A DNA stretch of 64,000 nt from the NCBI GenBank assembly GCA_032622095.1, contig CP136068.1:157799465-157863464 (forward strand), written 5' to 3'. The notes beneath the pieces are model-generated. The model was given only the letters and a program-made list of their open reading frames with translations. It had not been told where the DNA came from and did not search any database. How positions within the stretch are numbered: position 1 is the first letter of the stretch; each line of letters begins with the position of its first letter. This document shows positions 1 through 64,000 of the stretch, in pieces. The DNA is from Siphonodentalium dalli. Taxonomy: Eukaryota > Mollusca > Scaphopoda > Gadilida > Siphonodentaliidae. Made by a program: the position numbers and the translations under genes.

Positions 1-736
1 TCATCATGATGTCTTTTACTTGTATGTATACATCAGGGTATGTGCTGGACCAAAATTTACTTTTGCCAAATAATTTGCCAAATGAAAATATTTTTTGCCA
101 AATTATTTTAGCATTTGCCAAATGCTATCGCTGATAATATCATTTTCTGCATCATTAAGTCTTATGTTTCGGCACTCCTGGTTTGAACAACTTTTCATAT
201 CGATTGAAAAGCAGTTAGTTAATAATTAATTATGCTCGCATTCATCTCTATTGTGGTGTATCATATAACAATACGCTAATCACCGAACAATACAATGGTA
301 GAAGGGTTGCTTCATCAGAAGGGCAAATCACAGGGGGATTATCTATGTAAACACTATGACCACACAAAATAACTCCAACCATCGATACTAATGCTATGAG
401 ATTAACTGTTTCTTAATAGAGGTGTTAACTTTTTCTAAACCTTATAAAACACAACTAATATAACTATGTTGTAAGAGTTTCCTGAAATGAATGATATTGA
501 TTGACCAATATTTATCAACTTTCTCAAGGAATTAAAAAGTGACTTGCCAAAACTTTTGCCAAATGAAAATATTTTTTGCCAAATGTTAATTATTTTTGCC
601 ATTGGCAAATTTGGCAAGTGACCCTGGTATACATTCTTAGTATACAGTCAATATTGCAAGAACTTTTGTCTTTTCTGACTATGTAACTATATCAGGATTC
701 CTGCATTTTTCTTGACATTTTATTTCTGTTATGCAG
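1..736. other. intron or upstream sequence with scattered TTTGCCAAAT motifs
   Basis: No exon is evident before 737. The motif tttgccaaat recurs at about 62-130 and 545-620, and the inverted form ggcaaatttggcaag at 603-618 suggests a small decayed repeat with ends at these two places. Confidence 0.4.
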
Positions 737-803
737 GTGGTGTTGATGAGAACTTGGAGGTTGACGTAACTACAGTAGAGCTCATCACTGCATTTGTAAG
801 CAG
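737..803 (+). CDS. internal exon of the nuclear-protein gene
   Basis: The acceptor is ttatgcag and the donor is AGCAG|gtatgt. Only one frame is open; it reads ENLEVDVTTVELITAFVS near its end. An alternative donor (TTT|gtaagc) lies 8 bases earlier but would put a stop just after the start of the next exon, so the later donor was chosen. The exon is 67 bases long and ends after two bases of a codon. Confidence 0.6.
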
Positions 804-3800
804 GTATGTTCTTCGTGACCTACAAAATACAATTTTATGAATAATACTAATTTTGGAAGTCTTTCATAATCATTCTTAAAACAAAAGTCAAATACTGTGC
901 CTGACCAGGACTGTCAAACAAATCATGTATGCTAAGGCCAAACAGAAAAAAGATATTTGATTCTTAGGCAATTATTTTGGAAATCAATGCGAGAGCGAGG
1001 GTTTTATTATTATCTTTTATTTTGTTGCGCTACATATCCAATTCATATAAAAATACGGAATATAAATACAGTCTGAACGAAAAGTTAAAGTGATCATCCA
1101 AACTATCGTAGAAAGTCTTGATTCACTTATTCCGCTGACTAATTAGAGACTGTATATGCACCGCAATGGATGATAGACAATAAAACTTCAAATAACCATC
1201 ATAACATGGCCAACATACACTGCTTGTCAAACTTTATTGCACTCCGGTTTGCGTGCCTTCGATCACAATAGCGTAGAAAGGGGGGAAACTTAATCTTGCA
1301 GGGTTACTTTCTTACTTTGCAAAGTTCGCAAAGGTCAGGTCATTCAATATCCGACTTCCTGCTGATCTTTTATCGAAATATTTCAACACATTTGGCCAAT
1401 AAACTTGGGGTTTTGGACAACCTGTGGTGACAATATACCTGATCAGGCCTCAGCTTGCAGGTTGAGAATAGGGAGAAGTGACTTCTCCCTCTGGCAGAAA
1501 TAGGGAGAAGTGAGAGAAAAATAGGGAGAAGTGAGAGACTGGAGAATAATTTCATCTGATAATTTATTTAATATGTATAGGTTAAACAAACGGAAAAAAA
1601 AAACATTATAATGGAAAAAAATTCAAATTTTTCATTTAAAGGGGTACTGTACCCCAATTTTAATAAATTCCCGGTGACAATAGCGATCTAATATCAATAT
1701 TATATTTTAAAATAACTAATTTGAGTCGACGATGTCTACTGAAAACGTTCCGGTTAACAGGCTATCGCAAAAGTAAAATTGAATTATTTAATATAAATTA
1801 ATTTATGGCTGGAGTCATAAAATGGAGAATTATGCCAGTACGAGTTACCGTTCTTGAAATAGTATCTGTTGAGTGTCTTTTATCGACGGCCGTTCGCGAA
1901 CATTATTGAGTTATGTTACCTGCAAAAGAAAGGCTCGCTATAACCGATCGGAAAAAAACAAGATTCATAAAGCGTCAAGTATTTTTATAGGGAGTGAGAT
2001 TGTTCGATGGAAGAGATTGAAGTCATCAATTGAAGCTGTGAACAATGAACTTCCGGTTCTTCCTGCGACCTGAGTCTTCTCCGGTGAAGGTCAAAAACAT
2101 GGCGCGTAGTTTGAAATCGTAATATTTTCGTTTCGTTTTTCTTCGCTAAATTAGGTTTATACGAAACTCATATAACACGAACACAATCTAACTTGAAAGT
2201 TATTTCAATGGGAGTAAATACAACAAAAATTGTCTATCCCTGTGTACAGTACCCCTTTAAATGTAATATAGATTGTTTGTTGCATTTGGTTTGCATATAT
2301 ATGCCATAATTAACGGCCTTGAGACGTTGAGTCTTGACATCGATTACCGAGTGTCTCTAAGAGTCTAAAATCACTGAATCATTGGGAATAAAATTACGAT
2401 TTTCCGGTTATGGATCACGTTTTATTTCGAACAAGGCAATACATTGATTAAAACTTTATTTGCACACTATAAAATGGTGCTCTCGGATAATTTTTTCACC
2501 AAATATATTCAGTAACATCAGGTAACATCGGATAATTTAAAGGGAGTACGGATTCAATAGAATTATTTGAGGTCCATTCAATTCGCATTCTGTTATTGCG
2601 TAAAAACACGGAATACCACAACGACTGAAACGGAACTAAAACAAACAAAACGTTTAAATCGGCAATATAATAATAATTTGAGTCGGCGGTTTTAAAGCAG
2701 TCGGTCGGGACGAGCAGAAACCAACACTTTATTAAGTATGGCCCAAACGGAAGGCTTCTTTGTTTGATATATTATAATCCTTGTCTGGACATTGAAGACC
2801 GCATTTACTTACTCAATGCTGTTAAACAAAAGGAGTCGACCTTGTGTCAACATTTTGTCACTGTTTGACTCGCAGGCGATATATTCATAATTGATTTGTA
2901 ACACTATAGCATGCATGGCTTATCGCTTGCTACAGCCGTAGGATAATTTTGGGAAAATCGGAGGGCGACTTCACTTCTCCCTGGCGCGACTTCGAGGCGT
3001 CGAGGGCGACTATTTCGCCCTACTCGCCTGGTAAGCTGAGGCCTGTACCTGATAGTTATTGTTGCCTATGGTCTTTTGTTAAATACCCATTGTAGTTAGC
3101 TCCTGTTTGATATTTGAAACCTAACTAATTTCCTTGTGACAGTTTCCTATTTTCGTGTTACCGGTTTACAACAATGGTGAAATCCAAAATTGAAATAAAA
3201 TGGTCCAACGCAGGCCATTTTTTTTCAATGCGGCGATGCCTGAGAATCAAAACCCTTTTTTTTTTTGGCCCAAGGTAAAAAATTTAAATTAGTTACCTGT
3301 TTTATTGTCTGTTGACAATTTACGGGGTATTAATAGTTTATTTTGATGGCCTTAATGAATAAATATATATTATTATTATATTAATATTTATTTTTGTCTT
3401 AAATTTAGCGATGAAGAAGAGGAAGACAGACAAGCGCTCTTATTTCTGCCCGTCGCTCCGGACATTGATGAACCTGAGGAAGGCTGGTCTGTTCAAGTCG
3501 AGAATATGGTGAGATCAGGGCCCGAATTACTTTTGCATAGCAAACTGTTATGCATAACTGGAGATTGCATAGCACTCTTGAAGAATTGCATATCAAATGT
3601 TTAAATCTCTTGAAATGCTTCACGCCACACACATGTGTCACACAGTGTCAGGTCAATAAGCTAAAGAGATCACCCAATGTAGATAAACGTACTCTGTAGA
3701 GATGGATAATTGAGCATTAAAACAGTTAGTGAACTCACCGGCAAGCTCACAAACTGTTTTCATGCTCAATTCCCATGAATAAAAAAAAGAAAAATTTAAA

Positions 3801-6800
3801 TATTCCAAAAAAACAAACGCAAAAATGCATATAAATATATCTGTACCACAGTACTTGAGAAATCAAAATTGTATTTCTACTTGTAGCGATGCTATTTCTA
3901 CATGTAGCGATGCTATTTCTACCTGTAGCGATGCTATTTTTACCTGTAGCGATGCTATTGAAATTTGCCTGTAAATACCGTGCAATTATCTTTTAAGGTA
4001 CTACATACAGAGAAACATCATTTTCCTTATTTTAGTTGGTCAATCAATTGAAATCAACACTGCTGGCATCGTTCCGAACAGGTGTGGAGCTGCTGTTAAG
4101 AAATTAGGACACGCACATGTGCTTTATGGCAGAGTGACCGACACTAATTAAAGCTCTGATGGGGTGATCCAATACCGAATAATGTAATTATTTTCATAAT
4201 TGTTCATGCTCAAATCCCCGAATACGTTTATCTCCTAATTATTTCACAGGCACCAGAAGAACAGACTGTGGAGAAAAAAAAATCGAGCCAAACGACGGAG
4301 GCTGGTCCGACTCCTAGTAAACGGAAGAAAACTAAATCCGTAGACATCGACCTTCCTTCTGCACCATTGGATGGTAAGTAATTCTGTGTCCTAGTCAGCA
4401 AGGTGCATAGTGCATTAGACTGTCAAAAGGTGTCCAGCTGATGAAGGTCGTTCAATAAATGTCATGATACAGGGTCATTAACAAGTGCAAATGCACAAAG
4501 AAGAGTTACAACTCCAAAGATTGAGATATCTTAGGCAAGAGCCTGACGTGTTTCTTCGCTAGTGCGAGTCATCGGAGGCAATGAATGGCCGTGTGGTCGG
4601 CCTTATATACCCTACCACAGGGGTGACGTCATCTCCTGCTCCGTGATTGGTCAGATATATCGATTGTTTCCAATTGGTTGAAAGGTAGACCGCCATTGGT
4701 CACGTGGTGGTCAAGTGTAGACCGCCAGGGTTGAACTCGGGGGTCAAAGTAGACCGCCAAGTAGATCGCCAATGTGTAGACCGCCAGCGATTTTTGTAGA
4801 CCGCCACGTTGGCGGTCTACATCGGTAGGTAGACCGCCAATGTTGTTGGTAGACCGCCAGGGTGGCGGTCTACATCAATAGTAGACTGACAGCGATTTGT
4901 GTAGACCGCCAAGTTATATATGTCATCAAAACTGACCCAGAGACATATTCCTCATAAATGAAGAGGAAATCAGCGGAGATCAACTGGATGTACCGACTGA
5001 GAACGCTTTAACCATTCTGGATGAATAAGAAAGACTTCTAGAAATAGATTGTTTATTATGATACAGGGTCCCCGCGGGTCATGGAAGGTATGGAAAGTCA
5101 TGGAAATTTATTGTGATAAATTCCAGGCCCTTAAAACGTATGGAAAAATATATGTGTCCATAAATGTCATGGAAAGTGAAAACAAAAGCTGCCTGGCTGC
5201 ATACGAACGCTTTTCTCAATGCGATGCAGTCAGTATGCAATATATCGGGTATCGTTATTTACGGTAATGCATGCGAGCAGTGTGTGATCAAATTGAAACA
5301 TCATCAATGATTGGCTGCTTGATAACCTTGACTTGTTATTTCAACCAATGGGCGATACTGTTTGAAAGGAGGTTTGAATGAGCGCGCGCCCGCTTGCTTC
5401 CTGTTTACTGAACACACAAAAGAAAATATTTACGCTTCATCAAAAACCGGATAATTCTATTCTATTATAAAATAATGCCTGGTTAGCTGACGAAGATATG
5501 AAGGCATGGCTTGTGAATGTTCCCGCAAACAAATTCAAGGCCAAATGTAAATTGTGCATCAAAGAAATTGACATCGGAAACATAGGAATTCGAGCGGTGA
5601 AATAAACAAATGAAGATGTTACGAGCGAGCATGGGAACAATGCAACAGTTTTTTACACAAAACGAGACTTCGTCCAGTTGTAATGGCACTAATGCAGGCC
5701 ATGCTCTGGCGTATGATTTATTGCCTGTGATCATGAAGACTATCAATGGATATGGAATTTAAAAAGCTATTCAGGTAAGATTAATCATCATAAATATTAA
5801 CTAGGCTTCAAATTCCATGTGGGAAATTTGGATACTTCCATATATCACATTTTCCCATTTCTCATGTTATACATTACATTCTTCCCGCTTTCTCGCTTTA
5901 TCCCATTCTGTCCCCACCCTCCCCTCCCTCTCTTTCTCTCTCTGTCGGTCGCTCTCTCATTAGCTGACTACTTATCCGAATATGAACCATCGCTTTGGTT
6001 TATCATAGTAGACAGCAAGAAGTTGAGAAGAAATAAATTCTCACATTTAGTTTGCTGTTTATGTTTCCTTCAGCTTATACGAGCATTTCTTCTGATGTTT
6101 TATTTTAAAAAACAGAACTATCACCAGGAGGTTCAGCTTTATAGCCGAAATAAAGGCTAGCAGCCTAACGGTTTAAAATTGGGCAATGCAGTGGACTTAT
6201 ATATAGTCTCTTGGTCGTATCACGAAACTATCGGTTGTAATGGTAAAGGAAAGACAGCCGTTTGTTAATTTCACTATGTTGGGTTTGAGTAAGATGCATT
6301 CCTAATTTTGAACACCTGAATGTGACAAAGGCGAATATTTTATATTGTGCCATAATAATCACGAACCGAATCGTGATGGCAAAATAGGTGATTGGTGTAT
6401 TATGACACATGTACTGAGTCGGAATACAATACGTTTGGTGTATTATAATGGCACACGTGAAAAGTCATGATGGCAAAATTCTGGGTGGTTTATTTATTCT
6501 CAGTGAGAGCGTTCCGATGAATGGCAAAAAGCCATATTTCCGACTAAATCCTGAAAAATTACCCATCATTCTGCTGTGGTTAAGGGGTCGATTACTTAGA
6601 GCATTAATTACTGTAACTATGCAAAGTCTCGCCATGAGTAAACCTTCGGCTTTTAGCGCAATTTGAACAGACACAACAAAGTTGTTCCTGGACACTATCT
6701 ATCATATCCACCCATAATTTTTTTTTTATCTCGATGTTTGATTTTTTGATAATTTTCCCCCCTTTGATTTTCGTTCGAATTTGCCAAAACTCTGAACCCA

Positions 6801-9800
6801 CCCGAAGCTCTCTCACTGTTGGGCGGGTTGCTTTTATTGCATTGTGGTAAAACTTTGTTGTCATACCTACACGATACTGGTGTACCTGCTCCTGCATTAA
6901 CCTTGCTCATTCATTAGCCCGTTTGATTTGGCGCTATAAATAGGTCATTTTCTTGTCCCGGCCATGGATCGGTAAAGGTTAGAAAAAAAACTTACAAGCG
7001 GTACATTTCGGTCCGCATCACTCTCCCCATTCAGAATTTGCTAAATCTGACGTTTACATCCGCCACATGTCTGCCTGGTCTCACCACTCCACCCTGGTCT
7101 CTCACCGCCTCCCCGAGCCTGGTCTCACCCTTTCTCAACGCATTCTAGATATACTCTACAATTGTCGATAAATGTGAGAGGCCGGTTTAAGGGCCATAAC
7201 TCCATAAATCAAGCACGGACAAAATTCTCAATGTCTTAACGCCCGTGTACTGTAGAAGCTGTACACACGCCGAAAATTTCAGCGTTCTACTTTCAGCGGT
7301 TCCTGAGAGATTAAGCATAACAAACTTACCAGAAAAAAATAATAGAGAGTAATAAATATAATAGGGAAAAATGGAGAAACGTAAAAGGGCAATAACTCTA
7401 TAAAGAAACGTTCGGCCGAAATCCGGATACCGTTATTTTCATTAGCTCTTAGATGTCTACCTTTCCCAGAGATTTCGCGTTCCTACTACCATTGGTTGCC
7501 TCAGTATTGCCAATTAAAGGAAAAAAAACTGCCCCAACAGAAATACAATATACTCCCATATTAAAATATGGAAGTATAATAACAGTTTTCATACTACCGG
7601 TAGTACTGTTTCTGCCTAAGTCTGCCTTATATAATATTGGTGGCTTTATCTGGTGTTATGCGAATTATGGGTAACTTTTCAGGATTTAGTCGGAAATATG
7701 GCTTGTTGACATCATCGGAAAGCTCTCCCCGAGAAGCGGTATACATGTATTAACTCTATTGAGCTGAATTCAATTACATCAACAGTCTCATACTGTATGC
7801 AGGTAAATGTTTATCTGTCTGTTTATATGCAAGATGGGTAACTCTATTTACCTTAATTAAATTACATCAACATTTCTATCTGACTGTTTACATGGATATG
7901 CAAGAGGGATAACTCTATTTACCTAAATTAATATATGACCGTATTTATACAAGAGGGATAACTCTATTTACCTTAATTAAATTACATCAGCATTGCCATA
8001 CTGTTTGCGATCTATACATGTATAACTGTGTTTTGTGTGGTTATGCAAGAGTGATAACTATATTACCTTATTAAATTAGTAAATTACACCAACATTATCA
8101 TACTGGCTACCAATATAAATATTATATATTATTAGTGACTTTGTCTTGTGTGATTATGCAAGAGGGATAACTGCATTCACAATTTCAGCCTGGTTAATTA
8201 CATCAACAATCTCTATTATCTTATACTGTTAGCTGTGTAGCCTGGCTACAAAAATGTTCAAAATATAATCACTTGACTGTACTACATATGAATCAATTTG
8301 ATAAATTCCAGGTTTCGATGGATAGCCCAATTGTGAACTGGAATCTGTTTGAGCTGTTACAGAAGGAACTTGCCAGTGAAGATGCCCCAGAACTGTTAAA
8401 TATTTGATCATGCGGCTTGCATACTGTGCATAATGCTTTTAAGCATGGACACACAAGTTCTCAATTCTATGTCAGCAGTGTGCTAAAAGCTTTGCACTAC
8501 CTTTTTCTTGATGCCCCTGCCAGACGAGACGACTTCACCAACATAACTAATACATCAGTTTTTGGAATGCCGTTCAGTGGACATCGATGGATAGAGAATG
8601 TACCAATGGTCCAGCAAGCACAGCAAATCTGGCCAGCAGTGCAGATATGTCAGGAAAGTGAAAGTCAGCACAGATTATGACATGCCAAAATCCAAATCAT
8701 ATCAGGACATTGTTAAGGCCACAGATGATAAATGTTGAAAGTATAGCAAACCAACTGAGGCCGTTCCTTACCCTGTTTCAGACCTCTGGTACCATTCTTA
8801 TGTGAGCATCTGGAAAAAATGATGAGAGGAATAATTAAGAGGTTCATTAAGCCAGATATTCTGTCATATGCTCATGGCATTTTGAAGATTGATGTGAAGA
8901 AAGCCGAAAATAGAGTTGGGTACAGGTAAGTTGTAGGTTTCAAGGCTGTAATGGAGGTCAAGAAACTTCTTGATAACAAAACAATTTCAGACATAGAATC
9001 CATGGATTTTAGACTCAGTTGTATGGCCTATTTATCAAAAATTGCAGAACATTTGATGGATAAGACACCAATGGCTTATACACTGGTAAGAAATATGCGC
9101 TGAATCCTAAGCACATGGTGAATGACCCACTTGGATCGGCTGCGCAGTTCAAGATTGTTCTCCAAAATCTTGTTGAGTCGAATCGACTGCGATAATCTGC
9201 TGAGATTATTTAACGACTTCCTGGATTCAATGGATGTGGAGTTGAGAAGTGTATTGATATTTATGATATAACGAAAATGGCAGCAGAGGACTTTGTGAGA
9301 CCAGACAAGTTATTTCATGAATAAATGTGTGTAATATCTTCTAATTTCTCTTCACTGTGGAGGGTGGTGAAACTATGATTGACTATGTCACATGGTCAAG
9401 GCACAGTAGAGCATGGATTTTCCATAAATAAGGAGGTGATGGCAGCTAATATGCAAGAGTTGTAATTGCTTTCACAGCGAGTTATCATAGACCACATCGG
9501 CCACATTGGAGGGCTTGAAAGCTTTGTGGTAACACACACCATCATTGTTAAAGTATGCATCAGCTGCTCGACAAAAGTACAGGAACCATCTGGATGAGCA
9601 AAATAAAGCAAACTCATTATCAACCAGGGCTAAAAAAATAAAGAATATTCAGGATGAGATACGGGAGCTAGGCAGGAAGAAACAGATTTTGGACACCGAT
9701 ATTAAAGGATTATCTGATAAGGCTGATGATCTTGCTATGGAGGCAGAAGCTAAAAGAAAGATCAACCTGATATTGGAGTCAAATGCCTTAAACAAATCAT

Positions 9801-12800
9801 GCCGAGAAAAGAAAGAGGATGTTGTGCTCATTGAAGTTGGAAAAACTTCAGCAGAAATTGTCGGAAAATTCACAGTAAATCCAGACTGCACGTCGTGACG
9901 GTGTACATATGTTAGATATTATAATTCAATTCACATGCATTGGACTTTGATGATTGTGTAAAACAAAAACTTGTGTCAACAGTAGACTTTGATTCCTTTA
10001 AATACTAGTATCAACTGTAATTCGAAGCCAATGCTAATGTGAGTATTAGATTTTGAACTTCTACTGTCTAACAGCGGCCGGGACACACATAGTTTTCGGT
10101 ATTACACCACCCCTATTCACTATAAAAATGTAATGGAATTTTGTTTAACCCTTTACCCAACAAACCGGCCAAAACCGGCCAAATAAAGCTTCAACAGCCT
10201 AAATTATCTTGGGTCTGTCTCAATAAAACCATACAAATATGGATATCATTGGAACCGGCTCCTTGACCACATTGTGATAGTTACAGTTATACCCTGTGCC
10301 AATGCATTCTCTTATATATGCGAGTCGACCATAGGTCGCCTCGCATATATAAGAGAATGCATTGGCCTAAAAAAAATCTTTTTTTAACACTTTTTACCAT
10401 TTTTGCTTACATTCTTTAACAATTTTATAATTTTTAATGTGTTAAGCCAATGCATTCTCTTATATATGCGAGGCGACCTATGGTCGACTCGCATATATAA
10501 GAGAATGCATTGGCACAGGGCCCTTCTGTTGGGTAAAGGGTTAAAAAGTCATGGAATTTTGTTTCCAAAAAGCTGCAGGAACCCTGTGATATGGACCCTG
10601 TGATATGGACCCTGTGATATGGCCTTTATTTAGCTCTTTCATGACTGGAGCTTCCTGAATTTTTGCAAAAATCCTATAGGTAGCCTTGCATAAATAAGAG
10701 AATCCATTGGCCGAACAATATTTACCTTGTCCGTACGGAATGTGACAACATCTCTCAGTTAGTTTATTAACATGAGGGTCCATATACCAAAGCACGTTAC
10801 ACAAGTTGCGCAAAATTCCTGCGTTTTGAAATTGGGTAAAACAGTTTTATTGTTTTATTGAGAAAAGAAAATGCAGTTTCCCCACCATTTTCAACAGACA
10901 CTTCTGTGCGGCATCTTCCATTGTATTGTGGAAATAGCAGCCGAAAAAATCTTGCAACCTGGACCGAATTTAGATTCTGGCAAACAAACTTAGTCCTGTG
11001 AATCCTGCGACTTTCCAACAGAAATCCCACTAATACACGCATCACAATCAGCAATAGCCTCACCGTGGTCCTCTGTGACACACATACTTTTCAGCGTCAT
11101 GCTAGGTTTTGTTTACCGAGTGTTCGCTGGCATGTTACGGGTGAACTCCATTGGCGAGTCGGAGCACTTTCATTTTAGAATCACCATCCTTGCATTGCGG
11201 GCGGAGATGACTTGAGCTTATTGTGTTGTATTGTTTGCTCGTATTGACATCACCAAGATTTTGGGCGGCAGCCTCTTTTTATATTCTTATTTGTTGTAAG
11301 CTATAAAAAGTAGCCAGCGAGACGCGGATATACTTGAGAAACATATTGTTGTTTTTTTGTGGCCTTTAATACCTAAAACTTCAGGACATTACTACTGACA
11401 CATTGAAGATGTGCAACATATTGGTGTAACCAACTCCTCCCTGCTACCTTCGTCGGGGGCCATTTTGGTCAGCGACCTTTTATTTGAACATATTTTATTG
11501 TTATAATTAATACATGAATTCATCCCTGTCAATTAGCCCAGCTATTGGCTGAGCTGAGACGACAATAAGAAATATTGTCCAAGGCAAACTTCAGAAACTG
11601 CCAATATTTTATACAAAATTGAAACAACATTGTCTTAAGTGTCACACCGTGGAAGTCTTAAGTGTCACACAGTGGAAGTCTTAAGTGTCACACCATGGAA
11701 GTCTTCAGGCAGCACAGTCTTAAGTGTCACACCGTGGAAGTCTTCAGGCAGCACAGTCTTAAGTGTCACACCATGGAAGTCTTCAGGCAGCACAGTCTTA
11801 AGTGTCACACCGTGGAAGTCTTCAGGCAGCACAGTCTTAAGTGTCACACCGTGGAAGTCTTCAGGCAGCACAAATTCATTATTGAATGTGAGGGAATACT
11901 ATGATAACTAGGGCTATCTTAATAATCGGCTGTGAGGGAATACTATGATAACTAGGGCTATCTTAATAATCGGCTGTGAGGGAATACTATGATAACTAGG
12001 GCTATCTTAATAATCGGCTGTGAGGGAATACTATGATAACTAGGGCTATCTTAATAATCGGCTGTGAGGGAATACTATACTAACTAGGGCTATCTTAATA
12101 ATCAGCAATATTAAAGGCCCACTTAATTTTCGAGTCGCAGATTATTTTTTTTATAGTGCCTTGTATACGATTTTAATAACAATCTATGCCATAAAATATG
12201 ATTAAAATACTATAATTCATCACCATTTGGAATGTCTGTGTCTCAGAAGGTGCCCATGGAGTAATATAAAATAGCTGAAATCATAAAATCATTTTCCCCT
12301 TTATGGCTCGCAGCATGCAACAGAATTCAAACTGTGGTTTATTTTCAATGGAAGGGAAATAAGTCTATATCTAGACTAAATATAGAGTTATTCCCCTTCC
12401 ATTGAAAATAATAGACTTTGTGCAGATACTTCAGCACATAACATACGTCGGTTTCTCAACAAAAACAACCTGTTCACAGTTTATTACATTGAATAAGTTG
12501 AAAATACAATGTTTTTAAGCTTCCTCTTTCAAATGGTATTTTATATAATGTGATCTGGGGGTTCGAAAATTAAGTGGACCTTTAACCCTTTGGAGAGTAT
12601 CTGTAACGTCATAAACATGACGTCATGAGTAAATTTAACGTCAACGTCATAGCAATAATTATTAATAAGTTAGGGTCAAAGGGTCCAATAATTCGTTTTA
12701 ATTTATGTGCATTTTTTGTTAACGTGCGTTATCATAATCGATTGCATTTATAAATTTGGGACATTATATTAATCAAAATAACTCCTTTACAAATCATTTA

Positions 12801-15800
12801 TAAATCAGATGATTTATTGAAGTTATGTCTGCATAAAATAACGCTTCCTGAAACGACATATATGTCGTTCTACTCCTCAACCGATAGACGACATATATGT
12901 TGTTCTACTCGCCAAAGGGTTAACCCTTTACCCAACAAAACGGCAAAAAACGCCCAAATAAAGCTTCAACAGCCTAAAATATCTTCGGTCTGTCTCAATA
13001 ACACCATACAAATATGGATATCATTGGAACCGGTTCATTGACCACATTGTGATGGTTACAGTTATGCCCTGTGCCAATGCATTCTCTTATATATGCGAGT
13101 CGACCATAGGTCGCCTCGCATTTATAAGAGAATGCATTGGCCTAAAAAAAAATTTATAATATTTTTCTACATTCTTTGACAATTTTATCATTTTTAATAT
13201 GTGTTAAGCCAATGCATTCTCTTATATATGCGAGGCGACCTATGGTCGACTCGCATATATAAGAGAATGCATTGGCACAGGGCCTGCCATGATAATGAAC
13301 CAAGTTGAGGTTGTTTGTGTAAAGCATGCAACTCTGGGGATCGAAGTTTTCTACATGATATTTTATTATCACAAATTAATAAAAATTTGAATTCATTTAA
13401 ATTTAATTAAATTAATTAAAAATGTATTGATAGAACTACACAAGTGTGTGAACTGGTTAACGTTATTGCATGAGTTTGTTGTGAAGCGATGTTAAAATGA
13501 GAACCGATAAACGAGTGCAATAATGTTAACATCTTCACAGAATGTTGTTGTTCTGTTTATTGCACACTCTGAAGATTGTAGCTTGTACTGAATATATACT
13601 AAAGTTTTGGTCAATATTGTTTCATTTAATTACCCCTTCAATGACGGGAGCTGTGCTGGTGTAGCATTAAAGTACCTGTGCCAGTGCATTCTTTTTTATA
13701 TGAGAGTCGCCCATTGGAGATATAAGAGAATGCACTGGCTTACAAGGTCAAGGTAAATATTGTTAGGCCAGTGCATTCTCTTATATATGCGAGGCTCCCT
13801 ATGGGAGACTCATATATAAGAGAATGCATTGGCACAGTGTTTTCGCAGTCATGAAAGGGTTAAACAACGTGTGATTTATGTAGACTTTACCTCAAAATTT
13901 TCTGTTAAAGTTAATGTCGCCAATGACATTGACGAAATGTGTATGAATTGTTCCAAGGACAAAACAAAAACATTCTATTGAATGCTTTGAAATCTTCTGT
14001 ATTTCACGGAAATAACCAATGGATGTACAATAAACATTACTATTAAAGAAATACAAATTAATATTAATACCTCTCCTTGACTTGACAGAAATTCATCCAC
14101 TTTTGAATGTGAAGAAACCACAAGAAAAACAAGCCAAAAAAGCAACAAATCGGATATCAAAACAAGGTCGACCCAGCAAAAACAAGAACTCTAAAGACTA
14201 TAAACAAAGTTCAGGTAAGAGTCATGATATACACCTCCCATAGGGAGCCTCACATATAGAAGAGAATGCACTGATGACTGTCGTCTGCTTGGGTCTGTGT
14301 GAGGCTCCATACACGAGTGCTATTTATCCCTTTCATGGTAGCCACGCTGGTGCAGCATTAAAGACCCTGTGTTGTCCATTTTCTTACATATGCGAGTCTC
14401 CCATAGGGAGCCCCGCATATATAAGAGAATGCACTGATGACTTGTCTGCTTGGGGCTGTGTGAGGCTCCATATAGGAGTGTTATTTAACCCTTTCATGGT
14501 AACCACGCTGGTGCAGCATTAAAGACCCTGTGTTGTCCATTTTCTTAGATATGCGAATCTCCCATAGGGAGCCCCACATATATAAGAGAATGCACTGGCT
14601 TGCAAGGTATATGAAAAGCTGTGTGATTGTGCAGCATTGTAGACCCTGTGCGAGTATCCCATAGGGAGAATATATTGGCCGAACAATATTAACCTTGACC
14701 TTGTAGCAAGTGCATTCTCTTATATATGCGAGGCTCCCTATTAATGAAATTAAAAGAATTTGGTATGCAAGCTTATTGGTTAGGAGCACAAGTCAAGTTC
14801 AACTATGGGTGAGGTCTGACAATTTACTGGCATTATCGACTTAAAGGTTTACTCCGGTCTAGATTATTTTTATCTTTGTCGATCACTGTAAATCCACTGA
14901 GAACGGTGCCAAAAAGATTTTTGTGAAAGGCCGCTCGTAACAGAAGTTATGCCGATTTAATGTTCTATCATGGATTATGCAGTCTAAAAAGTTAATATTC
15001 CCTCATGTGACTACTAGCGACATGCAGTGTCAAACTTGAAAGGCTCACGCAATTAGCTTTTATCTACCAATGCACACTGATCGTTTATACAGAAACGGCT
15101 GGACTATCGGAGCTGAAATTTTTTATATAGAGGTAATTTGACCACCCGGAAAATCTTATTAGATAGGCCCCGTTGACATCAGATGTCTTAACCCTTTGAG
15201 TGCCACGGTGTGTAAAATCGGCCCTAAAAAACTAAAAAATAATTGTTTTGTTTTAATTTTTTTTTTTAGAATTTTTTTTTTTTGGGTTGAAATTTTTTTG
15301 GGTATGCTTAAGCATGCTATAGCGAATTTAAAAACAAACTGGATAACACCTTAGGGGCATGTTATAACTCAAAAACTATCACCAAGTATTCATAGTAATA
15401 TTTTTGATGCCCATGAAAAACGTGAGATTCCCTGGCACTAAACCTACAAAATAAGTCTGTTAAAGAATATAAGAGAATGCATTGGCACAGGGTATATGGG
15501 TTGATACAAAAATCGGACCTGGCACTGAAAGGGTTAAATACTTAAAGGATTACACTAATTATTGATTAAATAAAATAATTAATTATATAACCAAAATGGT
15601 TGTAATCGGGTCAGTGACTATTTTTGTGCTTGGATGATAACTTTAGTCTTAATAAATAGTTTTGTATATGGATTACCCACATGAAAGTACAGATCAAGTT
15701 GGAATATGGGTGTCGTCTGCCCATTTTTACCAGTTATGGTCCTTGACTTATAATTTGCCGATTATTTTGGATTCTGGATTATAACTTTAGTTATAGCTGT

Positions 15801-18800
15801 TTGATTGTTTTCAAATTTGGTATATGAGTGAGTGTTCACATGTAAATACAGGTCAAGTTCATATTTGGTATATGAGTGAGTGTTCACATGTAAATACAGG
15901 TCAAGTTCATATTTGGTATATGAGTGAGTGTTCACATGTAAATACAGGTCAAGTTCATATTTGGTATATGAGTGAGTGTTCACATGTAAATACAGGTCAA
16001 GTTCATATTTGGTATATGAGTGAGTGTTCACAGGTAAATACAGGTCAAGTTCAAATTTGGTATATGAGTGAGTGTTCACATGTAAATACAAGTCCAGTTC
16101 ATATTTTGTTTAGGTGCATCCATTTTTACCAGAGTTATGGCCCTTTAGTTATCTGATTGTTTTCAAATTTGGTATATGGATTACTCAAATGAAAATATAG
16201 GTCATGTATGAACATGGATGAAGTGGCAGTACACAATTTATCTGGTTGTGGATGGTCTGAAAAACAGAAAATTAAGTATCTGGGGGGGGGGGCATAACAA
16301 ATTAGATGATACTGGCTTGAAGGTTTAGTTATTTCACCAAAAAAGTTTAAAATTTGGATACGTAACATGATTTTGTATTCAGTGGAGGCAAACTCTGAGT
16401 GTTTGGTTATAGCAAAATAGCCCGATTTCTCTCCCCTGAATTCTGTCATCTGCGTTTGAAAGAAAGTTTTTGGAAATTGCTATGATAACTTTTTTTCTAT
16501 TTCAAATATTTATCAGTTCTAACATAGCTCTATCATGTGGAAGATGCTTATTTACAGACATTCGCTCTGTTTTTGTGTTGAAAATGGTCAATTTGAGTCA
16601 AAATGTTTTTAAATTAAGCATTTTGTGTGCAAACTAAGAGGCATAACTCTTTACACATTGTATGAAGAAGCTAAAGTACAGAGATTTGATTACACCTAAC
16701 ATTTTGGTTGAAAATAAAACACTCTTGATGGGCCTATTCCATAGATAATGGCTCAGCATAGATTTGAAGTACAGTACCCCCTCCCAGGTTGGCCAAAATT
16801 ACTGGATATTGTGTATTGTACCTGAGGTCTGCCCAGTTATTTCTAACAGAGATGTGCCCATTTCAGACTTAGAATGCAGTGTTTAATCCAGTGTCTAATC
16901 ATATAAAACTATGTGTGTTACAGGTACTCAATCCGATTTGATGGTCCCCATATCATCAGATTGTAAACAACAACATTTTTTGAAATGCCGCTTCAGTTAT
17001 CAGAATCGATTAATTGTCCAAAAATAATGCTAAGTCAACTATAGTACAAAATTGCCCATAACCTGTTATTTATCAACATTTTGTTCAAAAAAAATTTGCC
17101 GGTTTGTCAAATATCTGACACAAAAAGCCACTTGATTTTAAAGTTATCCATCTTCACATGCAATTTGGTCAGAGAAAGTCTTCTCAACGACTGTTTACTG
17201 GGCCACTTAAAATTATCGGGGTGAAAAATAATTGATTTAAAACATCGATATCTGATCACTCTGAGCTTTGATGGGTGGGTTCAACGACTCGAATCAAAAT
17301 ATTTTTTACCCCCGAAGCCAAGGAAATAGTAATTTGCGAGTGTTAATTTGGATTATGCATCTTTAACACATTGACAGTTGGAAGCAAAGTTTGATTGAAT
17401 GATTGTTCCCGGATTAAAAATTTTCATTTCTAAATAAATCCACCAGTCAAATAAAGCCACCGGTCAAATAAATCCACCGGTCAAAAGTAAAGCCACCGGT
17501 CAAAAGTAAAGCCACTGGTCAAATAAAGCCACTGGTCAAATAAAGCCACTGGTGAAAAGTAAAGCCACTGGTCAAATAAAGCCACTGGTCAAATAAAGAG
17601 ACCTTATATGTTTGATTGAATGATTCATTCATGAATGTTTTATTTATTATTTCTAAATAAAGTGGTCGGTCAAACAAAGCCACCAGTTAGATGTGTGGTT
17701 CTCCTGGGACTGTATTAAGCTTATTTCTAATTCCTCATGCCTTTGTTGACTGTATTAGCTTATTTCTAATTCCTCATGCCTTCGTTGACTGTATTAGATT
17801 ATTATGCCCCCAACTTGAAGTCGGCGGGTATATAGTCGACGTCTCCGGCCGTACGTCCGTACAAACATTTTGCATTATTGTTCAGCAACCGCTGGGCAGA
17901 TTTAGCTGATATTTGGTATGGTGATAGAGCAGCATGGGGGAACAGCTACATGCATAGCGCGGGTTTCGTCCACCCATTTTCACCAGAGTTATGGCCCTTT
18001 TTTTACTTAGAAAATTCAATTTTTTCCGTCTGTACAAACATTTTGCATTATTGTTCAGCAACCGCTGGGCAGATTTAGCTGATATTTGGCATGGTGATAG
18101 AGCAGCATGGGGGAACAGCTACATGCATAGTGCGGGTTTCGTCCACCCATTTTCACCAGAGTTATGGCCCTTTTTTTACTTAGAAAATTTAATTTTCTCG
18201 TGTTTTTTGGGTTCCAGATGATAGCGTCAGCTTTGGTGGTACGATTGCAAATCCCGTATTTTTGTGGATCAGTTATATGAAAATACATGTCAAGTGCGAA
18301 TTTGGGTATGATCTGATAAATTTTTGCCAGAGTTATGGCCCTTTTTTCAACTTAGAAAATTTAAATTTTGTCCGTCCGTAGAAACATTTTGCATTATTGT
18401 TCAGCAACCGCTGGGCAGATTTAGCTGATATTTGGTATGGTGATAGAGCAGCATGGGGGAACAGCTACATGCATAGCGCGGGTTTCGTCCACCCATTTTC
18501 ATCAGAGTTATGGCCCTTTTTTTACTTAGAAAATTCAATTTTTCTCTTGTTTTTTTTGGTTTCTAGATGATAGCATGAGTTTTGGTGGTACGATTGCAAA
18601 TCCCGTATTTTTGTGTATCATTTATATGAAAATACATGTCAAGTGCGAATTTGGGTATGATCTGATGATTTTTATGAAGAGTTATGGCCCTTTTTTCAAC
18701 TTAGAAAATTTGAATTTTCGCTTGTTTTTGGGTTTCCACATCGCTTGTTTTTGGGTTTCCGGAATTTCTAGTACGAACTTCTTTTGGAATGGTCATATAG

Positions 18801-18968
18801 ACCTCCTCGGATATCCGCAGTTTCGTCCATGCTTAATCCGAAATTGCTACGGTCGGGGGCAAATGCCATGCGACAGCGTACCTCTTGTTTCTAATTTTCT
18901 CATGCCTTCATTGACTGTATTAGATTATTTCTAATCTCCTTCGTTTACTTCTAGATGGCACTGGATGA
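737..18968 (+). CDS. 3' part of a multi-exon host gene, probable nuclear protein of unknown function
   Basis: Four internal exons and a possible terminal exon join in one open frame with matching intron phases: 737-803, 3409-3508, 4250-4373, 14089-14214 and 18955-18968. Each internal exon is bounded by AG and GT. The encoded part starts acidic (a run of Asp/Glu in exon 2), then becomes Lys/Arg rich with a nuclear-localisation-like KRKKTK in exon 3 and an AT-hook-like GRPSKNK in exon 4. The 5' end lies upstream of the window. Introns are 2.6, 0.74, 9.7 and 4.7 kb and are filled with transposons. I do not recognise the family; a chromatin or DNA-binding role is only suggested by composition. 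The frame agreement over four exons makes chance unlikely; the last exon is the weakest part. Confidence 0.6.
1444..3045. mobile_element. non-autonomous hAT-like element with intact 8-bp target duplication
   Basis: The left end starts CAGGCCTCAGCTTGCAGG and the right end reads, inverted, CAGGCCTCAGCTTACCAGG after a short unpaired start. The flanks 1436-1443 and 3046-3053 are both TACCTGAT, a perfect 8-bp target duplication as expected of hAT transposons. No transposase frame is visible in the 1.6 kb. Short repeats of 'atagggagaagtga' lie just inside the left end and 'cttctccctgg' inside the right. It sits in the intron between exons 737-803 and 3409-3508. Confidence 0.8.
1635..2261. mobile_element. 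nested terminal-inverted-repeat element
   Basis: The left end TTTAAAGGGGTACTGTACCC is matched by the inverted right end (gtgtacagtacccctttaaa). The 627-bp unit has no supported gene and lies wholly inside the hAT-like element, so it inserted later. Confidence 0.6.
3409..3508 (+). CDS. internal exon of the nuclear-protein gene, acidic
   Basis: The acceptor is aaatttag and the donor is ATATG|gtgaga. The exon is 100 bases. Joined to the previous exon it completes a Ser codon and stays open through an acidic run (DEEEED) and a Pro/Asp/Glu-rich stretch, ending in phase 0. Confidence 0.6.
3882..3959. repeat. 21-bp tandem repeat, four copies
   Basis: The unit tgtagcgatgctatttctac starts at 3882, 3903, 3924 and 3945 with one or two substitutions per copy. 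It is intronic. Confidence 0.85.
4250..4373 (+). CDS. internal exon of the nuclear-protein gene, basic with NLS-like motif
   Basis: The acceptor is atttcacag and the donor is GGATG|gtaagt, a near-consensus site. The 124 bases are open in the inherited frame and encode a Lys-rich segment with KKKSS and PSKRKKTKS. It ends in phase 1. Confidence 0.65.
4685..4917. repeat. irregular cluster of TAGACCGCCA motifs in both orientations
   Basis: About twelve copies of tagaccgcca or its inverse tggcggtcta occur at uneven spacing of 12 to 30 bases, several as facing pairs that could form small hairpins. Spacers are unique. It is intronic. Confidence 0.7.
6505..7728. mobile_element. nested long-inverted-repeat element
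   Basis: The left end (gagagcgttccgatgaatgg, then ccatatttccgactaaatcc) is repeated inverted at 7672-7728. A separate copy of one end lies at 28618-28720. The 1.2 kb between has no supported gene. It fills the gap in the transposase relic. Confidence 0.55.
7770..8220. repeat. diverged tandem repeat of about 100-110 bp
   Basis: Four to five copies carry 'gggataactctatttacct' followed by 'ttaaattacatcaacatt' and a variable 'atactg' segment. Copies differ by indels, so the array is old. Confidence 0.6.
10145..10544. mobile_element. TTAA-flanked MITE (piggyBac-like) carrying a pair of 69-bp palindromes
   Basis: The ends are TTAACCCTTTACCCAAC and its inverse, with TTAA on both sides as for piggyBac-type elements. 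Inside are two near-perfect palindromes at 10298-10366 and 10446-10514 in opposite orientation, separated by AT-rich sequence. It interrupts the right side of the hAT-like relic at a 'catggaattttgttt' site. Confidence 0.75.
10581..10622. repeat. 14-bp tandem repeat, three copies
   Basis: The unit accctgtgatatgg is repeated three times at the right end of the hAT-like relic, which blurs the exact end of that element. Confidence 0.8.
10623..11636. other. intronic stretch with no supported gene
   Basis: An open minus-strand frame of 94 residues (10797-11081) has no recognisable motif, and its neighbourhood shows no splice or promoter signal that would support it. I see no clear repeat structure here. 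Confidence 0.4.
11634..11871. repeat. 39-bp tandem repeat, about five copies
   Basis: The unit begins cttaagtgtcacaccgtgga and continues with a ggcagcacagt end. The first two copies are shortened by loss of the caggcagcacag part. Because 39 is divisible by three, several frames are open through it; these are not genes. Confidence 0.9.
11889..12110. repeat. 44-bp tandem repeat, five copies
   Basis: The unit starts tgagggaatactatgataac and includes 'agggctatcttaataatcgg'. It directly follows the 39-bp array, with one diverged last copy. Confidence 0.9.
12337..12414. repeat. hairpin-forming inverted repeat
   Basis: The arm ttattttcaatggaagggaa is repeated inverted about 40 bases later around an AT-rich centre with tctagac. 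It lies in the intron and is probably the core of a small fold-back element. Confidence 0.7.
12582..12923. mobile_element. TTAA-flanked MITE
   Basis: The ends are TTAACCCTTTGG and its inverse (ccaaagggttaa), with TTAA at both edges. The interior contains repeated 'acgtca' and 'gacatatatgt' motifs and no gene. Its right TTAA is shared with the next MITE. Confidence 0.65.
12920..13287. mobile_element. TTAA MITE with palindrome pair, right end missing
   Basis: It starts TTAACCCTTTACCCAAC and matches the copy at 10145, with palindromes at 13073-13141 and 13208-13276. After 'ggcacagggcc' the similarity stops and no inverted terminal end follows, so this copy is truncated. Confidence 0.65.
13628..13862. 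mobile_element. TTAA-flanked MITE, 'ATGACGGGAGC' subfamily with diverged palindromes
   Basis: It starts near ttaattaccccttcaatgac and ends with tcatgaaagggttaa. It holds two palindromic blocks (about 13680-13740 and 13766-13834) whose centre is CTCCCTATGGGAG rather than the CGACC..GGTCG centre of the other subfamily. Related tandem pieces fill 14225-14750. Confidence 0.55.
14089..14214 (+). CDS. internal exon of the nuclear-protein gene, Lys-rich
   Basis: The acceptor follows a pyrimidine tract (ctctccttgacttgacag) and the donor is TTCAG|gtaaga. The 126 bases continue the phase-1 frame without a stop and encode a strongly basic segment (KKPQEKQAKKA, then GRPSKNKNSK). The site strength and frame match link it to the exon 9.7 kb upstream, across an intron full of transposons. 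Confidence 0.6.
14225..14750. repeat. tandem pieces of the CTCCCTATGGGAG palindrome subfamily
   Basis: Units of about 165 bp carry 'cccatagggagcc', 'tataagagaatgcact' and 'ccctttcatggta', recurring at roughly 14230, 14390, 14560 and 14700. This follows directly after exon 14089-14214. Confidence 0.5.
15188..15537. mobile_element. TTAA-flanked MITE with half of a palindrome module
   Basis: The ends are TTAACCCTTTGAGTGCCA and, inverted, TTAACCCTTTCAGTGCCA. Near the right end, 15466-15492 carries 'tataagagaatgcattggca' and 'cagggt', one arm of the palindrome seen in other MITE families. Confidence 0.65.
15819..16106. repeat. 48-bp tandem repeat, about six copies
   Basis: Units include tatatgagtgagtgttcaca and 'tgtaaatacaggtcaagttc'. 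Both strands are open across the array because 48 is a multiple of three; no gene is supported. Confidence 0.9.
16918..17367. mobile_element. 'GGTACTCAATCCGA' inverted-repeat element
   Basis: It starts aggtactcaatccgatttga and contains the family signature 'cgactcgaatcaaaatattt' near its other end. Related copies lie at 33551, 34277, 35640, 39887 and 45054. Confidence 0.55.
17448..17600. repeat. degenerate 17-bp tandem repeat
   Basis: About nine copies of ccactggtcaaataaag or close variants (some ending 'aaaagtaaag') follow one another. Confidence 0.8.
17862..18790. repeat. three copies of a molluscan-type dispersed repeat
   Basis: The block with 'attattgttcagcaaccgct' and 'gagttatggcccttttttta' occurs near 17862, 18036 and 18384, with intervening 'gatagcgtcagctttggtgg' segments duplicated as well. 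The 'agttatggccctt' signature is common in bivalve repeats (inference from memory). Confidence 0.7.
18955..18968 (+). CDS. possible terminal coding exon of the nuclear-protein gene
   Basis: After a pyrimidine-rich acceptor (tcgtttacttctag) the inherited phase gives Asp-Gly-Thr-Gly and then TGA. The exon would contribute only four residues, so its support is the splice site alone. A similar ttctag acceptor near 18567 lies inside a dispersed repeat and was judged less likely. Confidence 0.3.
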
Positions 18969-19040
18969 AACCAGGATTAAAAGAACAGAAGGATATCTGA
19001 ACATAGCTTAAGCGACTGTATAGATAAGAATCTGCTATTA

Positions 19041-19590
19041 CAGTTCATATACAGTTACAGTACTACAGCTAGCCACAGTGATTTCTATTTACTATGCTGT
19101 CAAAGGGGAAATCATCTGAGATGAAAAACAGTTCATATACAGTTATAGTACTACAGCTAGCCACAGTGATTTCTATTTACTATGCTGTCAAAGGGGGAAA
19201 TCATCTGAGATGAAAAACAGTTCATTTACAGTTACAGTGCTACAGCTAGCCACAGTGATTTCTATTTACTATGCTGTCAAAGGGGGAAATCATCTGAGAT
19301 GAAAAACAGTTCATTTACAGTTACAGTGCTACAGCTAGCCACAGTGATTTCTATTTACTATGCTGTCAAAGGGGGAAATCATCTGAGATGAAAAACAGTT
19401 CATTTACAGTTACAGTGCTACAGCTAGCCACAGTGATTTCTATTTACTATGCTGTCAAAGGGGGAAATCATCTGAGATGAAAAACAGTTCATATACAGTT
19501 ACAGTGCTACAGCTAGCTACAGTGATTTCTATTTACTATGCTGTCAAAGGGGGAAATCATCTGAGATGAAAAACAGTTCATTGCCTGGTA
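19041..19590. repeat. 88-89-bp tandem repeat, about six copies
   Basis: Units carry 'ctacagctagccacagtgat' and 'gggggaaatcatctgagatg'. Copies are over 95% alike by eye, suggesting recent expansion. Confidence 0.9.
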
Positions 19591-19689
19591 CTACTCACAG
19601 TGATTTCTAAATTATGTCAAAAGATGAAATCATCTAGGCTCGGTGCTAATTATCTAGTTAGACATTGGCAAGCAGAAATAGTCTCGAAT

Positions 19690-19890
19690 TCACGCACCAA
19701 TATTATTCATCTTCATACCATTCAGCTGACAGTTTCGACTATTCACAATCTAATATTCATCTTCATACCATTCAACAGACAGTTTCGAATATTCACACTC
19801 TTAACATTATTCATCTTCATACGATTCAGCTGACCGTTATGACTATTCACACTCTAACATTATTCATCTTCACACCATTCAACAGATAAT
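19690..19890. repeat. about 50-bp tandem repeat, four copies
   Basis: Units carry 'attattcatcttcataccat' followed by 'tcagctgacagtttcgacta' with substitutions. Confidence 0.75.
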
Positions 19891-20177
19891 GCACTTCGTT
19901 GCCATGGTTATTTTCAGTCAGTCATTGGATGTCTTTGTCCATTCTGATTGAGTTATAGTTCATCAATAAATCTGTCATTACCAAATCTGTTTGACTATAA
20001 TGATACGACCCACACACTAAGCTCAGAGCCATGTATAGGTAACAGGCACACATAGTTATAATATACTGTGTCAAAAATTGGTCTCCGAGACTTCCGGCAG
20101 TGGTCATACAAAAGTGCTACTTCACAGTATTTACTTATTTATAAACAGTTATTATTAATAAATAATTTCATTTTTTA

Positions 20178-21985
20178 GCTCAACTTGCTTTGTAAGTTTG
20201 AGCTATTGCCATGGGTTGGCGTCCGTCGTCCGTCGTCCGTGTGTCCGTGAACAATTTCCTTTGGCGCGGGCTACAGGTCGTATCTTTGGTCTGCTCTTTA
20301 TGAAATTTGTCATGAATGTTGACATTGACATGTAGATGGGAAAGAGTCATTTTGGGGTCATTCGGCCAAAAAACATGGCCGCTGGTGGCCATCTTGGATT
20401 TCAAAATTAAATCCATTGGCGCGGGCTACAGGCCGTACTGTTTGTGTGATCATCATAAAATTTGTCATGAATGTTGACATTTACATGTAGATGGGAACGA
20501 GTCATTTTAGGATCATTCGGCCAAAAAATATGGCCGCTGGTGGCCATCTTGGATTTTACTCTTTGCATCACTAAATCCTTTGACACATCCTACAGACCAC
20601 ATCTCTGAGCCGATCATCACCAAACTTCATATGGATCATCGGGGAGACCTCTAGATGGGAACGAGTCATTTTGGGGTCATTTGGCCAAAAAACAAGGCCG
20701 CCGTCAGCCATCTTGTATTTTACTCTTTGCATCACTAATTACTTTCGCGCGGGCTACAGGTCGTATCTTTGGTCGGATCTTTGTGAAATTTGTCACGATT
20801 GTTGACATTGACATGTAGATGGGAACGAGTCATTTTGGGGTCATTTGGCCAAAAAACATGGCCGCAGCAGCCATATTGGATTTTACTCTTTGCATCACTA
20901 AATACTTTCACACACACCTACAGACCACAACCCTGATCCGATCATCACCAAACTTCATATGGATCATCGGGGTGACCTCTTGATGGGAACAAGTCATTTT
21001 GGTGTCATTCGGCAAAAAAATATGGCCACCAATGGCCATTTTGGATTTTACTCTAAGTCTCTTTGTATGACTAAATATTTCTACAAAATCCATTAGCATG
21101 GGTTATAGACCGATCCGTTTGTTTAATCTTCATGAAATTTGTCATGGATGTTGACATTGACATGTAGATGGGAACGAGTCATTTTGGGGTCATTCGGCAA
21201 AAAAACATGGCCGCAGTCAGCCATATTGGATTTTACTCTTTGCATCACTAAATACTTTCACACACACCTACAGACCACAACCCTGATCCGATCATCACCA
21301 AACTTCATATGGATCATCGGGGAGACCTCTAGATGGGAACGAGTCATTTTGGGGTCATTTGGCCAAAAAACAAGGCCGCCGTCAGCCATCTTGTATTTTA
21401 CTCTTTGCATCACTAATTACTATCGCGCGGGCTACAGGTCGTATCTTTGGTCGGATCTTTGTGAAATTTGTCACGATTGTTGACATTGACATGTAGATGG
21501 GAACGAGTCATTTTGGGGTCATTTGGCCAAAAAACATGGCCGCAGTCAGCCATATTGGATTTTACTCTTTGCATCACTAAATACTTTCACACACACCTAC
21601 AGACCACAACCCTGATCCGATCATCACCAAACTTCATATGGATCATCGGGGTGACCTCTTGATGGGAACAAGTCATTTTGGTGTCATTCGGCAAAAAAAT
21701 ATGGCCACCAATGGCCATTTTGGATTTTACTCTAAGTCTCTTTGTATGACTAAATATTTCTATAAAATCCATTAGCATGGGTTATAGACAGATCCGTTTG
21801 TTTAATCTTCATGAAATTTGTCATGGATGTTGACATTGACATGTAGATGGGAACGAGTCATTTTGGGGTCATTCGGCAAAAAAACATGGCCGCCAGTGGC
21901 CATTTTAGAATTTACTCTTTGCATCACTAAATCCTTTGGCACGTCCCTCCATTTACTGTCAACCATTAAATTATTCCCCTACCTA
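20178..21985. repeat. tandem array of about 160-bp units, roughly ten copies
   Basis: Each unit carries 'acatgtagatgggaacgagt', 'ggccaaaaaacatggccgc' and 'ccatcttggattttactctt'. Larger two-unit blocks are themselves duplicated (about 20740-21060 against 21410-21730). The array is flanked by 'agctcaacttg' at 20178 and, inverted, 'aagttgagct' at 21984, so it probably forms the body of a mobile element. Open frames here are periodic artefacts. Confidence 0.8.
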
Positions 21986-22043
21986 AGTTGAGCTACAGTG
22001 TCATTGACACTTTCATTAGATAAATATTTTCATTTGTTAGCTT

Positions 22044-22142
22044 AACCCTTTCATGACTGGAGCTACAGTGTTGCAGTGTTAAAAATCCTGTGCCAGTGCA
22101 TTCTCTTATAGATGCAAGTCTCCCATAGGGAGATTCATCCAG
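22044..22142. mobile_element. left part of a TTAA MITE
   Basis: It starts ttaaccctttcatgactgga and includes one diverged palindrome arm ('gtgcattctcttatagatgc', 'ctcccatagggag'). No matching right end was found; a different hairpin element follows. Confidence 0.5.
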
Positions 22143-22299
22143 CCCCTGTTAGGCCACGTTGGCATCCCATTTGGCTTGGTGGGCCAGAAACCACACAAGA
22201 ATGCATGTGTCATGCCATTTACGGACAACCGTTTTCACCTCACTAGAGAGACCTACATATAGACACAGTTCAATAAGCAGGTTCACTGCATAAACATAC

Positions 22300-22500
22300 A
22301 GCCCCTGTTTTAAGTGCGACAGGTCAAAGTTCTGGAGGTGCATTCCATATATGGAACTTTTGAATATTCATGATTCCATATATGGTATTCATGAATAATC
22401 AAAAGCTCCTTATATGGAATCATGAATATTCAAAAGTACCATATATGAAATCCACCTCCAGAACTTTGATCTGTAGCACTTAAACTGCGGAAAGGGGGCT
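22300..22500. repeat. long hairpin, about 200 bp
   Basis: The left arm (agcccctgttttaagtgcga, then 'tcaaagttctggaggtg') is matched inverted by the right arm ('cacctccagaactttgatct', then 'gggggct'). The inner part has nested repeats of 'ccatatatgg' and 'atgaatattcaaaag'. Confidence 0.75.
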
Positions 22501-23069
22501 GGATGAATCCAATATGGCCGCGAATCAGTGATCTCGCTTATTACTGTAACATGTGTCATTAATTTTTAGGGTCTACCAGTAGCAAAACCGTATGAACCCT
22601 CCTATCAAAACGAAAATCGCTAAACAACCCATAATGTCAACTCTGACCTTCCTGAGCACATCTGCTGCGTTGCCTCAACCAGTAAACCATAAAGGCAAGT
22701 GGATCGGATGATTTGGGGACATACCACGGCTGTTTGGGGTTGATTTGGTCAAAAAAAATTTGAAAGTCCTCGAAAATATGCAGGATTTTTGCTTATGATG
22801 GCAGCCATCTTGGATTTGGAGTCACATGATATTAAATTGTTTTAATAGAGTCCAATTATTTAGCACAACCCATCCCGATATTGAAAATATACATGCCTTG
22901 CCTCTACTAAAAAAGTATACAAGGAACCATTATTGAACATTTGCCCCAACACTAATATATATAGCTTTATGACAAATTTATGCGATCCTTTTCATGGTTC
23001 TTTCCCTAAACATCATTCCAGATGCCTTGCATAATATAAATTTATTATACAATGATGTGTACAGTATGT

Positions 23070-23178
23070 GTTTTTCTTGTACGAGTCCAGGTTGTGGTGA
23101 AAAGTCATATTGGACGAGACATGCAGTGTCGTGTCCAATATAACTTTTCACCACAACCTGGACGAGTACAAGAAAAAC
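23070..23178. repeat. near-perfect hairpin with about 50-bp arms
   Basis: The left arm gtttttcttgtacgagtcca continues through 'ggttgtggtgaaaagt' and is matched inverted on the right, closing around a loop with 'atgcagt'. Mismatches are few, so it is either young or maintained. Confidence 0.8.
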
Positions 23179-23576
23179 TCATAATGTACACAACATTGTA
23201 TAATGACATTTTTATCTGCATGTTTATCCAAATTTTGGGAATAAAACTTTTGTGGTTATGTTTGGTATTTGTCGGCACTTAATTCTCTATAAAAGCCTGT
23301 ATTTTGATCATCAGACAGCATGATTTGGAACAGTAAACACGGAAGTGAAAAAAAAACTCAATGTGGAAGTGAAACGTCTGCTAAATCCACCAGTTTTGCG
23401 TGTGCATCACAATTTCACCAATTCATTTCTCAATCGAGTTAATTTGTGACGTCACAGAGTCCCGATAAAAAAGTCATATTGCACACTTGGGAGTCCAATA
23501 TGACATTCGGGAGTCCAATATGACTTTTTCCCAGATTATCATGTGGCGGCTTTTGCCCAATCAGAAAAGGTGTTAG

Positions 23577-23966
23577 TTAACCCTTTACCCAACAAACCGG
23601 CCAAAACCGGCCAAATAAAGCTTCAACAGCCTAAAATATCTTGGGTCTGTCTCAATAAAACCATACAAATATGGATATCATTGGAACCGGCTCATTGACC
23701 ACATTGTGATGGTTACAGTTATGCCCTGTGCCAATGCATTCTCTTATATATGCGAGTCGACCATAGGTCGCCTCGCATATATAAGAGAATGCATTGGCCT
23801 AAAAAAAATCTTTTTTTACCATTTTTTCTTACATTCTTTAACAATTTTATAATTTTTAATGTGTTAAGCCAATGCATTCTCTTATATATGCGAGGCGACC
23901 TATGGTCGACTCGCATATATAAGAGAATGCATTGGCACAGGGCCCTTCTGTTGGGTAAAGGGTTAA
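23577..23966. mobile_element. TTAA MITE with palindrome pair, complete copy
   Basis: Both TTAACCCTTTACCCAAC ends and TTAA flanks are present; palindromes are at 23730-23798 and 23868-23936. It is nearly identical to the copies at 10145 and 25578. Confidence 0.8.
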
Positions 23967-24574
23967 GGGATGGATAATAATATCATATATCCCTCATATT
24001 ACCCATTGATGCTTTATGAAGATAAATAGGGGATATACTAGATTGACTTTGTCCGTCTGTATGTCACTCCGACTGTATGTCTGTGCATACTATATCTGAG
24101 CCATGGGTTATCAGATCTGAATCAGATTTGGTCAGAGATTTACGGTGACCGGTGATTACATTTGCATTTTCCTTTCTAGAGTTATTCTTCTTTGTTGATC
24201 CGGAAATAGTGTTTTTTTGTCTATCCGCCCGATCTAAGCCATGGGTAATGATTTTTCAGCCTCGCGTTCTCGACTATCAGTTCTAGATCCAGCTATCTTC
24301 TGTACATTCGGATTAATACAATTTTTGTTTCCTCTACATGGAAATGCTTGGGCAGGGGGAGTTTGTCTGATAGTGCATAAGATGGTATAGTTATAGCTTG
24401 ATATGTTCCCGGATCTACGATAAACTTCTTTTCCCCAGTGATTGTAACTTCTAGGGTTAAATCTAAATGAGTAAGCTCAATACGTGGTTGATATAAATAA
24501 CAGTAAAATAACATACAAGTATAGTTAACAAGATCATATTCTTAATTGGTTAACCAAACATTCATTACCCTGCA

Positions 24575-25315
24575 GGGAGCCCCACACATATATAGAAGCA
24601 TATAGAAGAGTGTCGTCTGCTCATGTTTGTCTGGGGCTCTTTATGGGTGAAATTATAAAATTGTTAAACTGAATACAAGAAAAAATTATTAAAATTGTAA
24701 AAAATTGTTAGGCCAATGCATTCTCTTATATATGCGAGGCGACCTATGGTCGACTCGCATATATAAGAGAATGCATTGGCACAGGGTCACTATACAATGG
24801 TCGAGGGATGGTCCAATCGGTATCATCCTATAGAAAACAATAGTATGATACACATCATAGACAAGGGTTTCATGATATCTCAGACTTTATTTGGCCGCAT
24901 GATGCCACAACTCTTGGAATAACTGCTCATGTCTAAGAGATACAGATTCACTCCCACTTAAACCATTGAACCACCAATCCCTCTGTTCATCTACCTATTG
25001 TGCTTACCGGCAGTACAAGTTATTGAAACATAAAATAATGAAACTACTTGACTCTGCATTGTTCCCGTTCATCTTCACACTTACCACATGTGACCCTGTG
25101 CCAATGCATTCTCTTATATATGCGAGTCGACCATAGGTCGCCTCGCATATATAAGAGAATGCATTGGCCTAACAATTTTTTACAATTTTAATAATTTTTT
25201 CTTGTATTCAGTTTAACAATTTTATAATTTCACCCATAAAGAGCCCCAGACAAACATGAGCAGACGACACTCTTCTATATGCTTCTATATATGTGCGGGG
25301 CTCCCTGCAGGGTAA
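24575..25315. repeat. large inverted repeat of about 210-bp arms bearing palindromes
   Basis: The left arm (about 24575-24780) runs 'cctgcagggagcccc' to a palindrome at 24712-24780. The right arm (25100-25310) starts with a palindrome at 25100-25168 and runs to 'ggggctccctgcagg'. Arms match closely; about 320 bp of unrelated sequence lies between. A further palindrome follows at 25390-25460. Confidence 0.7.
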
Positions 25316-25577
25316 TGGATGTTTTTTTATTTTATGTCCTCAAAATTATAAGAAACATTTATTTAAAAAACATGATAAAAAATTGTTAGGCCAATGCATT
25401 CTCTTATATATTTGCGAGGCGACCTATGGTCGACTCGCATATATAAGAGAATGCACTGGCACAGGGTATATGGGTTGATACAAAAATAGTGTGCTTACCG
25501 GCAGTACAAGTTATTGAAACATAAAAGTATAAAACCTCTGGACTCCTCATTGTTCCTGTACACAGCCATCTTCACAC

Positions 25578-25967
25578 TTAACCCTTTACCCAACAGAAGG
25601 GCCATGTGCCAATGCATTCTCTTATATATGCGAGTCGACCATAGGTCGCCTCGCATATATAAGAGAATGCATTGGCTTAACACATTAAAAATTATAAAAT
25701 TGTTAAAGAATGTAAGAAAAAGTGTTAAAAAAAAGTTTTTTTTAGGCCAATGCATTCTCTTATATATGCGAGGCGACCTATGGTCGACTCGCATATATAA
25801 GAGAATGCATTGGCACATGGCATAACAGTAACCATCACAATGTGGTCAATGAGCCGGTTCCAATGATATCCATATTTGTATGGTTTTATTGAGACAGACC
25901 CAAGATAATTTAGGCTGTTGCAGCTTTATTTGGCCGGTTTTGGCCGGTTTGTTGGGTAAAGGGTTAA
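25578..25967. mobile_element. TTAA MITE with palindrome pair, inverted orientation
   Basis: Complete TTAACCCTTTACCCAAC ends with TTAA flanks; palindromes are at 25608-25676 and 25746-25814. The 'ccggccaaaaccggcc' side is on the right here, so it is reversed relative to the copy at 23577. Confidence 0.8.
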
Positions 25968-26191
25968 CACTGGACAATGGGACAATATGATCTGTGAGAA
26001 ATTTTTTATGAGTTCACCTTCATAATGGCTTTTATTAGAGTGTCGGTGATGTAAATTTTTCCATTTTAGAGTTATTTTCCTTTGTTTATTTTATATTTGT
26101 GTTCCGACCTGCCTGTATTTCTAATTGCCATCATGGGGGGTATGCCAGCATCCGAGGTGCAACCTCTTGTTTGTACTGATAGTTTGAATTA

Positions 26192-26400
26192 TTAACCTTT
26201 CATGATGGGAGCTGTTCTGGTGCAGCATTAAAGATCATGTGCCAGTGCATTTTCTTAAATATGCGAGTTTCCCATAGGGAGCACTGGATTACAAGAGCAA
26301 GGTAAATATTGTTAGGCCCATGCATTCTCTTATATATTCGAGGTGCCCTGTGGGAGACTCGCATATATAAGAAATGCACTGACTCATGAAGCTCTGGTCA
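26192..26400. mobile_element. decayed MITE of the CTCCCTATGGGAG palindrome subfamily
   Basis: It starts ttaacctttcatgatgggag and contains two imperfect palindrome blocks with 'ttcccatagggag' and 'gtgccctgtgggagac'. The right end is not clear. Confidence 0.45.
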
Positions 26401-26763
26401 ATGAATGGTTATTATTGAATTATATTTACACACTAAGTGTTGTCATCACTAAATCCAGCATTCTGATTGGTCGGCGCCCACGTGGCTAGCTGCAGTTATT
26501 TCTCGGTGAATGCGCAACGCCTCATGACACCAAGCTAATAACACCATCGATACGTCATTAGGTTTGGAAAGACGAACGCGTAATGCTTTGGGCGCATTTT
26601 GACTCGCGCAGGATACATCATCGGGTTTCAACATGAAGAGAAATTGTTCCTATTAACTTTTGCCAAGGGTGCTATTGGGTATTTTGGGCTGATCTTGTCA
26701 CGATACACTTTTCGATTTAAATATATTTACAAACGTGGCTTTTTCGCTAAATGTATATAAATA

Positions 26764-26922
26764 TAAGGATTAAATGTCATGTGGACTATTTTTATGGAGA
26801 TGTAACGGTGAGGTAAGTGGACATAACTTGTATGTAAAACCCTTCGGGTTTTACACAAGTTATGTCCACTTACCTCACCGTTACATCTCCATAAAAACAG
26901 TCCACATGACATTTAATCCTTA
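26764..26922. repeat. 159-bp hairpin closed by a CTTCGG tetraloop
   Basis: The left arm starts aaggattaaatgtcatgtgg and pairs over about 75 bases with the right arm, with a two-base bulge near the top and one or two mismatches. The loop is accc-ttcg-gggt-like (cccttcggg), which in RNA would be a stable UUCG tetraloop. The same peptide is open on both strands because of the symmetry; it is not a gene. Confidence 0.85.
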
Positions 26923-27329
26923 TATAATATACCTTGAGTTCACAGAGGGTCAAACTGTCTTTTGGATGGAGCTCCATCACATGTCAGAGAGTTGTTTTGA
27001 CTATTGCCCGATGAGCGAACTAATGCCTGGGCTATAGTCTTCGTGAGGCCAGAATGATGTAATTGTCAAGATTCTGCATGGCCAGAATTTTGTAGAACTA
27101 ATGCGGGGACTATAGTCTTCAAACTATTTTTCCACCAGCTAACAGTTGGTGCAAGGCCAGAATTTTTGACATAAAATAAAACAACTATTGACAGACTTGG
27201 GGTGGAATAGCAAGCGCTCTGTTCTCTCGATTGAACAGCAATCAGGATTATTGAGCGACTCCTTGCTTAATATTCCTGCCTGCTGTTCAAAAGACACCAC
27301 CTTGGGGAAGTAGTCAATAGGTGTTTTAT

Positions 27330-28070
27330 TATACCCCCACTTTCGAAGAAAATGGGGGGTATACTGGATTGACTGCGTCTGTCCGTCACACTTTCTCCCT
27401 CCGTGTGTCCGTCCATCCGTCCGTCCGTCCAACCACATAACTCGAACAACTATGAACCGATTTCAATAATTTGTTGTATGCAATCTCCTTAGGACCGCCT
27501 CTCCGCATGATGCTAATTGCGGTGCGGTCCGACTTTCTTTTATTAAGTTACGCCTTACTTTTCGACTTATTTTGACTTAGAAAATTCTGTCCAACTTAAT
27601 AACTTTAACAAATATGAACCGATTTCAATAATTTTTGGTATACATGCATCTCACAACACCCTCTCTACATGATGCGGCTCAGGGTTGGCTCGGACTGTTT
27701 TTCCTAACATTACACTTCATTTTCGACTTATTTTGACTTAGAAAATTTTGGGATTTGTTTTTTGTGGATGCTATCAAGTTAGGATATTTTCCGGAAGTTT
27801 CTTCGAATATGGGTTCGGAACAATGATTTTTACCACAGTTAAGTTGCGTTTCTTTTTCTACCCTTTTTTGGGTTTCTGCAATCATTCGAACAAATATGAA
27901 CCAATTTTAATATTTTTTTCTGTACAAGCTTCTTGCGACACCATATCGATATTATTAATCCAAATTTTTCTTTAAAGTTAAAAATCTTTTTTGTTGGGTT
28001 TACAGATAATGCGGGTTGAATTTGCCATGGTGGGGGTATGCTAGCATGCGAGTGCGCACCTCTTGTTATA
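27330..28070. repeat. molluscan-type dispersed repeat
   Basis: It starts ttatacccccactttcgaag, has a 'gtccgtccgtccgtcc' tract and ends '...gggggtatgctagcatgcga' with 'gcacctcttgtt'. Pieces of the same family lie at about 24020-24180 and 26040-26175. Similar sequences are frequent in bivalve genomes (from memory). Confidence 0.6.
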
Positions 28071-28176
28071 TATGACAAAATTCTGGTCTCGCAATATACT
28101 ATTTACACTCATGGGTGATCCCTGGTGTCATATATTGGTGGGTGCAAGCTAACAAATATTGTGTCTGTCATTTGCA

Positions 28177-28251
28177 GAATGAGGTCCCCAGAGAGTGAAT
28201 TTAGTGATGCTATCCCACATCACCGTATTCACCCTATGGGGACCTCATTCT
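28177..28251. repeat. small fold-back element
   Basis: agaatgaggtcccc at the left is matched by ggggacctcattct at the right, 75 bp in all. Confidence 0.65.
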
Positions 28252-28617
28252 GATTAGGCCTCATCTTAGCGTATGGATTATCTTCACTGTCAACACATCA
28301 AGATAAGTTTTCAGCCCGTCGTGGGCTACTGTGAGTATCACACAACAGTGGACTAATAGGTCCCTTTCACCTGTACACACATGTGCTTTTGGTGTACTTT
28401 TTCATTCTGGACATTTGATCGATGACATACAAAAAGCCTCAATATAGGTTCACAATTTGTTATGTTTATTGACGAAAATGGATAATAATAAGTATCTATC
28501 TGTCAGATAATAGATACGATTTGAGCCGACGGTCTCGGACCATATAATTTAAATTTCAAACCAAACAAATAAAATAGTTTAACAAAATGCTAGTGATTGA
28601 TGCATGATGATTATCAG

Positions 28618-28728
28618 GGGAGAGCTTTCCGATGAATGGCAACAAGCCATATTTCCGACTAAATCCTGAAAAGTTACCCATAATTCTGCTGCAGTTAAAG
28701 AGTCGATTACTTAGGGCATTACTGTAGT
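28618..28728. mobile_element. single end of the inverted-repeat element seen at 6505-7728
   Basis: 'agctttccgatgaatggcaa' and 'atatttccgactaaatcctg' match the terminal repeat of the element at 6505-7728, including the following 'ttacccataattctgctg'. No partner end was found nearby. Confidence 0.5.
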
Positions 28729-29003
28729 TTGCCTTGTGGTTTTATTTAAGGGTCAGGCGCACATTTGGCCAATATTTCCTGGTATTTCAAAATGAATTTT
28801 CTCAAATCTATCAGGCATTTCTTTGTGATATTTGGTACAAGCGATTATTGTGACACAATATTTAAGAACCATCGACCAATTGGATATTATAACCTCATTA
28901 ACTTCACTTTTATGTCATGAATTTTTTTTTTTAATTTCACTGTTTTCCGGTACCAAGAACTTCTGTAAAATAGATTTTTTCGAAAGTGCAGTTCAAATAA
29001 TCA

Positions 29004-29726
29004 TCTATTATATATTTTGAAAGATCTGTGTGTGTGTGTGTGTGTGTGTGTATCTGTGTGTAATCGATGGACTCGAAAATGGCCCAGCCGATTTCGATGA
29101 AACTTGGTATGTGGGGGTATTTTCGGGTCAGGAGTAACATAGGCTTATTGATTTTCAGATCCGAGGTCAACTTTTCATGTGCCGAGGTCAAATCTGTTTT
29201 TACGCCGTTTTGCGCTAATATATTTCAGTTCGGTGCTCACAAATCGATTCGATATAGCGCGAATAATAAATTGCCAGTCATATAATTTGCACGGTTAGAA
29301 TCTGTGGCGTTTCATCTTTCCAGTGATGCATCACACGCCTGTGTACATTTAAAGTTTCTACCTTAATTATCGGGAAGAACGCAGGACCATGCTTCGCTCA
29401 TCGAAAATCATTGCGTAAATATATTACGCCATCAACATATCGTGACGTGATCGCGTTAACTCTTAACCGGCCGATGTCGCGTTAACTCATCACCGGCCGA
29501 GGTATCCGCAAATGACGTTGGGCTATATATCTCGGAAACGGGTGGAGCTATCGACTTGAAATTTGGTATGTGAATGTATCTTCCCCCGGATACGAATTTT
29601 ATCGGGTCGCCGAGCCCGTGCGACGCCAGCTTCGCGCATGCGCAGACCAGATCTCGGAAACGGGTGGAGCAATCGACTTGAAATTTGGTTTTTGAATAGC
29701 CCGGACGAAGTCGGGTCACCTTCTAG
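29004..29726 (+). mobile_element. Helitron, short non-autonomous copy
   Basis: The 5' end is TCTATTATATATTTTGAAAG preceded by host A. The 3' end has a hairpin (CCCGGACGAAGTCGGG) followed by cacctt and CTAG at 29723-29726. TC start, 3' hairpin about ten bases before CTRR, and no target duplication are the Helitron hallmarks. A (TG)n run follows the 5' end. It contains no gene. A second copy starts at the very next base. Confidence 0.8.
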
Positions 29727-29747
29727 TCTATTATATATTTTGAAAGA

Positions 29748-29780
<33 letters not shown>

Positions 29781-32769
29781 CGGGTCCGTGTCGTTTCGGT
29801 CCAGAGTCGTTTCGGCTGGGACGTTTCGGCCGGGACGTTTCGGCTCAGTTTTAGGCCGAAACGACTCACTTATTGAGCCGAATAGTCTCAACTTTATCTG
29901 ACTTTTGATGATATTTTCTTTGAATATTTCGTGCATTTATGAGTTGTTATGAGGGAATTTGTTTATGAAATGTGACTTTTGATGACATTTTCGTTGCGTA
30001 ATTCAGTATGTATTTTTATGACTTATACCAATAAGATATTTGAATACAATGTGACTATAGCGGTGATTTTCTTTGCGTATTTGTGAATGAAATGTGACTT
30101 TGTTTGATGTTGTTTGATGTTATTCACACTTTAACTCGGTTGTTTGCATTACATCTGTCACTCAGACACATAGTGAGAACTGATTAGATGTTGTTTCTGA
30201 CAACCGGCCAACTTCTATCAGTGTTTGTTTAGGGTTCCTAGAGTATATTAAGCATGGGATACTGCTCTGTTCATATCATCTTGAAATCGTTCAACATGCC
30301 GTACAACCTTCGTCGACAAGCTACAACCAAGGAAAGCCCTCCCGACAACCCTTGCATCAAGTGTGGGAAAGACGTCTCGTCACACCAACAAGCCGTAGAC
30401 TGCGACTCGTGTGGTCATTGGCAGCACCGAAAATGCGATACCAACATCCCACAAAGTATATATAACTAATAATATTATTCGTTTCAAGTTATTTTCGTTT
30501 ATTCGTTTCTTCGCGTTTCACTCGTTTCTCCAAATCATTGCGGATTATTAGTATTTCTAACTTTCATTAAATTCGTTCATTTATAGGGATATACACCGAA
30601 GCCGTGAACAAGATATGCAGCATACACTTCAACTGCTTCAAATGCAACTCGTCTGGTGTCTGCTCTGCAGTATATATATATGACGATACATCAGCATCCG
30701 ATTTCATTCAGGATGAAATCCGACCTACGTCAGACGAACCGATGGACACTTCATCGCCACCAGACGACAACCACTTCACTTCACCACCAGCACCATCACC
30801 ACCACTGCCATCACCACCAGTAGCTTCATCACCATCACCACCACTACCATCACCAACAGTAGCTTCACCACCAGCACCACCATCAGCTTCGGTAGCACAC
30901 AACCCTTTGATGATCAGCTTCAACATTTCTGAATATATCGACGATTACTGATTTTATCTATATATTTTTTACAAATTATAATTTTTGGAATAATATATTT
31001 AAATCCAATTGTAAATATATTATACTACTATTATACTATCTATATTTTTATGCAGGTTAAAGATGCCGCCACAAGAGACATGTTTCGACCTGCGTCTGAC
31101 ATCGTGGAACAAGCCGTGAGAGACAGCGTGTCAACCTCAACAGCCACTTTCAAACCGAAGAACTCCAACATCAAAAGAGTCACCAACCGCCATCGCGCTA
31201 AGATACGACCACCTGTGCCTACCGACGTACATTTCGAAATTAACACCGACTTCTTGCATACCGACGATTTCCTAGTCACCGACCTCAACATGGAAGCCTA
31301 CCGACACATCGTTTTCGCCACCCCCTTTCAATTAGGCATTCTACAGCAGTCTCGAAGGTGGTTTATTGACGGAACGTTTAAGGTAATTACTAGCATCTTA
31401 AAAGCATACCGACAATCTTATCACTCCAGTCCCAGTACTGAAACAATACTGCACCGCCGACAAATACCTCTAATCATAAGCCGACGGCAAGGTGTCAACC
31501 AACCACGCATTAAGCTGTGAGATAAGATATGAGGTAATCCGTCAATTAGCACATCCTAAATATACCTCATACTATTTTGTGACTACAAAATTCATATCTC
31601 CATTATATATAAGAGATTATTCAAAGTAATATATAATCAATTTGTATATATTTTTTACAATATCATGATTCAAAGCTCCCTCTCTTTGTTCATGATGTGA
31701 GTTTTGACATAGTTCTTTCTATTATAGATTGTCAACAAGCCATTCAGCACCAGCTCCCAACTGATGTCTATCAACTGTTTCGCGAAGAGCGGCGATCAGA
31801 AAAAGCAATTCCCCATGGTCTTCGCCTTGATGTCGCGTCGAAGGAAATCAGATTACGTCGCAGTCCTCAACGCCATTCTTCACAGACTTGATGCGCCCCA
31901 GGTCGAGACATTTGTTATGGACTTTGAAATCGGCGCATGGCAGGCTTTCCGTGAAGTGTTTCCTGGAGTCGAGATTAAGGGGTGCGTCTTTCACTGGACA
32001 CAGGCAGTGTACAGAAAGATCACAACCATCGGCCTATCCACTGCTTACCGTGACAACAAACCCACGCAGCAATATCTTCAGCAGTTTTTAGCTCTGCCCT
32101 TTCTGCCGACAGCACACATCAAACATACCTTCGACGCCATATCACCGCAAGCCAACACCGATAAATTGCGGGAATTCGTCTCATACGTAGCTGACCAATG
32201 GATTAACAACGACAACTTTCCGATATCCGAGTGGTGCATCTTCGAACATTCTGTTCGCACGAACAATCACATTGAAGGTAAATATCTACTTTTGTTCCTC
32301 ACAGTTGTTTTTTTAAATTACAAAAATATATATTTATAATAAAATATATTAAAAAATATTACAATGTGTTCTATTATACTTTGCCATTTTCATAACCTCT
32401 TTTTCATATTATTCTTTGCCATTTTCATAACCTCTGTTTTATACTTGTAGCTTGGCACAGGCGAATGAACAGCAAGGCGGGTCAGCGGCTAAGTTGGATG
32501 GGATTTCGACGAAATTTGATACATGGGGGTACTTTTGCAATTGAGTGTTTTGGACGGGTCAAATCGTGACCCCGACCTGACCTTGACCTTCGAAATAATA
32601 AATTCAAGGTCAAATCGGGTAAAACCGGATGGATTTCGACGGGCACGTTTGTCGGGTACTTTTGTCCGGGCAGTGTTTTGGACTGGTCAAATCGTGACCC
32701 CACTTGACCTTGACCTTGAAAATGGACAATTCAAGGTCAAAGCCCGGACGAAGTCGGGTCACCTTCTAG
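29727..32769 (+). mobile_element. Helitron carrying a captured MULE-type transposase gene
   Basis: The 5' end TCTATTATATATTTTGAAAG plus (TG)n is the same as that of the upstream copy and abuts its CTAG directly. The 3' end repeats the CCCGGACGAAGTCGGG hairpin, cacctt and CTAG (32766-32769), followed by host T. So the pair sits between A (29003) and T (32770), the usual Helitron A|T target. No Rep/helicase frame is present, so it depends on an enzyme from elsewhere. Most of its 3 kb is an intron-containing gene fragment (30296 to about 32480). Confidence 0.8.
30296..32569 (+). CDS. captured MULE-type transposase gene, 3' truncated
   Basis: Probable exons are 30296-30455, 30587-30891, 31056-31382, 31728-32277 and 32451-32569, with GT-AG borders and matching phases; the second donor (TCG|gtagca) is the least sure. 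The start ATG (MPYNLRRQA) follows the pattern of a molluscan transposase-derived family; an earlier ATG lies at 30254. Exon 1 has a Cys/His finger (CIKCGK...CDSCGHWQHRKC). Exon 3 ends with the catalytic Asp in WFIDGTFK, exon 4 has VMDFEIGAWQAF and GCVFHWTQA, and the exon 4/5 joint gives the NNHIE..WH motif. The FLYWCH finger usually found between the finger and the transposase core is missing, replaced by a Pro/Ser-rich stretch. After about 32480 the frame runs into Helitron end sequence and stops at TGA 32567-32569. Confidence 0.65.
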
Positions 32770-33088
32770 TGATATATATGAAGATCATGAGAATAGACTG
32801 AATTTTTCTTAATTCGCGAAATTTAATGATTATTTTCAATTAGAAAAGCAACTACCGATATATCATTTTCTATATTTCAGAATGTTCATGTCATGCCTGT
32901 TGATCAGTGACAAATTGGGCTGAGTTCTGGGTCATGGGTTTATAACCAAGTTATAGCTGACCACCATATCCCTTAACACTGTGGCCTAATTCCAGTTGAT
33001 TGCTCCCTGATTGAGTGGACCACACTGCATATATGTTTTCATTGGGCTGGAATATTTGTGACTGCTATCTTCTTCATTATAATATATA

Positions 33089-33518
33089 TGACCCGCCATA
33101 TCAAATCCAGTCGTAAGTCAGGATTTTTTTTACCCAGTGCCAATGCATTCTCTTATATATGCATCGCATATATAAGAGAATGCATTGGCCTAACAATTTT
33201 TTACAATTTTAATAATTTTTTCTTGTATTCTTTAACAATTTTATAATTTCACCCATACAGAGCCCCAGACAAACATGAGCAGACGACACTCTTCTATATG
33301 CTTCTATATATGTGTGGGGCTCCCTGCAGGGTAATGGATGTTTTTTATTTTATGTCCTAAAAATTGTAAGAAACATTTATTTTTAAAAAATGATAAAAAA
33401 TTGTTAGGCCAATGCATTCTCTTATATATGCGATATGGTCGACTCGCATATATAAGAGAATGCATTGGCACAGGGTAAAAAAATCCTGACTTACGACTGG
33501 ATTTGATATGGCGGGTCA
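33089..33518. mobile_element. MITE with TGACCCGCCATATCAAATCC ends and palindrome pair
   Basis: Inverted ends extend over about 45 bases (TGACCCGCCATATCAAATCC then 'agtcgtaagtc' and a T-run). Inside are two palindromes with deleted centres, 33139-33189 and 33408-33469, and the 'ggggctccctgcaggg' segment also seen at 24575-25315. The ends differ completely from the TTAACCCTTTACCC MITEs that carry the same palindromes. Confidence 0.75.
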
Positions 33519-33550
33519 CATATGGGGGTATGATACTATATTATACATTT

Positions 33551-33886
33551 AAAATATGCATAATCTGATTAAGCTCCCCTGAATTACTATTTATTTGGTT
33601 GGATTCGCGGGTAAACAATATTTTATTCGAGTCGAGGAAGCCACCTATCAAAAGCTGAGAGTTATTCGATATCATTTTTATGAAATCTATTATTTTTCAC
33701 CATCGAGATTTAGTGGCCCAGTAAAAAGTCGAACGAGCAGACGGTCTCAGACCAAATTGCTGGTGTGAAGATGGATAACTCTAAAATCAAGAGGCTTTGT
33801 GTTGATAATCAGGCCAAATTTCTAAAAATGTTGTTGTTGGAATCTGATTTTATGGGGACCATCAAATCGGATTGAGTACCTTTAAA
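33551..33886. mobile_element. 'GGTACTCAATCCGA' element, inverted orientation
   Basis: It ends with 'aaatcggattgagtaccttt' and contains the family signature 'ttttattcgagtcgagga'. The other end is near 'taatctgattaagctcccct'. Confidence 0.5.
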
Positions 33887-34276
33887 ATATAACTCAACAT
33901 AATGATACAAATGAAGCCTCCTCTCAGAGCCAAGACAATAAGCTATTTGGTGATTGGAGTGTTGTGTGAAATTATTGATTATTCTAGCAGTTCTTGGTAC
34001 CGAAAGGGACAAAAAATAAAATAATATTTTCAAATGTGAAATTCAAGATTTTTTGTAAGATAGATTCAGAGAAACTCTTGCCATTTTTGGCTGGATTTAT
34101 TCAAAATGTGCGTCTCCATGTCATTCCAGTCATGCAGTCTACTGATACACATACATATTAACCCGTTCTTTACGAAATTAATTCTCGCTCCATACATTTG
34201 AATGGAGGGATGTTCAGGATAATATGAGCAGACAACAGACATACGAAAAGATAATACAAGTGCAGAAGAATTCCCA

Positions 34277-34722
34277 TTTAAAGATACTCAATCCAATTCG
34301 ATGGTCCCCATATAATCAGATTCCAACAACAATAACATTTTTAGAAATGCCACTTCAGTTATCAGAATCGATTGTTTGCCCAAAAATAATGCTAACCACT
34401 GTCAACTATAGTGAAAAATTGCCCGAAAAGTGTTATTTATCAACACGTTGTTGGACGAAATTTGGCCTTATTATCAACACAAAGCCTCTTGATTTTATAC
34501 TTATCCATCTCCATCCGCAATTTGGTCCGAGACTGTCGGCTCGTCGAGTGTTTACTGGGCCACTAATAATTCTCGATGATGGAAAATAATAGATATCAAA
34601 AGTTGATATCTAATAACAAAGAGCTTTGATAGGTGGGTTTCTCGACTCGAATAAAATATTTTTTACTCCCAAATCAGAATAAAGAGTAATTGAGGGGCGC
34701 TTAATCGGATTACGCATCTTAA
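34277..34722. mobile_element. 'GGTACTCAATCCGA' element
   Basis: It starts ttaaagatactcaatccaat and ends near 'ggcgcttaatcggattacgc'. The open plus-strand frame inside is not conserved in the other copies. Confidence 0.5.
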
Positions 34723-34797
34723 TAATGATTTTTGTTGAACTTATTATCTGAAGGTTTCCTAAGGGAACTACTCATCGATGAGTATTTAGTAAAGAAA

Positions 34798-34877
34798 TGT
34801 TTAAACCTTGCCCTAATGTTTAAACCTTGCCCTAATGTTTAAACCTTGCCCTAATGTTTAAACCTTGCCCTAATGTT
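34798..34877. repeat. 19-bp tandem repeat, four copies
   Basis: The unit gtttaaaccttgccctaat is repeated exactly four times. Confidence 0.9.
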
Positions 34878-35100
34878 TCGAGCATCTGGGAGATAGATAC
34901 TTATTATTATCCATTTTCGTCATTAAATAGAACAAATTGTGAACCTAGTATATTGTGGATTTTTGTATATTTCCTCGCTCAAATGTCCCGAACGAAAAAG
35001 TGCTTTTCTTGCTGCTCTTTCACAAACTGTTTTCATGCTCGAATCCCCGAATATCCAACGAAACAGAGTATGTTTATCTGTTAAATGTATAATGTTTAGA

Positions 35101-35485
35101 TTAACCCTTTACCCAACAAAACGGCCAAAACCGGCCAAATAAAGCTTCAACAGCCTAAAATATCTTGGGTCTGTCTCAATAGAACCATACAAATATGGAT
35201 ATCATTGGAACCGGCACATTGTGATAGTTACAGTTATGCCCTGTGCCAATGCATTCTCTTATATATTCGAGTCGACCATAGGTCGCTTCGCATATATAAG
35301 AGAATGCATTGGCCTAAAAGAAATCTTTTTTTAACACTTTTTAACATTTTTTCTTACATTCTTTAACAATTTTATAATTTTAATGTGTTAAGCCAATGCA
35401 TTATCTTATATATGCGAGGCGACCTATACTCGCATATATAAGAGAATGCATTGGCACAGGGGCCTTCTGTTGGGTAAAGGGTTAA
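35101..35485. mobile_element. TTAA MITE with palindrome pair
   Basis: Complete TTAACCCTTTACCCAAC ends and TTAA flanks. Palindromes are at 35245-35313 and 35392-35455; the second has lost five bases at its centre. Confidence 0.8.
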
Positions 35486-35639
35486 GTTTATGCAGTTATA
35501 ACCCAATAGTTTGTTATAATAAATTTGTCTTCAAACTTTTCAATTATGAGTCATAAGTGTAATGTAAACAATTAAGTTATTTCTTATAATTTGATCCCAG
35601 CTGAAGGTAAACAAAACACCTACATGTAATAATAACCAC

Positions 35640-35857
35640 TTGATTTTAGAGTTATCCATCTTTAACTGCAAGACCGTCCATTTGAACTCATGTTTCTGGT
35701 CCACAATCAATTGAAATGGCAAACTTCAAAAATCGATATCTGATCAATCTGAGCTTTTATGGGTAGGTTCCTAAACTCGAATCAAATATTTTTCATCCCC
35801 GAAGCCAAAGAAATAGTAATTTAGGAGCATCTGATCGGATTTAGTACATTTAAGGGC
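35640..35857. mobile_element. partial 'GGTACTCAATCCGA' element
   Basis: It carries 'cttgattttagagttatcca', 'ctaaactcgaatcaaatatt' and ends near 'gatcggatttagtacattta'; the left end is missing. Confidence 0.45.
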
Positions 35858-36390
35858 CATGGAAATAATATAAAATCATTTATGGACCCAGTCATTTAGA
35901 ACCACATCTCAGACAGTTCTTTAGAAGTATTGGGCCACATATAGAGTGACTAAATTCAAGGAGACCAAGTTTCCCCTGCCATACCCCACACCTGCCCAAC
36001 CTCAAAATATGCATTTCTGGTCATTAATTGCTGACAATGGTCTCTATCTTGGTCAATTGTGGCCAATCTTATTTCAATTAAATGAGATACAATCAATAAA
36101 ATAAAAACACAGGTTTGAAACTGATAAATTCTTTTCAAGAAGCTGAAAACATGAATTTCCATAGATTTGGGAGCCAAGACCTGCCCTTACATTTTACATT
36201 AAGGGCCATGGCAATTATATCAATAATTTATGGACCCAGTCATTTGATATTCGTTTATATAACCACATTCTTTAGATGTATTGAACCACATATAGAGTGA
36301 CTAAAATCAAGGAAACCAAGTTTCCCCAGCCTTACCCCACACCTGCCCTACCTCAAAATATGCATTTCTGGCCAAAATATCTCTATGAAT
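35858..36390. repeat. duplicated segment of about 170 bp
   Basis: The block from 'aagggccatgg' through 'ccacatatagagtgactaaa' to 'cctcaaaatatgcatttctgg' occurs at about 35852-36020 and 36200-36373. No gene is supported. Confidence 0.6.
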
Positions 36391-37139
36391 TTGAATATAA
36401 ATTTATTGGAAAGCATCAAGACAATATTGGTCACACAAGATATAAATCCTAAAAAAGTATAAATTAATAAATTTGGTAATTAATAAACACACATCAATAT
36501 CAGATGATGATACACATGATGAGGTAAATGTATTTAGTGAAGTTACCTCAACATGTTGGTGAGAGTATTTCTCACTTGTATAGACACTTTCATGTTAAAT
36601 ATGGGTTCTGCCTGTATTCGATGTATTTTTACAGACTAGAAGCGGAATTACAAAGCCGAGCGACAAGGTTGTTGAAGACCAATTCACATCCCCATTATTG
36701 CAGAGCTCACAAACTCTGCATTCACAAGCTTACATGTACCTCTATCAGTAAATTGTTCATTAGAAGCAGCTACATCTGTATTTCACGTCGCCCCGTATAT
36801 GGTAAAATGTGCATAGTTATGAATTTACCTTGTAAGGATGGTACAATGTTGGATGCTATACTACATCTGTATGTCACGCCTTGTATGTAAAATGGGCGGG
36901 TTATGAATTTACCTCTTAACTACGGTGCAGTGTTGGTTGCTGTAGAATGATTTGTGGGGCAAGTTCTGTTACAGGCTCGTGATTTCATTTAAATGGACCG
37001 GTAAAACTACATGGTTACGATGCCAGTTGGTCCCTAACTACAGCAGAAATGGTAGACTTCGGTTGGTAGTTATAGCGTTCGATACCTTGTCTGATGGTAA
37101 TACAAACGTGCGTGTGCGTGACAGTGCGTCCATCAACGA
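36391..37139. other. stretch with no recognised feature
   Basis: A plus-strand frame of 120 residues (36528-36890) has an ATG but no family motif, and short 'atgaatttacct' repeats run through it. I do not support it as a gene. Confidence 0.35.
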
Positions 37140-39480
37140 TTTCCTTTAGCATGGGCTACAGGTCGTACCTTTGGTCGGATCATTATGAAATTTGTCATAG
37201 CTGTTGGCATTGAAATGTAGAAGAGAACGAGTCATTTTGGGGTCATTCGGCAAAAAAACATTGCCGCCACTGGCCATCTTGGATTTCAAAATTCAATCCA
37301 TTAGCATGTGCTACAGGTCGTACTTTTCCTCTTATCATCATGAAATTTGTCATGGATGTTAATATTGATATGTAGATGGGAACGAATCATTTTGGGGTCA
37401 TTCGGCCATAAAACATGACCGCCGGCAGTCATCTTGTGTTTTAGTCTTTGCATGACTAAATCGTTTGGCACGGGCTACAGGTCATACCTTTCATCGGATC
37501 ATCATGAAATTGGTCATGCCTGTTAACATTGACATGTAGATGGGAACGAGTCATTTTGGGGTCATTCGGCTATAAAACATGGCCATCTTGGATTTTACTC
37601 TTTGCATGACTAAATCCTTTGGAAAAGGGCTACAAGTGTATCTTTGGTCGGATCATTATGAAATTTGTCATGGCATTTGACATTGACATGTAGATGGGAA
37701 TGAGTCATTTTGGCATCATTCAGCAAAAAAAACAAAGCCATGATCCGACCAAAGGTACAACCTGTAGATGGGAACGAGTCATTTTGGCATCATTCGGCAA
37801 TAAAAACAGCCATCTTGGATTTCCAAATTCAATCCATTAGCACAGGCTACAGGCCAGAGTGTTTGTCTGAGCATCATGAAATTTGTCTTGTATATTAATA
37901 TTGACATGTAGATGGGAACGAGTCATTTTGGTGTCATTTGGCCATGAAACATGGCCAGCAGCAGCCATCTTGGATTTTACTCTTTGCACGACTAAATCCT
38001 TTGGCATGGGCTACAAGTCGTAACCTTTGGTTGGATCATCATGAAATTGTTCATGACCGTTGACATTGACATGAAGATGGGAACGAGTAATTTTGGGGTC
38101 ATTCGCCAATAAAACATGGCCACTAGCAGCCATCTTATTATTGTATTCTTTGCACGACCAAATCAATTGGCACGGGCTACAAGTCGTATCTTTGGTCGGA
38201 TCATTGTGAAATTTGTCATTGCTGTTGAAATTGACATTTAGATGGGAAACGAGTCATTTTATGGTCATTCGGCAAAAAAAACATGGCCGCCAGTGGTCAT
38301 CTTGGATTTAACAAAAATCAATCCATTAGCACGTGCTACAGGCCTAACTGTTCGTCTGATCATCATGAAATTTGTCATGGCTGTTGACATTGACATGTAG
38401 ATTGGAACAAGTCATTTTGGCATCATTCGGCAATAAAAACAGCCATCTAGGATTTAGCACGGGCTACAGGCCGGATTGTTTGTCTGATCATCATGAAATT
38501 TGTCGTGGATGTTAATATTGAAATGTAGATGGAAACAAGTAATTTTGGGGTAATTCGACCATAAAACATGGCTGCCGGCAGCCACCTTGGATTTTACTCT
38601 TTGCACTACTAAATCCTTTGGCACGGGCTACAAGTCGTAACCTTTGGTCGGATCATCATGAAATTTTTCATGACTGTTGACATTGACATGTAGATGGGAA
38701 CGAGTAATTTTTGTGTCATTCGTCAATAAAACATGGCCACTGGCAGCCATCTTAGATTGTATTCTTTCCATGACTAAATCCTTTGGCACTGGCTACAGGT
38801 CGTACCTTTGGTCGGATCATTATGAAATTTGTCATGGCTGTTGACATTGACATGCAGATAGGAAAGAGTCATTTTGGCATCATGCAGCAAAAAAACATGG
38901 CTGCCAGCAGCCATCTTGGATTTCCAAATTCAATCCATTAGCACGGGCTACATGCCGGATTGTTCGTCTGATCATCATGACATTTGTCTTGGATATTAAT
39001 ATTGACATGTAGATGGGAACGAGTCATTTTGGTGTCATTCGGTCATGAAATATGGCCTAACTGTTCGTCTGATCATCATGAAATTTGTCATTGCTGTTGA
39101 CATTGACATATAGATGGGAACGAGTCATTTTGGCATTCTCCGCCATCAGCCATCTTGGATTTCCATATTCAATCCATTAGCACGAGTACAAGCCGGATTG
39201 TTCGTCTGATCATCATCAAATTTGTCATGGATATTAATATTGACATGTAGATGGGAACGTGTCATTTTGGAGTCATTCTGCCATAAAGCATTGCTGCCGG
39301 CAGCCATTTTGGATTTGTCTCCGTGCACGACTAAATACTTTGGCACACCCTACAGTCCACTTCCCTCATCCAATCATCACCAAACTCCATATTAATCTTG
39401 ATATTGATCTACTAGAGCGATCAAATGTTTTTGAATTTAACTGGAAAACATAGCGCCAGTGGCCATATTGGATTTTACTT
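37140..39480. repeat. second tandem array of about 160-bp units, roughly fifteen diverged copies
   Basis: The same unit as at 20178-21985 ('acatgtagatgggaacgagt', 'gccatcttggattttactct', 'gggctacaggtcgtacct'), with more indels, so this array is older or less homogenised. Confidence 0.8.
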
Positions 39481-39886
39481 TATATATATCTCTTCATGTT
39501 GATAATCTAGTATTACTTAGACATTTCAACTTTCCGCATTTCTAATTGCTACATTGACTGTAACACATTAAATTATTGCCTTTCCAAGCTGATCTAGAGT
39601 GTCGTTAACACTTTCATTTCATGTGACATACAATTCTTCAACTAGTTATGTTGGGATGTAAGAATTTATGAAACTCGTTTGATAAATTTGATTCATAACT
39701 AGTTGAAGATAGTGAACTAGTGTATCAGTAGTAGCTGCTTCCAGGAGATGAATCTGGACAAGCCAATTATGATCACGTGTGTACTCTTTTGAAAGTTTAT
39801 GCATAAAAAAAATCAGTGGAATACACTTCCTTGCGGCTGTATATGCGTATATGATTCGGTGAAAACGTATGCAAACGGCACACACT

Positions 39887-40339
39887 TAAAGGTACTCAAT
39901 TCGACCAGAGGGTCTTATATTACTATTTCTTTGGGGTAAAAAATATTTTATTCGAGTCGAGGAACCCACACCACACATCAAAGCTCAAGAGTGATTAGAT
40001 ATCGATTTTTGAAATCTATTAATTTTCCGATATGTAGCCCACAAGTTGGCAGAACACGTGATCAAAACGAACAAATTGCGGGTGTAAGAAGGATAACTCT
40101 AAAATCAAGTGCTTACTATGAACAATAATAACCACTTGTAGAGTTATCCATCTTACACCCGCAATTTGTTCTGCCAATTTGTGGGCTACATATCCGAAAA
40201 TTAATAGATTTCAAAAATCGATATCTAATCACTCTGAGCTTTGATGGGTGGGTTCCTCGACTCGAATCAAATATGTTTTACCCCCAAAGCCAAAGAAATA
40301 GTAATATAGGACCCTCTGATCGGATTGAGTACTTTTAAC
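39887..40339. mobile_element. fold-back version of the 'GGTACTCAATCCGA' element
   Basis: Both halves carry the full terminal segment inverted: 'aaaggtactcaattcgacca' at the left and 'gatcggattgagtactttta' at the right, with 'gagtcgaggaaccca' and 'tgggttcctcgactc' facing each other. The centre is 'cttgtagagttatccatctt'. The whole element could fold into a 450-bp hairpin. Confidence 0.7.
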
Positions 40340-40826
40340 AACTGTGATATACGAACCATATGCTAGTCATGATCCCGGTCTTAATTGTCATTATCGATTT
40401 CTCAAAGGTGCAACAGTAGAGAGAAGTTTGTCTTTTACGGGAAAACTGTGAAGTGTGTGAAAACGCTCCCATTCCTCGACGTCGTCTCCCAGTACAAGGA
40501 CAACACACCATATGTTCGTTGGAGCTGACTCGCCTGGCTGAGCACACAGGGACCTGTGGCTGAGCAGATACCACAAATATTGGAGCTACCAGTAGGCTAT
40601 AGGTCATGCCATGAATATCTACTATGTATAGCTAACGCCCGTAGCATAGATTTGTGGCATGATCTACCAATAGGCGTACACTGGGTGTTTCCTTTGCATA
40701 CGATTTTAAGCAAGCATAATGTGCAACGGACTGTGAAGATGCAGATGCATACATGTACGTCCGGCAGATAAATTTCACACGAATTTGATCAGACAACTAG
40801 GTTTTTACCAAAGATGATGGTCGAAA

Positions 40827-42038
40827 TCATTTGCGTCTTGAGAGATTTGGGTTGGGACGTAATTTACCGGGGTTTCGTGGTGTCATGGAATTGTTACCCT
40901 GCCATTGTTGTATGAATGGGCTTCCAGTCTTCCCGTGGTCCTTTCCGCCAAACCCACTCCCTGCATTAACACTGTTGTTTTCTCTGCCAGCATTCGAAAC
41001 TTTTGACTGATATTTCCTTCCAATAATATGACGATCGGCATCTTGATTGGGGACCAAGGTTGCTGTTGCTTTGGCTGCTTCTTGGTCCTTCTTGAACGTG
41101 GACATAAACTCAGTCATTTCACTCATTTGTGACGTTAACTGCTGGATTTCGTCCTGGTTCTGTTTATTATGGTTAAGAATTTGCTCGTTCTGGTCAACAA
41201 TTGTAGTTGCAGTGGCAGAGAAAGCTTTCAAGTCAAGTTTCAAGTCATCTACTTTCTCTGTGACAACCGTCTCCAACCGTCTCTCACTTTCCGATTTTCT
41301 CTTGTCCATTTCAGATATTTTTTTTACTAGTTCACCCAAGTTATCCATCTTATCCACCACAGTCTGGAGTTTTGCTTCTATGGCGGCTTTCTCTCGAATA
41401 TCTTCTTGCTTGCTCTTTTCGTCTGGTATGGTAGAAGATTCCGGATTTGACGGTTGGTCGTCTTCGGACAGGTCAATGTTATTCCTTCGTTCAGATTTCA
41501 ATTCCTCCAGTTCACTTGTCTTTTGCTTTATAGTTATGTCTTTTTTGTCCATCTTCTGCTGCATTGCTTTCAGTTTATAAGACAGAAAATCGCGATCCTG
41601 GTCCAGTCTCTTCATCTTATTTAAATAGTTACTATTGTTATTTTTAGAACGTGTAATCTCATTCTTCAACAGAGTGATATCATACTGAAGACTGTCGATT
41701 TTTGTGCAAGCGTCATCGAACATGGATTTGAGTTCGTCATATTCGTATTGTACCTCGACTCCTTCAGAAAGAAGATCAAACGCCTCAGTCTGACCAGTTC
41801 GCCTCAACATTGTTATGAAGGTGATATAATCTTTGTCATCTTTCTTCGCAATCGTTTTCATTAACATTTGTATTTTCTCTTCGTTTGACAACTCAATCTT
41901 ATTGCACATTATATCGTCGACTTCATCCCGCCTGAGAACTTTATATTCCTTCATATGATTGACAGAAGTTAGTAGAGAAATGCATCTCTTCAGTTTGGTA
42001 ATGCTTGAATTTATTTTGTTGACATATTCGATTCTCAT
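40827..42038 (-). CDS. CARD-like and coiled-coil protein, 403 residues (single exon or last exon)
   Basis: The frame begins with a real ATG and ends TGA. Residues about 8-92 look like a CARD: LLTSVN..KVLRRDEVDDIM, then NEEKIQMLMKTI and YITFITMLRRTGQTEAFDLL match the helix 3-6 pattern of that fold. Residues about 95-205 and 215-325 are coiled-coil (many Lys, Glu, Asp, Ile/Leu at heptad spacing). The last 60 are Gly/Asn/Pro rich and basic. Just upstream (minus strand) is an acceptor-like atatttcag, so earlier exons may exist. CARD proteins act in apoptosis or innate-immune signalling through CARD-CARD contacts; here that role is inference. The antisense frame at 41047-41580 is its shadow. Confidence 0.65.
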   Translation of the reverse strand: MRIEYVNKINSSITKLKRCISLLTSVNHMKEYKVLRRDEVDDIMCNKIELSNEEKIQMLMKTIAKKDDKDYITFITMLRRTGQTEAFDLLSEGVEVQYEYDELKSMFDDACTKIDSLQYDITLLKNEITRSKNNNSNYLNKMKRLDQDRDFLSYKLKAMQQKMDKKDITIKQKTSELEELKSERRNNIDLSEDDQPSNPESSTIPDEKSKQEDIREKAAIEAKLQTVVDKMDNLGELVKKISEMDKRKSESERRLETVVTEKVDDLKLDLKAFSATATTIVDQNEQILNHNKQNQDEIQQLTSQMSEMTEFMSTFKKDQEAAKATATLVPNQDADRHIIGRKYQSKVSNAGRENNSVNAGSGFGGKDHGKTGSPFIQQWQGNNSMTPRNPGKLRPNPNLSRRK

Positions 42039-42058
42039 ATTGATATGTTGTTTGTAAT

Positions 42059-42132
42059 CTGAAATATCAACAATGTAAAGGTATTAGATATATTCTGAAA
42101 TGTCAACAATGTAAAGGTATTAGATATATTCA
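42059..42132. repeat. 37-bp direct duplication
   Basis: 'tgaaatatcaacaatgtaaa' followed by 'ggtattagatatattc' is present twice in a row, just upstream of the CARD exon on the minus strand, and duplicates its possible splice acceptor region. Confidence 0.8.
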
Positions 42133-42446
42133 GGGTTGAAGCTAATATTTTGTTACCTATTTTGCTTTTGTCATATTTTTAATTGAGATTTATTATAGAA
42201 AATAATATGTTTGATCTGAGACCTTGAAAAGGTTATCTTCTTATATGTACAATTGTGCATTGTTGAACATATTTATTGTAGCCCATAACATACAATGTAA
42301 ATTACACGTATTAGTATAAACATACATATAGGTGTGGGCACAGAGGATCGGAGTACAAGTTGCCGAACTTATCAGATCTCGAGTTCATCTGCATTATAAG
42401 GCATTCAGCCAGATTCAACTGCTAATCATTAAGATATTGGTTCAAC

Positions 42447-42497
42447 ATGTGCTGTGTAATATGGCTGCTGGCTGTTGTGGCTATCGCCTCGCGTTAT
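42447..42497 (+). CDS. possible first coding exon of a secreted protein
   Basis: ATG opens MCCVIWLLAVVAIASRY, a classic short signal peptide, and the frame ends exactly at a consensus donor TAT|gtgagt. The intron would start in phase 0. No convincing second exon was found; an acceptor near 42930 gives only a dozen residues before a stop. It is divergent from the CARD gene. Confidence 0.4.
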
Positions 42498-42879
42498 GTG
42501 AGTAGGATGCACATTTGACATGATAATTATGAGAAACGGTCTGCTTCTCTCGACAACTACACGTTGAATGAGCTGAGATGTAATTTTCATATTTATCATA
42601 GTTTATATCACTGCACAGTCTTTTTTTTTCTTTTGCAAGTAGTTCTATACATGTTACCTATGATTTCCACAGATGTAGAATTATATGCCCATCTATTTGA
42701 TATTTTATATGTGGGTTAGAGGTATATGTACTGTTTCAACATTAAGTTACTAGTAACCAAATAATGACTGTTTGTTTCGTTTTTATGAATCAACTTTGTA
42801 TGCCATGCATGTGTGATTTCTATAGTAGCTTTTAATTGAGACAAAGCTGGTAGTTATGCAAATTTCGAATTCCAAATTA

Positions 42880-43294
42880 TGCTCTATATATATATATATA
42901 TATATCTTCTTAACAACATGTTCAACAACAGCAACAACATCCGCGAACTGAAGAAGAAAGTTAGTCCATATGACTAACTTAGGTTAGTCAACTGTTTGTC
43001 CACTGAATTACTAACTTAGCCTAGTCATAATGAATAAGTCATACAATTAGTCACAATGACTAGGGTGATGCTAATCATAACGAAAAATGGTTAGTCAAAG
43101 TGACTATTAGACTACACTTGCGGCAATTAGACTACAATTGATTTAGTAAAATGACTAGGTTGAGTCATAATGACTAACTTTTCTGAGTCACTGGGAATGT
43201 GAACATGTAATTTGGTGGAAATGGTGTGCAAATAATTTCAATACTCAACCAGATGATATATTATCCAGAATCAGAAACCGAATTGAAATCAGGG

Positions 43295-43340
<46 letters not shown>
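42880..43340. repeat. (TA)n tracts and a field of TTAGTCATAATGACTAA-like motifs
   Basis: Two (TA)n runs (42886-42905, 43299-43340) border a stretch with many 'ttagtca' and 'tgactaa' motifs. The same motifs recur at 43975-44100, suggesting the ends of one 1.1-kb element. Confidence 0.5.
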
Positions 43341-43343
<3 letters not shown>

Positions 43344-43835
43344 CATATTCTATTTATCATATGACACCTATAAATTGATTATGATGTCCAAAACGTACAC
43401 AAATCACTATATGACATCGGCAGCAAAAGGTTAATGTGACGTCACTTCATTGCACCGGAAGCCCATTTACACCTGGTGAACTAGCAGAAATAATATGCAC
43501 GTGAAGATATAGTGCGCTATTCTGTTCTCAGTTTGTGACATTATATCGTATGTTTATTAGATAAATACGAATTACATATTCTATTTATCGTATAACAATA
43601 TATTTCAAGATTATAATTGCGAGAATTTAGGCATCGCGTTGATTGACGCGCACGAATTTGACCTGCATTTAGTCAGAGATGCGGCTCGGCCCCCGGCTGC
43701 CATTCAGCCAATCAGAACACACTTTTTGTCAACAAACCAATCAAATTATCGGAAGGTGATATGAATTAGTAATTGATATGAAATTGATTTATGACATAGT
43801 TTCCAACGTAAATAATGATTGAGTCATATGATAAA
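43341..43835. mobile_element. about 500-bp element, first of two copies
   Basis: It starts near ttacatattctatttatcat and ends with 'gagtcatatgataaa', giving short inverted ends TTTATCATATGAC. It is nearly identical to 52339-52853. No gene is present. Confidence 0.65.
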
Positions 43836-44409
43836 TATATATATGCCGTTATATTCTCCCATCAATTCGTTCAATTAAAGATCCAATAGAACTGCTATAA
43901 ATTGGAAATTGATATTTAGCAATGAATAATAAACATAATCCAAGGTAGTTTTGCAATTATAGTTATTCTTGGTGTAACATAGTAACTATGACTAACACCA
44001 GAGTTAGTCGTAGTTACTCGCTAAAATGTGTTGGTCAATCAAAGTGACTCCAAATGTTTGTGACTAACCCTAAATTAGTCATATTGACCCAATTTGTTCT
44101 CTGTTGTGATGTTACACATATTTCACGTGTTGTAAGTAACTGCGTGAATGGGGATCCGAATCTTCAAGATACCTACATATTTTGATTTAGAAAAGGGAAG
44201 AAAATGAATCTATTTGTATAACATTACAAATTTCAGCTGTGATATGTCTATGTTTGTCTATTGATGTAATATTTTAAGACATTGTCAATTGGAATATGTG
44301 TCAAAAAAACGCTTAGGATGAATTATTAAAATCTTGGCAAATGAAATTAACGTGATTATCAATACATCCAGATACCGAGGCAACTCAACAACATCATAGT
44401 ATTGTATCA

Positions 44410-44880
44410 GGACTACTTAACCAGAGGTGGACGAGTTTCATGAAGGCCCCTTGACCGATTTATGTCAAACAAAGTGTGGCTCCCCACCCGATCCAAAATG
44501 GCCGCCATCCAGAGGGGTTCAAATAGGACACCCGTGCCATTTCTCGGCCCTTTGGCCGATTTAGGTCAAACAAAGGGTTTTGTAGGGTGGCTCCAAAGGT
44601 ACATGGGAGCCCTATTTGAACCCATCTGGATGGCGGTCATTTTGGATCGGGTGGGGTGAAAGGGGTGAATATTTAGATTGGCTGGGACCACCATACAACA
44701 CCCTTTGTTTGACCTGACTCGGTCAAAGGGGCCGAGAAATGGCACGGTGCCCTATTTGAACCCCTCTGTATGGCGGCCATTTTGGATCGGGGTGGGATGA
44801 AAGGGGTGTGTGGAAAGAGTGCATTGGGGGCCACCCTATAACAACTTTGTTTTGGCATACATATAAACATTTTCGAATGA
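44410..44880. repeat. inverted copies of a 'CCAAAATGGCCGCC' repeat
   Basis: 'gatccaaaatggccgccatc' with 'ggggttcaaatag' is followed by an inverted copy ending 'ggcggccattttggatcggg', all within 460 bp. The same family appears at 49600-50300. Confidence 0.6.
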
Positions 44881-45053
44881 GGAATGGAAGTCACATTCGT
44901 GTGATATATTTCCATGCAATAAGTCGAACTATAATAGGTTTATTGAGGAATTACTGATTATATGCCATTCACAAAATTAATAACTGCACGAAATTGGTTT
45001 GCCTCGCGATATCTGGCATTGATGATCGCTTTAATTTGTGGTATATGCTTATC

Positions 45054-45484
45054 TAAAGGTACTCAATCCGAATTAACATTCGCAGATTACTATTTCCTTG
45101 GCTTCGGGGGTAAAAAATATTTGATTCAAGTCGAGGAACCCACCCATCAAAGCTCAGAGTGATCAGATATCGATTTTTGAAATCTATAATTTTAATTTTT
45201 AAGTGGCCCAGTAAACAGCAGACGAGAATACTTTCTCTGACCAAATTGCGGATGAAGATGGATAACTCTAAAATCAAGTGGCTTTTTGTGTCAGATATTT
45301 GACAAACCGGCAATATTTCGTTGATAAATAACAGGTTTTTGTAAATTTTATGCTATAGTTGACTGCGGTTAGCATTATTTTTGAGCAATTAATCGATTCT
45401 GACAACTGAAACGGCATTTCAAAAAATATTGTTGTTGTTGGAATGATGATATGGGGACCATCGAATCGGATTGAGTACCTTTAA
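45054..45484. mobile_element. 'GGTACTCAATCCGA' element, complete copy
   Basis: It starts aaaggtactcaatccgaatt and ends 'gaatcggattgagtaccttt', so both inverted ends are intact. It contains 'gattcaagtcgaggaaccca'. Confidence 0.65.
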
Positions 45485-46001
45485 CTAGTTCATTTTTCTG
45501 TAATGGAATAAGAAATAATTCACACCGCGATGTGAGTTGGCGGGAATTCTAGTGATATATGCGCAAACATGGAAACGAATGGCACCCAGAAAGTCGAGTA
45601 CAGACATTTTCAATTGTAATTTTAAATAATATTTTTACGTACGGTGGGGGTAAGATATCACAACACCCCCACTGTCGTCACATCCTTGTAAGATACTCAC
45701 CTTCCAGAGAAATCGCCACCGTATTCGAGAAGATCGATGCCTAATCGATAAACACTGGTAAATATATATCCACCTGTGTAAACGTTTGGCTGGTCACTAC
45801 TATATAACGTATATAGTATACATATACTAGTGTCCTTCTTCCCGTTTAGCAAATAAATACCCTGGCGCAGTATATATAAAACGACATGTATAATTATGTT
45901 AGGTTCTATATTCTTTCGTGCCAGAATAGATAATTTTTTTGGAAATATGAGGCGGACATTTATACGATCAATGCATGCTTTGTCGAGTTCTCAGAAAAAT
46001 A

Positions 46002-47222
46002 GATCATGGCATGATTCTCTACTCTATCTAACGCCCGTAGAGATCAAATTCCACCAGTACAAAACCTGGGAACTTCCTGGTGTCACGGTTCTGACAGGGA
46101 ACTATATAACAACGAACAAACACGGCAGGGTATATGTTTCTTTGTTAATATTTTATACTCAATAATATACTAGTTGCATATTAGAGGGTGGTCCCATATT
46201 AGAGGGTGGTCCCATATTAGAGGGTGGTCCCATATTAGAGGGTGGTCCTATATTAGAGGGTGGTCCCATATTAGAGGGTGGTCCCATATTAGAGGGTGGT
46301 CCCATATTAGAGGGCGGTCCCATATTAGAGGGCGGTCCCATATTAGAGGGCGGTCCTATATTAGAGGGTGGTCCCATATTAGAGGGCGGTCCCATATTAG
46401 AGGGCGGTCCCATATTAGAGGGCGGTCCCATATTAGAGGGTGGTCCTATATTAGAGGGTGGTCCCATATTAGAGGGTGGTCCCATATTAGAGGGTGGTCC
46501 CATATTAGAGGGTGGTCCCATATTAGAGGGCGGTCCCATATTAGAGGGCGGTCCCATATTAGAGGGCGGTCCCATATTAGAGGGTGGTCCCATATTAGAG
46601 GGTGGTCCCATATTAGAGGGTGGTCCTATATTAGAGGGTGGTCCCATATTAGAGGGTGGTCCCATATTAGAGGGTGGTCCTATATTAGAGGGTGGTCCCA
46701 TATTAGAGGGTGGTCCCATATTAGAGGGTGGTCCCATATTAGAGGGTGGTCCCATATTAGAGGGTGGTCCCATATTAGAGGGTGGTCCCATATTAGAGGG
46801 TGGTCCCATATTAGAGGGTGGTCCCATATTAGAGGGTGGTCCCATATTAGAGGGTGGTCCCATATTAGAGGGTGGTCCCATATTAGAGGGTGGTCCCATA
46901 TTGATATTGCATGCTTTTCTGTGACTTGTGTGAGCCAGTATCGCAATTGATTTAATTTCCCAGGAGAAATTCCATAACTGTAGCGACGCAAAGCAAAATA
47001 GCTCACAAAGTCACTTAAATCGTGAAATTTTAAGTTGGGACATTCACCAACAGTGAAGTACATCATTAAGGAGCAGATAATAATTAAGAAATATATATTC
47101 CCCACGTTATTTTGTCGACTTTTCATGTTCCCTGTCAAAACTTTAAAAAGTTCCAAGGTTTTGTACTGGTGGAATATTATCTCTACCGGTGTTAGCAAGA
47201 GCAGGGATTCATGGCATGATCT
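46002..47222. repeat. 100-bp inverted repeats flanking an 18-bp satellite
   Basis: 46002-46103 and 47125-47222 are inverted copies sharing 'gatcatg-catga', 'ggtagagat' and 'tccaccagtacaaaacct'. The satellite at 46179-46900 lies between them. A weaker third copy lies at about 40597-40660. The whole could be one fold-back element whose interior has expanded. Confidence 0.6.
46179..46900. repeat. 18-bp satellite, about 40 units
   Basis: The unit is tattagagggtggtccca with two variable positions (ggtgg or ggcgg; cccat or cctat). Variants are clustered: one c-to-t unit, three or four plain units and three 'ggcgg' units recur about 12 units apart in the first half, while the last dozen units are all plain. 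Long frames on both strands are artefacts of the period. Confidence 0.95.
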
Positions 47223-47229
47223 AATAACA

Positions 47230-49366
47230 ATAGTGCTAGCGCATGCAGTTGAACATAAATATTTCGTGCTTCAGTGGCAATGTAATTGCTTATGTATGAC
47301 AACACTGGGCCGTGTTAATGCTCTGTAGTATAGCTCGCAACTGTTCTGGATGATGCAGGTCGAAGTCGGTATCATGCACATCGTATATTAGTCGGATTCC
47401 TTATGTCATTTTGCATTTTTGGTTTGTTAAAAGCGATCTGAAAACGGATTATGTATGCACAGTAGGTGTGTTTTCATGATTGACTTGTTTCCATTCTTGA
47501 ATTTTGACGGGTCGGCCTAAATCGGGGTAAACGTGATTTAGAGAGCGTTTCGTATTTACATAAAACGATAGATGGTGCCATTTGGCGTATGGTGGTCGGT
47601 GCGATTTGAAACTTCTCCAAACTACTAGATATGACCTTTACATGTATTTTTTAATTTTTTGATGTGATCGGTTCATTCTTGTTGGCTACAGTTGTGATCA
47701 AAATTTAACACTGAGAACTATGGAGATTATAGTACTTTGGATAAATGGCGCCATTTCGCGTATGATGATATGCGTGTACTGATATTCCTAAACAAATATT
47801 AAGTATGAAACACAGATGTAGTTTTAAAAGGAATGGACGTGATCAGATGATTCTTGCTGGCTACAGTTGCGATCAAAATTTAACACTTAACCCTATGGAG
47901 AAATTCGTGTTATGCTCAAACGTTGATTGTAATATCACTTATTGGCAATCGTGCGCAACTAAATGTGAAGTTTAACATTCGCGTTTGGCCCACTGTAACT
48001 ATCCGTGATTTAGTAGTTGCAACATATGATACAGTTATGCCTCAAGATACAGTAATTGGCAAACGTAAGTGTCGAATGGTTTTGTAATATCGATAATATG
48101 CAGCCTGTTGAATCAAACGAAAACAAGACTGCTCACGATGTGATTACATATAATATTTTTTTATTTAATACGTGTCTGTCTTGTTGGCCACTGACTAGTT
48201 TTAAAACCACATCGTTGAACATAACGGGATATATAGTGTCACAAATACAAAGGTATATATTGTAGGTGTTCGTTGTCATTAACTCAATCGTTGTCATTAG
48301 AGTCTATGCCATGTGCACTGACAGAATCTGTGTTTTTGCAGGATTTGTGCTACTGATAAATGGAGATGTCGGTGCAGCTAAGATCTTTACTATATCGATA
48401 TATGCTTTGCTTTCACAATCCCCACGCCAGTTGCATTCGACCAACTTCAGTACGGCGACTGAAACCCAACATTCACCACCAATTTCTGACCACAGTTAAT
48501 ATCCACGCTTCGTGTATAGCTGTGAAAATCAAGTAAATTCGAATTTCCACTAAAGTAGAGCTTAATGAGTAAAATAGATATCAACCATACTTACATTGTA
48601 CTGCAAGTTCTGAGTAGGTGCTTAGTAACCGTTACCAAGGAGCTATCGGGACCGGTGGCAAAGTCTCCCGATCTTATAATGATCAGTGGCCTATGGAGAA
48701 CATGGCTGCATAGTTTTAGACATGCATGTGCCCAACTATGAACAAAACCAGCACCATGTGATTAGACACTGACTAAATTAAATGATTAGTACACCATTGT
48801 GGTATTTGATTATTTGACGATCAGGTATATCGCAAAATTCACATTTGGGTATTAACTGCATCGGAAAAGCAAACGTTAAATTACGACGCTATACTTGCAA
48901 TTTCCAGTGAATTCCCGGTAATTTCCTAGAATAAGTCTCCTGATCTTATAATGATCAATGGATCATGGGGCACAGACATGTACAGTTTCATATCTGTGTC
49001 ACCATTTGAACATAACCAATACCATCCGACTATAGACACTATCTAAAATACCACGACCCAGAGTATTGATATGTTCAAAGCCAAGTATTTTATTAGGGAG
49101 AACTAAGTCGGTGGTTTGTTCACAACAGATGAAGTCGTGATACATTATGAAGGATGATGGAAGGGTCCCCTTAACTTTGTTCTTCGACACAGTATTGTCC
49201 CTGCACTATGTCGCTTGTGTCACATTTTTAAACAATAACACCCTATCCACATGTATATGGCTAAATATACCATTGACATAGGTGAGTTGTATAGTTGTTA
49301 CATTGATGCTTGTCAGGTTTCTCCAAATTGAATACTAAAACAGAATGATCCATAAGCTACGGTGGC
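47230..49366. other. intergenic stretch with diverged duplications, no gene supported
   Basis: 'ttggctacagttgtgatcaa' with 'aatttaacact' occurs near 47690 and 47865, and 'ctcccgatcttataatgatc' near 48665 and 48936. Frames of 63 to 77 residues show no motif. Confidence 0.4.
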
Positions 49367-49369
49367 TGG

Positions 49370-50496
49370 TTTAGGGCATGGGAATTTTTTAAAACTAATT
49401 TGTGGCCACGAAATAACTCATTCGTGACCACGAAATTACTAATTGACATTTGCATATATCCAGATACATTTACGGTATGGTTACACTAACTTGATGATGT
49501 TTTAGAAACAGTGCGTACGATCGCGGAGAAGCTACTATAAACCCCTTATGGCGTGGGACCCGGGCTCTATGAACGTCCGATATAAACTAGCCCAGAGAGA
49601 ACGGGGAAACATGAGTCAGGTGGCTCCAAGACAAACTGAATATTCATTAGTTTTTACCACAAGGGATCGAATGGAAATGAAATTTCTCTCGGCATATTTG
49701 CCGATTTAACTCAAATATAAAGGGTTTTGTAGGGTGGGCCCAAAAAGAAGCTTATAAATATTCACCCCTTTCAACCATACCCGACCCAAAATGGTCGCCG
49801 CTCAGAAGGGGTCAAATAGGGTACACATTATTTCTCGGTCACATGACCGATATAGATCAAATAAAGGTTGGTGTACCGTGGCTTGCAAAACAAGCTAAAT
49901 TTTCACAACTTCAGCCCACTACATCGAAATGACAACTGATCAGATGGGTCCATATATGGTACCATGCAACCCCCCCCCCCCCATTTTAGGTCGAATACAG
50001 TGTGTTGTAGGATGACCCCTGAGACAAACTAAATATTCACCCGCTTTCACCATCCCCGATCCAAAATGGCCGCCCCAGATGGGTTCAAATATGTCACCTA
50101 TACAATTTTTCGGCCTCTTAACCTTTTGATGTGGTATAATTGGTGCTGTAGGGTTGTCCCAAGATATACTGAATGTCGCGATTGCCTATGTAACACACCC
50201 ACCCCAGTACGGCGGCAACTTTGGGTTGGTGAAAGGGGTGATTACTTAATTTGTTTTATAGGCCACCCTGCAACACCCTTTGTCTCACATCGCCGAGACT
50301 CATGACAAGATGGCGGACAACTGCAACCAAATCATCTCTATCCGCTCTCATTACAACAATGGACTGATCGTATATCACAATTAGTTATTTCGTGCCCACG
50401 AATTATTTATTTCGTGGCCACGAATTAGTTGTTTCGTGGCCACGAATTAGTATTTCGTGGCCATGAAATAAAAAAATATATTCCCATGCCTTAACA
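49370..50496. mobile_element. inverted-repeat element with 'TTTCGTGGCCACGAA' ends
   Basis: The left end has 'ggcatgggaattttttaaaa' and then 'tggccacgaaataa'; the right end has three or four copies of 'tttcgtggccacgaatta' and then 'ttcccatgcc'. Inside are copies of the 'ccgatccaaaatggccgcc' repeat. The right end abuts the secreted-peptide exon. Confidence 0.6.
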
Positions 50497-50718
50497 GTTT
50501 TGACTGACACTTACATAAATATGACTCGCAGATTTGTTAGCACACAACTCCGTATTATGTGGTACTTCGTCCTGGCAACAACCATTAATTTTGTCAATTG
50601 ATGAAAAAACACCATCAATCAATTTTACGACATCCTGAAACTTTAGTCCCGATAAACAATACATTTGTAGAATAGTGGACATTATGACTGTGATGCATAT
50701 GATTGCTGTGGACATCAT
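50495..50718 (-). CDS. possible first exon of a small secreted protein
   Basis: Two consecutive ATG codons open MMSTAIICITVIMSTILQMY, a hydrophobic signal-like start, followed by about 47 residues with a CC pair and two further Cys. The frame reaches a donor-like TTTAT|gtaagt (minus strand, near 50512); the part of the span beyond it is probably intron. TATAAAAC lies directly before the ATG and is too close to serve as a promoter for this start. A possible next exon near 49000-49180 (FIMYHDFICCEQTTDLVL) has a weak acceptor. Confidence 0.35.
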
Positions 50719-50929
50719 GTTTTATACACTACTGTATCTGGTGGCCTGACTATATTGCAAGTTAATTTTGAAAACTCACATGTAGTTATATATTATATGT
50801 AAGAGCCATGCACATATCATATATGATAGCCATTAAGTTCCACCACTGTGAAAATTTGAGTAATTTGTCAAACTCTCTATAGGGTTCAACGTTGGTTTTG
50901 TTCGCAACTGTAGTACTGTACCAGTGGAG

Positions 50930-51870
50930 ACTTATCTGACGACACCATTCTCAAAAAAATACACTTCAGAGTCATACTTGACATATGTGCATAATTTCAA
51001 CTCATTCACAATTCATGAAAATGCTAATCGTGTTAGTTAATATCTGTATAATCAGGAAACGCTCTTTAAATTTTAAAAACCGTCTAAACAATTTGTTTCC
51101 ACTAAAATGTCAGACTGGAAACAAGTAGACTCTGAAAGTTGACCACCATATTTGATACTTTTGTTAATTTCAACTCGCATATCCACCAGAAGGTTAGTTA
51201 TGATGATTAATATTTGTATAATAAGTAAACACTCTTTAAATTCTTAAAACAGTCCAAAAACACTTTTTTCCAATAAAATTTCAACTGGACACAGGTCAAC
51301 TCTGAAAGTAGACACGCTATTGATAAATGAACAGTTCGCACGCCGTCTTAGACAATCCGAAAGAGCGCGACCGTTGTTTTCGACCAAAGGAATCTGACTT
51401 GTGGAATCAGCGAGTATGGTGGTAGGGTTAGCTTTTCTGCGATATCTTTAGCAAAAATCGATGTATCGAAGTTTTGTTTATGGCATATGCTCAAGGTATC
51501 ATTGTAGATTGTCCATGTTCATCTAGTTGTGATGTAGCTGATTTTAAGAATATACAATACCTTAATATTTGGTAAAGAAAATTGAAAATGCAGTCATAAA
51601 TACAATTCATCTGATGATTTTATGATAAAATTCCACATTAAGATATGTAATTAAGTAATTTGTGGCAAGATCTCCCCATGTTTTTCGATTTCCAAGAAGA
51701 AAGAAAGTCACTTACCAAACTTGATATGCGCAATAGCATGCTTTTATTACCAGGTGGACGGGGGGGGGGTAGAGGGGTACACAAACAAAAGCCTCACACA
51801 AACCTGTTTCCACTAAAATATCAAGCTGGAAACAGGTAGATTCTGAAAATAGACACACTGGTGGTATAGA
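50930..51870. repeat. three diverged copies of a 'TTTCCACTAAAATNTCA' repeat
   Basis: 'gtttccactaaaatgtcaga' with 'tagactctgaaag' recurs near 51095, 51270 and 51810. No gene is supported in 50720-52140. Confidence 0.45.
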
Positions 51871-52148
51871 AACTGTTCTCATATCGCTTTTAACATTCCG
51901 AAAACACGCGACCAAAGTAGTCCGAATGCCACCAGGTGTGAAATATAAGCATATACATGTATACAGGAAGTTTATTGCACACTCAATGGCTTATTTGTGC
52001 GAAATACAGCAAAATACAGAAAATTTCAATAAACAATTGTGTATTCTTCTTCTATTGATCGAACCGCTCTCATAGAGCAACCACACTATACATACGGGGA
52101 CGGTGGGGAATCACGTGGTTTCGACTTGATGAGTACCACGCATTCAAA

Positions 52149-52190
52149 ATGGCGGAGGCGACAGAAAACACAACGAGAAATGATAAAAAG
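52149..52190 (+). CDS. possible first coding exon (14 residues)
   Basis: AAAATGGCGGAGGC gives a good start context, like the TISU element of TATA-less genes, and the frame (MAEATENTTRNDKK) runs to a donor AAAAG|gtaata. Further exons were not found within the window, and a mobile hairpin lies just downstream. Confidence 0.3.
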
Positions 52191-52214
52191 GTAATAAATA
52201 GAGGATATGAAATG

Positions 52215-52335
52215 AGTGTTTCTCTCATATGATATTTATGAAACGAGTCTAAGAATTTTCAGTTTTCTCGAGCCTCCGGCGAGAGAAAACTGAAAATTCG
52301 TGACGAGTTTCATAAATATCATATGAGAGAAACAC
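52215..52335. repeat. 121-bp hairpin
   Basis: The arm gtgtttctctcatatgatat continues through 'ttcagttttctcg' and is matched inverted to 'gagagaaacac', with a tiny loop (agcctccg). It directly precedes the second copy of the 500-bp element. Confidence 0.8.
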
Positions 52336-52338
52336 GAA

Positions 52339-52853
52339 TTACATATTCTATTTATCATATGACACCTATAAATTGATTATGATGTCCAAAACGCACACAA
52401 ATCACTAAATAGCTATATGACATCGGCAGCAAAAGGTTAATGTGACGTCACTTCATTGCACCGGAAGCCCAATTACACCTGGTCAACTAGCAGAAATAAT
52501 ATGCACGCGAAGATATAGTGCGCTATTCTGTTCTCAGATTGTGACATTATATCGTATGGTTTATTAGATAAATACGAATTACATATTCTATTTATCGTAT
52601 AACAATGTCCAAAACTATATATTTCAAGATTATAATTGCGAGAATTTCGGCATCGCGTTGATTGACGCGCACGAATTTGACCTGCATTTAGTTAGAGATG
52701 CGGCTCGACCCAGGCTGCCATTCAGCCAATCAGAACACACTTTTTGTCAACAAACCAATCAAATTATCGGAAGGTGATATGAACTAGTAGTTCATATGAA
52801 ATTGATTTATGACATCCTTTCCAACGTAAATAATGATTGAGTCATATGATAAA
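52339..52853. mobile_element. about 500-bp element, second copy
   Basis: Nearly identical to 43341-43835, with small indels ('actaaatagctatatgac', 'aacaatgtccaaaac'). Ends 'gagtcatatgataaa'. Confidence 0.65.
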
Positions 52854-52859
52854 CTAGAA

Positions 52860-53700
52860 TATGACATATTACATAGTATAGCGACACTATATATTTTTCA
52901 AACAAGCTACAAGCTGATACCACAAGTGTCTAAAAACGCACAGCGGCACTTGTTTAACGCATTTAATGGTCACATTAGTCAATCAAATTCAACTGAATAT
53001 AATTCAACCAAAGTACCATGCAAATTGACCGGATTTGATTTTAATAAATGGTTTGGTATATACTTTCAACGTCTGGAATGAATGGAAATGTAATCACGTC
53101 TAACCTTTATTGAAAATACGTAGTACAAATGTGAACAAACAATTTACCATTCAATTGTTTTATGTTAACCGTGTGGTCTGTTTTGTTATAATTGGAACCA
53201 TCAAATTTACGAATGTTACGAAGTGGGTTGCGTTTATACTATATATTAATCATTAGTTTATTCATATATCTGTGTGAACATTTGAACGAAGATATTCGAA
53301 GTGGTAGAACATGATGGCAGCAGCCAAACATTTCACTGCATTGGCACCGATAGGGCGTGTTATTGTCCTTTAATGTCATATTTTTGGACCATGGTCACAT
53401 CAATCACACATCGTCGAAACGGCATTCTAAATTCATAGTGGCTGTTTTAAAGTGTCTTTGGGCTGATTTGTTATCAGATCCGTTTGTCCACCATTCACTG
53501 CATGTACAAGCATCTATACGTTTTTAAATTTGGGCATCACAGTTTCAGATTTTAAGTATATGCACTTCGTGTAAAACATTAGATATTTAAAGTATGGGAT
53601 GCAGGCATTCTGTTATATTTCCCTCATTGGCACTACATTTTTTTTAGTCCCGTGTTTACATTTTGCGTTTTTCCGATTGTGTGGCAGATCTGTCGCTCAC
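52860..53700. other. stretch with no recognised feature
   Basis: An 82-residue plus-strand frame (52833-53081) starts inside the mobile element and has no motif. Otherwise I see only AT-rich unique sequence. Confidence 0.35.
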
Positions 53701-53702
53701 AC

Positions 53703-53813
53703 CGTGCTAATCAGGCGACCTATGGTCGACTCGCATATATAAGAGAATGCTTTGGCACAGGGTAAAAAAAAATCCCGACTTACGACTGGATTTGATATGG
53801 CGGGTCACATATT
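53703..53813. mobile_element. right-end remnant of a TGACCCGCCATATC MITE
   Basis: Half a palindrome ('ggcgacctatggtcgactcg') is followed by 'cgacttacgactggatttga' and 'tatggcgggtcacatat', matching the right end of the copy at 33089. Confidence 0.6.
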
Positions 53814-54034
53814 GTGGGTTAATTATCACGATACTGTCAAGTTATTCTGAAAACGTTGATCTTAAATCGTTGCCCCCACGTACGAGATTAGGCCTACGTA
53901 TACCACACCCTTAATGTGATAGATGCGGAAATGAAAAGGAGGTCAGTTGTACTTTGAAGGTATATTTCTGGAGGGGTGCGGGCAGACAATATGGGATATT
54001 AACTGTTTCTTCAACTCGCACTATATATGTGAAG

Positions 54035-55262
54035 TTTTATCTCGTGCACACGATTTGTGTTATCTCGTGTGCACGACTTATTATGTCGTGTGCGCGACCA
54101 GAGACGTGGCGACAGGGGTGGGGGTATGGGGGGATGTCTCACCCCCCAAATTTGGTCAAAATTTTCAACAGTTGGAAATTTTAATACCTGCCAAAACATT
54201 AGTTGGAAATTTCACACCAACAATAGGTTGAAAATGTTCTTGTAATTTGATTTTCAAACAATTTATTGGGGGAATTAATTGTTTTTGGATCAATATTTGC
54301 ATATTTTCCTATATTTGGTCAAAATTTGTGACTGAAATGTTAATCCGTTGGAAATTTTCAACACTTGGGGGGGGGGGGGGGGTGGTGACAGGTTGGAAAT
54401 TTCCAACACTTGGAAAGCTTGTGTCCTGGTCCCTCCCCGTGGCCCAGTCAAAAACGGCTAGTTAATTTAAGAAAACAATATTGTCATACATTTGTTCAAC
54501 ATTGTCATTGGAATTGTTGTCAGTTGGAAATTTTCCAACCTAAGTCAGGTTTGAAATTTCCAACTCTAGGAAGACTTGAGGGCTAGTCTAGATGCTAGGA
54601 TTTTGCGACTTTTTTGTTGAGATTAAAAGAAATTTCACACACCGGGCCGAACGATGGTCGGCCCGGTGTGTCAATGCCCCTCCCCCGTGGCTAAAACAAA
54701 ACTGCTAGTTAGTTTAACAAAACAACATTTTACTACATTTGGTCAAACTTGTGGACTGAAATGGTCATCAGTTGGAGAATTCTCCAACCTGAGGGGGAGT
54801 ATGAGGTTTTGAAATTCCCAACACTAGGAAAGCTTCAGTTGATGCCAGTCTAGATGATAGGATTTGCGATTTTCTTGTATAATTTTCAAAATTTTCTCAC
54901 ACCGGGCCGAACAACCACACACCATGCATGGTGGGCCCGGTGTGTCCTGGTCTCTTGCCCGTAGCCTGTGTATTTGTGTTATAGGATATTAGGCCTGAGC
55001 ACTGAGGTGCAAGGGGTGGCAAATGAAATTATGCAAAACTTGTGTTTGGTCTGATTCTGATTCAAGGTGCAAAGGGGGGGGGGGGTCAGTTGGAATTTCA
55101 CAAGGAGGGACACCCCCAACGGAGACCCTCTAGCCACGTCCCTGAGCGCGACTTGTTATATAGCCCTATTGTACGGAAGCCCATTAAGGCTATGTGTAAT
55201 AATAAGTTGTGCTCACGAGATAACAAGTCATGCACACGACATAGTAAGCCATGATATTTGTG
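54035..55262. mobile_element. inverted-repeat element with 'TCGTGTGCACGA' ends and GTTGGAAATTTC interior
   Basis: 'tatctcgtgtgcacgactta' and 'gcgcgac..agagacgtggc' at the left are met inverted at 55115-55255. Between are many 'gttggaaatttccaac'-type palindromes and two GC-rich hairpins (54637-54670 and 54897-54946, cacaccgggccga facing cggcccggtgtg). No gene is supported. Confidence 0.5.
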
Positions 55263-55941
55263 GCACCACGCACCCTTTGGAAAGAAGCTTCGAGAAATGT
55301 AAATTGAAATAAATAAACTTGTTCTGATGTAATTAAGACATTTATGCCCAGATCATGGTGTGCATGGGAGCAAGGGCGAACAAATGTCTCAAACATTAAT
55401 GTGACTGTCAACGGCTAGAAAATATCTGTCATCAGTGCATCGAACTAATCGGTGAATTTTATTTGCATGTGCACCAACTCAGCACTTAAAGTATCCAAGT
55501 CCGGCATAATGACTGAATGCTTGTCATATAGCACAATTGAAGTAGGTCCACCGGGCTAACACAAGTGGTATGGAATAATGCTAGATAATGGGCTGGTTGA
55601 CCGACTAATTGGGAAATGTTAGAAATTATGGAATTGTGTGTATCATGTACAATGGTGGGTGGTGGGTCGCCGAAAATGCCAGATTGCCAGATGCAAAAAA
55701 AACAAAACAAAAACGGCATACCTTAAATTACCTTTTAAAGAAAAAACAGATGAGATCATCGCAGTACGCCAATATATTCACGATTCGTATCCAGAAAATT
55801 AGGCCCATTTGACCACCTTCAGATATCCTGGGGGATGGCAAATAAAAAAATCGCTCAATTTTGACCGATATCTCGTTTAATTAGAGCACTTTGTGGCACA
55901 AGCTATCGCTGCATGTATACCTATATATATAATCATATATG

Positions 55942-56347
55942 TGACCCGCCATATCAAATCCAGTCGTAAGTCGGGATTTTTTTTACCTGTGCCAATGCAT
56001 TCTCTTATATATGCGAGTCGACCATAGGTCGCCTCGCATATATAAGAGAATGCATTGGCCTAACAATTTTTTACAATTTTAATAATTTTTTCTTGTATTC
56101 TTTAACAATTTTATAATTTCACCCATACAGAGCCCCAGACAAACATGAGCAGACGACACTCTTCTTTATGCTTCTATATATGTGTGGGGCTCCCTGCAGG
56201 GTAATGGATGTTTTTTTATTTTATGTCCTAAAATATTTAAGAAACATTTATTTGAAAAAAAATGATAAAAAAACTGTTAGGCCAATGCATTCTCTTATAT
56301 AAGCGAGGCGACCTATGGTCGACTCGCATATATAAGAGAATGCATTG
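55942..56347. mobile_element. TGACCCGCCATATC MITE cut by the LTR element
   Basis: It starts tgacccgccatatcaaatcc, has a palindrome at 55991-56059 and a second from 56281 that breaks off at 'gagaatgcattg' where the LTR begins. The missing right end should lie beyond 64000. Confidence 0.75.
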
Positions 56348-56385
56348 TGTGAGGTAATGACACATAGATATAGTAGGTACAAGTC

Positions 56386-56391
56386 TTTATT
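56386..56391 (-). promoter_or_regulatory. LTR poly(A) signal
   Basis: AATAAA on the minus strand, 38 bases before the LTR's 3' edge, followed by a T/G-containing stretch. Confidence 0.6.
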
Positions 56392-56552
56392 ATGTTGTGA
56401 ATAAGATATGCAGTGTGTACAAATATAATGATCAATAGTCGCCGCGAATTGGTGTCCCCGAATGGGTGATGCCTGGTGTGAATGATGCCTGGATATGATC
56501 TAGGTATGAGATGAGTCTAGTGAAAGCATGATGTGATGGGATGTAGTTGTTT

Positions 56553-56560
56553 CTTATATA
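56553..56560 (-). promoter_or_regulatory. LTR TATA box
   Basis: TATATAAG on the minus strand, about 240 bases into the LTR and 160 bases before the AATAAA; a fit position for the U3 promoter. Confidence 0.6.
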
Positions 56561-56802
56561 CTATTTGGGATGCATATTAGATGAGGTGTTTGGCAATACA
56601 CATCGGGATTGGTTCTTCCGTTATGGTCATCTCCCTTGACCATATTTGGGAGCCATCTTCATTGTGTGTATATCTTCGCTGAGAGTAAGACGTGTGAGGT
56701 TTCGAGAACCGAACACGAATATCTGAGTTTGGGGTTTTATATATTGGGACATTCGTATAGTTTGAATCAAGTTGTGAGATTATAATGGGTAGTTATCTCA
56801 CA

Positions 56803-56820
56803 TATGTCCCCCACCCGTGT
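56803..56820 (-). promoter_or_regulatory. polypurine tract
   Basis: On the minus strand GGGTGGGGGA lies four bases before the LTR start, as expected for the plus-strand primer of reverse transcription. Confidence 0.6.
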
Positions 56821-57318
56821 AAGATTTTTAGCGCAGCGGAAAATCTTATGTAACATCAAAATTATGGACCTAACTGGGGTAATTGTGATCATGTAATGTG
56901 GATGAGGCTGAAATGAAGTATAATAACATTGATTGTGGTGAAGTTATGATTAATACATGTGGAACAAAGTTGTCTTAAAATGATGATATGCGATATTAAG
57001 CTGTCTTAAAATGATGATACGCAATATTATGAGATTATGAAATAAATGGTGGGAAAAGCATATATGGGTTGGTATATAAAATGATCGTGCAAGCAGTCAT
57101 AATGCGTGCTATATTGATATGTAGGCTAAGGTATGATAATAGAATATAGAGATACAAGTATGAGAAGTAATGAATATAACAATACGGTAATAGTGCATGG
57201 TATGTTTTGTAAATGATGAACATTGGTGATGTATTATATAAATGCATGTTGTATTGTTAATAAAATCATGACGATATGTATACATTCGGTATTGTGGTAA
57301 TGAGAGACCAAATGTTTC

Positions 57319-57680
57319 TCATCTGCCGTCAATTGGACAGGGAATTGTTGAGAGCATGTGTCAGAGGTGAAATATTGTTTGGAGTGTGGTATATGAGACT
57401 TTGATTAATGCGTTTGTTGATAGTTGGCGAGATCCGTGACCAATGTTATTGAAGATAATCGGCGGTCAGTTGTCTAACTCTTGGGGTTGGCACGTGTCAT
57501 ATCTGCCGTTAATTGCTCAGGGAATTGTTGAGAGCATGGGTCAGAGGTGAAATATTGTTTGGAGTGTGGTATATGAGTCATTAATTAATGCATTTGTTGA
57601 TAGGTGGGGAGATCCGTGACCAATGTTATTGAAGATAATCGGCGGTCAGTTGTCTAACTCTTGGGGTTGGCACGTGTCAT
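57319..57680. repeat. 181-bp tandem duplication, two copies
   Basis: Both copies run from 'tctgccgt-aattg' through 'gataatcggcggtcagttgt' to 'ggggttggcacgtgtcat'. It lies between the envelope gene and the polypurine tract. Confidence 0.85.
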
Positions 57681-57792
57681 AATGGCGTTATTATATGCAG
57701 CTGACGTGGTATGCATGCAGTAACGATATTAGAATTAGTCTGTGGGTTTGTGCCCCTTATAGGAAAAAAAAATGGTATTATTGGGAAAATGA

Positions 57793-60065
57793 TCAATATA
57801 GATTAAGTGGTGGGTTATGGATGGACGCGTGAGTTTTCATTATTTTCATAGGTCGTAGTGTGGATGATTCTTCATCGACATCTCGCGGGTGTTTTTTGGG
57901 AAATGTCAAATCTTCTTGTGTGATTTGTATTTGAGGTTCCTTAGCTGGAGACAAATGAATATCTTTCGTGGCTTCATTGGGTATTGGTGGGGTTAGTCTG
58001 TGACGAAGTTGCATATCAGTTCCCTTTATCATTTGGTTAAGTTTATTTCGTCGCTTTGCGATTTTAATTCGTCGCGTGTTGTGATTGCGTTGAGTCTGGT
58101 ATTGGGAAATTTTCGTGATACACTGAATAATGTATTTGCGACTTGAGATGGCAATCAGTAAAATTTATACGAACGTAATGACCGCGGGAATGATAATTTG
58201 GTAATAATCCTGTTTTTTCTTTTGTTTGATGGGTTGCAGGGATGTGACTGTTTGCAGAAAATCATATAATGATAGTTGCTTTATGGGGGGTAACTTGTTT
58301 GGAATCGATACTTGAGGGGGCAAGTTATGAATTTGGGAAAATAATGGCTTCCATTGTGGCAATTTATGTAATTCAATAGTTGATTGTAATTGGGTTATTT
58401 GTCTCTTGATGGTGATGTTTGATGAGTTCAAAGTTGTGAATGCAATTAGTTTGATACTAGCTGATGTAGCTATGCACCTTGGTGGTAAAGTTATCGTTGC
58501 GATGGGGGGTAAAATTGTGATTCTATACGGTCGTTTTCTTAAGAGATTGTGATGACAGTTTACTGTAAATGTATGAGCTTTCGTGGTTGTTATAAGCCAT
58601 GTACATGCCGCCAGCTTAATAGCGGATGGTAAATTATACTGAGGGTAAATGGCTATAGGGCAATTTGTGGCGGTATTTTTTGTATCATTGGTGAATATGT
58701 TGAGTAGGCAGTTATGATTATGTGATGCGGCGATTGAAATTTTTTGAATTTTACAATATGGTAATTTGTTTAAAATACACGGGTGATTGTCACCAATGGT
58801 GGTATATTTGGATCGGTCGGGAGATAATAGCAGGTAATTATGAGTAATATCGATTCGGGCAACTGTATATTTATTGTTGTGTCTGAGTCTTGGGTCTCGA
58901 GGGTCTAATGGATAAAAAAATGGTATAGCGCGGAATATGTCAAACTGCATTCTGATATCGCGTAAGTAAATTGTTATGGTAATGATTAGTCTGCTGTCTG
59001 TGAGTATGGTTTGTGTCTTCAAATGTTGGTAATATTTTGCAATTCCCGATTCTATGGGGAATGGTAACTTCAAATGGGCTGGAAGTAATTTCGTTATACT
59101 GTCAAGTGCCTTTTTTGTATTGGGCTTATGATCTCCGGTGTAAATCGGTGGTTAATTAGAGAGGCAATTTGAACTTTAAGATGTCGCAAATATAATTTTG
59201 CTTGGATAACATCTTGTTGTATTTCGTGTAATATTACTAGAAACTTAGCGTTGATGATTGTGAATATTTCAATTGTATGCACATGTTTTTGGGTTCGATG
59301 TGTTTCTTTTCGAAGTGTGGCTTGAATATTGGATATTGTTGTTGATAATGTGTTGACTCGTTGGCGATTTTCGTTTGAAATGACGCGTGTTATATTCATG
59401 ATAGAATAAGCGGTTTGAGTATCGTGTTGGATTTTTTTTTGGTTTTGGTAGAGGGTTCGTATGTTATCTTCTACATGTGTAATATCTGACATCGAAGGGG
59501 TGCCAAATAAAAACTTAGCTATATCGCTTATTACGGGTAATATTGCTCGTTTGAGTCTTTTGGTATTATGGAGTTGATAATAATTATGATATTCATATTG
59601 GATTTGTTTTGTTTCCGTGAGAGCCGCTGCTAATTCAGTTTGTAAATCTGTCAAAATGTTGATGAGATTAAAGTTAATGTTATTTGTCTCGTTCCTGAAT
59701 GGAGGTTTGTTATGGTGATATGTGCTTTGATGAAACGTGGCACAAATGCTATTGAGTTTATTTTGGGCCATCCTTATGTCGGTAGCGAGTCTTGCTATGT
59801 AGGTATAATATGGTGTGAGTTCGATGAGAAAACTGAGATCCCAATTTTCATTTGAGACAGCAATTTGCCGGTGATGCAAAAATAACATGTTCTGTCGAGT
59901 TAACATAGCGTCACTAGTTTGAAAGCCGATGATAAGTATGAAGAGGGTCGCTTTAACGAAGTTTTCTGTAGGCTTCATATCGCTTGCACCCCTATAAGTA
60001 AAAATATAGGTGTGTATTAGCGGGTTAGCCGGTATCTGATTATAAAGATAGATTCTCGTGGGCAT
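57793..60065 (-). pseudogene. env: F-type envelope glycoprotein gene of an LTR retroelement, broken
   Basis: The minus-strand frame starts at 60065 (or the second ATG at 59978, just before a hydrophobic signal-like segment). A splice acceptor (ttttacttatag) lies at 59992. At residues 170-173 there is a furin-like R-L-K-R site, followed by a fusion-peptide-like segment ending KFLFG, the arrangement of errantivirus Env and baculovirus F proteins, and then helical repeats. The frame is lost at a T6 run (59111-59116), resumes in another frame to an in-frame TAA at 58165-58167, which falls in the hydrophobic membrane-anchor segment, and continues open to 57793. Such proteins mediate membrane fusion for cell-to-cell spread. 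As read, no complete protein is made; one-base error in the T run cannot be excluded. The family match is from motifs, not a search. Confidence 0.65.
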
Positions 60066-60254
60066 GGCTTATATGGGTTAACTGGTTTTATTAATCAATG
60101 AGATTTTTCGGCCGGTGTAAGTTTACTGTTTACTGTGTATCTGGGTACCCCCAGAAATCGACGAAAAATGACGTCACGCGATGCCAGTGTGGATACTAAT
60201 TAGCAGCGCTGCGTGTATTAGGCGTGTCGATAAAGGTAATTAGTGGTATAGCGG

Positions 60255-60262
60255 TATAAAAG
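60255..60262 (+). promoter_or_regulatory. TATA box of small gene A
   Basis: TATAAAAG, 62 bases before the ATG of gene A and pointing away from env. Confidence 0.55.
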
Positions 60263-60316
60263 CATTTGTATGATGGCTGGAAAATATTACGGGCCTGTCT
60301 TTCAATCTTTGCAGTT

Positions 60317-60622
60317 ATGAGTCAACTTTTAAGTGAGTTAGAGTGTAAGTTAAGCCATGCGAGGGCGTCTGGTCTAGGTTATTTTGGGGTGATCGTTGAT
60401 TCGATATATCTGACGTACGTGAATGATCAGATAGTCGATCAATTTGAGCGGGGAAATGAGCACGCCCGGACTGGGGTATCATCCAAGAGCGATCGATATC
60501 TGTGTACGTTGTGGCTGGAGGAAAATGAGAGGTGTTACCTCATATTAAATCTGAGGAAGCAGATTAGGGAAGAGAGGAGAAGGTTGATAGATCTGTGGTT
60601 GGAAGAACAGACTGACTGGTAA
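60317..60622 (+). CDS. small protein A (101 residues), paralog of the protein at 62779-63054
   Basis: The start is ATG at 60317 (MSQLLSELECKLSH), chosen because its paralog starts at the same place (MSDYLRFLE) and a TATA box lies 62 bases upstream; an in-frame upstream ATG at 60269 would add 16 residues. The C-terminal part ERCYLILNLRKQIREERRRL then IDLW aligns with ERCHKVINLRLEIIDERQRI then VDIW of the second protein, and the N-terminal halves share M-S-x-x-L-x-x-LE and a VD-x-I pattern. It is predicted mainly helical, with no signal peptide or membrane segment. AATAAA follows at 60899. It runs opposite to env. I do not recognise the family. Confidence 0.6.
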   Translation: MSQLLSELECKLSHARASGLGYFGVIVDSIYLTYVNDQIVDQFERGNEHARTGVSSKSDRYLCTLWLEENERCYLILNLRKQIREERRRLIDLWLEEQTDW

Positions 60623-60898
60623 GACGGAGTTGAGTTGGGCCGGCTGATGGGGGAGATTTGAGGAGGTTTGGCAGGAGGAGTGAAGGAGAAAGATGGGCCC
60701 AATCTTTGATAGCTGTTTGTGCCTATATAATTTAACGTGGGTTACATCGTGCTAATGAAGATTGGTTTCATTGAAAACATCACATGGACATCTGAATGTG
60801 AATGACGAGTAGTATTGCTGTATTATTTAAAAAATGTATGTGTCATATGGTGTAGGTATACCAACAGTCATGTCAATATGGATATCAAAAGGCATATT

Positions 60899-60904
60899 AA
60901 TAAA
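60899..60904 (+). terminator. poly(A) signal after gene A
   Basis: AATAAA, 277 bases after the stop codon of gene A on the same strand. Confidence 0.35.
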
Positions 60905-61088
60905 TGCGTATTGTGTACTGGTATATATAGGTTCTTATTGCTATATTTGACATGATTATTGGCGGAAATATTTGTTGATTGTATAGTATTAGGGGAGTGC
61001 AATTGACGCATGGAATAGTAGTTCTATCTATATTGTAATGATAATATTTGATCGCGCATTGTCACGCGGCTCTGGTTATCTTGGCGGT

Positions 61089-61114
61089 GGGGGGGGGGGG
61101 GGGGGGGGGGGGGG
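61089..61114. repeat. run of 26 G
   Basis: Uninterrupted G tract; its length in the assembly may be inexact. Shorter G runs occur at 62105, 63496 and 63892. Confidence 0.8.
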
Positions 61115-62726
61115 TATGTATACAATATCGTCGTGTTGGGAGATATATTGCATGGTGATCTATATCGGTAGCATTGTATATGAATGGTAATTGTATGTTC
61201 CTATTTAATTGTATTGATATATTTGAACAAAATGTGTTCCTGACGTGATATTTTGTTCCTGGACAAATTATATCGGAAATTTGTATTCCGTTGTCCTATT
61301 GGAACAACTCGATGATTGTACGTGTGTGGGATTTGGATGAAGAAACTTGATGCTTCTATATACGTGGGTTCTATACATCGTTTCGCCTTAATGAATAGTA
61401 ATGGTAGTATGAACTGATGTTGGACATGTGTTAATTTGAATTATAAGATCCGATATAGGGCGTATATGAATATGTTATTAATGACAGTTAATCATTGGCA
61501 AGTATATTTGACAATAATATATGGGGTAGGGAAGAATATGAAAAATATTGCTTAAGGACTGACAATATTTGTGTCGTTTGGGATAAAGTGCACATGGTGA
61601 GCCTATTTTGGCACTGTATATGCACATTTTGGTAAGCGGCGGTATTGGGTGAAGTTTGTACGTGAATTTGGTGTTCACGTGTATTGGATTTTTGTTTTAT
61701 GCACGATATAGATGCATGTGGGGTCCATGTATTGCGCGTTACATGTATGTAAGAGTGAGCTTCAGTTAGCTCTGTACATGTATCTGGGATTTTTATGCAC
61801 GATTGTGCACTGTGTGTTCTATACATGTTAAGTTAACTGGGCCTTGATTGGCCGTTAACATGTACGTTGTATTTGGAGATTTTCTTGTGGAAGGGCGTTC
61901 GGGTATCATGGGAATTGGATGGGGAATGGTATATGAGGATTTGATGGGTAACTGTGTACACACGTTTGTCGTGTGTTATAGGTTACATGTTAAGTTAATT
62001 AGGCCTTGATTGGCCGTTAACATGTACGTTATTGGGAATTTCTTGTGGAAGGGGGTTTGGGTGTTATGGAAATTGGATGGGGAATTGTATCTCACTAGAT
62101 ACGTGGGGGGGGGGGGTAAGCGTACTAAATCGTTAAGGAAGGTTCACCTATCGGTGTTCATGTCATAATAATTGGTGTGTGTGTGTCACTTAAGTTTGAT
62201 ATTATGATACACTTGTGAGGTTGTGAACCTTGGTTAATTATTTCATCTAAATAGGATTATTTGAGTTTGATGAATAATTATGGATAGTTTTGGTTATGTT
62301 ACGAGGCAGATAAATTGGCTGGGTAATGTTTGTTTATGTTATTAGTTTATGTTGAAATATTCCTATTTATTGATATGATACTTGTGTAACATATTTTTAT
62401 TGTATTTATTTATTTTATTTTTTTGAGGGAAGCAAGTTTAGCCCTGTGTGCATGGTGCACCGATGCACACTGGACTTGCCAGCATTGAGTTATATCTGAT
62501 TATTAGATGATGTTTAGTGTGTTTATTTATCATTGGATATTATGTTTAGATGTATCGAAGAGATATCGCTTGATAGCTGGTTAGATGTTAGCGGGAACAG
62601 GGGTTTGTAATATATATTTGAGATAGATAGTGCCTAGCACGTCCCTCGGGAATCTTCGAGAGTGCTTGCTTGGTTTGGCACAGCGTCCCGATTCGATACG
62701 GACGCTATCTGCCAATATGAGATAAG
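61115..62726. other. spacer between the two small genes
   Basis: No gene is supported on either strand. A minus-strand frame of 112 residues (61488-61826) shows no retroviral motif. It holds a duplicated hairpin block (61823-62025) and short G runs. Confidence 0.4.
61823..62100. repeat. duplicated hairpin block, unit about 160 bp
   Basis: acatgttaagttaa...ggcc and ggccgttaacatgt form a 41-bp hairpin at 61823-61863, repeated at 61985-62025, each followed by a similar 'ttcttgtggaaggg' and 'aattggatggggaat' segment. Confidence 0.75.
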
Positions 62727-62734
62727 TATATAAG
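62727..62734 (+). promoter_or_regulatory. TATA box of small gene B
   Basis: TATATAAG, 52 bases before the ATG of gene B; spacing close to that of gene A. Confidence 0.55.
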
Positions 62735-62778
62735 GTGTGGGAATATCGACAAGGGTTATTTCTGACATAATTTTCATT

Positions 62779-63054
62779 ATGTCTGATTACCTGCGATTTT
62801 TGGAGGCTGAGGTTGCTGTGTTAGAAACGAGCCAATATGAGGTAACAATGCAATATGTGGATCACATATTGGCATTTTATGATGTTATAGTTGCTGTGTG
62901 CCTGGCTGGAGGGACCAGTATAGATTGGGCACGGTATTTGAGTACCTTGTCTGAATTAGAACGATGTCACAAGGTGATAAATCTCCGGCTGGAGATTATA
63001 GATGAGAGGCAGAGGATAGTAGACATATGGAGCCAACATCGGAGAGTGCTATAA
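62779..63054 (+). CDS. small protein B (91 residues), paralog of the protein at 60317-60622
   Basis: ATG at 62779 opens MSDYLRFLEAEVAVLE. The C-terminal segment ERCHKVINLRLEIIDERQRI followed by VDIW matches protein A at about 13 of 27 positions, with E-R-C, N-L-R, E-R-x-R and D-x-W kept. The middle is about ten residues shorter than in A. TATATAAG lies 52 bases before the start. The shared layout (promoter, start, conserved C-terminal half) shows a gene duplication with both copies keeping an open frame. Function unknown. Confidence 0.6.
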   Translation: MSDYLRFLEAEVAVLETSQYEVTMQYVDHILAFYDVIVAVCLAGGTSIDWARYLSTLSELERCHKVINLRLEIIDERQRIVDIWSQHRRVL

Positions 63055-63560
63055 GAAGATGTTGGTGTGACTGCTGCCCCTGAAGAATTCGGACCGTCCC
63101 TGGATCAAGAGCTGGCTTGCATTCTGCAAGCTGGCACGGTGTTTAGCCAACAATAACATGAATTGAATTGTTTTTGTGGTTATTCACCGTGTTAGCCTGT
63201 AGAAATAACATCTTGCTGATAAATTCAGTGAAAAGAAATGTATTTTTTGTTTGTTGTTGTTGTTGTTGTTGTTATTGTTGTAATCGTGGTAATGGCCCAA
63301 AGGTGTTAATTTTGGTTGAGCTACAAAGAGTAACTTTTGTAAACGTGCTAAATCGCCAAAGATTATTTAATTATAGTCTAAGATTGGTTGAAATGTAAAG
63401 AGATAAATATATTATTAGACCGCTGCCAAGAGTTCAATACTGTTATTGATTGGGTTATCTAAGTTTTAGAATGAAGAGCGTTTGTTTGTTCGAGGGGGGG
63501 GGCGGTGTAATGGTGACTTTCATATTAGGATTGGGAAATACTGAATATCTGGGTGATGCA
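63055..63560. other. region after gene B, no gene supported
   Basis: It holds a (TTG)n run near 63248-63280 and a short G run at 63496. A 76-residue plus-strand frame here is read through the TTG run and has no motif. Confidence 0.4.
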
Positions 63561-63892
63561 TGCCGAGGTTAATATTCCACACGCCATATAACAAAAGGCG
63601 TTTAGTGGCAGTTTTAGGGTGTCATGACCTAAAATAAGGTCGGACGAATGTCCGTAAAATGAGGTAGGGATTGGGGAAGTGTTGTTGATGGGAGAAATGC
63701 CGTGGTTTATGTACCAATCGCTCTATAATGAAGAGCGTTTTGTGGCGGTATTTATGGTTTCATGGCCTCAAATAAGGTCGGACAAATGTCCGTTACAATG
63801 AGATCGGGATTGGGGAAGTGTTGTTGATGGGAGAAATGCCGTGGTTTATGTACCAATCGTTCTATAATGAAGAGCGTTTTGTGGCGGTATTG
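63560..63892. repeat. tandem repeat of about 140 bp, two to three copies
   Basis: 'tctataatgaagagcgtttt' recurs at about 63722 and 63862, with 'aaataaggtcggac-aatgtc' and 'ggggaagtgttgttgatggg' in each unit. Each unit contains a small 'cggac..gtccg' hairpin. Confidence 0.7.
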
Positions 63893-64000
63893 GGGGGGGG
63901 GTGATATTGAGGGAAATATGCCGTGATTATTGTATCAACTACTATATAATATATATAGTGTATTGTGGCGTTGGTGGGTGGGGGTGTCTACATTGAGGGA

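Follow-up and report, generated by a model that had tools for sequence, protein, structure and literature searches.

Two paralogous opposite-strand genes between pol and an env-like gene in a Ty3/gypsy-type element of Siphonodentalium dalli

Opposite-strand and accessory genes of LTR elements

Frames on the opposite strand of retroelements are mostly regarded as products of chance, or are disputed. As a class, opposite-strand ORFs are already known in LTR elements: plant Ty3/gypsy elements of the Tat lineage carry an antisense ORF (aORF) 3' of pol, and both HTLV-1 HBZ (a bZIP protein whose expression is driven by the 3' LTR) and HIV ASP are encoded by opposite-strand protein genes in the retroviral env region. 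In primate lentiviruses, Vpr and Vpx are paralogous helical accessory proteins of approximately 100 aa encoded between pol and env, and the LTR elements of bdelloid rotifers contain additional, enzyme-like ORFs.

Here, we analysed a window of 64,000 nucleotides from Siphonodentalium dalli (C8:157799465-157863464), together with the genome to which it belongs (2.23 Gb, nine contigs). Two small genes, referred to as A and B, lie between pol and an env-like gene of a Ty3/gypsy-type element, on the strand opposite to gag, pol and env. The element resembles errantiviruses and other env-bearing Metaviridae in its LTRs, target duplication, gag, protease, RT-RNase H-integrase order and 3' env-like gene, but differs from them in carrying, between pol and env, two paralogues on the opposite strand that have TATA boxes; we know of no such opposite-strand pair in errantiviruses. 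The plant Tat aORF likewise lies 3' of pol, on the opposite strand of a Ty3/gypsy element, whereas the locus described here has an animal host, an env-like gene, a duplicated pair and conserved TATA boxes, and is set apart from the Tat elements by these descriptions. Similarly to HBZ and ASP, A and B are opposite-strand protein genes of the env region, but they are located between pol and env, possess internal TATA boxes and form a pair. With Vpr and Vpx they share the size of about 100 aa, the helical character, the paralogy and the pol-env position; the lentiviral genes, however, are spliced and lie on the sense strand, the third predicted helix of A (43 residues) is, to our knowledge, longer than that of Vpr, and our searches with A and B gave neither a sequence match nor a listed fold match to Vpr or Vpx, Vpr being absent from the matches listed in the fold searches. 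Finally, bdelloid LTR elements also carry genes beside gag, pol and env in an animal host, yet A and B match no enzyme family. What seems to be new is a pair of old paralogues that is located between pol and env and has conserved TATA boxes. Since selection, duplication, gene order and promoter motifs are concordant in two lineages, the pair offers a clear case of real opposite-strand genes. Moreover, the role of A and B is testable (help versus self-restraint, LTR-independent expression), and the differing number of B genes and the apparently exchanged versions of the A promoter provide natural comparisons.

The element and its gene pair

The element that carries A and B is of Ty3/gypsy type, approximately 15.8 kb long, oriented on the minus strand and bounded by LTRs (Table 1). 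Its order is LTR, gag, pol, some 4.5 kb with B and A on the opposite strand, the env-like gene and LTR. The two LTRs are 100% identical over 455 bp, which suggests that the window copy was inserted recently, and ATTG is present at both outer flanks of the element as a 4-bp target duplication. Pfam domains in the pol frame follow the order RT, RNase H, integrase, and Ty3 Gag-Pol is the best solved relative (E 1.2e-74). LTRs with a short target duplication and a pol of this order closest to Ty3, both features of Ty3/gypsy elements (Metaviridae), are present, and the LTR retroelement that had been proposed around the two frames is borne out by the identical LTRs, the target duplication and gag/pol. 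Upstream of gag, and overlapping it slightly, there is a 179-codon frame on the gag strand (L031:6499-7035, minus) with no match in Pfam or NCBIfam. The element lies at the edge of fold-back-type inverted repeats (window 53713-56357, arms of 48-90 bp), and a 61-bp piece left of it is found again, inverted, immediately to its right.

Table 1. Coordinates of the element's features, in window positions unless another sequence is named (A' and B', counterparts of A and B in a related element).
Feature	Position	Strand	Remarks
3' LTR	56348..56802	-	455 bp
Two 180-bp tandem units	57314..57673	-	env to 3' LTR
env-like gene	57796..60065	-	broken over several frames in window copy
Spacer env to A	60066..60316		A promoter stretch; divergent, apparently exchanged versions
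TATA box of A	60255..60261	+	62 nt before ATG
Gene A	60317..60622	+	open from ATG to stop; 101 aa; three-helix bundle predicted
Spacer A to B	60623..62778		no frame of 120 codons; size differs among copies
AATAAA, possible poly(A) signal of A	60899..60904	+	276 nt after A stop
TATA box of B	62727..62734	+	52 nt before ATG
Gene B	62779..63054	+	91 aa, A paralogue, predicted layout of three helices as in A
Two 139-bp tandem units	63598..63891		B to pol 3' end
pol	L031:612-4520	-	1303-aa frame, right of window
Protease frame	L031:4524-5375	-	right of window
gag	L031:5357-6532	-	right of window
5' LTR	L031:7667-8121 (window-equivalent 71667-72121)		455 bp, right of window
A'	L053:5222-5530	-	103 aa, adjoins env; tblastn 36% over 97 aa, E 6.5e-13
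B'	L053:3727-3993	-	89 aa, adjoins pol; found by reading frames

Other copies of the env-like gene contain open, stop-free frames of 759-762 codons, and the window env is 93-100% identical to its relatives in most rows of the genome search. Because no Pfam family matched the env pieces of the window or the env frame of L053, the name is putative and derives from position together with features noticed by eye, namely a cleavage-like RLKR followed by a hydrophobic stretch, which we take to be a cleavage motif and a fusion-peptide-like segment.

The original prediction comprised two plus-strand frames of 101 and 91 residues, similar to each other, of no recognised family and antisense to env. Both frames are present. 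A and env stand head to head, approximately 250 nt apart and without overlap; the opposite strand was thus confirmed, and "divergent from env" describes the position more exactly than "antisense". BLASTP aligned A with B at 48% identity over 42 aa (E 1e-10, single comparison). A profile of the A family scored 29.2 bits on B, compared with 15.0 for the best of 4000 shuffles, and a profile of the B family scored 23.3-33.6 bits on eight longer A/A' rows, compared with at best 10.4 among 9000 shuffles. The expected similarity is therefore recovered reciprocally, and by these comparisons A and B are paralogues. The model of A is a three-helix bundle (pLDDT 90.2); that of B contains three helices in a layout like A (pLDDT 91.6), of which helix 2 is hydrophobic, and neither protein shows a signal peptide or a membrane segment by eye. 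In keeping with the prediction, family searches with A and B yielded no significant match, including none to an enzyme or DNA-binding family, and neither did fold searches with the two models.

Constraint, copies and a second lineage

Among 30 copies of A including the window (21 distinct, one with a stop), pN/pS was 0.17 in the A frame; the five other frames gave 0.44 to 2.36, and every one of them contained stops in 21 of 21 sequences. The window A compared with four copies of one subfamily gave a dN/dS of 0.08-0.10, and the window B compared with the subfamily copy L028 gave 0.05 (22 synonymous and 5 non-synonymous changes), the other frames of this latter pair giving 0.25 to 2.75, with one undefined for lack of synonymous changes. 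Between the second-lineage elements L053 and L055, dN/dS was 0.13 for A' (the L055 copy being without the usual ATG) and 0.16 for B' over 74 codons. Synonymous sites were saturated between B and both B-like genes of L060 and between A and L058, with a dN of 0.16-0.21, and the set of 20 close B copies (12 distinct; L045 left out for an indel) was uninformative, with a ratio of 1.19 in frame and 0.28 in frame +1. Two outcomes that had been named as counting against the genes, a dN/dS near 1 and a shared non-coding repeat, were thus absent: between subfamilies the ratio was 0.05-0.16 for A, B, A' and B', and constraint tracked the annotated frame in A and, compared with L028, in B. This substitution pattern marks A and B as protein-coding genes under purifying selection, and the low dN/dS argues that the proteins matter and not the transcript alone.

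The third such outcome, that no other copy of the element would carry the frames, did not occur either. Searches of the genome returned at least 115 matches to A and at least 151 to B, both numbers being lower bounds since at most 150 candidates were scored. No internal stop was found in 67 of the first 71 A matches (near-full-length, 87-100% identity) or in 123 of 131 B rows, the set that remained once short fragments and hits to A genes had been removed. A B row lay 1.5-2.5 kb downstream on the same strand at 68 of the 71 A loci; an env row lay upstream and divergent at 67 (gap 244-552 nt, median 264), and none of the 71 had an env row in A orientation within 3 kb. In 8-kb stretches of the 20 copies that match A best apart from the window itself (L033-L052), the order pol end, B, A, env was always kept; in one of these copies (L045) the B match ends at residue 82-83. 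No partner among the 71 A rows was seen for 63 of the 131 B rows, some of them 97% identical to B, and for 57 of 124 env rows; some of these adjoin partial A matches, and others could be explained by A copies that were not scored or by deletion derivatives. At L027, LTR-like sequence abuts the start of the A region, with env missing between them and the A frame retained; by this structure it is a rearranged or deleted copy.

A and B are surrounded by duplications and by spacers of variable length that contain G runs, as might be seen if they belonged to a non-coding repeat or to an unrelated mobile element nested in the provirus; given that both genes show frame-specific constraint and are linked to env and pol at almost every A locus and in both lineages, we find this hardly credible. 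Membership in a different element, as had also been suggested, is likewise disfavoured for A and B, since 67 of the 71 A loci have env close upstream and divergent, and the second lineage shows this arrangement again. We regard it as close to certain that they are real, conserved genes of the element.

The second lineage is represented by L053 (C1:2418678-2428677), a related element whose pol is 41.6% identical to that of the window lineage over the C-terminal 700 residues and whose env parts are 40.5-41.0% identical. At the DNA level, only short chance matches can be aligned between this stretch and the window lineage; A' and B' have the same order, strand and position on their element as A and B. 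B' was not picked up by tblastn. A two-row B profile scored 17.1 bits on B', compared with 10.8 for the best of 4000 shuffles, and 9.8 bits, below that shuffle, on A'; the A-family profile scored 13.7 bits on B' and 5.4 bits on the partial B' of L055, both under its best shuffle of 15.0. In a protein tree of 11 rows, a single branch parts A and A' from B and B' (92/92; 94% of 200 bootstrap trees), its support lying under the starred level of the program, which also issued a long-branch warning. Since the tree groups A with A' and B with B', and the order on the element matches, the duplication probably predates the split of the two lineages, which stand at about 42% pol identity. A'-like identity and stop-free open frames were found in three further rows (C1:4583416, C8:16041230, C5:6645901), and L054-L057 are relatives of the L053 element decayed to varying degrees; the A' of L055, which lacks an in-frame ATG where one is usually found, hence represents a decayed copy. 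In L060 (C3:55774330-55775180) two open B-like genes stand in tandem with starts 503 bp apart, and B-like pairs of similar spacing occur at four further places on C3; judging from these tandems, B has been duplicated again within the window lineage.

Own TATA boxes and an opposite orientation are also what a gene captured together with its promoter might look like, and A and B could then be former host genes that kept a host role, e.g., as differentiation or signalling adaptors. However, the A and B rows whose genomic context was viewed (few unpaired B rows among them) sit in the element or its relatives, the one protein-database query, made with A, found nothing, and the pair is probably older than the lineage split; we consider such an origin improbable.

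Promoter motifs and possible roles

The TATA box described 52-62 bases before each ATG is found there in the window and recurs across copies: 26 of 30 A loci have it at 62-63 nt, and 19 of 20 B loci have it at 52-55 nt. In the second lineage, TATA boxes lie 51 nt before the ATG of A' and 64 nt before that of B'. The first B-like gene of L060 has its box at 52 nt, and the second has none in the 110 nt before its ATG. An AATAAA follows the A' stop after 196 nt, as one follows that of A; neither AATAAA nor ATTAAA occurs within 600 nt after the stop of B or B'. TATA boxes on the other strand suggest LTR-independent expression, and we consider it likely that A and B are transcribed from internal promoters of their own. 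The motifs do not support own promoters for every gene alike, given that B and B' are without AATAAA/ATTAAA and the second L060 gene is without a TATA box.

Divergence along the region is uneven. Between the window and L028 it amounts to 0.6-1.5% in env bins, 7.2 and 16.0% in the env-A spacer, 11.5% at the 5' end of A falling to 3.9% at its 3' end, 3.9 and 1.3% in the DNA after A, 2.1-5.8% in the DNA before B and 6.7-14.1% in B. Divergence across 60191-60316, within the promoter stretch of A, is 9.5% in 7 of 20 near copies (L036, L041, L048-L052), whereas the 5' part of A differs by only 1.0% and no env bin by more than 0.8%. Element copies that are otherwise near-identical thus carry this stretch in two or more diverged versions, which suggests that promoter versions of A have been exchanged between copies. 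Parts of the region therefore have different histories, arising most simply by template switching between copies. Since the differences in A and B are mostly synonymous and the flanking sequence is more similar, dS should not be taken as a measure of age.

Small helical proteins without an enzyme signature often act by binding another protein, and hence we tentatively favour A and B as accessory genes of a Ty3/gypsy-type element with an env-like gene, acting in trans as adaptors and expressed from their own promoters. The accessory-factor reading of the original prediction gained support, none of the three contrary outcomes mentioned above having occurred. In our proposal, the internal promoter of each gene would drive its transcription without the LTR, and the products would be small intracellular helical proteins, made even while the LTR is silent, which may serve as protein-protein adaptors and so either neutralise a host restraint on the element or redirect it. 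By analogy with the paralogous Vpr and Vpx of primate lentiviruses, an adaptor or antagonist role is possible; as the fold searches gave no significant match, it draws its support from size, helical fold and position. Possibly, the two lineages belong to an "ambisense" group of animal retroelements with an old, expandable opposite-strand gene family that has no known relatives, carries its own promoters and is active during LTR silencing. If so, a provirus could make regulatory or counter-defence proteins despite a silenced LTR.

Alternatively, A and B might regulate transcription of the provirus, as HTLV HBZ and foamy virus Tas do, either through the proteins or through opposite-strand transcription itself. 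The opposite strand, the own TATA boxes, the head-to-head position with env and the exchanged promoter versions would suit such regulators; however, A, B and A' are predicted to be acidic (pI 5.0-5.4; B' 9.35), neither A nor B has a family match to a bZIP or other DNA-binding domain, and regulation by the transcript alone is at odds with the low dN/dS, so that we think this role unlikely. We are similarly sceptical of self-limitation, in which the proteins would act against particles of the element itself or prevent re-entry, holding its copy number at a tolerable level, following the models of Ty1 self-restriction and superinfection exclusion. Expression separate from the LTR, retention in nearly all copies and the position of A next to env would fit it, but the Ty1 self-restriction factor is a piece of Gag, and the A/B profile showed no similarity above shuffles to the gag, protease, pol and env pieces of the element itself. 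The adaptor reading remains the one that we prefer.

Elsewhere in the window, a 418-codon frame (40830-42083, minus) has a weak CARD match (E 0.00031; 21.1 bits, below the curated cut-off of 23.9), its CARD-like part being followed by a long, charged, helical-looking sequence. A MULE transposase piece lies at 31728-32336 on the plus strand (Pfam PF10551, E 2e-10), and an 18-bp repeat at 46177-46902 is present in about 40 copies, with several frames open on both strands.
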